Shown one piece after another: positions 1 through 50,258 of a DNA stretch of 50,258 nt. Origin of the DNA: Terrimonas ginsenosidimutans. Lineage in GTDB: Bacteria; Bacteroidota; Bacteroidia; Chitinophagales; Chitinophagaceae. How positions within the stretch are numbered: position 1 is the stretch's first letter; each line of letters opens with the position of its first letter. The position numbers and the translations under genes are program-made. The notes under the pieces are model-generated. The model was not told the DNA's origin. It searched no databases and saw only the letters and a list, made by a program, of their open reading frames with translations. The stretch is from assembly GCF_022012415.1 (NCBI RefSeq), contig NZ_JAKLTR010000029.1, positions 1 through 50,258 of the forward strand, written 5' to 3'.

Positions 1-1637
1 ATACTCCTAGCCGTATTGATCACATTCACGCCACTGAACAATGCGGTAGACGAGCCATGCGATACTGCGCTTGATTGGGAAGGTTGTCCTTTGCCATCAT
101 TGAATGTGCCGAATAAACGATAATCATCTTTATCGGCGATATCAGTCATAGCATTCCAGAATTCCTGCGTGTTGGATTGATAGGCAACATCTTTAAGCAT
201 ACCGGTGATCTGTCCGTTTTTGATCTCATAGAAAACCTGTCCGCCGAACTGGAAATTATAGCGTTGTTGATCGATAGAGTAGGAGCCGCGTCCCGCGATA
301 AAAATTCCTTTCTCTACTTTCTTAATGATGTCATTCACCGAACGTTTATTGGGGTTTGGCATCAGTGATACATTCGGCATTCGTTGGAACTGCACGCTAT
401 CCCAGCTGTCTGCATAGCAGCATCCCTGTGAAGCATTCAGTCCAAGGATATGTGCCTGATCGCGGATGGTTTGATAGTTTACAAGTGTACCATCTTTGAT
501 AATATCCCAGGTGCCGGCTTTCACCCCTTCATCATCATACCCGATCGCGCCAAGCGAACCTGGTTCAAGACGATCTGCTTTTACATTGACCAGTTTGCTG
601 CCATAGTTGAACTTGCCCGTTTTCCATTTATCCAGTGTAAGAAAACTTGTTCCGGCATAGTTGGCTTCATAACCAAGTACGCGATCAAGTTCAGTCGGGT
701 GACCGGTTGATTCATGAATAGTAAGACCGAGATGCGTTGGGTCCAGTACAAGATCATACTTGCCAGGTTCAACAGATTTTGCAGTGATCTTTTCAGCTAC
801 ATGACCTGCTGCGGCGATTGCATCTTCAAGCATGTCATAGCGGCCTTTGTACAATGTCAGCGGTCCGTTCTTCAATTTGTTTTCAGGGCCTGCAAGCATG
901 TATTCGTACCCCATTCCCATGGGAGCAGACAGTGCATCACGCGTTTCGAATTTACCGGTTGAACGGTCAATTTTTGTCACAGTGAATGTTGGCCAGATAC
1001 GGTGTATATCCTGGTCGATATAAGAGCCATCGCTGCTGGCAAAGAACTTTTGTTCATTCACCATAAAAATGCTTGAGTTAACGAAGTTGACACCGGCTTT
1101 CAGCGCAGAATCATTTACGGAAAGCAGGAGGTCTACTTTTTCCTTTACAGGAATTTCAAAGGCGTTTTTCTCAACGGGTGTTTTCCAGCTTACCTCTCCA
1201 AAGCCTTTCTGAGGTGCAAGCTGAACGGGTTCGGTCAGAAGTTTTGCATTTCCTTTCGCGATAGCAACAGCGAGTTCAGCCGTTTTTACGATGCTGGCAT
1301 TATCCATTTTTTCTGAGGCGGCAAATCCCCAGCTGCCATTGGCGATCACGCGGATCCCGATACCAAAGGACTCTGTATTGGCAACTCCCTGCACTCGTCG
1401 ATCTCTTGCCAGTACAGATTGATTGAGGTATCTGCCGATCCGGACATCTGTATAAGTGGCTCCTTTTGCTTTTGCAGCATTCAGTGCAATATCTGCCATC
1501 CGCTTTTTCTCTTTCACATCAATAAATCCTTCGAGCAGACGTTGTTCGGGAACGGACATTCCTTTAGCACTGAATCCTGTGAGGAATGCTGCTGTGGTGC
1601 CCATGCCGGCGAGAGAGATGAAGTCTCTTCTTTTCAC
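1..1637 (-). CDS. tldD: TldD-family zinc metallopeptidase (paralog 1), 3' end cut by window edge
   Basis: This is a TldD-type peptidase subunit, which in the known family works as a TldD/TldE heterodimer that degrades or trims unfolded peptides. The reading frame runs from a GTG start at 1635-1637 to the window edge, and only about the last two codons are missing when compared with the paralog at 3240-4871. The N-terminus (MKRRDFISLAG) resembles a Tat or Sec signal with a twin arginine. The zinc motif HESTGH lies at about residues 308-313 (codons near 699-716). In the paralog a cysteine follows the motif by 193 residues and probably corresponds to the third zinc ligand of E. coli TldD. Here that position is Ala501 (135-137). 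The gene lies 150 bp downstream of tldE in the same orientation. Family membership is secure; activity is uncertain because of the missing cysteine. Confidence 0.9.
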   Translation of the reverse strand, partial: MKRRDFISLAGMGTTAAFLTGFSAKGMSVPEQRLLEGFIDVKEKKRMADIALNAAKAKGATYTDVRIGRYLNQSVLARDRRVQGVANTESFGIGIRVIANGSWGFAASEKMDNASIVKTAELAVAIAKGNAKLLTEPVQLAPQKGFGEVSWKTPVEKNAFEIPVKEKVDLLLSVNDSALKAGVNFVNSSIFMVNEQKFFASSDGSYIDQDIHRIWPTFTVTKIDRSTGKFETRDALSAPMGMGYEYMLAGPENKLKNGPLTLYKGRYDMLEDAIAAAGHVAEKITAKSVEPGKYDLVLDPTHLGLTIHESTGHPTELDRVLGYEANYAGTSFLTLDKWKTGKFNYGSKLVNVKADRLEPGSLGAIGYDDEGVKAGTWDIIKDGTLVNYQTIRDQAHILGLNASQGCCYADSWDSVQFQRMPNVSLMPNPNKRSVNDIIKKVEKGIFIAGRGSYSIDQQRYNFQFGGQVFYEIKNGQITGMLKDVAYQSNTQEFWNAMTDIADKDDYRLFGTFNDGKGQPSQSSAVSHGSSTALFSGVNVINTARS

Positions 1638-1657
1638 GGTAATGTTTTTATTGTTGA

Positions 1658-1779
1658 CTGGCGCAGGGTTCCCGCGGATTTACGCTGATCAGGCGCAGAT
1701 ACGGAGATAATAGAGAAAGACTGCTAAGATCTGCGTGTCTGCGGATTGATCTGCGCTTATCTGCGGGACCCTACGCCAG
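1658..1779. repeat. Imperfect inverted-repeat element (CGCAGAT type) between tldE and tldD1
   Basis: The arms 1658-1708 and 1728-1779 are imperfect inverted copies of each other. Both begin with CTGGCG(C/T)AGGGT at their outer ends and contain runs such as GCGCAGAT, GCGGATT and TCTGCG. The element fills nearly the whole gap between the two genes and could fold into a long hairpin in the transcript. Similar layouts with different arm sequences occur at 15058-15169 and 32713-32805. A terminator, an mRNA stabiliser or a non-autonomous mobile repeat are all possible. Confidence 0.7.
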
Positions 1780-1787
1780 GCGATTAT

Positions 1788-3125
1788 TTAAATAGCATCC
1801 GACAATGACGTAAATGTAAAATCTCTGATCTTCATCGGCGGAATAATAGAAGAGCCGCTGCGTACCGGTTTGCCGAGTTCTTCCACATTGTTGAGCATGA
1901 TGATCGGGCTTTCGTTAAAACGGAAATTCTTGATCGGGAATTTGATCTGGCCGTTCTCAATGTAAAATGTTCCGTCACGTGTGAGGCCTGTTTGTACGAG
2001 TGTTTGCTGATCCACCATACGGATATACCAGAAACGGGTTACAAGAATTCCTTTCTCTGTATTCTTGATCAGATCGGCTGTAGATGCAGTTCCACCTTCC
2101 ATGATCATGCCGCCACCGCCAAAGCGGCCACCGCCAGGACCAGGTAAAGGTTTAACGCCGCTCTTCTGCGCCCAGTAACGGCTCACAGCAAGATTCTTTA
2201 CTACACCTTTATCCACCCAAATGGTTTTTTCAACAGGCAACCCGTCGCCGCTCCAGGTAGAACCTGGCAGTTCAGCATTCATCGGGTCACTGTAGATCGT
2301 TACTTTCTCGTCGAACAGTTGCTCTCCGAGACGGGTGCCACCGCCTTTTTTACTCATGAAGCTGCGACCTTCATCAGCGCTGCGCATGTCAAACCCACGG
2401 ATGATACCGCCAAGCATATCATTTGCCGCAAGCGGTTCAAGGATCACCGTGTAGCGTCCGGGTTCAATTGCTTTAGCGCCAGCCGAGCTGGTTGCTTTGT
2501 TTGCCGCAATTTTAGTGAGCGCAAGGGTGTCCAGTTTTTTTACATCGTTGTAGCTATGGTCAACATAGCCAGAACCTGTTCCTTCCTGGTTACGGATCGT
2601 AACAGAGAAAGACACGTTTGTACTTTTATTGTAGGCAAACAATCCTTTTGAGTTTGCAACAGCCCGGAAGCCTGCGGAGTTCTCAAGGAATCCGGCTGCT
2701 TCAAGTTTGGCATCTTTTGCCACTTTCAGACTTTGTGCAACCATATCTGCTCTTGATGAAGGGCTCATTGCAGCCGTTGAATCCAGAAATCCGATCGACT
2801 CTTTGAATTCTGATTGTCCGAGCAATGGCATGTATTCGGGGTTTTCCGGAGAGAGTCTTGCGAGCTCTTCTGCACGGCGAACTACTTTTTCAAGCGATGC
2901 ATCATCAAATTCATTGATACTGGCATTGCCCGTTCTTTTCCCAAATGATGAGCTAACGCTCAGGCTGAGGTTACTTACTTCACCCGCTGTTGAAACGGCA
3001 TTACGCGCATAACGGATGTTACCGCTCTGCTGTCCGCTAAGTGATACCTCTGTTTCGTCGGCTTTAGCGAAGCTCAACACTTTTTTTAGTATTGTTTGTG
3101 CTTCGTCTTTACTAAGAATAGCCAT
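1788..3125 (-). CDS. tldE: TldE/PmbA-family protein, partner subunit of TldD
   Basis: The 445-residue protein belongs to the TldD/PmbA superfamily but has no HExxxH zinc motif, which is the hallmark of the non-catalytic TldE (PmbA) subunit. The family region GGIIRGFDMRSADEGRSF, near residues 240-257, and the closing segment PIKNFRFNESPIIMLNNVEE are typical. There is no signal peptide, unlike the flanking TldD paralogs, which have N-terminal leader-like segments. In characterised systems TldE dimerises with TldD and helps form the substrate channel. The gene sits between two tldD genes on the same strand (114 bp after tldD2, 150 bp before tldD1), so it could pair with either. The start is the ATG at 3123-3125. 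Confidence 0.92.
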   Translation of the reverse strand: MAILSKDEAQTILKKVLSFAKADETEVSLSGQQSGNIRYARNAVSTAGEVSNLSLSVSSSFGKRTGNASINEFDDASLEKVVRRAEELARLSPENPEYMPLLGQSEFKESIGFLDSTAAMSPSSRADMVAQSLKVAKDAKLEAAGFLENSAGFRAVANSKGLFAYNKSTNVSFSVTIRNQEGTGSGYVDHSYNDVKKLDTLALTKIAANKATSSAGAKAIEPGRYTVILEPLAANDMLGGIIRGFDMRSADEGRSFMSKKGGGTRLGEQLFDEKVTIYSDPMNAELPGSTWSGDGLPVEKTIWVDKGVVKNLAVSRYWAQKSGVKPLPGPGGGRFGGGGMIMEGGTASTADLIKNTEKGILVTRFWYIRMVDQQTLVQTGLTRDGTFYIENGQIKFPIKNFRFNESPIIMLNNVEELGKPVRSGSSIIPPMKIRDFTFTSLSDAI

Positions 3126-3164
3126 AAGTGTCCTATGATTTTTAAATGTTTTCTAATTGAATTC

Positions 3165-3241
3165 AAAAGTAAAAAGTAAAAAAATGCCCGATACGGCATG
3201 GTGCTTCTGGTTGAAGATTTTTGTTTTATACTTTTTACTTT
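3165..3241. repeat. AT-rich inverted repeat (AAAAGTAAAAAGTAAA type)
   Basis: The left arm at 3165-3190 (AAAAGTAAAAAGTAAA followed by AATGCCCG) is mirrored by ATTTTTGTTTTATACTTTTTACTTT ending at 3241. The element fills the tldD2-tldE gap and touches the tldD2 stop. A second copy with the same arm sequence lies at 35148-35246 between metY and metX, so this is a dispersed intergenic repeat rather than a gene-specific terminator. Confidence 0.65.
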
Positions 3242-4871
3242 ATCCGATGCTTCTCGCTGTGTTGATCACGTTGATCCCATTGAAACGGGTGGTTGAACTT
3301 CCGTGTGATACGGCACTGCTCTGACCTGGCTGGCCTTTACCATCGTTGAATGAGCCACCAAGTGCATAGTCGCTTGAATCGCAGATAGCAGAAACAGAGT
3401 TCCAGAACTCCTGCGTATTTGCCTGGTATGCTACGTCATTCAGCATGCCGGTGATCTTGCCGTTTTTGATCTCGTAAAAGTTCTTACCGCCAAACTGGAA
3501 GTTATAGCGTTGCTGATCGATAGAGTAGGAGCCATCGCCAATGATGTAAATTCCCTTTTCTACATTTTTGATCATATCATCCACGCTAAGCTTGTCTTTA
3601 CCTGGTCTTAAAGACACGTTCGGCATTCGTTGGAACTGAATATCATCCCATCCCTGCGAATAGCAGCAACCCTGGGACGCGTTCAGTCCAAGGATATGCG
3701 CCTGGTCGCGGATGGTTTGATAGTTCACCAGTATCCCGTCTTTGATCAGATCCCACTCGCCACATTTCACTCCTTCATCATCCCAGCCCACTGCGCCAAG
3801 AGACCCTTTTTGTGTTTTATCCGCAACGATATTAACGAGTTTGTTGCCAAAATTGAACTTCCCTGTTTTCCATTTGTCCAGCGTCAGGAAACTTGTACCC
3901 GCATAGTTTGCTTCATAACCAAGAACACGGTCGAGCTCGGTAGGGTGACCAACAGATTCGTGAATGGTGAGCCAGAGATGGCTTGGATCGAGTACGAGAT
4001 CGTATTTGCCCGGTTCAACAGATCTTGCTGTGAGTTTTTGCTGAACGTCATTCGTGGCGTTCTTCACGTCTTCCAGCATATCGTAACGGTTTTTGTAACG
4101 TGTTACGACACCCTGTATCTTATCTTCAGCGCGGGGGATCATATATTCGTAGCCCATTCCCATCGGGGCGCTCAATGACCCGCGAGACATGAATTTACCT
4201 GAACCGCGGTCAATTTTTGTAACAGTGAAGTTTGGGAAAATACGGTGAATATCCTGATCGATATAAGAGCCGTCCGTACTTGCAAAATATTTCTGCTCGT
4301 TTACTGCAGAAATACCTGCATTCACAAAGCTTGCGCCGCCGGTGATGGCTGCATCATTCACCTGCATCAGCAGATCAACCTTTTCTTTGATCGGAACTTC
4401 AAAAGCATTGATCTCGATAGGCGCTTTCCAGCTTACTTCGCCAAATCCTTTTTGCGGAGCGAGGCGAACAGGTTCTCCCTGGATCTTTGCATTTGCTTTC
4501 GCTACCGCCACTGCCTGCTCGGCAGCTTTCGCGATGGCTTCTTTGGTTACCGTATGCGTAGCCGCAAAGCCCCATGAGCCGTTTGCAAGAACGCGGATAC
4601 CAACACCATAGTTTTCTGTATTGCTTACGCCCTGCACTTTTTTGTCGCGTGTTGCAACAAACTGACGCAGGTACCTTCCGATGCGCACATCAGCATAGGT
4701 GGCACCTTTTGATTTTGCAGCATTGAGAGCAACGTCTGCCAGTTCTTTTGTAATGGCAGCATCTACTCCCTGAAGGGCTTCTGCCGGATCGATGCTTCGT
4801 GCAAAAGCCGGGACAACCAATGAGCCCAGGCCCATCATGCCCGTGTAACGAATAAAGTCTTTCCTTTTCAA
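3240..4871 (-). CDS. tldD: TldD-family zinc metallopeptidase (paralog 2)
   Basis: This 543-residue TldD subunit has an intact HESVGH zinc motif (His304, Glu305, His309) and a cysteine (Cys497) near the C-terminus at the position expected for the third zinc ligand of E. coli TldD. The first 25 residues (KRKDFIRY, then a hydrophobic stretch ending PAFARS) look like a Tat-variant or Sec signal, so an extracytoplasmic location is possible. The start is TTG at 4869-4871; it is chosen because AGGAGGA (4885-4879 on the minus strand) lies 7 nt upstream and no in-frame ATG is available there. It is very similar along its length to the partial paralog at 1-1637, which indicates a gene duplication that now flanks tldE. 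It probably forms the active heterodimer with TldE. Confidence 0.93.
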   Translation of the reverse strand: MKRKDFIRYTGMMGLGSLVVPAFARSIDPAEALQGVDAAITKELADVALNAAKSKGATYADVRIGRYLRQFVATRDKKVQGVSNTENYGVGIRVLANGSWGFAATHTVTKEAIAKAAEQAVAVAKANAKIQGEPVRLAPQKGFGEVSWKAPIEINAFEVPIKEKVDLLMQVNDAAITGGASFVNAGISAVNEQKYFASTDGSYIDQDIHRIFPNFTVTKIDRGSGKFMSRGSLSAPMGMGYEYMIPRAEDKIQGVVTRYKNRYDMLEDVKNATNDVQQKLTARSVEPGKYDLVLDPSHLWLTIHESVGHPTELDRVLGYEANYAGTSFLTLDKWKTGKFNFGNKLVNIVADKTQKGSLGAVGWDDEGVKCGEWDLIKDGILVNYQTIRDQAHILGLNASQGCCYSQGWDDIQFQRMPNVSLRPGKDKLSVDDMIKNVEKGIYIIGDGSYSIDQQRYNFQFGGKNFYEIKNGKITGMLNDVAYQANTQEFWNSVSAICDSSDYALGGSFNDGKGQPGQSSAVSHGSSTTRFNGINVINTARSIG

Positions 4872-4878
4872 AGTTTGT

Positions 4879-4885
4879 TCCTCCT
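4879..4885 (-). promoter_or_regulatory. Strong Shine-Dalgarno deciding a TTG start
   Basis: The minus strand reads AGGAGGA here, 7 nt before the TTG start of the tldD gene. Bacteroidota genes usually lack such a site, so this one is notable and fixes the start codon. Confidence 0.7.
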
Positions 4886-5061
4886 GTTTTTGAGAGTGAT
4901 TGTATTTGTTTTGGTTTAGGTCAGATCACCGTGTGCAGACATGGACCGCGGACGGTCGCTGATTGTTGTTTATCGTTTATTCTTTTATCAATGAAATTAT
5001 GCGTTGCCTCTTTTTATGTCGGATAATTTTCAGCCGAAAGCATCGTCTGTGGTCCGCCAGT

Positions 5062-6843
5062 TTATCCTGCCGCCCTTCTTTCCCACCACAAAAACGAACA
5101 TGCGATCAGCAAGCCTGCATAGAAGAACCAAACCGGAACCTGCTTCGTTTCTGTTATTATTTTGTTTCGCGTACCAATTGCAGATGTTTGCTTTTCCGCA
5201 TGCATGATGTTGCTGCTGATCTGTGCCTTTGCTTTGGCGGCAGACCAGTCTTTGTCTTCAAAAACATATATGCTAACGGTGTCTGTGCTGGATAAGGTTT
5301 GCCATCCCGGGGTAGCAGGCCACCAGTTGCCTGTCCACGTATCGGGAAGATAAGGCGTTTGATCGGTATAAAGATCACCGGAGGTCGTCTTTATGACCGG
5401 AGGCATCGGATTGTTTTTCTCGAGGGTAAGTCTTACTTCACTGTCAACTGTCGGAAAAGCCGGGGAATATCGCCAGGTCGTTTCCTTTTTTTGCGTACGG
5501 CCTGCTTTGCTGATCAACAAAGACCAGAAAGACGAATAGCTGCCCATTGTACCGGATAAAACCCAGCTGTAGGTGGTGCCTGCCGTGTTCAGGATCACTT
5601 TTCCTTTACCCGAGAGGCGGCAGGCGGTGATCACTGATTGGTGCTCATCGGTTACAAGTTGTTGCGCAACCGGATCAGGCTGTATTGCAAACCAGTCTTC
5701 TGCAGACAGCTGATTTTTTTGCGGTGCATTGCCTGACCACGACAAGTTACGCTTTGCTGTTTGCCCGATCACCTGTTTCCGCAGAATGAATGGTCGCGAA
5801 AAGCTGCTGAGCGAACGGTTGCTATCGCTCTGAATGATCAACCCTGTTCCTTTATCGATCTGTGATCTTAAGGCTGCCGCTGCAGACGGGGATAATTCCG
5901 CCAGGGCATTATCATCTGCGATCAGCAGGTCAAACGTTTCAAGAACCGAAGCGTTGATCGTATTCAACGCGGTTGCTTTCATGTTCAGGAACTGGTGGTC
6001 GTATTTGTCGCGACTGACCGTATTGCGTATGGCCACCGGATAATTATTTTCATACAGCCAGGTTCCAAGAAATTTGTTTTCAAAACCGGGAGAAGAGCTC
6101 AGCAACAGGATCCTCGGTTTTCCGATCGGATGTATGATCACCGGAAGTTTTTCTACTGATACAATTCTACCGTTGCGGATAGCCTGTAATTCATAGATAG
6201 TGTTGCCATTGTGTGACGGTTGACAGGCAAGAGAAAAGGATTGGCTACTGTCTTTCTGTATATTGACTGAATCCAGTGAAGTACCAAGCCCGGTTAGTAC
6301 AACTTTGAGATCCTCGCCACCATAATTGTTGTAAACGCCTTGCACCTGGAACTGTCCTCCTCTTGCAATGGATCGCGGCCAATCGGCATGTATGATGCCA
6401 CCGGGCTCCGATGGTGGCGTGTAACTGGAGTTGATCTTATGTTCTTTCAATATCTCCCATTCATACGGCATGATGCCGTTGCCGGTTATATGGATCGAGT
6501 TGATCCCGTCAGCATGTTTGCTGAGATAGATTGGCAGATCCGGAATAAATGTTATGTCCGGCGAACTGCTTTGCTGATCAGTAGTGATATGTTTATACGA
6601 ACTAAATGAGTCCGGTTCGCTTTCTGCACCCGGTGTGACCAGGACAAGTATTTGAGAAGAGGGCTTCTCTTTTGTGGTTGTGAAGGCGACCGGAATAAAA
6701 AGAAGCGCAAGCGAAGTGATGGCCAGCACAGACATAATGATCCTCATTGCAAGCCATGAGCGGTTTGATCTTTTTATTTCTTTCCGGATAAGAAATAAAA
6801 GAAGCAGAGCGGATAATATGATAACGATGTATTCCTGCTTCAT
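5062..6843 (-). CDS. Membrane protein with class I amidotransferase-like fold, MoxR cluster
   Basis: The 593-residue protein has two N-terminal membrane segments (about residues 5-20 and 34-54), a large extracytoplasmic part, and one C-terminal membrane segment (VPVWFFYAGLLIACSFLWWERR region) ending in a positively charged tail. The middle part (KPRILLLSSSPGFENKFL through DKGTGLIIQSDS) resembles the GATase1-like domain found in Bacteroidota and planctomycete MoxR clusters. I see no catalytic cysteine at the nucleophile position, so a binding or scaffold role is more likely than an enzyme. The start ATG lies 5 nt after the stop of the DUF4175 gene, indicating translational coupling. The exact function is unknown. 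Confidence 0.8.
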   Translation of the reverse strand: MKQEYIVIILSALLLLFLIRKEIKRSNRSWLAMRIIMSVLAITSLALLFIPVAFTTTKEKPSSQILVLVTPGAESEPDSFSSYKHITTDQQSSSPDITFIPDLPIYLSKHADGINSIHITGNGIMPYEWEILKEHKINSSYTPPSEPGGIIHADWPRSIARGGQFQVQGVYNNYGGEDLKVVLTGLGTSLDSVNIQKDSSQSFSLACQPSHNGNTIYELQAIRNGRIVSVEKLPVIIHPIGKPRILLLSSSPGFENKFLGTWLYENNYPVAIRNTVSRDKYDHQFLNMKATALNTINASVLETFDLLIADDNALAELSPSAAAALRSQIDKGTGLIIQSDSNRSLSSFSRPFILRKQVIGQTAKRNLSWSGNAPQKNQLSAEDWFAIQPDPVAQQLVTDEHQSVITACRLSGKGKVILNTAGTTYSWVLSGTMGSYSSFWSLLISKAGRTQKKETTWRYSPAFPTVDSEVRLTLEKNNPMPPVIKTTSGDLYTDQTPYLPDTWTGNWWPATPGWQTLSSTDTVSIYVFEDKDWSAAKAKAQISSNIMHAEKQTSAIGTRNKIITETKQVPVWFFYAGLLIACSFLWWERRAAG

Positions 6844-6848
6844 CGTAG

Positions 6849-8966
6849 CTATTGGTTCAATTTTTTAAAGTAATGATCGGCCAGGCTTCCTGATCTGTTA
6901 TTAGTTTTCCGGGGCAACTCCACATCACTTATGATGATCTGCTGTAATGCTTTTTGTATAGAAAGAATATCCTGTTTTGACGCAGAAGCGGGAGCAGCCA
7001 TCACCGACCTGACTGCGCTCAATGCCGGAAGAAAAAAGACAGGCTGAGCCATTGCTTTTTCACTGATGGCTTTTTCTGCGGCAATCAGAGCTTGCTGATC
7101 TTCTATTGGTAATTGTTTTTTCTGCTTTAACATTTCAAGTGCCGTAACTGCATTTCGAAGTTGCTCCAGCTGTTTATCTTCAGCTGTTTGCTTTGGTGGT
7201 TGACTGGCGGGATCGATCTTTTCCAGTTTACCGGTCAGTCTTTTTTCAGGTTTTAAGGGTGGCATCCTGATAGATGTTTTGCTGACATATGCTCTCGACT
7301 TCTGTTGCAGGTCTTTTAATAGGCGCAATGCTTTATATTGATATGGCAACGCTTCGGCGGGAACATAGGTGCGTAGTTTCAATTCACTGTTCCACATTTC
7401 AGTAAGTATTGCTTTCAGTTGCGCTTTTTGCTGAGGCTCAAAAAAAGTAGCATCTTCTGCATTATCATGTTTGTGTGCATACTGATCGATCATAGCCTGG
7501 ACATCTCCATAAGCAGGTTCTTCACCGGCACCATGATCATGACCGTCATCCGGGCTGTGACCTTCTCCTCCGCTTTCATTTTCTTCGACCAGGAATTTTC
7601 CATACCGAAGACGAAGCAGTTTTTGCTCAATGCCAAGCTGATTGCTCCGTGTATTGAACGTGTCTTTGCTTACAGAAGATTGTTCTTTCAACAGTTTCTC
7701 CGTGTCTATAATGATCTGGCGCTGGCTTCGGAAATATTCCGGAAACTGGTCCACGCCTGAATCCATGCCGGACAGGCTCAATAATTCAGCAGTATCAGGA
7801 AGGGAGATAAAATACATATCCGACCGGCTTTCCTGCCCATGATTATCCGTCGCTTTTATATAGAAATACAGTTCGTCCCCTCCCTGTAATCCCATGGATG
7901 CGAGATCGATCAGCTTCGATGTTTCTATATTTTTTTGTCCATTGAATTGAACAGGGAGGCTGAGCTGTTGTTCTTTGAAACTTACGCTTTCACCTTTACC
8001 GCTTGCTTTTGTAGCGATGATCAGCGCATTGCTGATCCCGTAATCGTCGCTGATCTGGAGGCGAAGGTTACTGACAGGTTTGCGGCCTGGTTCAATCGTT
8101 GTGTATTGTTGTGGTGAAATGATCCGGATGTTTGCCGGCTGGTCATGTATCACTTCCAGTGTATACAGGGCCGAACTGTTGCCAGCAAGCTCCAACTGGT
8201 AAAACCCTGCTTCTTTGACCAGCCTGTTCAGGGTCCACTCATTGGTATTGGTGCGTTTTAGCGCAACGCTTTCTTTATTGTTAAAACGGAGATGTACGGA
8301 ATCGATCTCTCCAGTCGTTTTGATTAACCAGCTTACCTGGCTGCCCTCTTCAACTTTCAGTGAAAACTGTTCCTGTTCGCGCTTTTGCATGCGGGTGTAA
8401 GAAGGAGGGGTGATCATCACCGAAAACATTTTGATCCCGGGGGGGATGATCTCTTTCTCGTTTGGTGAAAGAGTATTTTTTATTTGGTCATGATCAACGT
8501 TGTTCAGGAAATGTGCTTTTGCGGTTATTGCTATAACGCAAACCACCAGTATGGAGGTGAAAGTCAGCGCCGCCTTTTTTAATGGCCTGAGCAAATCGCT
8601 GGGGGTAGTGATCCGGAGGATCTCTTTTTCGATCTTTTGTTTCTGCAATTGTTGTAAGAGAGTAAGCGAATCTGCGGGCGCCAGCAATAGCTGGCTGCTT
8701 TCTTCAAGCTGAGGATAGGTCCGGTTCAGAAAGCTCGCAATATTTTCGTTCGATATACGTCTGAATGGACGAAGCAGGTAAACAATGATAAATGCCAGGG
8801 TTGCCATTGGCGCGACGGACCACCATCCAACTTTTGCAAAAATGTTCAATGCAGTGGCCAGTAGCAATGCAAAGGCAAGTCCTGAAAGCAACGCACCGGA
8901 AAGAAAATTCCGCTGCCACTTTCGCCTGAGCATTTCGATGATATGATGACCTTTTTGCTCAGCCAT
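6849..8966 (-). CDS. DUF4175 family membrane protein
   Basis: The 705-residue protein matches the DUF4175 type found in Bacteroidota MoxR operons. It has two N-terminal transmembrane segments (about residues 20-42 and 47-66), a third near residues 133-150, then a long periplasmic part with beta-rich repeats and a charged, helical C-terminal half rich in Gln, Lys and Glu that is probably coiled coil. A short Gly/His/Asp/Glu-rich stretch (GGEGHSPDDGHDHGAGEE, near 7537-7590) could bind metal. It overlaps the end of the BatA-like gene by 8 bp (start ATG 8964-8966) and precedes the amidotransferase-like gene by 5 nt, so it lies within a tight operon. The role is not known; co-occurrence with MoxR and VWA proteins suggests an envelope complex. 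Confidence 0.85.
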   Translation of the reverse strand: MAEQKGHHIIEMLRRKWQRNFLSGALLSGLAFALLLATALNIFAKVGWWSVAPMATLAFIIVYLLRPFRRISNENIASFLNRTYPQLEESSQLLLAPADSLTLLQQLQKQKIEKEILRITTPSDLLRPLKKAALTFTSILVVCVIAITAKAHFLNNVDHDQIKNTLSPNEKEIIPPGIKMFSVMITPPSYTRMQKREQEQFSLKVEEGSQVSWLIKTTGEIDSVHLRFNNKESVALKRTNTNEWTLNRLVKEAGFYQLELAGNSSALYTLEVIHDQPANIRIISPQQYTTIEPGRKPVSNLRLQISDDYGISNALIIATKASGKGESVSFKEQQLSLPVQFNGQKNIETSKLIDLASMGLQGGDELYFYIKATDNHGQESRSDMYFISLPDTAELLSLSGMDSGVDQFPEYFRSQRQIIIDTEKLLKEQSSVSKDTFNTRSNQLGIEQKLLRLRYGKFLVEENESGGEGHSPDDGHDHGAGEEPAYGDVQAMIDQYAHKHDNAEDATFFEPQQKAQLKAILTEMWNSELKLRTYVPAEALPYQYKALRLLKDLQQKSRAYVSKTSIRMPPLKPEKRLTGKLEKIDPASQPPKQTAEDKQLEQLRNAVTALEMLKQKKQLPIEDQQALIAAEKAISEKAMAQPVFFLPALSAVRSVMAAPASASKQDILSIQKALQQIIISDVELPRKTNNRSGSLADHYFKKLNQ

Positions 8967-10383
8967 TTTTTTGTTTTAATTGATGATGAGCAATGATCCT
9001 TTCCAGGGTAAATACCGCAAAAACTGCGATCCATAACAAAAAGGAGAGGTCTGTTTTATTCAGGAAACCTGCATCAGCAGTAATGCCATTCTGTTTTTTA
9101 TCAACGTGACGGGGCATTGATTGCTCCAGAGATATCTGACGAAGGTCTTTACCAGTGTATGCCGGAGACGCCAGGACGATCGGGAGCAGCAGACGTGCAA
9201 GACTTTCATTCCAGACAATATCTGTCCATTGGGGATTAAAGCGGCTATTGAAATAGATGATATGTTTTCCCGCTATTGTTTCTTCACTCAGAATATTCCT
9301 TCCATTAGCAAGTTTCCATACAGCCAACCCTTTGGATCCTGCTGATGCATACTGATAGAACAGGTCCTGATCTTTACCGTCCAGAATGGAAGATCCGTTA
9401 TTTGCTGTGGACGATTTTTTTACTAGTGATGAATCGGTATGTTCATATCGGACAATGGTGCCTCCGGCTGCGAGTGTGTTCATGATCTTCTCACCGGGCT
9501 CCGAGTCCTGCAGCCAGAAAATAGCCTGCTTCGAAGCTGTGTCTCCGCTGTGATTAATCAAAATATTTCGACCTGTATAGGAAGCGATGGCGGAGAGCGC
9601 TGCACTGAGGTATTTTGCATCTGTGCTGTTAGCTCCTGCGTAGATGCTCACATTGATCGTCCGGGACTTATTGATTTGAGTCGATGAATTTGTAGCAACA
9701 TTTTCGAAGTAGCTCCCGGTACCAGAGCTGATCTTATTAAGGGCCATTGATTGTCCATCGGCATCTACATAGGTATCAACAGTTATTGTGTCGGCTTTTA
9801 ATGGCCGGTTGATGGAGATCCAATAAAGCTCAAGCTGAGCGGAAGGACGTTTTCCTGCAAAATGAGCGGCGGATAGATCAGAAATAATATAAACAGGAAA
9901 TTTGGGAGGAAGTGCTGCATCCAGATACCGGATATAAGACCAGTAATTTTGAACAGCAGGTTGATTTTGTTCATACTTCCCAGTATCACTTAATGTTAGT
10001 GTGTTGATCTGGGGGGAAAGATTGCGCAATTCAAATCCTTTTTTCAGGAGGGAATCAATAAGGTATTGTTGCTGTTGATATGCTGTTGCGAGTTCATGTT
10101 CGTTGATGATGATCCAACCAGCCTTGTTCTTTTGTTGCTGATTATTCCAGTAAGGTTGGGCAAGTAATGCAGCAACGAGAATGATCAGTAAACACCTCAA
10201 AAGGAGCAGTGGCCATTCCGTGATCCTGAAATTCCTGGATGTCGTTTTTGCATTTTCTGTGAGCAATGAAATGCTGCCCACCTTCAATGTTTGCCCCTTT
10301 CGTTTATTCCACAAGTGTATCAGCACCGGAATGATCACCGCTGCAGAAGCAAATAGGGCTATGGGGTTGAATAGTTGAAACAA
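8959..10383 (-). CDS. BatA N-terminal-domain membrane protein
   Basis: Residues 1-90 match the BatA/aerotolerance N-terminal domain: a first membrane helix with LFNPIALFASAAVIIPVLIH, the basic WNKRKG turn and a second helix (WPLLLLRCLLIILVAALLAQP). A long periplasmic region follows and a final membrane segment lies at about residues 447-463 (FLLWIAVFAVFTLERIIA). No MIDAS motif is evident, so it is not a full BatA. The start is TTG at 10381-10383; the ATG just upstream is in another frame, and the family normally begins just before the FLNP-like motif. It lies 28 bp after the DUF58 gene. It probably forms a membrane complex with DUF58 and MoxR proteins. Confidence 0.85.
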   Translation of the reverse strand: MFQLFNPIALFASAAVIIPVLIHLWNKRKGQTLKVGSISLLTENAKTTSRNFRITEWPLLLLRCLLIILVAALLAQPYWNNQQQKNKAGWIIINEHELATAYQQQQYLIDSLLKKGFELRNLSPQINTLTLSDTGKYEQNQPAVQNYWSYIRYLDAALPPKFPVYIISDLSAAHFAGKRPSAQLELYWISINRPLKADTITVDTYVDADGQSMALNKISSGTGSYFENVATNSSTQINKSRTINVSIYAGANSTDAKYLSAALSAIASYTGRNILINHSGDTASKQAIFWLQDSEPGEKIMNTLAAGGTIVRYEHTDSSLVKKSSTANNGSSILDGKDQDLFYQYASAGSKGLAVWKLANGRNILSEETIAGKHIIYFNSRFNPQWTDIVWNESLARLLLPIVLASPAYTGKDLRQISLEQSMPRHVDKKQNGITADAGFLNKTDLSFLLWIAVFAVFTLERIIAHHQLKQKNG

Positions 10384-10411
10384 GCTTACTGATCATTTTG
10401 CAGAAAGGTTG

Positions 10412-11290
10412 TTAATATCCTTTACTGCGCTTATATAAAAAATCCCGCAAGGCTTCGTCTATGGGTTGATCCATAATCAGGAGCCGGTGATAAATACGTT
10501 TTGACAATAATTCATGCCGGATGCTTTCCAGGTGTTTCGCCAGCGCATCTTTGTATGTTTTCGGTGCGCCGGCTTTTATATCTATGGTAGCTCCGGTTTC
10601 AAGGTCTTCCAGTGTTGTATATCCTTTATAATCCAGCGTCATTTCATTTTTCCCCATGATCTGCAGTACGATGATCTCGTGACGTAATGCATTGAGCAGA
10701 TCAAGCAGTTTATACATTTCATCTTTCTCCTGGTACATATCCGTGATGAATACCAGTAGTTCCTTTTTTCTTCCGCCTGAGTAAATGTCTTTATAGTGAA
10801 CAGGGTGAGTGAACTTTCCTTTTGGACCGGCCTGTTCAAGTTCATGGCATAACCTGTTCAGGTTTTGAAAACCCTGTCTCGCTGCAAGCGAGAAGATGCC
10901 GCCTTCTTTTAGTGTGTACAGGCCGACTGAATCACCTTGCATATTTGCCAGGTAAGCGAGACTGGCCGCGAGATACCTGGCATACTCCATTTTGGAATAG
11001 TTGCCATCACGGTGATCCATCGACGCGCTTGTGTCAACCAGTAACCGCAGGCTGATATTCGTTTCCGTTTCAGATTCACGGATATAATACCGGTCGCTGC
11101 GAGCAAACATCTTCCAATCCAGCCAGCGAAGATCATCACCCGGCATATAGGTCCTGTACTGGCTGAACTCCATACCCGTTCCTTTTGCAGCGCTTTTATT
11201 GGCGCCACTCATAAAACCGTCGATCGTTGTTTTCGCCGCGAGCGGAAGGTTTTTGATGGAAGTGAGTATGTAGGATTCCAGCAGGGACAT
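10412..11290 (-). CDS. DUF58 domain protein with VWA-like fold
   Basis: The 292-residue protein has the DUF58 signature YMPGDDLRWLDWKMFAR at about residues 48-64 and a MIDAS-type DTSAS motif (Asp86, Ser88, Ser90), so it is a soluble VWA-like metal-binding protein. DUF58 proteins are encoded next to MoxR ATPases, and the pair is thought to act as a chaperone for assembly or activation of envelope or metal-containing complexes. The moxR stop is 114 bp upstream of the start ATG (11288-11290), and the BatA-like gene follows. Confidence 0.93.
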   Translation of the reverse strand: MSLLESYILTSIKNLPLAAKTTIDGFMSGANKSAAKGTGMEFSQYRTYMPGDDLRWLDWKMFARSDRYYIRESETETNISLRLLVDTSASMDHRDGNYSKMEYARYLAASLAYLANMQGDSVGLYTLKEGGIFSLAARQGFQNLNRLCHELEQAGPKGKFTHPVHYKDIYSGGRKKELLVFITDMYQEKDEMYKLLDLLNALRHEIIVLQIMGKNEMTLDYKGYTTLEDLETGATIDIKAGAPKTYKDALAKHLESIRHELLSKRIYHRLLIMDQPIDEALRDFLYKRSKGY

Positions 11291-11404
11291 GAGTAAGATG
11301 GGAAATTTTAAGTTTAAAGGGTTAGCTCAATAGTTTGGTAGCAATTGTGTCCGGGTTAAACGATCGAACTTCGCAACAGTCAAGCGATCAAACCATTAAA
11401 TTTC

Positions 11405-12400
11405 TCAAAGCGTTTTTGGCCTTCCGATCACTTTGATCAGCTCTTCCGTTACTTTATCAGAACTGATATTGTCTGCTTCCGCTTTAAAGTTCATTAACAC
11501 GCGATGACGGAGAACGGGGTATGCCATTGTTTGAATATCGTCCATGGTGACTGCATAGCGGCTGTGCAATAGTGCACGGGCTTTCGCTGTCAGGATCAGT
11601 GCCTGACCGGCACGTGGTCCGGCGCCCCATCTCACCCATTCTTTGACATAGCTGATGTCCGTGGTGTCAGGACGGGTAGCGCGGATCAATTTACCTGCAT
11701 AGGCTGTCAGGTCATCATTGATCGTTACTTCTCTGACGAGTGATTGCAGCTGTCTGATCTCTGCACCATTCACTATTGCATTGACAGTGGTTTTTCTGGT
11801 GCCGGTTGTATTGGCAAGGATCTGTAATTCTTCCTGTTCTGTAGGATATCCAATCTTAACGTATAACAAAAAACGGTCGAGCTGAGCTTCAGGCAGGGGA
11901 TAGGTGCCTGCCTGTTCGATCGGGTTTTGCGTAGCAAGAATAAAAAATGGCCTGTCCAGCTGGTATGTCTTACCTGCGTAGGTAACTTCAAACTCCTGCA
12001 TTGCTTCGAGTAATGCAGATTGTGTTTTTGGAGGAGTCCGGTTGATCTCATCTGCCAACAATATGTTAGCGAAGATAGGGCCGCGGGTGAAGGTGAATAC
12101 CCGTTTACCTGTAGAGGCATCATCCTCCAGGATCTCTGTGCCGATGATGTCTGTTGGCATCAGATCAGGGGTGAACTGGATGCGCCGGAAGGGAAGATGC
12201 AGGGCTTGCGCAAGTGTGCGTACCATCAGGGTTTTTGCAAGTCCGGGAACACCTTCGAGCAAACAATGCCCGCCGGCAAGAAGTGCGACAAGTATTTCTT
12301 CCAGCACGATGTCTTGCCCTACAATCACTTTTTGTATCTCACGCTTTAATGAAGATACTTTTTGCAATAAACCTTCAACCGTTGATTCTGTCAGTTCCAA
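11405..12400 (-). CDS. MoxR-family AAA+ ATPase
   Basis: The 331-residue AAA+ protein has Walker A GVPGLAKT (residues 50-57), Walker B with ILLADEINR near residues 113-121, sensor 1 in LATQNP, and the MoxR C-terminal lid domain (YVKEWVRWGAGPRAGQAL region). It heads the minus-strand cluster. MoxR ATPases work with VWA/DUF58 proteins as ATP-driven chaperones, so the DUF58 product is the probable partner. Length and motif order are normal for the family. The upstream 376 bp separate it from a divergent DUF4159 gene. Confidence 0.95.
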   Translation of the reverse strand: MELTESTVEGLLQKVSSLKREIQKVIVGQDIVLEEILVALLAGGHCLLEGVPGLAKTLMVRTLAQALHLPFRRIQFTPDLMPTDIIGTEILEDDASTGKRVFTFTRGPIFANILLADEINRTPPKTQSALLEAMQEFEVTYAGKTYQLDRPFFILATQNPIEQAGTYPLPEAQLDRFLLYVKIGYPTEQEELQILANTTGTRKTTVNAIVNGAEIRQLQSLVREVTINDDLTAYAGKLIRATRPDTTDISYVKEWVRWGAGPRAGQALILTAKARALLHSRYAVTMDDIQTMAYPVLRHRVLMNFKAEADNISSDKVTEELIKVIGRPKTL

Positions 12401-12776
12401 AGCAGTTTGTTTTTAAAAAATAAAACAGGGGTTATGCCGGCAATATTCCAACAAGTGTAAAAGTTTCAGAAGTTGAGGTCCGGCTTCGCTCCAGGATAAT
12501 TATACTAATATCCTAAACGACTAAACTATTAAACAATAGAACTATTAAACTTGTAAACTGTCCTCCCGGCTGCTAACGAAATCAGATTAAATTCCGTCGG
12601 GTTGGAAGTTCGATCATTTTGACGTTATTCAGGATGATTTCTTTTGCGATCTGATTAAAATTTGGTGTTTTTTTGCGATAAAACATCACATGTTGAAAAA
12701 AGTGAAACTCATGTGGTGAAATTCATGTTCGATAGCGAATGATGCAGTATCTTAGGCGATCAGGGTACGGAAGGTT
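12401..12776. other. Divergent intergenic region between moxR and DUF4159 gene
   Basis: This 376 bp space must hold the promoters of moxR and of the DUF4159 gene, but I find no clear TAnnTTTG element on either strand. It contains a degenerate AT-rich repeat (CTAAACTATTAAAC at 12521-12534 and ACTATTAAAC at 12541-12550). Related AAAC/TTAAA fragments occur in the DUF58-moxR gap near 11309-11400. No gene or RNA is recognisable. Confidence 0.5.
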
Positions 12777-13403
12777 ATGATTAAAAGCAGACGTTTTACT
12801 TTCTCCAGAATACGATATCACTCCGGTGATTGGGATACGGATCAGCGTATGCCAACAAATCTATTGAACTCACTCGTGGAGTATACTACCATTCCTGTAA
12901 ATCAGCAGGAGCGTATCGTGGATCTCGACAGTGAAGAATTATTCAGTTCACCATTTTCCTATCTCAGTGGTCACAAGCTGGTTCAGTTCAGCGCGAAAGA
13001 GAATGCTTATTTCAAAAAGTATATCCAGAATGGAGGCTTTGTGTTCGTGGATGATTGCAATCATGATATAGATGGACTGTTTGCAAAATCTTTCGAAGCG
13101 CAAATGGCTGCTACATTTGGTCAGCAGGCGTTGAAAAAGATCCCGAATGATCACGAGCTGTATCGTTCTTTTTTTCAGTTTGAGAAAGGGCCGCCTCCTA
13201 CATCATTTGAATTGAATGGATGGGGTGATGATCTGATCCATGACTACTTAAAAGCCATTGAGATCAATGGCCGGATCGCTGTGCTGTATAGCAATAAGGA
13301 TTACGGCTGTGAGTGGGACTACGACTTCCGCAACAAGCGTTTTATGGCGGAGGATAACACGAAGTTTGGGATGAATATTATTATGTATGCGATGAAAGCG
13401 TGA
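12777..13403 (+). CDS. DUF4159 domain protein
   Basis: The 208-residue protein matches the short, single-domain DUF4159 form of Bacteroidota. The N-terminal FTFSRIRYHSGDWDTDQRMP segment, the GGFVFVDDCNHDIDGLFAKS core near residues 82-101, and the C-terminal CEWDYDFRNKRFMAEDNTKFG block are characteristic. The fold is thought to be related to class I amidotransferases, without an evident catalytic triad. There is no signal peptide. In many genomes this family sits with MoxR, DUF58, BatA and DUF4175 genes, as here, although it is on the opposite strand, diverging from moxR. The function is unknown. Confidence 0.88.
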   Translation: MIKSRRFTFSRIRYHSGDWDTDQRMPTNLLNSLVEYTTIPVNQQERIVDLDSEELFSSPFSYLSGHKLVQFSAKENAYFKKYIQNGGFVFVDDCNHDIDGLFAKSFEAQMAATFGQQALKKIPNDHELYRSFFQFEKGPPPTSFELNGWGDDLIHDYLKAIEINGRIAVLYSNKDYGCEWDYDFRNKRFMAEDNTKFGMNIIMYAMKA

Positions 13404-13460
13404 ATCGTTGATCGTTGACCGGAATTCAAGCGAGGTGGAATAAATTGGATCTTCGTGTAC

Positions 13461-13513
13461 AAATTAAAGCGTGGGGCTATCGTTGATAAACGATAGCCCC
13501 ACGCTTTTAATTT
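13461..13513. terminator. Strong bidirectional hairpin terminator
   Basis: The arm 13461-13484 (AAATTAAAGCGTGGGGCTAT followed by CGTT) pairs with 13489-13513 around a GATA loop, with only one bulged base. A/T-rich flanks give a U-run on both strands. It lies between the convergent DUF4159 and desaturase genes and probably terminates both. Confidence 0.88.
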
Positions 13514-13518
13514 GTGTC

Positions 13519-13623
13519 GGTCAACGGTCAACGGTCAACGGTCAACGGTCAACGGTCAACGGTCAACGGTCAACGGTCAACGGTCAACGGTCAACGGTCA
13601 ACGGTCAACGGTCAACGGTCAAC
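13519..13623. repeat. Heptanucleotide tandem repeat, 15 exact copies of GGTCAAC
   Basis: The 105 bp run consists of exactly 15 copies of GGTCAAC with no mismatch. It begins 5 bp after the terminator hairpin and ends 5 bp beyond the desaturase stop codon. One inverted copy (GTTGACC) is at 13414-13420. Perfect short repeats are prone to slippage, so copy number is expected to vary between strains. Confidence 0.97.
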
Positions 13624-13628
13624 GGATC

Positions 13629-14654
13629 TCAGCTCAATTCTTCCGGCGCAGCCATATCCGCAGGCATGTGTGGTGCTTTGGCGGAACGTTTGCCACGTTT
13701 TTCACGCGCGGTGCGTGAGTAAACGGAGAGGCTTCCGTCAAACAGGAAGCGAAAGAGCAGACCCGTGTATGATGTGTGAAATCCTAATGTTGTATAATAG
13801 CTGCCAGCGATCTGTTTTACTTTTGGCAGTTTGTTCCAGGGAACGGAAGGGAAATCATGGTGCTCGTTGTGATAACCCACGTTGAGGTTGGTGACGTTCA
13901 ACGGGCCGTAATAACTTTTCGTTTCCTGTTCGCCGTGAGTAAGGAAATGCTCCTGGATCCATCTTGCACCAAGTGGGTGAAGACCTACCGAGAAGAAAAA
14001 ACTGGCAAGCAGGAATACTGCAGCTTTTGCTCCAAGAAAATAAATGATCGCAAACATGAATGCGGCTTGAACCAGCCAGTTGATCAACGTCCATGTGTCA
14101 AACAACTTGATCTCCTTCAGGCGCATGGGACGCAGCATCTGGAAGATCGGATAGAATAACAACCACACCGCTTTTCCGACAGGGGCATTATTGATCAACT
14201 TCGCTTCCCACCGGAATGGCATATCTGCATCGAGTTCTTCAACACCCTGGTATGCATGGTGCTTCATGTGATATTTTGCAAATGAAACGGAACTTGGAAA
14301 TACGTGCGGCAGATTGGCGATCATGCCAGCCCAGATGTTCGCGGTTTTGTTTTTAAAGATCAGGTTATGTGAAGCTTCGTGAATGCATACCCAGAGAGTG
14401 TGGCAAAAGAAAGCTCCTACGAAATAAGCAAGTACGATCGTCCAGATCCAGGACAGATCCCATCCAAGGGGAGAGACTCCGAAGGCAAGAGCGACCAGTA
14501 TTCCAACAGCAACCAGGATTACCAGGAAGGTATAAGGGTTACGCCCGATCAGTTGTCTGATCTCCGGGTGCTTGGTAATGATCTCTTTCGTTCGGGCCTT
14601 GTGCGGCTCCACCTCATCCGACCAACGGAAGGACGAAAATTTTTTACGGCTCAT
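13629..14654 (-). CDS. Fatty acid/sphingolipid desaturase, dihydroceramide delta-4 desaturase (DEGS1) type
   Basis: The 341-residue membrane desaturase carries three histidine boxes: HEASH (92-96), HMKHH (129-133) and HNEHH (262-266), which bind the di-iron centre. The N-terminal segment (FRWSDEVEPHKARTKEII through KHPEIRQLIG) matches the Lipid_DES domain seen in eukaryotic sphingolipid delta-4 desaturases. The order of boxes, ANLP, SYYGPLN, NVGYHNEHHDFP and the late PYSR-like SVYSR motif all parallel human DEGS1 as I recall it. Membrane segments lie near residues 43-60, 70-90, 160-175 and 190-222. The expected reaction introduces a trans double bond into the sphingoid base of dihydroceramide; the actual substrate is inference, and an acyl-lipid desaturase is the alternative. 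It is a single gene next to the heptamer repeat, with its own 5' region. Confidence 0.88.
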   Translation of the reverse strand: MSRKKFSSFRWSDEVEPHKARTKEIITKHPEIRQLIGRNPYTFLVILVAVGILVALAFGVSPLGWDLSWIWTIVLAYFVGAFFCHTLWVCIHEASHNLIFKNKTANIWAGMIANLPHVFPSSVSFAKYHMKHHAYQGVEELDADMPFRWEAKLINNAPVGKAVWLLFYPIFQMLRPMRLKEIKLFDTWTLINWLVQAAFMFAIIYFLGAKAAVFLLASFFFSVGLHPLGARWIQEHFLTHGEQETKSYYGPLNVTNLNVGYHNEHHDFPSVPWNKLPKVKQIAGSYYTTLGFHTSYTGLLFRFLFDGSLSVYSRTAREKRGKRSAKAPHMPADMAAPEELS

Positions 14655-15209
14655 GTAGATTTTGCAGGGGTCTAAAGGTGTGAATATAGGTGATTCTTAG
14701 AGGTTTTTGGTGTTGGAAATGTAAAAAATGCCCAATGGGGGATAAAAAAAACAGAGAGGGAAGAACAAACGGCAAAAGCCCTCATTACACATGATTTTTT
14801 TATCACGGGCATTAAATTTTTCTATAATCCGTTAGCGATAATGAAAGACTGATCTGCCTTGATTTTAAGATCTGGTTGGGACCTGGGCTACTGAAAATCC
14901 ACCTGTTTAGGAGATCCCTAAGCCGGCGGGGTCAAAAGAGCTTGTCTGGACGCGTTAATTTTTATTGCCCGGCATTCGTGCAGGTGAAATTGTCATGAGG
15001 TGTCGATGATAGTTTTAAGTGTTGATATTCAATTAGATTGAATCAGCGTGACTGGGTAGAAGTATCGCAAAGAAAGCTAAGGGACCGCAAAGCACGCAAA
15101 GGAGGACCCGTCTTCGAGAATGAATTTTCTGTATACTCTGAGGTCCTGTGCTTCTTTTGCGATGCTTCTATGCCAGCAAAACCGGAAAATATCTTTTGTG
15201 TGGCCCGGT
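14655..15209. other. Intergenic region upstream of desaturase and downstream of PL6 gene
   Basis: This 555 bp space contains the desaturase promoter region on its left and an inverted-repeat element at 15058-15169 on its right. A loose pair AATGCCC (14727-14733) and GGGCATT (14806-14812) could pair, but no known RNA family is recognisable. I see no credible coding sequence. Confidence 0.5.
15058..15169. repeat. Imperfect inverted-repeat element (CGCAAAG type)
   Basis: The arm 15058-15086 (AGAAGTATCGCAAAGAAAGC, then TAAGGGACC) has an inverted counterpart at 15142-15169 that ends GATGCTTCT. The element lies 40 bp beyond the PL6 stop codon and could form a hairpin in that transcript. Its arms contain the repeated words CGCAAAG and GCACGCAAAGG that recur in Bacteroidota intergenic repeats. 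Confidence 0.7.
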
Positions 15210-17492
15210 TCAATTTGCTTTATCCCTGTTCTCCACAAATCCATTTTCTGCAACTTTTCCGGAGTCTTTAAAAGAATTCCCTTCCAGCAAGTGACGTGCG
15301 CGCACTATGTCTTTGTATCCTAAGACCACGCCCTGCGGGTTTGCATTTTTAAAAGTGTTCGAAATGACCTTTGTTTGCTGAACACCGGTGAGTGAGATCA
15401 GCGGCTGCGAACCTGGTGTTTTACAGGCCTCAATTGTGTTGTTTTCAAATATGAGTTTCGGCCCCATCGTGCTTTCATCGTTGCCTCCACGGTAAACATT
15501 CAGCAATACGCCATTGATGTTTTTTAATTGGTTCTGCCCGATCAAGATCTTCTCGGCATTGTAATAGCCTTTATCATCTTTCTCTTCTGCCATTACGATG
15601 ATATCTGCATTATTATCGGAGAAGCTGTTGCCCGCGAAGATCACACTATCCGCAACAGTTGATTTATGACTGAAGAAAATGCTTTCGCAACCACGCATCC
15701 TGTCAAATCCCTGAACGCCGGATGCCCGCATTTCTATGTTATAGTGGTTTGAAGGGCCGCTTGTATCACTGCAGATAAAACTTTTTGCTTTTACATTACT
15801 ACCTTCTGCCATGAGATTGTATAGCAGTAAATGGCCGCCACCATTTACCATGAAAACAGCGGGAATAGCCGGTGTTGAAAAACGGATCGTTGCTTTATTG
15901 CCATCGAATGTTACATGACTCTGGATCGTAAAAGGTCGATCCAGCATATATTCTTTTCCAGTGAGCTTTATTATTATCGGTTCCTTCCTTCCGATAGCAG
16001 CGTATACTTCTTCGGCAGAACTGCATTCTGCTACAGGTACTTGCATTCCTGTCCATCTGCCCTTTGCTGAGGCTCTCAGCCAGACCGGTCCGCTGGCCGT
16101 CACTGCATTTTGATACACCGACTGCAGCGTTCCTTTATTGCCAAATCCTACAGCCGCGGGAAGCTTATGACCTAAACGGTTGAGGGCCACTTTTTGAATT
16201 GAATCGGGCACAGCTGCACTTTTTTTGCTGATCTGTGCTGGTAATGGAGCTATATTATTGCTTGCAGCCTGAATGGCTGCTTTTACGAAACCTGCCGGCA
16301 GTGCCTGTGCAATAGCGCTGCTTGCAGTATTCGAACTGAAGGCGAAACCACTCATGTTATCGGACACACGATAGATGTTTGTGTCTTTTGTATTATAGAA
16401 AATATTGTTCGCGAAATAAACATTATCTGGCGGAAGGGTACGTTCTGCATCGCTGCCCTCACAAAAACTGGCGGCACTGCAATTGTAAAATGTATTGTTA
16501 GCGATCACAGCATCAGTCACCTGAACATATCGGTGCGCGGGGGAATTTGGTATTCCATTCATTACAGAAAGGGGCGAGCGGAAGTCTACACCTCGACAGG
16601 CAAAAAAGAAGTTGTTCACTACCCATTGTCCTTTGTTGATGACGCGAACGCCCCCAGTTCCATCTTTATAGTTGCCAAGGAAGATATTATTTTCAACGGT
16701 ATTATTGTCGCCGTGACGAAGTACTACGCCGCCCTGGCATTCCCGGAATAAGTTATTCTTCACGATATTTCCACCGGACTTGATCGACACGATCTCCGTT
16801 TCTCCATCACACTCTTTAAAATAATTGTCAGTGATGTTTGTGAATGAATTGAATTGGCAATGTTGCGACACACCTACACGGATGATCTCTCCAGAATTAG
16901 ATGCCAGCGGAGGACGGCCGTCGAAGAGGTTATTATCGATGGAGTGATGGTTCTCGCGGCTTCGTTCATCGTCCAGAATCACGGCGATCAGTACGCCCAT
17001 GTTTTTCTTGTTTCTGAAATAAGAGTGATCCAACCTGTTGTTTTTACCATAAAATGAGATCCAGTAATTCTCATTCATGCGCTTCACATTATTGAATTCA
17101 TTGATGGAGCATTCAGTGACGCGGCAATTATTTGCCAGCTGATCTTTGTTCAGCCTGAATTCAATTACAGCATTTGTTCCGGCAAATCCATTTAGAAATT
17201 GCAATCCTTTTATGATCAGGTATTGTCCTCCTATTTTAAGATTGGAATGCCCGGTGATCAATACCTGGCCCGGGGTCTGTGCTATGAAAGTGATAGGTTT
17301 TTCCTTGGTGCCTTTGCTTCCCAGTCTGAGCATGGCGTCTTTCCATTCTCCATTTGCAAGAATGATCACATCACCTGGTTTTGCATTTTTATCAGCCTGA
17401 TGAAGTTCAGTTACATTTTTCACAGTGATGGTACCGGCAAACAGCGAAAGGCCCATCAATAAAGCTGGGGTGAGTAGGAGCAATCGTTTCAT
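15210..17492 (-). CDS. PL6 family alginate lyase, two-domain beta-helix
   Basis: The 760-residue protein has a Sec signal peptide (first ~20 residues) and belongs to polysaccharide lyase family 6, whose members cleave alginate or dermatan sulfate by beta-elimination. The catalytic pair is Lys238 (IVSIKSGG) and Arg259 (GVVLRHGD), with the same 21-residue spacing as Lys220/Arg241 of AlyGC and Lys250/Arg271 of chondroitinase B. Its length fits a two-domain enzyme with two parallel beta-helices. Neighbouring PL17, KdgF and SDR genes point to alginate, probably poly- or oligo-guluronate. It starts 4 nt after the lacI stop and is co-transcribed with it. There is no lipobox, so it is probably periplasmic. 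Confidence 0.93.
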   Translation of the reverse strand: MKRLLLLTPALLMGLSLFAGTITVKNVTELHQADKNAKPGDVIILANGEWKDAMLRLGSKGTKEKPITFIAQTPGQVLITGHSNLKIGGQYLIIKGLQFLNGFAGTNAVIEFRLNKDQLANNCRVTECSINEFNNVKRMNENYWISFYGKNNRLDHSYFRNKKNMGVLIAVILDDERSRENHHSIDNNLFDGRPPLASNSGEIIRVGVSQHCQFNSFTNITDNYFKECDGETEIVSIKSGGNIVKNNLFRECQGGVVLRHGDNNTVENNIFLGNYKDGTGGVRVINKGQWVVNNFFFACRGVDFRSPLSVMNGIPNSPAHRYVQVTDAVIANNTFYNCSAASFCEGSDAERTLPPDNVYFANNIFYNTKDTNIYRVSDNMSGFAFSSNTASSAIAQALPAGFVKAAIQAASNNIAPLPAQISKKSAAVPDSIQKVALNRLGHKLPAAVGFGNKGTLQSVYQNAVTASGPVWLRASAKGRWTGMQVPVAECSSAEEVYAAIGRKEPIIIKLTGKEYMLDRPFTIQSHVTFDGNKATIRFSTPAIPAVFMVNGGGHLLLYNLMAEGSNVKAKSFICSDTSGPSNHYNIEMRASGVQGFDRMRGCESIFFSHKSTVADSVIFAGNSFSDNNADIIVMAEEKDDKGYYNAEKILIGQNQLKNINGVLLNVYRGGNDESTMGPKLIFENNTIEACKTPGSQPLISLTGVQQTKVISNTFKNANPQGVVLGYKDIVRARHLLEGNSFKDSGKVAENGFVENRDKAN

Positions 17493-17496
17493 AAGT

Positions 17497-18534
17497 TTAT
17501 TTTGATCGGGTGTTTTTGGGCTGGATCCTTAAGGATGATTCGCGTATATGAAGTTTGGGTTTCAGTGTTTCTTCCACATCGCTCATGTCGCCGTCATGAT
17601 GCATGCTTTCGATAAAGAGTTTGGCGGCAACTTTTCCGAGTTCGAAAGCCGGCTGATCCACACTGGAAATGCCAGGCGTTACGAGGCTGGTTATAGGTTC
17701 ATTATTAAAACCTACCAATCCGATGTCATGCGGCATCTTTAGTCCCCGTTCTTTGATAGCGAGCATCGCGCCGATCGCCATACGGTCACTAATGGTGAAA
17801 ATGGCATCGGGTCTTTTCTTCATGCTGAGCAGCTCCTGTGTTGCAATGAAAGCGTATTGCTGATTGAAATCACAATGAATGATCAGATCGGGATCCGGTT
17901 TGAGTTTGTATTTTTTCAACGCAGCGAGATAACCATCCATACGTTCATTGCTGATACCGAGATTTTTTGGACCGGCAAGAATGGCGATGCGTTTATAACC
18001 TTGTTCTACCAGGTGTTCTGTGGCCTGAAACCCTCCGTCGAAATTATCAAGCCGTACACGGGGAGCCATCAAAAAGGGTGTGACGCGGTCAAACACTACC
18101 ATTGGCATCTTTTTCTCCTGGATCTTCTTGAAATGGTCGAACACTTTTGTTTCACTGGATACGGAAATAATAAATCCATCTACAAGACTGTCCAGTAGGC
18201 GCCGGGTATTGACGATCTCTCTTCCGAACGACTCATTGCTCTGACAAACCATTACGGTGTAACCGGCTTCGAGTGCAACCTCATCAATACCTTTCACCAT
18301 TGACGCCATTACGTAATCCAGGTTGGGAACAATCACGCCGATATTATGTGTTTGCTTTTGTTTGAGGCTTAGAGCAAGCTTGTTTGGTTGATAATTGAGC
18401 TCTTCAGACAGCGCCATTACGGCTTTCCTGGTTTCGATGTTTACATCTGGAGCGTTGCGCATTGCACGTGATACAGTAGAGGTTGAAACGTTCAGCGTCC
18501 TCGCAATGTCTTTGATCGTTGCCGGTTTATCCAT
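17497..18534 (-). CDS. LacI-family transcriptional regulator of the alginate locus
   Basis: The 345-residue regulator has the LacI helix-turn-helix at residues 5-26 (TIKDIARTLNVSTSTVSRAM), the hinge helix with YQPNKLALSL, and a periplasmic-binding-protein-like sensor domain starting at IGVIVPNLDY. It is the first gene of the lacI-PL6 pair and diverges from the SDR-PL17-kdgF series, so it probably controls both directions. A likely effector is an alginate breakdown product such as DEH or KDG. A CCGG-centred palindrome at 18581-18612 is the best operator candidate. It starts at the ATG 18532-18534. Confidence 0.95.
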   Translation of the reverse strand: MDKPATIKDIARTLNVSTSTVSRAMRNAPDVNIETRKAVMALSEELNYQPNKLALSLKQKQTHNIGVIVPNLDYVMASMVKGIDEVALEAGYTVMVCQSNESFGREIVNTRRLLDSLVDGFIISVSSETKVFDHFKKIQEKKMPMVVFDRVTPFLMAPRVRLDNFDGGFQATEHLVEQGYKRIAILAGPKNLGISNERMDGYLAALKKYKLKPDPDLIIHCDFNQQYAFIATQELLSMKKRPDAIFTISDRMAIGAMLAIKERGLKMPHDIGLVGFNNEPITSLVTPGISSVDQPAFELGKVAAKLFIESMHHDGDMSDVEETLKPKLHIRESSLRIQPKNTRSK

Positions 18535-18861
18535 ATAGCAGGTATGAACGGTAAAGCTAATCGAAACTTCATTACGGAAATCCCGGTAGCGTTGCCGGTA
18601 ACGATGCCGGGATTGAAAAAATATAAAAATCGCGACCGATCTCGTTTCCGCTCTGATTTTTATCGCTAAATAGCCGTCTTTTTTTGAAATTTTCGAATAT
18701 GTATTCCCGGCACGTCTCCCTGTAATCGGCTTAATATTACATCCTGAAGTTTGCCATAAGGATCATTACACCAGCGAAGATCGGTTTGCTTTACCATTTA
18801 TGCGTTCCTGTTGACTCTCTTCATCTCTATCATTGATCAGATCATTTTTATAAAAACGTAT
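18535..18861. other. Divergent control region of the alginate locus
   Basis: This 327 bp space separates lacI and the SDR gene. The only strong element is the palindrome at 18581-18612. No clear TAnnTTTG promoter is visible on either strand. An in-frame ATG at 18811 could extend the SDR protein by 17 residues, but the extension is not family-like. Confidence 0.6.
18581..18612. promoter_or_regulatory. Candidate LacI operator palindrome
   Basis: The core CGTTGCCGGTAACG (18590-18603) is a near-perfect dyad centred on CCGG, and the symmetry extends outward to TCCCGG at 18581 and CCGGGA at 18607-18612. LacI-family operators typically have a central CG dyad like this. It lies 47 bp upstream of the lacI start and about 250 bp upstream of the SDR start. 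Confidence 0.6.
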
Positions 18862-19617
18862 ATGAACTCATTACAAGGAAAAGTTGCTATTGTAACAGGT
18901 GGTGCGAGAGATATCGGCCGCCAGACTTCTATCAAACTGGCTGCAGCAGGCGTGAAAGTGTGTGTCAATTATAACAGTAATCAACAGGCAGCTGAAGAAA
19001 CGTTGAACGCGATCAAACAGGCTGGCGGAACTGCTATCGCAGTGAAAGCAGATATGACAAAGTCAGCGGAAGTGTCTTCGCTGATCAATAATTGTGTAGC
19101 AGCGTTTGGGGAAAAGATCGACATTCTTGTGAATGTAGCTGGAGGGATCATGGGGCGTAAACCTTTGGCGGATCTCGATGAAGAGTTTTGGGACCTCGTC
19201 ATAGATGTAAACCTGAAATCCGCTTATCTCGCCGCGCGTGCTGCATTGCCGTATATGAGCACTGGCGGTGCGATCGTAAACTTCGCTTCACAGGCTGCGC
19301 GTGATGGCGGCGGCGGCGGAGCGATCGCATATGCTACTGCAAAAGGTGCGGTACTGACCCTTACACGCGGTCTCGCAAAAGAACTCGGGCCAAAAGGCAT
19401 TCGTGTGAATTGTGTTTCTCCGGGTATGATCAATACTGCATTTCATGATACGTTCACCAAACCAGAGATCAGGGCCAATGTTGCAAATGCCACACCATTA
19501 AAAAGGGAAGGCCAGGCTTCTGAAGTAGCCGATCTCGTTCTTTATCTTGCGAGCGACAATGCTTCCTTTATCAATGGAGAAAGTGTAGAGATCAACGGAG
19601 GTAGCTATTTTGCTTAA
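18862..19617 (+). CDS. SDR oxidoreductase, probable DEH reductase
   Basis: The 251-residue short-chain dehydrogenase has the cofactor motif TGGARDIGR (residues 12-20), NVAGG, and the catalytic Ser143-Tyr157-Lys161 set (YATAK). The C-terminal NGESVEINGG segment is classical. In alginate loci such enzymes reduce 4-deoxy-L-erythro-5-hexoseulose uronate (DEH) to 2-keto-3-deoxygluconate (KDG), which is the role assigned here from context. The start at 18862 is preferred over 18811 because residues beginning MNSLQGKVAIVTGG fit the family. PL17 follows after 21 bp. Confidence 0.88.
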   Translation: MNSLQGKVAIVTGGARDIGRQTSIKLAAAGVKVCVNYNSNQQAAEETLNAIKQAGGTAIAVKADMTKSAEVSSLINNCVAAFGEKIDILVNVAGGIMGRKPLADLDEEFWDLVIDVNLKSAYLAARAALPYMSTGGAIVNFASQAARDGGGGGAIAYATAKGAVLTLTRGLAKELGPKGIRVNCVSPGMINTAFHDTFTKPEIRANVANATPLKREGQASEVADLVLYLASDNASFINGESVEINGGSYFA

Positions 19618-19638
19618 TAAATCAGGTCAATTGCGATA

Positions 19639-21837
19639 ATGCTAAGGATACCGGTTATACTGCTTTTTTTGTTTTTGCTGACTGATGTACAGGCACAGCA
19701 TCCGCTTACTTTTTTTACAAAGGCAGAAGCCGCCAATGTAAAAAAAGAGCTGGACCGATATCCTCTGCTGCTGAAATCTTATAAAGACATCAAAATACAG
19801 GTAGATAAGCAGCTCGGAACTGATATCGATGTTCCCGTGCCCAAGGATCCGGCAGGCGGATACACGCATGACAGGCATAAAAGCAATTATATGCTGATGT
19901 TCAACAGCGGCATATTATATAATCTTACGGGTGATCTGCGTTATGCAGTACTTGTAAAAAGAATATTGCTGAAATATGCGCTGTTGAATCCAACGCTGAA
20001 AAAGCATCCGCAGGCAACAAGCAGTTCTCCCGGCCATATTTTCTGGCAGGCGTTGAATGATGCAAACTGGCTGGTCTATACCGGAATGGCCTATGATCTC
20101 GTGCAGAACAGCCTTTCTCCGGCAGAGCGAAAGACGATCGAAGACGGTGCGTTCAAACCAGAAGTTGATTTTATCACAAAAGATCTCAACAGTTGGTTCA
20201 ACCTGATCCATAATCATGGTGTATGGGCCTGTGCCGGAGTCGGCATTGTTGGCATCGCAACTGATAATAAAGAATACGTCGATATCGCACTGTATGGTAC
20301 AGCGAAGGATGGAAAGAGCGGCTTCGTTGCTCAGTTGGATGGACTCTTCTCTCCGGACGGGTATTATACCGAGGGTCCATATTATGCGCGGTATGCAATT
20401 CTTCCCTATTACATTTTCGCCAATGCGCTGCAGCACGCACGCCCTTCGCTGAAGATATTTGAACATCGTGGGCGGATATTATTAAAAGCATTGCAGGCGG
20501 CTTTACAGCAAACAAACACTGATGGGAGTTTCTTTCCTTTTAATGACGCGATAAAAGAAAAAGATTATTCAACCAGCGAGATGATCACCGCTGTTAATAT
20601 CGCCTGGACGCAATATGGTGCTGACCCGGGTTTGCTGGCAATCGCGAAAAATCAAAAACAGGTAATGCTGAATGGTGGCGGTGCTTCCATTGCCGCAGCA
20701 TTGACGGGAAAAAATGTTCCGTCTTATTATCCATATAAGTCAGTAGAATATGCGGACGGGGTAAAAGGTGATGAAGGAGGTATAGCATTGATAAGGTCCG
20801 GGAAAGAAAAAAAACTTACCACGCTTCTTTTCAAATATACCGCGCATGGTTTGTCACACGGGCATTTTGATAAACTCAATATCAGTTTATATGACCAGGG
20901 AAATGAGATCCTGAGTGATTATGGATCCGCCCGGTTTGTTGGCGTTGAGCAAAAATACGGCGGCCGCTATCTGCCCGAAAATGATAAATATGCCGCACAA
21001 ACAATAGCCCATAACACGGTTGTGGCAGACGAAACGAGTCATTTCAACGGAAGCGAAAAACAGGCGGAGAAGTTTCATGCAAACAAGCAGTTCAGTCATC
21101 TTGGAAATCCAGCAGTACAGGTCGTATCTGCTGATGCAGATAATGCTTACAGGGATGTTCGTTTGCAGAGGACTGTTTATATGCTTGGTCTGCCGGGTGA
21201 GAAAAAGTTAATGCTGGATGTATTTCATACTTATTCTAATAAAGTGCATCAGTATGATCTTCCGTTCCAGTATAAAGGTCAACTGATCTCTACATCTTTT
21301 AGATACCGGGCAGATCAAAACAATCTCCAACCTCTTGGATCAAGGAATGGATACGAATACTTGTGGAAAGAAGCGCAGGCGAGCATTGCGGATACGGTTG
21401 CCCAGTTCACGTTTCTGAACGGTCAAACTTACTACACGATCTCCACTCTTGTCAGTGATTCCGCCACACTATTTTTTACCAGAACCGGTGCGAATGATCC
21501 CGAATTCAACCTCCGCCGTGAGCCTGCCTTTATCGTTCGTCAGAACGGACAAAACAAAACCTTCATGAGCCTGCTTGAAATTCACGGAAAGATGGATCCG
21601 GTGATAGAGATCTCTTCACAGTCGTACCCATCTGTTACCCGGTTAAAGCTGATCCGTGATGATGCGGATTTTACAGTAGTACAAGCAGCGTACGGAGGTA
21701 AAGAATTGCTGATCGCTCAAAGCAATAAAGATTTTAAGGATACAGAACATACCATTAGCAATCAGGGAACAGACCTCACATGGAAAGGCCCTTACGCAGT
21801 ATGGTATGATCATAAACGGATAGGAGTGGAGAAGTGA
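19639..21837 (+). CDS. PL17 family exolytic oligoalginate lyase
   Basis: The 732-residue protein has a signal peptide (ending VQAQ), an N-terminal alpha/alpha-toroid (alginate-lyase-like) and a C-terminal heparinase II/III-like beta-sheet domain. The active-site pair Asn192-His193 is in IHNHGVWA, and the tyrosine-rich YYTEGPYYARY segment (242-252) contains the probable catalytic tyrosine, as in Alg17c. The zinc-site-like HGLSHGHFDKLN stretch starts near residue 403. PL17 enzymes release unsaturated monouronate from oligoalginate ends. The product feeds KdgF encoded 54 bp downstream. A periplasmic location is probable. Confidence 0.93.
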   Translation: MLRIPVILLFLFLLTDVQAQHPLTFFTKAEAANVKKELDRYPLLLKSYKDIKIQVDKQLGTDIDVPVPKDPAGGYTHDRHKSNYMLMFNSGILYNLTGDLRYAVLVKRILLKYALLNPTLKKHPQATSSSPGHIFWQALNDANWLVYTGMAYDLVQNSLSPAERKTIEDGAFKPEVDFITKDLNSWFNLIHNHGVWACAGVGIVGIATDNKEYVDIALYGTAKDGKSGFVAQLDGLFSPDGYYTEGPYYARYAILPYYIFANALQHARPSLKIFEHRGRILLKALQAALQQTNTDGSFFPFNDAIKEKDYSTSEMITAVNIAWTQYGADPGLLAIAKNQKQVMLNGGGASIAAALTGKNVPSYYPYKSVEYADGVKGDEGGIALIRSGKEKKLTTLLFKYTAHGLSHGHFDKLNISLYDQGNEILSDYGSARFVGVEQKYGGRYLPENDKYAAQTIAHNTVVADETSHFNGSEKQAEKFHANKQFSHLGNPAVQVVSADADNAYRDVRLQRTVYMLGLPGEKKLMLDVFHTYSNKVHQYDLPFQYKGQLISTSFRYRADQNNLQPLGSRNGYEYLWKEAQASIADTVAQFTFLNGQTYYTISTLVSDSATLFFTRTGANDPEFNLRREPAFIVRQNGQNKTFMSLLEIHGKMDPVIEISSQSYPSVTRLKLIRDDADFTVVQAAYGGKELLIAQSNKDFKDTEHTISNQGTDLTWKGPYAVWYDHKRIGVEK

Positions 21838-21891
21838 GATTGCGGAAGCGGCTTTTCCTCTCTGATTATGTCAAATTGAAAAGAATAAATT

Positions 21892-22239
21892 ATGTCAACA
21901 ACAGATGCAGTGCGGATTTTTATTTCGAATGATGACATACCCTGGGAAGTAGTGGGTGATGGGGTAAGAAGAAAGATCATGTCGTGGGACGACAAACTGA
22001 TGCTTGTTAAAGTGGAGTTTCAGCGGAATGGTGTCGGAGTGCTTCACCAACACTACCATTCACAGATCACTCATGTGGAGAGCGGTGTGTTTGAAGTAGA
22101 GATCGGTGGCGAAAAGAAAGTGCTCAAAGCAGGTGACGCGTATTACATTCCTCCGAATATATGGCATGGATGTGTGTGCATCGAGGCAGGTGTATTGATC
22201 GATGTATTCAGTCCGATGAGAGAAGATTTTATCAAATAA
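21892..22239 (+). CDS. kdgF: KdgF-type cupin, unsaturated uronate linearising enzyme
   Basis: The 115-residue single-domain cupin carries the KdgF-like metal motif HQHYHSQ (His52, His54, Gln58, with His56 between) and His92 in PPNIWHG. KdgF accelerates opening of 4,5-unsaturated monouronates from alginate or pectin to the linear ketouronate DEH. Placement between PL17 and the hexuronate-type transporter supports this assignment. There is no signal peptide, so it acts in the cytoplasm. The next gene begins 22 bp downstream. Confidence 0.9.
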   Translation: MSTTDAVRIFISNDDIPWEVVGDGVRRKIMSWDDKLMLVKVEFQRNGVGVLHQHYHSQITHVESGVFEVEIGGEKKVLKAGDAYYIPPNIWHGCVCIEAGVLIDVFSPMREDFIK

Positions 22240-22261
22240 CGAAGAAACGGTTGCCAGGCGT

Positions 22262-23545
22262 ATGAAAGTAAGAAATCTGAGGTGGTTGATCATCGGATTG
22301 ATTGGTCTCGCTACGGTCATTAATTATATTGACCGCAGCGCGATCAATATTCTATGGCCGTACATCTATAAAGAGTTTGGGATTGCGGATGCGGATAGTA
22401 AGAACGCATTGGCTATCATTACTACTTTCTTTATGATCGCCTACGCGGCTGGTCAAACCGCAACAGGCAAGATGATGGATGCGATCGGAACCCGCCTCGG
22501 CATGGTTGTGTCGATCATCGGATGGAGTATTTCTATTGCATTGCATTCAGTGGCCAGATCGCTCGCCTCTTTCAATATCTTCCGCGCGATGCTGGGATTC
22601 AGCGAAGCGGGAAACTGGCCGGGAGCTACGAAAAGCAATGCAGAATGGTTCCCGCCAAAGGAAAGGGCCATCGCGCAGGGGATCTTCGGCGCTTCTGCAT
22701 CTGCAGGATCGGTTGTCGCAGCGCCTGTGATTGCCTCCATCGCATTGGCATTTGGGTGGCGCGCAACATTTGTGGGAATTGCATTGCTCGGGGTGCTCTG
22801 GATCATCCCCTGGCTGATCGTTAATAAGAACACTCCTGATAAACATCCCTGGATCACGAAAGACGAGCAGGATCATATTAAAGGTGAAGAGTGGACACTT
22901 TTGTCCAGGGGAAACAATTCAAAAGCGTATTCATGGAAAGAATTGCTCCGCTTCAGGAATACCTGGGGAGTGATCAGCTCCCGTTTCTTCATCGATCCGG
23001 TTTGGTGGATGTTCGTGACCTGGCTGCCAACTTTCTTAAAAGAGCAGTTTGCATTCGATCTTAAACAGATCGGTGCTTTCGCATGGGTGCCGTATTTGTT
23101 TGCAGCCATCGGCGGTCTTTTGGGCGGCTTTTATTCCTCGGCCCTGGTGAAGAAAGGCGTTGACGCAACAGCTGCAAGAAAGAAAGCGATTACCATCGGA
23201 TGCGTGATCATGCTGGTGGCGCTGGCAGCCATTGCATTTTATCTGGATCAGTTGAAAGATAATGCCAATGTTGCCATTGCATTGATCAGCGCCACATTAT
23301 TCGGGTTTCAGTTCCTCATCAATAACCTCCAGACCCTGCCCTCGGATTATTTCCATGGGAAGAACGTGGGCACTGTGGCGGGGATGGGAGGAACCTCAGC
23401 AGTTGTTGGAACGATCGTGATCACGCTGCTCGTTCCGGCGCTGACCAGGACGAATTATACTTCATTTTTCGTGCTGGGTGCGTTACTTGTTCCGGTTGCC
23501 TGGGCCTGTATCATTTTCATTTCATCAAAAAAGACCAGCATGTAA
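22262..23545 (+). CDS. MFS transporter, hexuronate (ExuT)/ACS family type
   Basis: The 427-residue protein has about 12 transmembrane segments. The opening RWLIIGLIGLATVINYIDRS motif is typical of anion:cation symporters such as ExuT. A conserved loop GMVVSIIGWS and the EAGNWPGATK segment also fit. In this locus it would carry unsaturated uronate or DEH across the inner membrane, matching the cytoplasmic KdgF and SDR. Substrate choice is inferred from neighbours. It lies in the same series as kdgF and the alginate lyase gene, with 22 and 38 bp gaps. Confidence 0.92.
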   Translation: MKVRNLRWLIIGLIGLATVINYIDRSAINILWPYIYKEFGIADADSKNALAIITTFFMIAYAAGQTATGKMMDAIGTRLGMVVSIIGWSISIALHSVARSLASFNIFRAMLGFSEAGNWPGATKSNAEWFPPKERAIAQGIFGASASAGSVVAAPVIASIALAFGWRATFVGIALLGVLWIIPWLIVNKNTPDKHPWITKDEQDHIKGEEWTLLSRGNNSKAYSWKELLRFRNTWGVISSRFFIDPVWWMFVTWLPTFLKEQFAFDLKQIGAFAWVPYLFAAIGGLLGGFYSSALVKKGVDATAARKKAITIGCVIMLVALAAIAFYLDQLKDNANVAIALISATLFGFQFLINNLQTLPSDYFHGKNVGTVAGMGGTSAVVGTIVITLLVPALTRTNYTSFFVLGALLVPVAWACIIFISSKKTSM

Positions 23546-23583
23546 TTCACGAAGTATTTCTAACCATTGCTAATGCCTGCTAT

Positions 23584-24801
23584 ATGATAAATAAACTATT
23601 TCTGACAACACTGCTTGCGCTTATGGCTGTTTGTGCCGGCGCGGCAGACGCTGCTACCGATCCTCCGGCTGAACAGCCCCAGGTATTCGTGTTGAATTTA
23701 AAACGTCTTGCGGCCAGCAAGGCTGCCGTAAATGCCAAACAGGAACCAGCACTTGCCGCGTTCAATCAGTTGATCAGGGATGCTGATAAAGCCTTGAAGT
23801 TTGGTCCGGTGAGCGTGATGGAGAAAAAGAATCAGCCACCCAGTGGTGATAAGCATGACTATATGAGCCTTGCTCCTTATCACTGGCCCGATCCTTCCAA
23901 ACCGGATGGGCTTCCCTATATCAGAAAGGACGGACAAACTAACCCTGAAGTAAAAGAATATAAAGATAAAGAGTATCTGCCCGGGCTTTGCGAATCTGTT
24001 TACACTTTAGGCCTTGCCTACTATTTCTCGGGAGAGAAACTGTATGCAGATCATGCGGCAAAATTACTTCGGGTCTGGTTTCTTGATACGGCAACCAGGA
24101 TGAATCCGCACCTGAATTATGGACAGGCTATTAAGGGTGTGAATACCGGTCGCGGGTCAGGCCTTATTGATACCCGCCATTTCATTAAGCTCATTGATGG
24201 TATAGGTTTGCTGAATGGATCCTCTTCCTGGAAACAAGCAGATCTAGATGGAATGAAGGAATGGTTTACCTCTTTTCTTCAATGGATGCAGACAAGCAAG
24301 GTGGGTATGAATGAATTGAATGCACCGAATAATCACGGCGCTTGGTATGACGCTCAGCGTTTATCAATTGCCATGTTTGTCGACAGTACTGCTCTTGCGA
24401 AACGTATCGTTCAAAATGCGCAAGCCCGTCTTGATAAACAAATGGATGATGCGGGAAAGTTTCCGCTCGAATTGGAAAGAACCATTTCTCTTCACTATAC
24501 AGCCTTTGTGCTGGAGGCTTTTTTCAATATTGCCAGAGTAGCAGATAAGCTTGGTATGAATATGTGGAGTTTTGAAAGTCCATCGGGCAAATCGCTCAAA
24601 AAGGCATTTGAAGCAACGCAACCATATATTTCCGGCGCTAAAAAGTGGGACGGTCAGCAGATCAAACCTTATGAATTCGATGAGTCTTATTTTCTGCTGA
24701 TGGAAGGGGCAGAACATTTCAACTGCCGTAATTGCCGGCAGGATGTCAAAAACCTTGCAGGGAACGATGCTCCACGTTTACGAATTAACCTCTTGTACTG
24801 A
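23584..24801 (+). CDS. Alginate-lyase superfamily protein (PF05426 type), PL38 or PL5 like
   Basis: The 405-residue protein has a Sec signal peptide (cleavage near ADAA) and an alginate-lyase alpha/alpha-toroid. Characteristic segments are MSLAPYHWPDPSKPDGLPYI, VNTGRGSGLIDTRH, and NNHGAWYDAQ (near residues 248-257), which holds the Asn-His pair used for catalysis in this superfamily. The PL6/PL17 neighbours and the NNHGxWYD form favour PL38, which has been reported together with PL6 and PL17 in a Bacteroides alginate locus. PL5 mannuronate lyase is the alternative. The C-terminus has a CRNCRQD motif with two cysteines. A periplasmic location is likely. Confidence 0.85.
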   Translation: MINKLFLTTLLALMAVCAGAADAATDPPAEQPQVFVLNLKRLAASKAAVNAKQEPALAAFNQLIRDADKALKFGPVSVMEKKNQPPSGDKHDYMSLAPYHWPDPSKPDGLPYIRKDGQTNPEVKEYKDKEYLPGLCESVYTLGLAYYFSGEKLYADHAAKLLRVWFLDTATRMNPHLNYGQAIKGVNTGRGSGLIDTRHFIKLIDGIGLLNGSSSWKQADLDGMKEWFTSFLQWMQTSKVGMNELNAPNNHGAWYDAQRLSIAMFVDSTALAKRIVQNAQARLDKQMDDAGKFPLELERTISLHYTAFVLEAFFNIARVADKLGMNMWSFESPSGKSLKKAFEATQPYISGAKKWDGQQIKPYEFDESYFLLMEGAEHFNCRNCRQDVKNLAGNDAPRLRINLLY

Positions 24802-24830
24802 TAACGATTGTAAAAATTTAAACTGCTATT

Positions 24831-27800
24831 ATGAAATCTCTATGCCTGCTGTTCGTCTCGCTATGGCTTGGAAGCCTTGCGTATGGACAAAATAAAACCA
24901 TCACGGGCAAGGTAACCAATAAAGAAAATGGCGCACCATTGTCTGGAGTGAACATTCTTTCCGATAAGCAAAAAGGCGGTGTTACTACAAATGAAGAAGG
25001 AGGTTTCACGATCTCCGTTCCGGCCGCTTCGTCTACGCTTGTATTTTCTTATGTCGGGTTTACTTCACAAACTATCCTGATAGATGGAAAGACCACGATC
25101 GACGTAGTAATGGTCGCGAATGCCACCGACATGAATGAGGTGGTGGTGATCGGTTATGGGACGACTAAAAAATCCCATCTGACCGGCGCCGTCTCAAAAT
25201 TCAAGAATGAAAATTTGGAAGAAACACCAGCTTCCCGTCTCGACCAGGCATTGCAGGGGAAGATTGCCGGTGTGCAGATCCAGAATATCAGCTCTGAAGC
25301 AGGGTCTGATCCAAAAGTTCAGGTGCGTGGATTGAGTTCTATCAATGCAGGCTCAAGCCCGCTGGTTGTAGTAGATGGCCACCCTGTTCCTGATGGCCTT
25401 TCCTTTGTAAATATGGCAGATGTGGAATCGGTGGAAGTATTGAAGGATGCTGCATCTGCAGCTATTTACGGGTCACGTGGGGCAAGCGGTGTGATCATCA
25501 TTACTACGAAAAGTGGTAAAGCGGATCGTCCTAAATATGGGGTTAAATTTTCGACAGGGATAAAAACGCAATACGAGTTGTATCCCATGATGACGACCAC
25601 TGAATATACAAAACTACTTTTCGATGAAGCCGCATTGAAAGCAACCGATCCAGGCGTTCCGCCGCTGACACCAACGCAGATCATTGCGAATAATGAACGG
25701 GCTGCATACATTGTGGAACAACAGATCCGGGGTGGCGTTGGGACCGACTGGCAGCGTGAAGCATTGCGTGATGCAAACGTGAAAAACCTGCAAGTGAATG
25801 TATCCGGTGGTTCAAAAACATTGAAATATTTTCTGTCCGGTGGCTTTCAGGATGATCCGGGTATGATGTATCATAGCGAATACAAACGTTATAACCTTCG
25901 CGCAAAACTGGATGCAAATCTTAGTAAACGCGTCAAGCTTTCTTTTAATATTAATCCTTCTTACATAAAAAGAGAAAGACCTTCGGTTAACTTTATAGAC
26001 TTTGTAAGGTTCCAGTCATTCCTCCCGGTGTATCATGATGAGACCACCGCCGCGTTCGTGAACCAGGCTACTGCATGGGCAGGTATCCGTCCCGGCGATT
26101 TTGCGCAGGCCCGTCACTTTAACGCACGGGTGTACAGTGGCCTGATGCCGGATGGAACGATGTGGAATAATACAGCGGCACTTGATCCATTCAATACGGC
26201 CAATAATACACCGAAATCTGTAATGGAAACAAGGTCGATCACCTCCAATGACTATCGCGTCCTGAGCTCTGGTGATCTTTCGATCAACATTCTGCCCGGT
26301 CTTGATTTCAAGACCATGGGAAGTGTATATCTCAGCTACACCAACGCACTGGATTTTGCGAAGAGAAGCTCGAACCGTGATGGTGATGTTAACAAGGGCA
26401 TTTATAACAACAGAACGTTTGTGGATCTTCTTTCTGAGAATACCCTGAATTATGTAAAGGAATTTGGTGATCACAGTATCAATCTTCTTGCAGGCTTTAC
26501 TGCCCAGAAGACCATGATCAGGGATGAACAGATCACTGGTTTGGATTACCCAAGTGATGATATTACTACATTGAACACTGCATTACAGATCGATCAGTCC
26601 AAAGAAGCGACATATAACAACAAGAATGAGATCGGTCTTCTTTCCTGGCTTGGCCGCGCGATGTACAGCTATAAAAGCAAATATCTTGCATCTGTCAGTT
26701 ATCGTTGGGATGGCAGTTCTTATTTCGCACCGGGAAAGAAATGGGGCTCATTCCCGGCCGTTTCGTTGGGCTGGGTAATATCTGAAGAGAAATTCCTGCA
26801 AAAAGCAGATTGGATCAGCAATCTTAAAATACGCGCGAGTTACGGTGTGACGGGCAACAACCGCGTTGGATCATCTTACTTCCCTTATCTCGATCTTCTG
26901 TACTCTGCAAACTACCCTTTTGGTTCAGGTACGGGCACGCCAAACACCGGACTTCTTCCTTCCAGCACTGTACTGGCTAATCCGGATATTACCTGGGAGA
27001 GAACATTCCAGTACAACGGCGGAATTGATCTCTCCGTGATGAATAACAGACTGAGTTTTTCAATAGATGTGTATCAGTCGCGGACGGACAAGTTATTGCT
27101 GTTGCAGTCAGCCATGGGCTTTATCGGTGTACCGCAAACATGGAATAATATCGGAAGCCTCCGCAACAGGGGTATTGAATTTGAGATTACATCCAACAAC
27201 ATCCGCACGCGTGATTTCAAATGGACAACGACCGCAAACATAGCGCACAACAGGAACAAGATCGTGGAATTGGGTGATGAGGCGTATTTGCTGAACCAGG
27301 GAGAGCGTACGGAGATCTATATGAATCGCGTGGGTAATCCGCTGATCCAGTTCTATGGGTATAAAACAGATGGTGTATGGTTGTCTCAGGCACAGATAGA
27401 CGATGCAAGAGCGAAAGGTCTCAAAAGCTCGCTCAGCAATGTTTTTGTCCCCGGCGGATTGAAGCTTGTTGATACAGATGGTGACGGAGATATCGATGCG
27501 GATGACCGGATCGTAATGGGCAGCCCTTATCCATCATTTACCTGGGGTTTGAACAACACGCTCAGCTACAGATCTTTTGATCTTGGGTTTATGTTCCAGG
27601 GTGTGCAGGGTGCGAAGCTGATCAATGGCGATCCTAACTATAACGAAACAAAACGATATAACAGGAATTATAATGAGAACCGATGGTTAAGCCCTATGTT
27701 CCCGGGTGATGGTAAAACACCTTATTCAACAGTCGGTTTCAACTGGATGCTCACTGATTATGTGGTTGAAGATGCTTCCTATTACGCATTGCGTGAAGTG

Positions 27801-28034
27801 ATACTCGGTTATACACTTCCTGCGAAAGTGGCGAAACTGGCGCATATCAGTTCTGCCCGTGTATATTTTTCTGCGCAGAATTTGTTTTTCCATTCTGCTT
27901 CAGGATACAGGGGAATTAACCCTGAGGCAAGATTTACATCCGGACCTTATGCAACACCTTTGGTGGATGGCTATCAGCGTGGCAGCTTCCCGATGCCCAA
28001 GACTTACATGTTTGGAATTGACATAAACTTCTAA
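24831..28034 (+). CDS. SusC/RagA-type TonB-dependent outer-membrane transporter
   Basis: The 1067-residue protein has a signal peptide (ending LAYGQ), a CarboxypepD-regulatory-like domain (about residues 24-100), a TonB-dependent plug (about 110-230, with NEVVVIGYGTTKK and YGSRGASGVIIITTK), and a 22-strand barrel ending in an aromatic terminus (FGIDINF). There is no STN signalling domain, so no anti-sigma link is expected. An Asp-rich loop (DTDGDGDIDADDR, near residue 880) is common in this family and may bind calcium. With the adjacent SusD it would import alginate oligosaccharides. It begins 29 bp after the lyase gene. Confidence 0.96.
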   Translation: MKSLCLLFVSLWLGSLAYGQNKTITGKVTNKENGAPLSGVNILSDKQKGGVTTNEEGGFTISVPAASSTLVFSYVGFTSQTILIDGKTTIDVVMVANATDMNEVVVIGYGTTKKSHLTGAVSKFKNENLEETPASRLDQALQGKIAGVQIQNISSEAGSDPKVQVRGLSSINAGSSPLVVVDGHPVPDGLSFVNMADVESVEVLKDAASAAIYGSRGASGVIIITTKSGKADRPKYGVKFSTGIKTQYELYPMMTTTEYTKLLFDEAALKATDPGVPPLTPTQIIANNERAAYIVEQQIRGGVGTDWQREALRDANVKNLQVNVSGGSKTLKYFLSGGFQDDPGMMYHSEYKRYNLRAKLDANLSKRVKLSFNINPSYIKRERPSVNFIDFVRFQSFLPVYHDETTAAFVNQATAWAGIRPGDFAQARHFNARVYSGLMPDGTMWNNTAALDPFNTANNTPKSVMETRSITSNDYRVLSSGDLSINILPGLDFKTMGSVYLSYTNALDFAKRSSNRDGDVNKGIYNNRTFVDLLSENTLNYVKEFGDHSINLLAGFTAQKTMIRDEQITGLDYPSDDITTLNTALQIDQSKEATYNNKNEIGLLSWLGRAMYSYKSKYLASVSYRWDGSSYFAPGKKWGSFPAVSLGWVISEEKFLQKADWISNLKIRASYGVTGNNRVGSSYFPYLDLLYSANYPFGSGTGTPNTGLLPSSTVLANPDITWERTFQYNGGIDLSVMNNRLSFSIDVYQSRTDKLLLLQSAMGFIGVPQTWNNIGSLRNRGIEFEITSNNIRTRDFKWTTTANIAHNRNKIVELGDEAYLLNQGERTEIYMNRVGNPLIQFYGYKTDGVWLSQAQIDDARAKGLKSSLSNVFVPGGLKLVDTDGDGDIDADDRIVMGSPYPSFTWGLNNTLSYRSFDLGFMFQGVQGAKLINGDPNYNETKRYNRNYNENRWLSPMFPGDGKTPYSTVGFNWMLTDYVVEDASYYALREVILGYTLPAKVAKLAHISSARVYFSAQNLFFHSASGYRGINPEARFTSGPYATPLVDGYQRGSFPMPKTYMFGIDINF

Positions 28035-28053
28035 CCCTTTCAACCATTAATTT

Positions 28054-29598
28054 ATGAAACGAATAATAAACTTTATTTTGATTGGAAGCATGGGTTTGTT
28101 CAGTTGCAAAAAAGTAATTGACGTCATTCCTCAATCTAATCCGAATACAACAACATACTATTCCAATCCGGCAGAAGTGCGTGCTGCATTGAATGGTGTT
28201 TACAACGGAATGCAAAAACCATTGTTCTATGAGTGGCAGGTAAGTGAACTCCGGACGGATAACTCAAAACAGGGACAACCGGGAAGTACAGCTTCCACTA
28301 ACAGGGATCTGAGTGACCTGGATATGTTTACGCCGAATACGGCCCACCAGGGCGTTTATAACTATTGGTTGAATACCTATAATAATATCAGGAATGCAAA
28401 TATCGTACTCGACAAACTGGGCGTGATATATGACCCTGCTGCGGGTACGATCAGTTTCGCTGATATAGCGATTGCAATCAGTGATGCAGATAGGAGACAA
28501 CTCGCAGGTGAAGCCCTTTTTATCCGCGGCTATCACTATTTTAATCTCGTGCGTTTGTTTGGTGGCGTTTTCCTGGTACACAAACCGTTAGTGCCAAACG
28601 ATGGGAAGACAATGAACAGGGTTGCAGCTGCCGATATTTATAAGATGATCGAAGCTGATCTTTCGACGGCGGCTTCTTCCATGAGCGCGGCGAAGTTCGC
28701 ACAGATCCCTGCAGCAACCCTCGGCCGTGCCAATAGCTGGGCTGCGAAAGGACTACTCGCCAAAGTTTATCTTACAGAAAATAAAAAAACGGAGGCGATC
28801 ACATTGCTGCAGGATGTGATCACAAACAGCGGCTATTCACTCCGCCCGATCTATGCAGATATATTTGCGATTGATAAAGAAATGAATTCGGAGATCCTCT
28901 TCGCTGTACGCTATAAAGCCGGTGGGCTGGGACTGGGATCGCCATTTGCAAATACATTTGCCCCTTTGGGAACTGGTTCCCAGGTGATCAATGGCGACGG
29001 TGATGGTTTGAATTATCCAACGGCTGAACTGGATACCGCTACCAATGGCGATACACGTAAGGCTACCATACTTTCTGTATTCGGAACAGGAACGGCTGCC
29101 AAATTTTATGTAAGAAAGTTCTTTTCACAGGTTATCCTGGTAGATGATGCGGAAAATGATTTCCCTGTTTTGCGGTATGCGGATATTGTGCTCATGCTTG
29201 CAGAAGCTCAAGGTTATACCCCCGCAAGTATAGATCTTATAAACAGCGTGCGCCCCCGTGCAGGATTACCTTTATACAATGCAACAACGATCAACTCTGT
29301 AGCGGCATTTGAAAAAGCGCTGTCAAAAGAAAGAAGAATTGAATTTGCATTCGAAAACCAGCGTTTCTTTGATCTGTTGCGCTTCAATAAGACAATGACG
29401 ACGATAACAATTGAGCAGACAATGAAAGATCATTTCACCAATGAATATTTCACGCATTATCGTCTCTATGTGGCACCGGCCCCGACCTTACAGGAGTTAT
29501 ACGATGCAACTACGCCGGACCGGATGCTATTACCTATACCGCAACGTGAAATAGACACTAATACACAATTAACGATTCCTCAAAATCCTGGTTATTAA
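28054..29598 (+). CDS. SusD/RagB-type surface glycan-binding lipoprotein
   Basis: The 514-residue lipoprotein has a lipobox ending GLFSC at residue 18 and the SusD architecture: N-terminal TPR helices (LRTDNSKQGQPG, NNIRNANIVLDKLG) and the C-terminal SKERRIEFAFENQRFFDLLRF motif near residues 425-445. It pairs with the SusC homolog (19 bp apart) to close over and capture alginate oligomers at the cell surface. The end (PIPQREIDTNTQLTIPQNPGY) is a classic SusD terminus. Confidence 0.96.
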   Translation: MKRIINFILIGSMGLFSCKKVIDVIPQSNPNTTTYYSNPAEVRAALNGVYNGMQKPLFYEWQVSELRTDNSKQGQPGSTASTNRDLSDLDMFTPNTAHQGVYNYWLNTYNNIRNANIVLDKLGVIYDPAAGTISFADIAIAISDADRRQLAGEALFIRGYHYFNLVRLFGGVFLVHKPLVPNDGKTMNRVAAADIYKMIEADLSTAASSMSAAKFAQIPAATLGRANSWAAKGLLAKVYLTENKKTEAITLLQDVITNSGYSLRPIYADIFAIDKEMNSEILFAVRYKAGGLGLGSPFANTFAPLGTGSQVINGDGDGLNYPTAELDTATNGDTRKATILSVFGTGTAAKFYVRKFFSQVILVDDAENDFPVLRYADIVLMLAEAQGYTPASIDLINSVRPRAGLPLYNATTINSVAAFEKALSKERRIEFAFENQRFFDLLRFNKTMTTITIEQTMKDHFTNEYFTHYRLYVAPAPTLQELYDATTPDRMLLPIPQREIDTNTQLTIPQNPGY

Positions 29599-29601
29599 GC
29601 T

Positions 29602-29675
29602 AAGAGGCGAAAAGGGAAAGAGAATGATCTGAAAATGTTTTTCTGTATTTCACATTTTACCTGTTCGCCTCTTTT
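29602..29675 (+). terminator. Long hairpin between susD and esterase genes
   Basis: AAGAGGCGAA (29602-29611) pairs with TTCGCCTCTT (29664-29673), followed by a T-run. The loop contains a second possible stem (GAAAATG with CATTTTAC). It probably attenuates or terminates transcription after SusD, giving lower esterase expression. Confidence 0.65.
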
Positions 29676-29689
29676 TAACTCTTAAATGA

Positions 29690-30580
29690 ATGAAAAAGAT
29701 ATTTTTCCATACACTGATGATCCTGGCGGGAATACCATCCTTTGCGCAGAATGCTGATACGACTTACAAGCCCGTTGAATTTCCCGACGGATATACTTCT
29801 AAAATCGATGTAGTATATACCAGGGTTGGGGATTGGCAGGGGCGTATTGATCTTTATCTGCCTCCGGTCAAGAATGGCCCGTCGCCGGTGGTGATCAATA
29901 TTCACGGAGGTGGCTGGAACAAGGGCGTGAAAGAATCGCAAACCGGGTTCAATACTTTTTTCCGGATGGGTTTTGCCGTTGCAAATATGGAGTACCGGCT
30001 GACTGGGCGGGCTACTGCGCCGGCAGCGGTGGAAGATACGAGGTGTGCACTACTGTATCTTATTAAAAATGCAAAGGAGCTTAATATAGATGTTAACAGG
30101 GTCGTAGTGATGGGTGGGAGTGCCGGAGGGCATCTGGCCCTGATGGCAGGATTGCTGGGAAACGATCATCGCTTCGATGTAAACTGCGCCGGCATTGAGA
30201 ATGTGAAAGTGGCTGCGATCATCGATAAATATGGCATTACTGATGTGTGGGATTGGGGGTACGGGAAAAATGTGACCAGTAAATCTGCTGCGGCATGGCT
30301 CGGTAGTAAAGCAACTGATCGGGAGTTTGCGATGTCAGTTTCACCGATCAATTATGTAACAAAGAAAAGTCCGCCCACATTCATTGTCCATGGGGATGCT
30401 GATCCCACCGTCCCGTATCAACAATCGGTGGATCTGCACAAGAAGTTTGTGGAAGCAGGAGTAAAAACGGAGTTTATCACCATTAAGGGCGGCCTGCACG
30501 GAAAATTCACCAAAGAGCAGAATAGTGAGCTGAATCAGTCGATCGCCGCTTTTCTGAAAAGTGTCGGTATTGTGAATTAG
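29690..30580 (+). CDS. Secreted alpha/beta-hydrolase esterase (BD-FAE/acetyl esterase type)
   Basis: The 296-residue protein has a signal peptide (ending PSFAQ) and an alpha/beta hydrolase fold. NIHGGGWNKG (oxyanion loop), GGSAGGH with the nucleophile serine, HGDADPTVPYQQ with the aspartate, and GGLHGKF with the histidine form the expected triad order. Such proteins are often carbohydrate deacetylases or feruloyl esterases. Here it follows the alginate SusCD genes after a hairpin, so removal of O-acetyl groups from mannuronate in acetylated (bacterial) alginate is a reasonable guess. The substrate is not proven by sequence. Confidence 0.85.
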   Translation: MKKIFFHTLMILAGIPSFAQNADTTYKPVEFPDGYTSKIDVVYTRVGDWQGRIDLYLPPVKNGPSPVVINIHGGGWNKGVKESQTGFNTFFRMGFAVANMEYRLTGRATAPAAVEDTRCALLYLIKNAKELNIDVNRVVVMGGSAGGHLALMAGLLGNDHRFDVNCAGIENVKVAAIIDKYGITDVWDWGYGKNVTSKSAAAWLGSKATDREFAMSVSPINYVTKKSPPTFIVHGDADPTVPYQQSVDLHKKFVEAGVKTEFITIKGGLHGKFTKEQNSELNQSIAAFLKSVGIVN

Positions 30581-30635
30581 AGACTTCGTATCGGCAACCT
30601 GCATGACCATAATGGCAGGATTCTCCCGGATTCAT

Positions 30636-30643
30636 TATTTTTG
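30636..30643 (+). promoter_or_regulatory. Candidate Bacteroidota -7 element
   Basis: TATTTTTG fits the TAnnTTTG consensus and lies 87 bp upstream of the phosphotransferase gene start. I do not see a clean TTG at the -33 spacing, so the call is moderate. Confidence 0.4.
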
Positions 30644-30671
30644 CCCGTTAAGAACTGCTTAATTGCTTGCA

Positions 30672-30708
30672 GGCCGTCTGTAACTTTGAAGGACCTGGGT
30701 AGACGGCC
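30672..30708 (+). other. 5' leader hairpin before the LTA-synthase-like gene
   Basis: GGCCGTCT (30672-30679) pairs perfectly with AGACGGCC (30701-30708) around a 21 nt loop, 21 bp before the start codon. It could influence mRNA stability or translation. Confidence 0.45.
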
Positions 30709-30729
30709 GGGCACAAAATCAATGAACGA

Positions 30730-32670
30730 ATGAGAAGAACTTCGGTGTTGAACTGGTCATTTACGGCCAATGTCTATATAACTCTTTTATACCGGTTGGC
30801 GATTGTTATCCTGATCTTTTCCATCAGCCGGTTTCTTTTCTATTTGTTAAATACCGGTTACTTCCCCGGAGTAGACGCCGCTGCCTGGGCCAGCATTCTC
30901 CGGGGGGGCTTGCGATTTGATATCGCTGCTTTGTTCTATACAAATGGCCTCTTCATTCTGTTGTATGCTATTCCACTTCCCGTACGTTATCATCCCGTAT
31001 ATCAAAAGATCGCGAAGATTGTTTTCATTATCACAAATTCCATATCATTCCTGGTCAACAGCATCGATTTTATCTACTTCAGGTTTACACTCAGACGTTC
31101 GACGCTGGATGTACTTCGTGAGTTCTCCAATGAAAAGGGGAAGGGAAATTTTATATTGACATTTATCCTCGATTACTGGTATGTGGTATTGATCTATGCA
31201 GCGCTGATCGCATTGATGGTGTGGCTGTACAACAGGGCGAAGATCAGGAAGCCGGCTGTGATCAGGCCCTGGATCTACTATCCTGCAGGATTGGTCATAA
31301 TGGCGGTGTTCATTGCCTTGGCGATAGGCGGTATCCGGGGAGATTTCAAATACAGCACCCGGCCCATCACGATGAGCAATGCGGGAGAGTATGTCGATAA
31401 CCCCGGAGAGATCCCGCTGGTATTAAATACGCCATTCTGTATCATCCGGACTGCCGGTAAACGGTTTTACCGGGAGGAAAAGTTTTTCACCGCCGAAGAG
31501 GCAGAAGGGATCTATTCACCTGTCCAGGAACTGCAGTCGGATAAACCCTTCAAGCCGGATAATGTCGTTGTGATCATTCTTGAAAGCTTCGGCAAGGAAG
31601 GTATCGGTTTTTACAACCATGATCTTAAAAACGGAACGTACAAGGGCTTTACACCATTTCTTGATTCGCTGTTTTCTCAAAGCCGGATCTGCTGGAACTC
31701 TTTTGCAAACGGGCGAAAGTCAATTGATGCGATGCCTTCCGTCCTGGCAGGTATTCCTGCCGGCGAGATCCCTTTCGTTTTGACACCGTATGCATCCAAT
31801 AAGATGAAGAGTCTTCCATCTATCCTTCGTGACAGCGGGTATCACACCTCTTTTTTCCATGGAGCGCCCAATGGCTCTATGGGCTTCAAAGCGTTTGCAA
31901 ACCTGGTGGATATTGAACGTTATTATGGAAAGGACGAGTATAACAATAATGCGGATTATGATGGACTGTGGGGGATCTGGGACGAACCATTCTTCCAGTT
32001 TTTTGCCAGGAATCTTGATACGATCCGACAGCCGTTCTTCTCTGCGATATTTTCAGTGTCATCACATCATCCTTTCAAAGTGCCGAAGCAATATGAAGGA
32101 GTGTTTCCGAAGGGCGATCTGCCGCTTCACGAATGTATGGGGTATACTGATATGGCACTGAGAAAGTTCTTTGCCACAGCATCAACGATGAAATGGTTTA
32201 AGAACACCCTGTTTGTGATCACCGCCGACCATGCGACAGTTTCCGAATTCCCGGAATACCAGACCGCCTGGGGTAATCTCTCTATTCCCATCGCGTTCTA
32301 TCATCCTGGGGATAGTTCGATTGTGAAGCTGGATAGCAGCGTTGTTCAACAGATCGATATCATGCCAAGCGTACTCTCTTATCTGAATTATAAAGGGAAG
32401 ATCGTTTCGTTTGGAGAAAGCATTTTTGATCCGCATAAGAAGGACTTCGCCGCGAGTTATCTTGGAGGGTTTCAATGGATACAGGAGAAATATTTATTAC
32501 AATTTGATGGGCTGAAAGCGTCCGGGCTTTTCGATTATCAGCATGACAGGTTGATGAAAACGGATCTGAAAGATCAGTTGCCTGCGGTGAGAGATAGCCT
32601 GGAGCTGAGGATGAAGGCTTTTATACAGCAGTATCATAACAGGCTGATACAAGATAGGATGCTGCCCTGA
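30730..32670 (+). CDS. LTA synthase family phosphotransferase (alkaline phosphatase superfamily)
   Basis: The 646-residue protein has five N-terminal membrane segments (roughly residues 15-40, 58-80, 95-115, 150-168 and 185-205) and a C-terminal sulfatase-like domain. VVVIILESFGKEG (near residue 280) binds the metal, GRKSIDAMPSVLAGIP (near 329-344) holds the nucleophile Ser/Thr, and FVITADHATVSE (near 496) gives metal-binding Asp-His. In Gram-positive bacteria these proteins polymerise glycerol phosphate; in Bacteroidota the homologs probably transfer phosphoglycerol or phosphoethanolamine to envelope lipids or glycans. It stands alone between the esterase gene and the convergent hom gene. 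Confidence 0.9.
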   Translation: MRRTSVLNWSFTANVYITLLYRLAIVILIFSISRFLFYLLNTGYFPGVDAAAWASILRGGLRFDIAALFYTNGLFILLYAIPLPVRYHPVYQKIAKIVFIITNSISFLVNSIDFIYFRFTLRRSTLDVLREFSNEKGKGNFILTFILDYWYVVLIYAALIALMVWLYNRAKIRKPAVIRPWIYYPAGLVIMAVFIALAIGGIRGDFKYSTRPITMSNAGEYVDNPGEIPLVLNTPFCIIRTAGKRFYREEKFFTAEEAEGIYSPVQELQSDKPFKPDNVVVIILESFGKEGIGFYNHDLKNGTYKGFTPFLDSLFSQSRICWNSFANGRKSIDAMPSVLAGIPAGEIPFVLTPYASNKMKSLPSILRDSGYHTSFFHGAPNGSMGFKAFANLVDIERYYGKDEYNNNADYDGLWGIWDEPFFQFFARNLDTIRQPFFSAIFSVSSHHPFKVPKQYEGVFPKGDLPLHECMGYTDMALRKFFATASTMKWFKNTLFVITADHATVSEFPEYQTAWGNLSIPIAFYHPGDSSIVKLDSSVVQQIDIMPSVLSYLNYKGKIVSFGESIFDPHKKDFAASYLGGFQWIQEKYLLQFDGLKASGLFDYQHDRLMKTDLKDQLPAVRDSLELRMKAFIQQYHNRLIQDRMLP

Positions 32671-32712
32671 TTACCGGGTGCTCATTGCAAATGACCCGCG
32701 CGTAATAGGAGA

Positions 32713-32805
32713 ATAGCGCAGAAGGCGTAAAGAAACCACAATGAACGCTAAGATGAACTTAGCAGTCCCTGCGATCTCGTTACGCCCTCTGGGTTACTTC
32801 GCTAT
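32713..32805. repeat. Imperfect inverted repeat (GGCGTAAAG/GCGCAGAAG type)
   Basis: The left arm (ATAGCGCAGAAGGCGTAAAG from 32713) is mirrored by GTTACGCCCTCTGGGTTACT followed by TCGCTAT ending at 32805. It lies between the convergent phosphotransferase and hom genes and may act as a terminator for both. Confidence 0.6.
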
Positions 32806-32819
32806 AACACTGGCCTTAA

Positions 32820-34076
32820 TTAAATGATCCCAGCCAGTTCCAGGCTCTTTTTCTTTAACTTCCTGATCTCAACATCTTCAATCACAGGGTCTGCTGTAAG
32901 GATCAGTGAGGTGTTATTGTCTTTCCACCAGGTATTGTTCTTCAATTCTTCAAAGGCGATCACGCCAACCAGGTACTTTCTGTCTTCACGAGCATGCCAT
33001 TCTTCGATCCATTCAAACTTCTCGCGAGGAATGAATTGCCAGTCATCAAAACTTACATACACACGCAGGAAAACATCATTACTGATCTCATGCGGTTTGT
33101 GGTGATACAATTTCTTATACTCATACTTATACTGATAACGCAATGCTGAAATATCACTCAACACTGCAGACGCGGTCGGAAAGCTTCCTGCGCCTTTTCC
33201 ATAGAAGAATTGCTTATCGGCAAAACCGCTTTCGATCACTACTCCATTGTATTCGTTCTTAACGAAGGACAGAGGATCATCCTGTGTCACAAATTGTGGC
33301 AGTACATATGCTGCTACACGGCCATCATGCAATTTCTTCGCCTGTGCGACGAGCCGGATCTGCTGGTTTTTCTCTTTCGCAACAGTAGCATCTGTACCGC
33401 GGATATTCTGGATCCCGTTGAACAGGATATTTTCCGGAGCTTCTGTGATGCCGTAAGCATGTGTAAGCAGGAATGTCCATTTATTCACCGCATCAAAGCC
33501 TTCCACGTCGAGCTTTGGATTACTTTCAGCAAAGCCCAGTTGTTGTGCCAGTATCAGGGCCTGTTTAAAATCAAGACCATCTTCAAACATTTTTGTGAGG
33601 ATGAAGTTGGTAGATCCATTCACGATCGCTTTGATAGAGTGTAACAGGTCATTGTCATAATATTCTTCCAGGTTCCGGATCACGGGAATGGAAGCGCAGG
33701 CTGCTGATTCATATAGTAATGACTGACCCGTTTTTTCCTGCAGAGCCAGCAATGCGTGCAGATTTTCTGCGATCATTTTCTTGCTGGCGCTTACCACGTC
33801 TTTATTATTGTTCAGGGCGGTAGAGACGATCTCGAACGCTGCTACTGCATCATCAATTACTTCTACTATCACGTTGATCTCCGGATCATTCAGCAAAACG
33901 TCTTTATCTGTAGTGAATAGTTCTGCGGGAGCATTTCTTTTCTTCTCCGGATTTTTAATGCACACTTTTTTCAGGCTCGCTTTCAGTGAAGGTGTTTGTT
34001 GTAATACTTTGTACAAACCCTCGCCTACTACGCCAAATCCAAAAAGACCGATCGTTAACTGTTTATGTGTTTCCAT
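32820..34076 (-). CDS. hom: Homoserine dehydrogenase
   Basis: The 418-residue protein reduces aspartate semialdehyde to homoserine. The N-terminal Rossmann motif is GLFGFGVVGEGL (residues 10-21); the catalytic domain has NGSTNFILTKMFEDG and AESNPKLDVEGFDAVNKW, both family signatures. There is no aspartate kinase fusion. The C-terminal region is shorter than in ACT-domain forms. The start ATG follows the metX stop by 3 bp, so it is translated with metX and is presumably controlled by the SAM-I riboswitch upstream of metY, supplying homoserine for methionine synthesis. Confidence 0.95.
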   Translation of the reverse strand: METHKQLTIGLFGFGVVGEGLYKVLQQTPSLKASLKKVCIKNPEKKRNAPAELFTTDKDVLLNDPEINVIVEVIDDAVAAFEIVSTALNNNKDVVSASKKMIAENLHALLALQEKTGQSLLYESAACASIPVIRNLEEYYDNDLLHSIKAIVNGSTNFILTKMFEDGLDFKQALILAQQLGFAESNPKLDVEGFDAVNKWTFLLTHAYGITEAPENILFNGIQNIRGTDATVAKEKNQQIRLVAQAKKLHDGRVAAYVLPQFVTQDDPLSFVKNEYNGVVIESGFADKQFFYGKGAGSFPTASAVLSDISALRYQYKYEYKKLYHHKPHEISNDVFLRVYVSFDDWQFIPREKFEWIEEWHAREDRKYLVGVIAFEELKNNTWWKDNNTSLILTADPVIEDVEIRKLKKKSLELAGII

Positions 34077-34079
34077 TTT

Positions 34080-35141
34080 TTATTGATTCACTATTTTTAA
34101 ATGAGAAGATGTATTGTTTGATTGAATGAACTGTCGCAGTGCCGTTTCGATTTTCTCATATTCGAGCAGAAATCCGTCGTGACCGAAATCGCTGGAGATC
34201 TCCAGCAATTGCGCACCCGGAATCGTATCGTGCAGGTAGTACTGTTCTTGTATCGGGTATAAAACATCGGAACGGATCCCGATAACCAGTGTAGCTGCTT
34301 TGATGCGTTTCAAAGCTTCTTCAATATTTACTCTCGACCGGCCGACATCATGGCTATCCATTGTTTGTGTTAAGCGATAATAGCAAACAACATTAAAACG
34401 GTTAACAAGTTTTAATCCCTGGTAACGCTGATAATTGTCAGAGGCATAAGTCACTTCAGCTCCAAGTGACACAAACGCTTTATCTCTTGGCTGCGTGATA
34501 TCATAACCGTTATAGTGTCTGTACGAAAGCAGCGCAATAGAACGGGCGGCCGCCAATCCTTTCTGCCCGGCGTCAGGGCGTTTTTCGAGCCAGGTGCTAT
34601 CCGCTTCAATTGCCATCCGCTGTGATGCATTGAATGCAACTCCCCATGGGGAAAGGGTCGCATTTGTTGCGATCGGCACAATATGTTCAAACAATTCAGG
34701 TTCTTCGATTGCCCATTCCAGTAACTGCATACCACCTGTGCTGCCACCTAATCCAACCAATACCTTTTTGATCCCAAGCTCTTTCTTGAGATGCTGGTAA
34801 GTTTTTACGATATCACGCACCGTAAATACAGGGAAATCATGATAATAAGGTTGATTGGTTTGGGGATTATTGCTCAAAGGGGATATGCTGCCGTAAGGGC
34901 TACCGGGTTTGTTTACGCAAATAATAAAGTGCTTCGAAGGATCGAAAAATTTTCCGTCCCCCACAAGGCCCGGCCACCATTCAGCAGGATTACTGTTGGC
35001 TGTAAGCGCATGAAAGATCCAGATCACATTATCCCTGGCGGCATTCAATTTTCCATGCGTTGTATAAGCCAGGTGGAAGCCAGGCAGAATAGCGCCTGAC
35101 TCCAACTGGAAAGGATGATCGTATTTAAAAACTGTGACCAT
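34080..35141 (-). CDS. metX: Homoserine O-acetyltransferase
   Basis: The 353-residue alpha/beta hydrolase-fold acyltransferase activates homoserine, most likely to O-acetylhomoserine. The nucleophile is Ser134 in GGSTGGMQLLEW. HALTANSNPAEWWPGLVG, NKPGSPYGSISP, GIRSDVLYP (Asp) and FGHDGFLLE (His) complete the MetX pattern. Neighbouring metY, which uses O-acetylhomoserine, supports acetyl over succinyl. It lies 104 bp downstream of metY and 3 bp upstream of hom. Confidence 0.95.
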   Translation of the reverse strand: MVTVFKYDHPFQLESGAILPGFHLAYTTHGKLNAARDNVIWIFHALTANSNPAEWWPGLVGDGKFFDPSKHFIICVNKPGSPYGSISPLSNNPQTNQPYYHDFPVFTVRDIVKTYQHLKKELGIKKVLVGLGGSTGGMQLLEWAIEEPELFEHIVPIATNATLSPWGVAFNASQRMAIEADSTWLEKRPDAGQKGLAAARSIALLSYRHYNGYDITQPRDKAFVSLGAEVTYASDNYQRYQGLKLVNRFNVVCYYRLTQTMDSHDVGRSRVNIEEALKRIKAATLVIGIRSDVLYPIQEQYYLHDTIPGAQLLEISSDFGHDGFLLEYEKIETALRQFIQSNNTSSHLKIVNQ

Positions 35142-35147
35142 GAGTTT

Positions 35148-35245
35148 AAGTAAAAAGTAAAAATTAGAAAGTAAAAAATGCAGTCTTATGAATCAGATGA
35201 TTCTTCCGTATGCCCATTTTTTAATTTTTACTTTTAAATTTTTAA

Positions 35246-35246
<1 letters not shown>
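35148..35246. repeat. AT-rich inverted repeat (AAAAGTAAAAAGTAAA type), second copy
   Basis: AAGTAAAAAGTAAAAATTAG with AAAGTAAAAAATGCAG (35148-35182) is mirrored by TGCCCATTTTTTAATTTTTA with CTTTTAAATTTTTAATT (35210-35246). The arms match the element at 3165-3241. It fills the metY-metX gap and includes the end of metY. Confidence 0.65.
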
Positions 35247-36774
<1,528 letters not shown>

Positions 36775-36966
36775 CTGCCAAAATTTTCTTTGTTAAAATT
36801 CTTTGGCTTTATTAACAGTCAGGGTTGGGACGGTGTCCTTGCATATCCGGAATGCAGATACGCAAATACGGTTACCGATCAGCCTTCATTGTTAATAAAG
36901 ACGACGTTGAGAACTTACCAGAGAGGTTTCGGCATTACCGGGGGATTTTCTTGGAGCATGTGCAAC

Positions 36967-37001
36967 AAAAAAGCTCACCCGATAAATCAGATGAGCTTTT
37001 T
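36967..37001 (-). terminator. metY: Intrinsic terminator of the SAM-I riboswitch
   Basis: On the minus strand AAAAAGCTCA and TGAGCTTTTTT form a stem with a following U-run, with a 14 nt loop containing TCTGATTTATC. It lies about 37 nt after the riboswitch P1 helix, as expected for an OFF-type transcriptional switch. Confidence 0.88.
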
Positions 37002-37038
37002 AATATCTTAATACGTGTATTTCGAAGCTGGGGTCTGA

Positions 37039-37149
37039 CTTATCTGTCCTGGATTGTCCAGGATGGAATTGGCACCTTGCCTTTCCGCGGAACGGAAAAA
37101 CAGGTTGTCAAGGCTTCATAGGGCCATACCCTCAGCCTTTCTTGATAAG
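37039..37149 (-). promoter_or_regulatory. SAM-I riboswitch upstream of metY-metX-hom
   Basis: The minus strand reads CTTATCAAGAAAGGCTGAGG, then GTATGGCCCTATGAAGCC, GACAACC, AAGGTGCCAATTCCA and closes with CAGATAAG. P1 is CTTATC (37149-37144) with GATAAG (37044-37039); P4 is TCCTGGA-CAA-TCCAGGA. These are the core elements of the SAM-I (S-box) aptamer. Placed before a sulfhydrylase operon, it would shut transcription off when S-adenosylmethionine is abundant. Confidence 0.95.
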
Positions 37150-37151
37150 CA

Positions 37152-37467
37152 TGTCCCGGTTTAAGGCCGGGGATGTTTTAAAGAACTGCTGCAAAGATAG
37201 TGTCCCGGACGGGAGATTTCCAATTTTTCAGGCTTACTATTTTTTGAGAGTTCGCCAATTCCTTAAATATCAGTTATGTTGTACAATATGCTTGGCGATG
37301 GTGGTTACCGGTTTTCAACACATAAAACTGATGAATTCCTCTTCCAAAGGATAAAAAATAAGGGCCGGAACTGAGGGAAAAACATGGACTGTAAAAGGCC
37401 CTGATGGTAATGTAATTGGCAATTTTATGGCGGGTCAAATACATTAAACCATTTTAAAACAGTCGCT
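37152..37467. other. Divergent spacer between the met operon and the DUF1016 gene
   Basis: The left part contains the met operon promoter (37192-37223) and a short hairpin (CCCGG with CCGGG, near 37155-37171). The remaining ~240 bp shows no clear promoter for the DUF1016 gene and no recognisable RNA. Confidence 0.5.
37192..37223 (-). promoter_or_regulatory. Bacteroidota housekeeping promoter of the met operon
   Basis: On the minus strand TTG (37223-37221), a 21 nt spacer and TATCTTTG (37199-37192) match the TTG-N19-21-TAnnTTTG consensus of Bacteroidota. Transcription would begin near 37186, some 37 nt before the riboswitch. Confidence 0.8.
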
Positions 37468-38478
37468 ATGTCAACTCAATTGGAACCGTCATTTATTGAA
37501 GAAATTAAAAGTCTTATTCTCCAAAGCCGTGAGAATGCTGTACGCACGGTAGATCATCTCAGAGTGATCCTTTACTGGAATATTGGTAAGAGAATTTTCG
37601 AAGAAGAGCAGGGAGGGAAAGATCGCGCAGATTATGGAAACTATATAATCAAATCTCTTGCAGTTACGCTGCAGCCCGAGTTTGGAACTGGATTCTCCAT
37701 CCGTCAACTGGAAAGATACCGTCAGTTTTATCGGGCTTTTCCAATTGCGTCCGCACTGCGGACGCAATTCAGCTGGACCCATTATAAACTGCTATTATCG
37801 CTTGACAGTCAAGATAAAATATATTATTACCAACGGGAAGCGGCGCGAAATAACTGGACTGCCAGGCAATTGGAAAGACAGATTAACAGTCATTTATATG
37901 AACGACTGTTAGCAAGCAGCGACAAACAAAGCGTACTTGCAGCAGCAAGCCAGGAAAACGTCAATCTTACACCTTCCGATATCATTAAAGATCCGATGGT
38001 ATTAGAATTTTTGGGACTAAAACAAGACGCTAATTATTACGAAAAAGACCTGGAATCGGGATTGATCACCCATCTTCAGGAGTTTCTGCTTGAACTTGGA
38101 AATGGATTTTCGTTTGTGGCGAGGCAAAAACGTATTCACCTTGACGGAGATGACTTCTTTATTGACCTTGTTTTCTACAATCGTTTACTCCAGTGTTTTG
38201 TACTTATTGAACTACTTCGAAGCAAAGTAACTCACCAGGATTTGGGACAGCTTCAAATGTATGTCAACTATTATGACCGGTTTGAAAAGCAGTCTTTTGA
38301 GAATCCTACTGTTGGAATACTATTGTGTGCAAGTAAGAACGAGGCTATGGTTAAGGTCACGTTGCCGGAGAACTCATCCATTATAGCAAGTAAATACAAA
38401 CTATACATGCCATCGGAAACGCAATTACTGGAGCAGTTGAGGTCCGGGCTGGACGCGGCTAATAAGGAGGAGAATTAA
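37468..38478 (+). CDS. DUF1016/YhcG family PDDEXK nuclease-like protein
   Basis: The 336-residue protein has the DUF1016 N-terminal domain (residues ~10-160, with RTVDHLRVILYWNIGKRI and SWTHYKLLLSL) and the C-terminal PDDEXK-fold domain (~170-325). Family members are predicted DNA nucleases of mobile or defence-associated character. Asp233 (FIDLVFYN) and Glu248 (LIELL) are present, but the lysine usually found two positions after the acidic residue is Leu250; Arg251 and Lys253 are nearby. It is alone, with no restriction-modification partner next to it, and lies between two housekeeping blocks, so transfer is possible. Confidence 0.9.
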   Translation: MSTQLEPSFIEEIKSLILQSRENAVRTVDHLRVILYWNIGKRIFEEEQGGKDRADYGNYIIKSLAVTLQPEFGTGFSIRQLERYRQFYRAFPIASALRTQFSWTHYKLLLSLDSQDKIYYYQREAARNNWTARQLERQINSHLYERLLASSDKQSVLAAASQENVNLTPSDIIKDPMVLEFLGLKQDANYYEKDLESGLITHLQEFLLELGNGFSFVARQKRIHLDGDDFFIDLVFYNRLLQCFVLIELLRSKVTHQDLGQLQMYVNYYDRFEKQSFENPTVGILLCASKNEAMVKVTLPENSSIIASKYKLYMPSETQLLEQLRSGLDAANKEEN

Positions 38479-38505
38479 ATTTATAAGATCATATTTACTC
38501 AAAAT

Positions 38506-38538
38506 AAAAGCGGGCCGTTTTACAACAGCCCGCTTTTT
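38506..38538. terminator. Bidirectional terminator between DUF1016 and secreted protein genes
   Basis: AAAAGCGGGC (38506-38515) pairs with GCCCGCTTTT (38528-38537) around a 12 nt loop, with A/T runs on both sides. The flanking genes are convergent. Confidence 0.9.
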
Positions 38539-38571
38539 ATGGGTACAAAATGAGTACGTTGATCTGATATC

Positions 38572-39285
38572 TTAGTGCTGCTCAGTAGTAGTTGTTGTTG
38601 AAGTCGCTGCAGTCTGATCAATTATCTTAGATCCGGAATATCTTACAGGTACAATTTTGGCAACTTTTGGAGTCGCTTTTTTAGCCGCTGTTTTTTTCTT
38701 CGCCACTTTCGCTTTTGCTGCTTCTTCCTGAGCTACTGCATCAGCTTCTTGCTGCGCGGCAGTTGCGTCAAATGCTACAGAAGGATTTTCTGTGTTGTAA
38801 GTGCAACCTATGCATACGTTCAATGTATTTGCATCTCTATCGAAAACCAATACACCTTCAGCTATGCTTTTAGCGTCTTTAGCTTCTGGATCATCACCAA
38901 GTTTCTGCGCAGGAATTTTATATACTGCTGGTGATTTTCTCAGGTTTGCTTTAATACGTCCCTGAGGAAGACCTTCAATCCAAACAGTTCCTTTGTTAGA
39001 AGGATCCATTGACACGCTTACTGTAGATGCGTTGCCGTCTTTATCGGTGATATTATACTGACCGAGTACAGGGAAGATCTTTTCCTGAGTCAGTGCCTCT
39101 GGCATTGGCTGAAGTTTATACGTGTCAGCACTCCAGTTATTGTATTTGTCTTTGCTTACAGTTTCTGTTGATGTTGTTGTAACTGTTTGTTGTTGTGCAA
39201 CAGTATCTGTAGTGGTAGTTTGTGCGTTTACGGAAGCAGTCAGCAGAGTAAATGCTGCACCTGCTAGCATTGCGGTTTTTTTCAT
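38572..39285 (-). CDS. Secreted protein of unknown function
   Basis: The 237-residue protein starts with a Sec signal peptide (cleaved after SVNAQ) and a Thr/Gln-rich linker. The middle part (about residues 45-170) contains a compact region with GTVWIEGLPQGRIKANLRKS and a close cysteine pair CIGC. The C-terminal third is a low-complexity Ala/Lys helix (KVAKKKTAAKKATPKVAK), then a Thr-rich tail. I do not recognise a family. The basic tail could bind nucleic acid or acidic polymers, but this is only suggestive. Confidence 0.75.
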   Translation of the reverse strand: MKKTAMLAGAAFTLLTASVNAQTTTTDTVAQQQTVTTTSTETVSKDKYNNWSADTYKLQPMPEALTQEKIFPVLGQYNITDKDGNASTVSVSMDPSNKGTVWIEGLPQGRIKANLRKSPAVYKIPAQKLGDDPEAKDAKSIAEGVLVFDRDANTLNVCIGCTYNTENPSVAFDATAAQQEADAVAQEEAAKAKVAKKKTAAKKATPKVAKIVPVRYSGSKIIDQTAATSTTTTTEQH

Positions 39286-39602
39286 AAAGTGTCTATTTTA
39301 AAAGTTTGTTTGCTTGTTTCACGCCATTACTTTAAAATTTGTGCCAGAAACTGCTTTTCGGGTGAAATGATTCCGAATTTTTTCTAAATTGAATATAATT
39401 AATTGATAAACAGTACTTTATAAAACGCCTTTTTCAGAGTCCCTTCTCAGTGATCAATAAGATTTCCTTCGGATCGTCTTGAATTCACGGAATGAGCGGC
39501 CGGAACTGCAGCTGGTATACTATACCTAAAACTTACTGACGGTTTGTTTGTTTTATCTTCGTTCCCTTCCACATAAAAACAATTTTTAAACTAGTTTATT
39601 GC
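39286..39602. other. Divergent spacer before uvrA
   Basis: This 317 bp AT-rich space holds the promoters of uvrA and the secreted-protein gene. I find no full TTG/TAnnTTTG promoter, no SOS-like palindrome I can name, and no repeat. Confidence 0.4.
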
Positions 39603-42479
39603 ATGGCGAAGCAGATCGAAGGAGAAGATCAGATTGAGGTTTTTGGAGCGCGGGTGCATAACCTGAAGAATATAGATATTTCCATTCCCAAAAATCAACT
39701 CGTAGTTATTACAGGTATCAGCGGCAGTGGTAAATCATCGCTTGCATTTGATACTATTTATTCCGAAGGACAGCGGCGCTATATGGAGACATTCGGTGCC
39801 TATGCCCGTCAGTTCATCGGAGATATGGAGCGGCCTGATGTTGATAAGATCACCGGCCTCTCTCCGGTTATTTCCATTGAGCAAAAAACAACCAATAAAA
39901 ATCCCCGTTCAACTGTTGGAACTATTACAGAAGTGTATGACTTCTTTCGTTTGCTATTTGCGAGGGTGGGCAAAGCTTATTCCTACAACACTGGCAAGGA
40001 GATGGTGAAATGGAGCGAAGAGGAGATCGTTGACAACATCTATCGTCGTTTCGAAGATCGCAATATCAGTTTGCTTGCACCACTTGTTCGTGGACGGAAA
40101 GGACATTACCGTGAGCTCTTCGAAGACATCCGTAAGAAAGGATTTTTAAAAGTACGCGTGGATGGTGAGGTGCTTGACCTTGTTCCAAAAATGCAGGTAG
40201 ATCGTTATAAGATCCACGATATCGAGCTGGTGGTTGATCGCATGCAGGTCACAGACGAGTTCCGTGCACGCCTTAGTCAAAGCGTGCAGCAAACATTGCG
40301 TTTGGGAAAAGATCTGATGTTCCTTCTTGTCGCCTCAGGGAAACCTGCTGACGCAAAAAAGAAAACAAAAACGGCAGAAGCTTCTGATCTGCTCGTTCAA
40401 TATTCAAAGATGCTGATGTGTGAAGACACTGGCATCAGTTACGAAGAGCCTTCTCCCAATGCATTCTCCTTTAACTCGCCTTATGGGGCCTGCCCTGTTT
40501 GCCGTGGTCTGGGAACAACTTTTCATGTAAACCTTGAAGCGGTTGTTCCCGATAAAGAGATCAGCATCAGCGATGGCGGTATTGCTCCGCTGGGTGAAGA
40601 ACGTGAAGCGCATGTCTTTCGGCAGGCGCAGGAGGTTGCGAAGAAAAATAAGATCTCGCTTACAAAGCCGATCAAAGATATTCCTGCGAAATCTCTCAAC
40701 CTGCTGCTGTACGGAAATGAGGAAGGTGTGGAGGAAGAGATCGATTATGATAACATGAACTTTGACCCTCAAGGACCTTATGAAGGAATAGTGAACATGC
40801 TGAAACGCTGGTTCAATAACGGGCACAGCGAAGGCTTGCGTGAGTGGGCTGAAGGGTATATGCAGCTGCAGCCATGTGACAGTTGTGGAGGAGCGCGGTT
40901 AAAAAAAGAAAGTCTCTGGTTCAAAGTTGATGACCGGAATATTTCCGAGCTGAGTGAAATGAACCTCGATAATCTTGCGGCGTGGCTGGATGGTATAGAA
41001 TTGAGGATCGATAATAAACAGAAAGCCATCGCAAAGGATGTACTGAAAGAAATACGCGAACGGCTGAAATTCCTGCTGGACGTTGGTTTGACATATCTGA
41101 CATTGAACCGCTCTTCTAAAACGCTGAGCGGCGGTGAATCGCAGCGGATCAGGCTCGCAACACAGATCGGATCACAACTACAGGGGATCACGTATATCCT
41201 GGATGAGCCATCGATCGGATTGCATCAGCGGGATAACCATCGTTTGATAGAAGCATTAAAAAATCTCCGCGATATCGGTAACAGTGTTCTTGTCGTTGAA
41301 CATGATAAAGACATTATGCTCGCGGCCGATCACCTTATAGATATCGGACCTAAAGCAGGCTACCACGGGGGTAAGATAGTTGCCCAGGGAAAGCCTAAAG
41401 ACCTGCTGAAACTGGATACACTAACTTCCGGATACCTCAATGGAAAAAATAGTATTCCCGTCCCGGAAGTGAGACGAAAGGGTAGCGGTAAATTTCTTGA
41501 ACTGAAAGGTGCGAAAGGAAATAATCTTCGCGGTGTTGATGTAAAATTTCCTTTGGGTAAATTCATCGTTGTTACAGGGGTTAGTGGCAGCGGTAAGTCG
41601 ACACTGATCAATGAAACTCTGTACCCGATCTTATCACATCATGCGTATGGTTCAAAAATGTCTCCCCTTGAATATAAATCATTGAAAGGGCTGGAGCATA
41701 TTGATAAGGTGATCGAGATCGACCAGTCTCCGATCGGCCGTACGCCCAGAAGTAACCCTGCAACCTATTGTGGATTCTTTACAGAGATAAGAACGCTGTT
41801 TGCTTCCGTGCCCGAAGCGAAGATCCGTGGATATAATGCGGGACGTTTTTCATTCAACGTGAAGAGCGGTCGCTGCGAAGTGTGTGAGGGTGGTGGCATG
41901 CGGGTGATCGAAATGAATTTCCTTCCTGATGTGTATGTGCATTGCGAGAAGTGCAATGGCAAGCGTTATAACCGTGAGACGTTAGAGATCAGGTACAAGG
42001 GTAAGTCGATCGCAGACGTGCTTGAAATGACTGTAGAAGAAGCGGTAGAGTTCTTCCAGCCGGTTCCATTCATCTATCGGAAGATCAAAGTACTGGAAGA
42101 AGTGGGTTTGGGATATATCACGCTTGGTCAATCGGCCGTAACCTTAAGCGGCGGAGAAGCGCAGCGTGTCAAGCTATCTACGGAATTAGGAAAACGTGAT
42201 ACCGGTAAAACATTTTATATCCTGGATGAACCGACAACAGGTCTTCATTTCGAAGATATCCGTCATCTGCTCGATGTATTGAATAAACTCGTGGAGAGAG
42301 GTAATACGGTGCTCGTCATCGAGCATAATATGGACGTGATCAAAGTGGCCGATCATCTGATCGACCTCGGCCCTGAAGGTGGAGATGGGGGAGGAAAGAT
42401 CCTTTTTGAAGGAACGCCCGAGGAAATGATCAAAAACAAGGAAAGCTTCACTGCGAAGTTTCTGAAGATGGAGCTTTAA
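39603..42479 (+). CDS. uvrA: Excinuclease ABC subunit A
   Basis: The 958-residue protein recognises bulky DNA damage in nucleotide excision repair. It has two ABC ATPase modules with Walker A GISGSGKSS (near residue 39) and GVSGSGKST (near 659), signatures LSGGESQR and LSGGEAQR, and Walker B/D-loop segments YILDEPSIGLHQ and YILDEPTTGLHF. Zinc-binding cysteines are in CPVCRGLG, CDSCGGARL, CEVCEGGG and CEKCNGKR. Length and order are typical. It acts with UvrB and UvrC in the cytoplasm. Confidence 0.98.
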   Translation: MAKQIEGEDQIEVFGARVHNLKNIDISIPKNQLVVITGISGSGKSSLAFDTIYSEGQRRYMETFGAYARQFIGDMERPDVDKITGLSPVISIEQKTTNKNPRSTVGTITEVYDFFRLLFARVGKAYSYNTGKEMVKWSEEEIVDNIYRRFEDRNISLLAPLVRGRKGHYRELFEDIRKKGFLKVRVDGEVLDLVPKMQVDRYKIHDIELVVDRMQVTDEFRARLSQSVQQTLRLGKDLMFLLVASGKPADAKKKTKTAEASDLLVQYSKMLMCEDTGISYEEPSPNAFSFNSPYGACPVCRGLGTTFHVNLEAVVPDKEISISDGGIAPLGEEREAHVFRQAQEVAKKNKISLTKPIKDIPAKSLNLLLYGNEEGVEEEIDYDNMNFDPQGPYEGIVNMLKRWFNNGHSEGLREWAEGYMQLQPCDSCGGARLKKESLWFKVDDRNISELSEMNLDNLAAWLDGIELRIDNKQKAIAKDVLKEIRERLKFLLDVGLTYLTLNRSSKTLSGGESQRIRLATQIGSQLQGITYILDEPSIGLHQRDNHRLIEALKNLRDIGNSVLVVEHDKDIMLAADHLIDIGPKAGYHGGKIVAQGKPKDLLKLDTLTSGYLNGKNSIPVPEVRRKGSGKFLELKGAKGNNLRGVDVKFPLGKFIVVTGVSGSGKSTLINETLYPILSHHAYGSKMSPLEYKSLKGLEHIDKVIEIDQSPIGRTPRSNPATYCGFFTEIRTLFASVPEAKIRGYNAGRFSFNVKSGRCEVCEGGGMRVIEMNFLPDVYVHCEKCNGKRYNRETLEIRYKGKSIADVLEMTVEEAVEFFQPVPFIYRKIKVLEEVGLGYITLGQSAVTLSGGEAQRVKLSTELGKRDTGKTFYILDEPTTGLHFEDIRHLLDVLNKLVERGNTVLVIEHNMDVIKVADHLIDLGPEGGDGGGKILFEGTPEEMIKNKESFTAKFLKMEL

Positions 42480-42497
42480 ACAGTATCGAAAGAAATC

Positions 42498-42532
42498 AAA
42501 AGGCCGCAAAGAATTGCTCTTTGCGGCCTTTT
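42498..42532. terminator. Terminator after uvrA
   Basis: AAAAGGCCGCAAAGA (42498-42512) pairs with TCTTTGCGGCCTTTT (42518-42532) around a 5 nt loop, with a T-run after it. It serves uvrA and can serve the convergent membrane-protein gene. Confidence 0.93.
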
Positions 42533-42549
42533 TAATGCATTTAGCAGTG

Positions 42550-42966
42550 TTATGGTTTCTTTTTAATGTCAGGCAGGTTTATTTTACCGAGTACCCACAC
42601 GAGCCCTAAAGCGCCTGCAATAAGGGTGAGATAAAGACCAAACCCTGCGCTGCCTATGCTCAGGCCCTCGGCTGTCATCCTTAAAAAGAAGATCAATGCG
42701 CCCAAAGCGATTGCGGCAAAAGATCCAAGCGCCACTTTCTTGAACGTCTCATCGAAAGGGAGTGTTTTATCACCAAGAAGACTTGCTGCTGCTACGCCGG
42801 CAACGCCGAAGAAAGACAGGATACCCCAGCTTCTGAATCCGTTTACGCTGATCCCCCCAAAGATCCCCATGCTCATAGAGAACCATGGCAGAAAAATGGC
42901 GATCAGCGCGACGCCTGCGATAATAAGGCAATAAAGTTTCTGTTTGTGAAAGTTCAGTTGGTCCAT
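42550..42966 (-). CDS. Small polytopic membrane protein, unknown function
   Basis: The product is about 138 residues with four predicted membrane helices (LIIAGVALIAIFLPWF, LSFFGVAGVAAASLLG, VALGSFAAIALGALIFFL and LTLIAGALGLVWVLG). The start MDQLNFHKQK at 42966 is preferred over the ATG at 43056, since the additional 30 residues are basic and not part of a normal signal. No conserved catalytic motif is visible. The function is not known. Confidence 0.7.
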   Translation of the reverse strand: MDQLNFHKQKLYCLIIAGVALIAIFLPWFSMSMGIFGGISVNGFRSWGILSFFGVAGVAAASLLGDKTLPFDETFKKVALGSFAAIALGALIFFLRMTAEGLSIGSAGFGLYLTLIAGALGLVWVLGKINLPDIKKKP

Positions 42967-43529
42967 AACAAAACGGTTGATAGAGTTGAGCCTACTCATT
43001 TGGCTTTTCGGCATCCGCCCCCTGTTGGTTTGTATCCGCCATGCGGGAATTGGCATTCTAATATATGAAATAATTTTTACGCAATGTCCCCCCCTGTATG
43101 TGGTATTTAGGATCCGGTGGATGAATTGTTGATGTTACAGGATCGATGGTAGATGACCGATGTTTAATGGTCGGACGAGAGACATCTATTTGGGATCCGG
43201 GTGTAGCAGCCACGGTAGAGGCAGGGCAAAAAAAATCCAGTAAGAGGCAGAGGGTAATTAATAAAATTGTATACTATGAGAAATAGAGAATAGAGAGTAC
43301 CAATAGAGAACGGATTAGGTTTATTCAACCGGGTATCAGATTTCATTAAGCCCTCTGCTGCTTACTGGAGCAACAGTATGGAATACTGTATGGAAAAGAA
43401 CTTCTGTAACGGTCAGGCACTTCTGCAAAACCGCCCTTAATTATTTATTCGTAAACTTCTTGATCACTACTGAACGTTTAGCTTTCGCATTCGCGGCCAT
43501 TCGCGGCCATTTGTGAACATTCGCGTCTG
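42967..43529. other. Gene-poor spacer with degenerate repeats
   Basis: This 563 bp space has no credible gene. It contains a degenerate AATAGAGAA-like run (43281-43312) and an exact tandem duplication TCGCGGCCAT (43491-43510), next to CATTTGTGAACATTCGCG, which resembles one arm of a dispersed intergenic repeat with no visible opposite arm. Confidence 0.5.
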
Positions 43530-43931
43530 TTAGTGTATAGAGAAGTTACCTGTCGCCACTTCCTCATCACCGGAAAATACATGGTACACGTATTTCCCTT
43601 TCCGCAAACCGCGGATCTTTTTGTGATCACCATCTTTCATTTTGAAATGTTGGATCAGCGTGCTGTCCAGATCAAAAACAAAAAATTGAATTTCCTGCTC
43701 ATTGTCTTTTGCAACAACATGCATGGTTTTGCTGATGACGCCAGGATATATTCTGACAGCATCATTGTTCCTGGAGGTGCTTGTTTTTATTTTAGCTTTC
43801 GCTGCAGGATTTCTATCATCCCCGGTCTCAGCTGCTTTTTTGGGATCACCTGCTGCTTGAGAGTGATAAGGGTTGATCACTGAAAGGCAGCACAAAGCTG
43901 TAAGAGAAATCAGGGTAGATTTTATCTTCAT
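43530..43931 (-). CDS. Small secreted protein with T9SS-type C-terminal domain
   Basis: About 133 residues: a signal peptide (MKIKSTLISLTALCCLSV, cleaved near SQAAG), a short charged linker, and an 80-residue beta-sandwich-like region (VRIYPGVISKTMHVV, FFVFDLDSTLIQHF, RKGKYVYHVFSGDEEVATGN) like the Por-secretion C-terminal sorting domain. The odd point is the absence of any cargo domain. The start at 43931 is chosen because it begins directly with the signal peptide; the upstream ATG (43985) would overlap the preceding gene. It lies 35 bp after the beta-barrel gene. Confidence 0.7.
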   Translation of the reverse strand: MKIKSTLISLTALCCLSVINPYHSQAAGDPKKAAETGDDRNPAAKAKIKTSTSRNNDAVRIYPGVISKTMHVVAKDNEQEIQFFVFDLDSTLIQHFKMKDGDHKKIRGLRKGKYVYHVFSGDEEVATGNFSIH

Positions 43932-43966
43932 ATAGGGTACGGATTGATGACAATTTCTTTGTATTC

Positions 43967-44923
43967 TTAGTAGAATACCGGGCAACGCAGTTGGCGTCTC
44001 GCCGGATCAGGAGTTCCTCCAAAACGTATCCCGAAGCGGAATACAGTTGAAAAGAATGCATCTTTCTGGTTTGGATTACCTCTCTGAAGATTCTGCGGAT
44101 CGATCAATGTGCTGCCATTACCATAAGTTCCACGATAGTATAGTTGTTTTGCAACCGAAGCTTGTGAAGCTGTAAGGTATTTATCAAAATAAATAGGGTC
44201 AATATAGCTATCGCTGCTTACATCGTCGATGTAGTCAGTGAACAATTTCCGGTGAAGTAGTTCAAAGCCGATGTATGCTTTATCGCTCAGATAATATTTA
44301 GCACCAACTCCCATCGGGATCTCTCTTTGAACCAGTTTGTAAGGCTTACTGTCAGGGTATTCTTCCATTCCCTGTCCTTCCAGGCGAAGTGGTTGCAGCT
44401 CTACCCATTTTCCATTCAATTGTGTTTTTGGATTGTACTTCATGACACCGACACCAATTACACCATAAGGGCGCAGCTTGCCTTGCAGGCCATCCCATTG
44501 TTCAAAAAGAACCGTCGGATAAACCTCTGCAGCGATATACCCTTCAAGCACAGAAGTTCTAAAGCTCAGGTTTCTTTTCAACCTGTCTACTTCAGCTCCT
44601 CCTTTATCTGGTGCTTTTGCATCATCGCCTTCAAGAACGCCATGGTTCAATGATAAACGAAGTCCAAATAACTCAGACGGGTAAATACTTACGTATAAGC
44701 TTTTTGCAAGTTTGGTAAGAGGGAAGTCGACATCCTTTACAAATCTTCCGCCCTTTCCGGCAGAACCGCCAAGGTCGCCAAGGAAAAACATCGGACCAAC
44801 GCCGAAAGCAAATTCACCATTGCCAATGGTTCCGCCAACTGATTGTGCGTTAGCGTGATTAGGTAGTACGCTGCCGGATACGGCCAACAGCGCAATGAAT
44901 GCGTGTAGAATTTTGTTTCTCAT
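43967..44923 (-). CDS. Outer-membrane beta-barrel protein (PorG/DUF6089-like)
   Basis: The 318-residue protein has a signal peptide (cleaved near HANAQ) and alternating amphipathic strands, with GNGEFAFGVGPMFFLGDLGG at the N-terminus, GLRLSLNHG, and FRFGIRFGG near the end. This resembles the DUF6089/PorG group, which in T9SS contacts the secretion ring, but the similarity is by eye. The C-terminal tail PARRQLRCPVFY extends beyond the last strand. It is followed by a T9SS-domain gene, which fits a surface complex. Confidence 0.7.
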   Translation of the reverse strand: MRNKILHAFIALLAVSGSVLPNHANAQSVGGTIGNGEFAFGVGPMFFLGDLGGSAGKGGRFVKDVDFPLTKLAKSLYVSIYPSELFGLRLSLNHGVLEGDDAKAPDKGGAEVDRLKRNLSFRTSVLEGYIAAEVYPTVLFEQWDGLQGKLRPYGVIGVGVMKYNPKTQLNGKWVELQPLRLEGQGMEEYPDSKPYKLVQREIPMGVGAKYYLSDKAYIGFELLHRKLFTDYIDDVSSDSYIDPIYFDKYLTASQASVAKQLYYRGTYGNGSTLIDPQNLQRGNPNQKDAFFSTVFRFGIRFGGTPDPARRQLRCPVFY

Positions 44924-45050
44924 AGATTCGAATTTCTTAGTACTCTATTGGATTTATCAAGGGCCAAAATAGATAAAGAAACAAGTATCTATGAAATGTT
45001 TTTGCGAGTTTTTTTTATTGTGATTATATAAAAGTTTTTCTACTTAGTGT

Positions 45051-45503
45051 TTATACGCTTGCACGGATCATTTCTATGTGTTCAATACCATCTTCATCAT
45101 ACACAGCACTGCTCTGCTCAAAGCCTAATGATTCATAAAATTTTTTAAGATATAATTGAGCACCAATCCTGATAGTAGATCTACCATATACCCGAAAGAG
45201 TTCTTTAATGCTTTCTTCCATTAAAATTCTTCCCAATCCTTCCCCTCTTGCTGATGGGGATGTGACAACGCGGCCAATTGATGGGGCATCCGGATACGAT
45301 ATTCCCTCTGGTACGATACGGGTATAAGCAACCAGCTTATCATCTTTTCTACCTAAGAGATGATAACAATAATGATCCTTGTCGTCCATATCCTGAAATA
45401 CACAATTCTGTTCTACTACGAATACTTCGGTTCGCAGGCGCAGCAATTCATAAAGTTCATGCAGGCTCAGTTCTTCGAATTTTTTTAAGGTCCAGCTGAT
45501 CAT
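45051..45503 (-). CDS. GNAT family acetyltransferase, ElaA-like
   Basis: The 150-residue protein matches the ElaA branch of GNAT: LRLRTEVFVVEQNCVFQDMD near residues 21-40, GRVVTSPSARGEGLGRILME (acetyl-CoA loop, near 77-96), and IGAQLYLKKFYESLGF near the C-terminus. The substrate is unknown. It lies after a hairpin that terminates the peptidase gene. Confidence 0.92.
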   Translation of the reverse strand: MISWTLKKFEELSLHELYELLRLRTEVFVVEQNCVFQDMDDKDHYCYHLLGRKDDKLVAYTRIVPEGISYPDAPSIGRVVTSPSARGEGLGRILMEESIKELFRVYGRSTIRIGAQLYLKKFYESLGFEQSSAVYDEDGIEHIEMIRASV

Positions 45504-45573
45504 CGTCTATATGTATAATATTATAAGTCTCCTGAAAGCGGATGTAAAGAAAGGTAATTGGTTTCATGTAGCG

Positions 45574-45621
45574 AATAGTTACCGGTGTTTAATAATGTAG
45601 ATTTTAACACCGGTAACTATT
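45574..45621 (-). terminator. Perfect 16 bp hairpin after the M28 peptidase gene
   Basis: AATAGTTACCGGTGTT (45574-45589) pairs exactly with AACACCGGTAACTATT (45606-45621) around a 16 nt loop. It lies 16 bp after the peptidase stop and ahead of the acetyltransferase gene, so it probably separates the two transcripts. Confidence 0.8.
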
Positions 45622-45637
45622 ACCGTATACGGGCATA

Positions 45638-46987
45638 CTATCTTCCCGGAGTTGGAACAACAGCAAGGCTTTCATTTCCGTCATCGCCAACAGATTGAAT
45701 GCCGAAAAAGTAGTTATCCTTTGAATAAGGGAGTTCCGCAGTTGTTCCAGTCGTAAAGATCTTTTTCTGCCAGACAGCGCTTGTTGTCTCTCTTATTAAA
45801 ATATAATACCCTTTTACTTTCCCCGATTTTGGTGCTTTCCAGCTGAGGTTAGTATAATTAGTAAGCTTCCTCGTTTCGACTCTTGCTTCCTGCGGCATAG
45901 CCGGTGCTTTGGCAAGATTTGCCAGATTGCTCAGGTTCATCGCTGTGTTCTTGCGGAGATATTCAAAATCCATAAACTCGGGAAGGTCTCCATATTGTAT
46001 CCCGTTCTCCACACGCACATCCTGGTGCTGATGGTAGTAGTTCTCATTCATTTCAGTGATCCTTACCGCAGCATAACCGCGATTGACATATGGTGTATGA
46101 TCACCGCCACGAAGAAAGCGATCGTTTCGATAGATCATTACTACCTGAAGGTTGTCTACATACCGTTCGCCTATCTCTTTTACGTAACGTGCAAGCTGTC
46201 TTGCTTTCCCATCATTTTCCAATCCAAGGTTCCTGATATTGGAGATCACACGGCCGGTATCCTGTGTGGAGAATGCTTCACTGAATACCCGCACCTGCGT
46301 GTTGTTGATGATATTTGTTTCACTGCTGTTATTACTTCCCATGATATCATTATTCAAAACAGCTTCAATATTCCAGTTGCCTTTTTTTGCCTTTTCCGCC
46401 ATATAGTTTGCGCCAAGCAATCCCTGTTCTTCACCACTTACGGCGATAAAAATGATCGTTGCGGGAAAGGATTGAGTGCTCATGATACGTGCGCATTCCA
46501 GTACAGCTGCTACGCCGCTTGCGTCGTCATTGGCGCCTGGCGCATCACCTGTGCGGTCCATCACGCTGGTACGCATATTATCCAGGTGGCCGCTGATCAG
46601 GAAGATGCGGTTATCCTGCGGATCAGTTCCTTTCAATGTGGCAACTACGTTTCCCAGAACGAGGGGCTGATCTACGCGGCGGCCGTCCGGGGCAAGTGTC
46701 GTAGTATCAATGATCGCAGTAAGCCTTCCATTTGATTGTTTTGCAAACTGATTGAATTTTGAAAGCACCCAGGTCCGCGAAGCACCGATCCCTCTTTTCG
46801 GATCTGTTTGTGTGCTGAGTGTATTCCTTGTACCGAAAGCTACCATCTGCCGGATATAGGAAGACAGAGAATCCTTCGAAACCTGGGCTACCATCTTTTC
46901 GATCTGTGGATCACGCTGAATGATGGTTTGTGCGTTGCTTCCGATAGCGGAGCTGATAAAAACAGAGGCGATAATAATTTTTCTCAT
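45638..46987 (-). CDS. Secreted M28-family zinc aminopeptidase
   Basis: The protein of ~449 residues begins with a signal peptide (MRKIIIASVFISS, cleaved near SNAQ); the ATG at 46996 would add three residues. Numbered from that longer start, the zinc/catalytic residues are His137 (SGHLDN), Asp157 (GANDDAS), Glu189/Glu190 (SGEEQGLLGA), Asp217 (NNDIMGSN) and a His in GGDHTPYVNRGY, matching M28 order. A fibronectin-III-like domain forms the C-terminal ~85 residues (NLSWKAPKSGKVKGYYILIR). It probably degrades peptides in the periplasm or outside. Confidence 0.92.
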   Translation of the reverse strand: MRKIIIASVFISSAIGSNAQTIIQRDPQIEKMVAQVSKDSLSSYIRQMVAFGTRNTLSTQTDPKRGIGASRTWVLSKFNQFAKQSNGRLTAIIDTTTLAPDGRRVDQPLVLGNVVATLKGTDPQDNRIFLISGHLDNMRTSVMDRTGDAPGANDDASGVAAVLECARIMSTQSFPATIIFIAVSGEEQGLLGANYMAEKAKKGNWNIEAVLNNDIMGSNNSSETNIINNTQVRVFSEAFSTQDTGRVISNIRNLGLENDGKARQLARYVKEIGERYVDNLQVVMIYRNDRFLRGGDHTPYVNRGYAAVRITEMNENYYHQHQDVRVENGIQYGDLPEFMDFEYLRKNTAMNLSNLANLAKAPAMPQEARVETRKLTNYTNLSWKAPKSGKVKGYYILIRETTSAVWQKKIFTTGTTAELPYSKDNYFFGIQSVGDDGNESLAVVPTPGR

Positions 46988-47118
46988 AACAGTCATTGAG
47001 TTTTAAAATTAGGATATTCGCAGTATTGTTAAATAAGATCTGATCTGCCTGATTAGATGTTTAAATACGGCGGGAACTTGTAGTATAACCCGGGTTCCTG
47101 TGGAAACCAGCCTGAAGC

Positions 47119-48564
47119 ATGAAAAACGAGACACTGATACTTGAAGTAAATGACCTGTCTGTTCTGAAATCGTCTGTACCTGTAGTTAAAAATGTTTCTT
47201 TCGGATTGAGAGCAGGGGAAAATCTTGCGATCACCGGAGCTGCCGGTAGTGGCAAAACCACACTTGCCCTCGCTTTGGCAGGCCGCATATTTTTCAGCGG
47301 TAAGATCCGTTATGCGGAAGATAAGCTTGAACGCATCGTTTGGGTGGAGCAACAACACCATTTTAAGAACCGCTCTAATGTCAGCAATTTCTATTATCAG
47401 CAACGTTTTAATTCGATGGACGCAGAAGATGCGGCAACGGTTGATGAATATCTTGGTAATGAAGACGTATCCTCCAACCCGCTGCTAAAGCCATTCCGTA
47501 TTGATGAATTACTGGAGAAACCTTTGATCCAGTTGTCAAACGGAGAGAATAAGAAAGTGCAGATCGTTCGTGCATTACTGGCGTCTCCGAAAGTTTTGAT
47601 CCTCGATCAGCCTTTTGTTGGCCTGGATGTGGATACCCGGGCTTTCCTGCATGAACGGATCAATGAGCTCGCGGCTACAGGCATTACTATCATTCTGGTA
47701 ACACAGCCGGATGAAGTGCCGGCGTGCATCACAACGGTCGTTACATTGAAAAAAGATGAGCCGGCTATCGTACAGGACCGAAAGACTTTTGCAGACTCGC
47801 TGATGCCTTCAAAAGACAAGCATAAACAACCTGTGATCAATGAGGCCCTGCTGTCACAATTGATAGTTGGAGCAGCGGTAAAATCTTTCAGCGATATTAT
47901 ACGGATGGAAAAAGTGCACGTGCGTTATGGCGATAAAGTGATCCTGGACAATATCAATTGGGTAGTAAAGCCGGGAGAATGCTGGCTGCTTTCAGGTGCA
48001 AATGGTGCGGGAAAATCCACCTTGCTTAGCCTGATCACGGCAGATAACCCGCAGGCATATGCCAATGAGATCTATTTGTTCGATCGCAAACGAGGGTCTG
48101 GTGAAACTATATGGGATATCAAGAAGAATATAGGCTTTCTTTCTCCGGAGCTGATGTTGTTCTTTGAAAACAGCAGTAACGTCTTCGATGCCGTTGCATC
48201 AGGATTATTTGATACGATCGGTTTATTCAGACAGGTGTCTGATCAGCAAATGCTGCAGGTCTACGGCTGGCTGGAGTTGCTGGGAGTAAAAAGTATTGCG
48301 CGCAAGCGATTGAATGAGCTTTCGCAGGGTGAGCAACGCAAAGTGCTCCTGGCCCGCGCGCTGATCAAAAATCCGCCATTATTGATACTGGATGAACCCT
48401 GCCAGGGATTGGACGACGAAACCGAAGCAGAACTGAACAGTCTCATCGATATTATCTGCAGGAAAAGTGGAAAAACTTTAGTGTATGTAACGCATTACGC
48501 GAACAGAAGACCAGCCTGTATCACGCAGTATATTCGTTTGGACAAAGGGAGGGTGGTCTTATAA
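47119..48564 (+). CDS. Double ABC ATPase (ModF-like)
   Basis: The 481-residue protein contains two ABC modules in one chain: Walker A GAAGSGKTT (near residue 40) and GANGAGKST (near 294), signatures LSNGENKKVQ and LSQGEQRKVL, and Walker B ILDQPFVGLD and ILDEPCQGLD. There is no membrane domain and no adjacent permease. The length and tandem layout resemble ModF/PhrA of enterobacteria, whose role is poorly defined; a translation-associated or regulatory ATPase is the alternative. Confidence 0.9.
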   Translation: MKNETLILEVNDLSVLKSSVPVVKNVSFGLRAGENLAITGAAGSGKTTLALALAGRIFFSGKIRYAEDKLERIVWVEQQHHFKNRSNVSNFYYQQRFNSMDAEDAATVDEYLGNEDVSSNPLLKPFRIDELLEKPLIQLSNGENKKVQIVRALLASPKVLILDQPFVGLDVDTRAFLHERINELAATGITIILVTQPDEVPACITTVVTLKKDEPAIVQDRKTFADSLMPSKDKHKQPVINEALLSQLIVGAAVKSFSDIIRMEKVHVRYGDKVILDNINWVVKPGECWLLSGANGAGKSTLLSLITADNPQAYANEIYLFDRKRGSGETIWDIKKNIGFLSPELMLFFENSSNVFDAVASGLFDTIGLFRQVSDQQMLQVYGWLELLGVKSIARKRLNELSQGEQRKVLLARALIKNPPLLILDEPCQGLDDETEAELNSLIDIICRKSGKTLVYVTHYANRRPACITQYIRLDKGRVVL

Positions 48565-48827
48565 GTCTGAAAGGTTTGTCAGCGTCATCGGTCGAAAAAC
48601 ATAGTGTACCAATACTCTACAGTTTCCGTGGTAAAACGGGTGGTAAGTGTACCAATACTGTACAAACCTGCTGCCGTGCACCTACAAGCAAATCGTCCTC
48701 TCTGCGTCCTCTCTACGTTGTCTCTTCCCTTTATTTATACTGGCCTTATGCGCAGCAAGGTATATAGCTATATGGCGGATGGCACATTGCGCCGGTTGTG
48801 TTTGCGGTCTTCCCGAACTCCTGATCC
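48565..48827. other. Convergent spacer with repeated TGTAC palindrome
   Basis: AGTGTACCAATACTCTACA (48603-48621) and AGTGTACCAATACTGTACA (48646-48664) are 18/19 identical at a 43 bp period, and the second contains TGTAC-N7-GTACA. Further on, CGTCCTCTCTGCGTCCTCTC (near 48697-48716) resembles one arm of a dispersed intergenic repeat. No gene is seen. Confidence 0.55.
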
Positions 48828-50090
48828 TCAATACCCATACTTATCCTTCCACAGCGATCTTAAAAATTTTCGGAGTTCCTCCTCTCTTGCATTTTTTCCG
48901 GGGTCGTAAAATTTTGTTCCGGCCAGTTCTTTGGGCAAATATTCCTGGGCAGAAAAGCTGTTCTCGTAGCTATGTGAGTATTCGTAGTTTTTTCCATAGC
49001 CCAGATTTTTCATGAGTTTGGTAGGAGCATTACGGATATGTAGAGGTACAGGCAGATCTCCCAAACGCTGAACCGCAGCCTGGGCCATGCCGATCGCTTC
49101 ATAGGATGCATTGCTTTTGGGAGATGAAGCGAGGTATACGGCACACTGGGACAGAATGATCCGAGATTCCGGATTGCCGATCTTGTTCACGGCATCAAAT
49201 GTTGTATTGGCCATGACCAGTGCTGTTGGATTGGCATTGCCTATATCTTCACTGGCAAGGATCACCAGCCGGCGCGCAATGAATTTGACATCTTCTCCTC
49301 CTTCAAGCATTCTTGCGAGCCAGTACACTGCGGCATTGGGATCGCTGCCGCGGATCGATTTGATGAATGCCGAGATGATATCATAATGCTGCTCTCCACC
49401 TTTATCATAAAGGGCGATCTTTTTTTGTGCGATCTCCATTACTTTCTGATCGGTGATGATCACCTTCCCGTTTTCAGGTGTAATCGAGTCTGTTACAAGT
49501 TCAAAAAGATTAAGAAGCTTTCGGGCATCACCGCCGGATATATTAAGTAAGGCGGTGGTTTCTTTCAGTTCGATGCTTTTTTTGCTGAGCAGTTCATCTT
49601 TCTGGATGGCTGTTTCCAGCAATTGTATCAGGTCTTTTTCTTCCAGTGATCTTAATACATATACCTGGCTCCGGCTTAGGAGGGCACTGTTTACTTCAAA
49701 AGAGGGGTTTTCGGTAGTGGCACCGATGAGCGTCACAACGCCCTTCTCTACAGCGCCAAGCAGCGCATCCTGCTGTCCTTTATTGAAGCGATGGATCTCA
49801 TCAATAAAGAGGATCGCATTGCTTTTGGTTTGTGCCTCTGCAATCACTTCCCGTACTTCTTTAACTCCCGAACTGATGGCGCTTAATGTATAGAAAGGGG
49901 CGAATAATGTGTTGGCGATAATATTGGCAATCGTGGTTTTTCCCGTTCCCGGAGGTCCCCAAAGGATCATGGATGGGATCTTGCCGTTCTCGATGGCCTT
50001 GCGAAGAATGCTTCCTTTGCCGGTGAGGTGTTGTTGTCCGGCAAGATCATCGAGCGTACGGGGTCTTATTCTTTCTGCTAATGGAGTCAT
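48828..50090 (-). CDS. rarA: Replication-associated recombination protein A (AAA+ ATPase)
   Basis: The 420-residue protein belongs to the RarA/MgsA/WRNIP1 family of clamp-loader-like ATPases that act at stalled replication forks. It has [19 protein letters not shown], Walker [10 protein letters not shown] (near residue 45), Walker [16 protein letters not shown], sensor 1 [12 protein letters not shown], and the C-terminal tetramerisation part ([20 protein letters not shown] and NPTALVMA). The start ATG is at 50088-50090. Length and motifs are normal. Confidence 0.97.
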
Positions 50091-50158
50091 TGTTTGCGGA
50101 GGGGGTGTATCCCAATAATTTTAGCAAATTTCGGGGTTTTTAGGGAATAATAAGGCGG

Positions 50159-50258
50159 TTGCCGGGCGGGCAATGCGCTTTTTTGACGGGAGGTCGAAAG
50201 ACTCTGTGTACTTTTTTTGCCGGACGGGCAAGGGGTTTTTTTTCGACGGGAGCGTCGA
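50159..50258. repeat. Tandem array of small GC-rich hairpins at the window end
   Basis: Two units at a 58 bp period each contain two hairpins: TTGCC-GGGCG-GGCAA (50159-50173) with TTTGAC-GGGAG-GTCGAA (50182-50198), and TTGCC-GGACG-GGCAA (50217-50231) with TCGAC-GGGAGC-GTCGA (50243-50258). The stems are short, the loops purine-rich, and a T-run lies between them. The array may continue beyond the window. Confidence 0.65.

Follow-up and report, generated by a model that had tools for sequence, protein, structure and literature searches.

Contig NZ_JAKLTR010000029.1 of Terrimonas ginsenosidimutans encodes a membrane desaturase that a first-pass annotation of the 50,258-nucleotide stretch analyzed here (the window) had described as a bacterial homolog of the eukaryotic dihydroceramide delta-4 desaturase (DES). 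The question raised by this locus is whether a member of the Bacteroidota, whose sphingolipids are dihydroceramide-based according to excerpts of PMC9246714 and PMC10191378, carries an enzyme that would convert dihydroceramide to ceramide, and which genes would supply its substrate and use its product. We propose that the protein is a bacterial member of the DES/DEGS family and probably a delta-4 desaturase of dihydroceramide, feeding the synthesis of inositol-phosphoceramide. The family assignment and the pathway are well supported by sequence comparison; as to the chemistry, delta-4 desaturation is most likely and C4 hydroxylation possible.

The window protein and its relatives

The DES-family membrane desaturase gene (341 aa), defined by its open reading frame, translation, and Pfam matches, occupies positions 13629..14654 of the window, exactly as first annotated, on the minus strand, which had been left unstated. 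Pfam identifies an N-terminal Lipid_DES domain at residues 8-41 (14532..14633, minus strand; 50.9 bits against a curated cut-off of 23, E 1e-13), found at the same place in a scan of the phylum, and an FA_desaturase domain at residues 69-285 (92.4 bits against a cut-off of 29.7). Three histidine boxes with the spacing HX3H, HX2HH, and HX2HH are encoded on the same minus strand: HEASH (residues 92-96; 14367..14381), HMKHH (residues 129-133; 14256..14270), and HNEHH (residues 262-266; 13857-13871), the last contained in the core NVGYHNEHHDFP (residues 258-269; 13848..13883, minus strand). The histidines H92 and H96, H129, H132 and H133, and H262, H265 and H266 are invariant in both of our alignments, one of 13 proteins from several families of the phylum (13/13) and one of 28 nearer kin, window protein included (28/28). 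The Lipid_DES-like N terminus, the boxes, and the core reported in the first-pass annotation are thus all confirmed in the translation, and the curated domain scores together with the conservation exclude a chance match.

No NCBIfam model reached its cut-off with this protein, and a PDB sequence search with the protein and its profile returned nothing at E <= 1. The structure predicted from the alignment of 28 proteins (mean pLDDT 79.3) has weak fold matches to a chain of 8xks (TM 0.55, the best), a chain of 8xqw (0.53), and FtAlkB (8sbb, 0.42), which are consistent with a membrane di-iron enzyme. We predict DES to be integral to the membrane and O2-dependent, with a di-iron center, the iron and the electron donor being presumed.

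Lipid_DES occurs in 40 of the 395 phylum genomes scanned and is absent from all 14 control genomes. Within the family, Chitinophagaceae, 46 of 195 genomes match the window protein at E <= 0.001, 42 of them strongly (E < 1e-100) and four only weakly. Among the strong-match genomes (n=42, including the window's own), the DES of a genus-mate is 86% identical and that of the other 40 is 54-74% identical. A scan of genome contigs retrieved at least 579 relatives, the best 80 of which include proteins from Taibaiella, Mucilaginibacter, Pedobacter, Olivibacter, Chitinophaga, and Cyclobacteriaceae; a scan of viral contigs found no relative.

The GC content of the gene, 48.7%, gives no clear sign of recent transfer; equally long stretches of the window average 45.3% (sd 2.2). 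A 7-bp unit, CGGTCAA, is repeated in 15.4 perfect copies at 13518-13625, with three bases between the end of the repeat and the DES stop codon, and a palindrome of 19 pairs lies near this repeat at 13466-13507. On the other side, the genes at 15210-21837 encode a chondroitinase B-like protein, a LacI regulator, an SDR, and a protein resembling oligoalginate lyase that scores below its NCBIfam cut-off, and look like a polysaccharide utilization cluster. Judged by eye, the DES neighbors in the genus-mate (G468) resemble those of the window, with chondroitinase-like, LacI-like regulator, DUF4159-like, and AAA-like proteins.

We further compared the protein with four eukaryotic DES sequences, to which it is 39-43% identical, and with the three other FA_desaturase proteins of its own genome, to which it is 24-27% identical. 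Together with the Lipid_DES domain, these values bear out the proposed homology; the protein does not fall among ordinary acyl desaturases, and of the membrane desaturases compared the DES sequences lie nearest to it, the acyl set being the genome's three only and the outgroup branches saturated. In the tree, the protein falls within a 24-row bacterial clade that also includes L043 (= G447) and L085 (support 95/65 with the genome's three other desaturases as outgroup, 100 without them). The four eukaryotic sequences form a separate set, supported at 100/100, with L005 and L007 from another bacterial class, which are 42-51% identical to them. Judged by this tree, the window protein belongs to a separate bacterial DES subfamily. 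Every row nearest to it is bacterial, so that a recent acquisition from eukaryotes looks unlikely. With saturated outgroup branches and an unusable root, the tree supports neither the ancestral bacterial source nor the transfer suggested earlier. L005 and L007 (genomes G191 and G262) come from one family outside the class and are the nearest bacterial kin of eukaryotic DES found here.

Inositol-sphingolipid genes in the genome and its relatives

Three proteins of the genome match TIGR01825 (BioF/Kbl family). The first is a serine palmitoyltransferase (SPT; NF047600, 740.9 bits against a curated cut-off of 640; 604 bits to the solved SPT 3a2b), the second is nearest to the solved cysteate fatty acyltransferase (CFAT) 28eh, at 590.7 bits, and to 7u7h, at 595.6 bits, and the third is a glycine C-acetyltransferase (694.6 bits against a cut-off of 493). 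With both SPT and CFAT encoded, both sphingolipids and sulfonolipids would be expected. SPT stands first in a run of 11 genes, all pointing the same way, at about 637966-649060 of contig C12, in the order SPT, GNAT, epimerase, MIPS, PgpA, GtrA, DUF5686, CDP-alcohol transferase, DUF4833, FA hydroxylase, and PAP2. Of the two genes that the first-pass annotation had proposed to look for, SPT is present, and directly after it come a GNAT, a candidate ceramide synthase of the bacterial kind, and an epimerase, a candidate for the corresponding reductase.

The run unites MIPS (566.4 bits to 7nwr), a PgpA-type phosphatase, a CDP-alcohol transferase, and an AUR1-like PAP2 enzyme (68.1 bits to the solved AUR1), with DES unlinked to it. 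The scanned part of the hydroxylase, cut at the locus end, scores 28.4 bits, just below the FA_hydroxylase cut-off of 31; over its full length, this copy shares 63% identity with the hydroxylase of a related lineage, L072, which scores 69.4 bits against that cut-off and 113.6 bits against the solved Scs7.

In three related lineages, L072, L085, and G447 (L240), DES lies inside the run, in the order hydroxylase-DES-PAP2, with gaps of 1-45 bp. The cluster-borne DES proteins are 76-83% identical among themselves, so that the arrangement may be one ancestral event rather than three, and 68-71% identical to the window DES. What the cluster adds to the first-pass annotation is that close homologs of this DES sit within a complete set of genes for inositol-phosphoceramide. 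The contig L075, assigned to an Azovibrio MAG, nearly duplicates L072, with proteins 98-100% identical (DES 98%), and is probably mis-binned Bacteroidota DNA. In G447, the CDP-alcohol transferase and DUF4833 share one 445-aa open reading frame (L240:13861-15198), a possible hint that DUF4833 takes part in making inositol lipids.

Most DES genes lie outside the cluster. In the window's own genome and in G253 and G261, the hydroxylase adjoins PAP2 without DES between them, and DES lies elsewhere; in the G261 run, neither an epimerase nor a PgpA was found by our queries. In G033, SPT, GNAT, and epimerase stand together with nothing else of the run in the stretch examined. Cluster genes occur near DES at three of the 100 loci whose flanks were longer (up to 10 kb) and at one of the 60 that had about 1.5 kb of flank, the two sets overlapping. 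Apart from DES itself, no gene family recurs in more than 13 of the 100 loci, and the recurrent neighbors (2-oxoacid dehydrogenase-like and thiolase-like, named by eye) look like lineage synteny.

Co-occurrence with SPT and the likely reaction

Within the family, SPT exceeds its cut-off in 27 of 42 genomes with DES and in one of 28 without (Fisher p 1.7e-7), the latter being 20 listed without a match, four with weak matches, and four from the phylum scan, which is not a random draw. Taking one genome per genus, the counts are 17/27 and 1/27 (p 4.8e-6), with genera that are not mutually independent. In the phylum sample, strict SPT is found in 9/40 genomes with DES and 9/355 without. We tried and set aside co-occurrence of DES with any long-chain-base synthase across the phylum, which is uninformative: of the 395 genomes, 298 have an SPT-like enzyme (E <= 1e-125) and 139 have CFAT (23/40 with DES, 116/355 without). 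In other classes, a GNAT follows an SPT-like enzyme in all three DES-carrying genomes examined (G031, G236, and G191), which does not discriminate, as SPT-like enzymes are very common there. The placement of DES in the cluster in three lineages and its co-occurrence with SPT, both read from genome sequences, support the earlier suggestion of a ceramide-type desaturase; the mostly unclustered DES loci, the window's among them, and the 15 of 42 DES-carrying family genomes without SPT (three of them less than 90% complete) speak against it.

C4 hydroxylation is also possible for DES-family enzymes (DEGS2), and a DEGS2-like enzyme would yield phytoceramide, and hence inositol-phosphoceramides like those of plants and fungi, rather than delta-4 ceramide. 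Family and pathway context fit such an enzyme equally, and the Scs7-like hydroxylase next to it, with the AUR1-like enzyme, resembles the fungal set, in which the long-chain base is 4-hydroxylated. The third histidine box argues weakly the other way, reading HNEHH as in DEGS1, against HVEHH in DEGS2. We regard the C4-hydroxylase as unlikely.

Less likely still, some members of the family, possibly including the window protein, could act on the N-acylated capnine of sulfonolipids, a substrate unlike ceramide at C1. The window's genome has the CFAT described above, and in the class, within the phylum sample, six of 15 DES-carrying genomes lack SPT even at E <= 1e-125, all six having CFAT; their GNAT matches are 25-29% identical only. 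However, nearly all genomes sampled from the class carry CFAT (91 of 98; the seven without it have SPT), so its presence says little. DES moreover tracks SPT in the family and lies within the SPT cluster in three lineages, and a CFAT-level match occurs near DES in none of 100 loci. Unless an unrecognized SPT exists, the SPT-lacking genomes indicate that dihydroceramide is not the substrate everywhere; in them, either DES would act on sulfonolipids or something else, or such an SPT exists. The six genomes with DES and CFAT and no recognizable SPT (G146, G150, G249, G371, G387, and G391) are candidates for unsaturated sulfonolipids.

An ordinary acyl-lipid desaturase that tunes membrane fluidity and is DES-like in appearance only would share the FA_desaturase domain and suit the absence of sphingolipid neighbors at most DES loci, but is very improbable given the Lipid_DES domain, the low identity to the genome's three other desaturases, and the placement of close homologs in a sphingolipid cluster.

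On the favored reading, dihydroceramide delta-4 desaturation, dihydroceramide would come from the SPT, GNAT, and epimerase genes, which lie apart from DES in this genome, DES would remove hydrogens at C4-C5 of its long-chain base, and the AUR1-like PAP2 enzyme would convert the product to inositol-phosphoceramide; substrate, regiochemistry, and final lipid are what we infer. More tentatively, we suggest that some Bacteroidota might make a eukaryote-like inositol-phosphoceramide, its base desaturated (or 4-hydroxylated) and its fatty acid probably hydroxylated, from one 12-gene cluster with a bacterial DES between the Scs7-like hydroxylase and the AUR1-like synthase, that a distinct DES lineage of bacteria from outside the class might be the nearest bacterial kin found of the eukaryotic enzyme, and that in SPT-lacking carriers the DES family would act on sulfonolipids. 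A bacterial delta-4 desaturase placed in this pathway would mean that bacteria can be a source of true ceramides and of fungal- or plant-like inositol-phosphoceramides, which bears on bacteria-host signaling and on the lipidomic assignment of unsaturated sphingoid bases. It would also make it feasible to test where eukaryotic DES came from, and the compact cluster is available to experimenters for expression.

Comparison with known systems

Among the papers listed, judged by title or the start of the abstract, with few subscription papers covered, none concerns a bacterial dihydroceramide desaturase. The window protein has in common with the eukaryotic delta-4 desaturases (DEGS1/DES1, fly ifc, and plant DES) the combination of Lipid_DES and FA_desaturase, the three histidine boxes, and the GYHNEHHDFP core. 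Its subfamily differs from them in the sequence FPS-x-PWN after the third box, invariant in 28/28 aligned bacterial proteins, where the eukaryotic DES compared here have IPG or VPG.

Within the Bacteroidota, the closest described system is the Bacteroides thetaiotaomicron route to phosphoinositol dihydroceramide, characterized by Heaver et al. (2022; PMC9246714) with genes of the same kinds, as far as excerpts of that paper describe them; the word desaturase does not occur in its main text. Matched by family name to those excerpts, the MIPS, PgpA-type phosphatase, GtrA, CDP-alcohol transferase, and AUR1-like enzyme of BT_1522-BT_1526 are also found in the Terrimonas run, which additionally has SPT, GNAT, epimerase, DUF5686, DUF4833, and the hydroxylase and, in some relatives, DES. 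Deletion of the GtrA gene from the B. thetaiotaomicron cluster caused no change, according to the same excerpts. The contiguous SPT, GNAT, and NAD epimerase of Terrimonas likewise correspond in kind to the bacterial SPT-bCerS-CerR route. In excerpts of PMC11334938, the SPT, bCerS, and CerR genes of sphingolipid-producing Bacteroidota are described as not close together; unlike in that account, the Terrimonas SPT, GNAT, and epimerase genes are adjacent.
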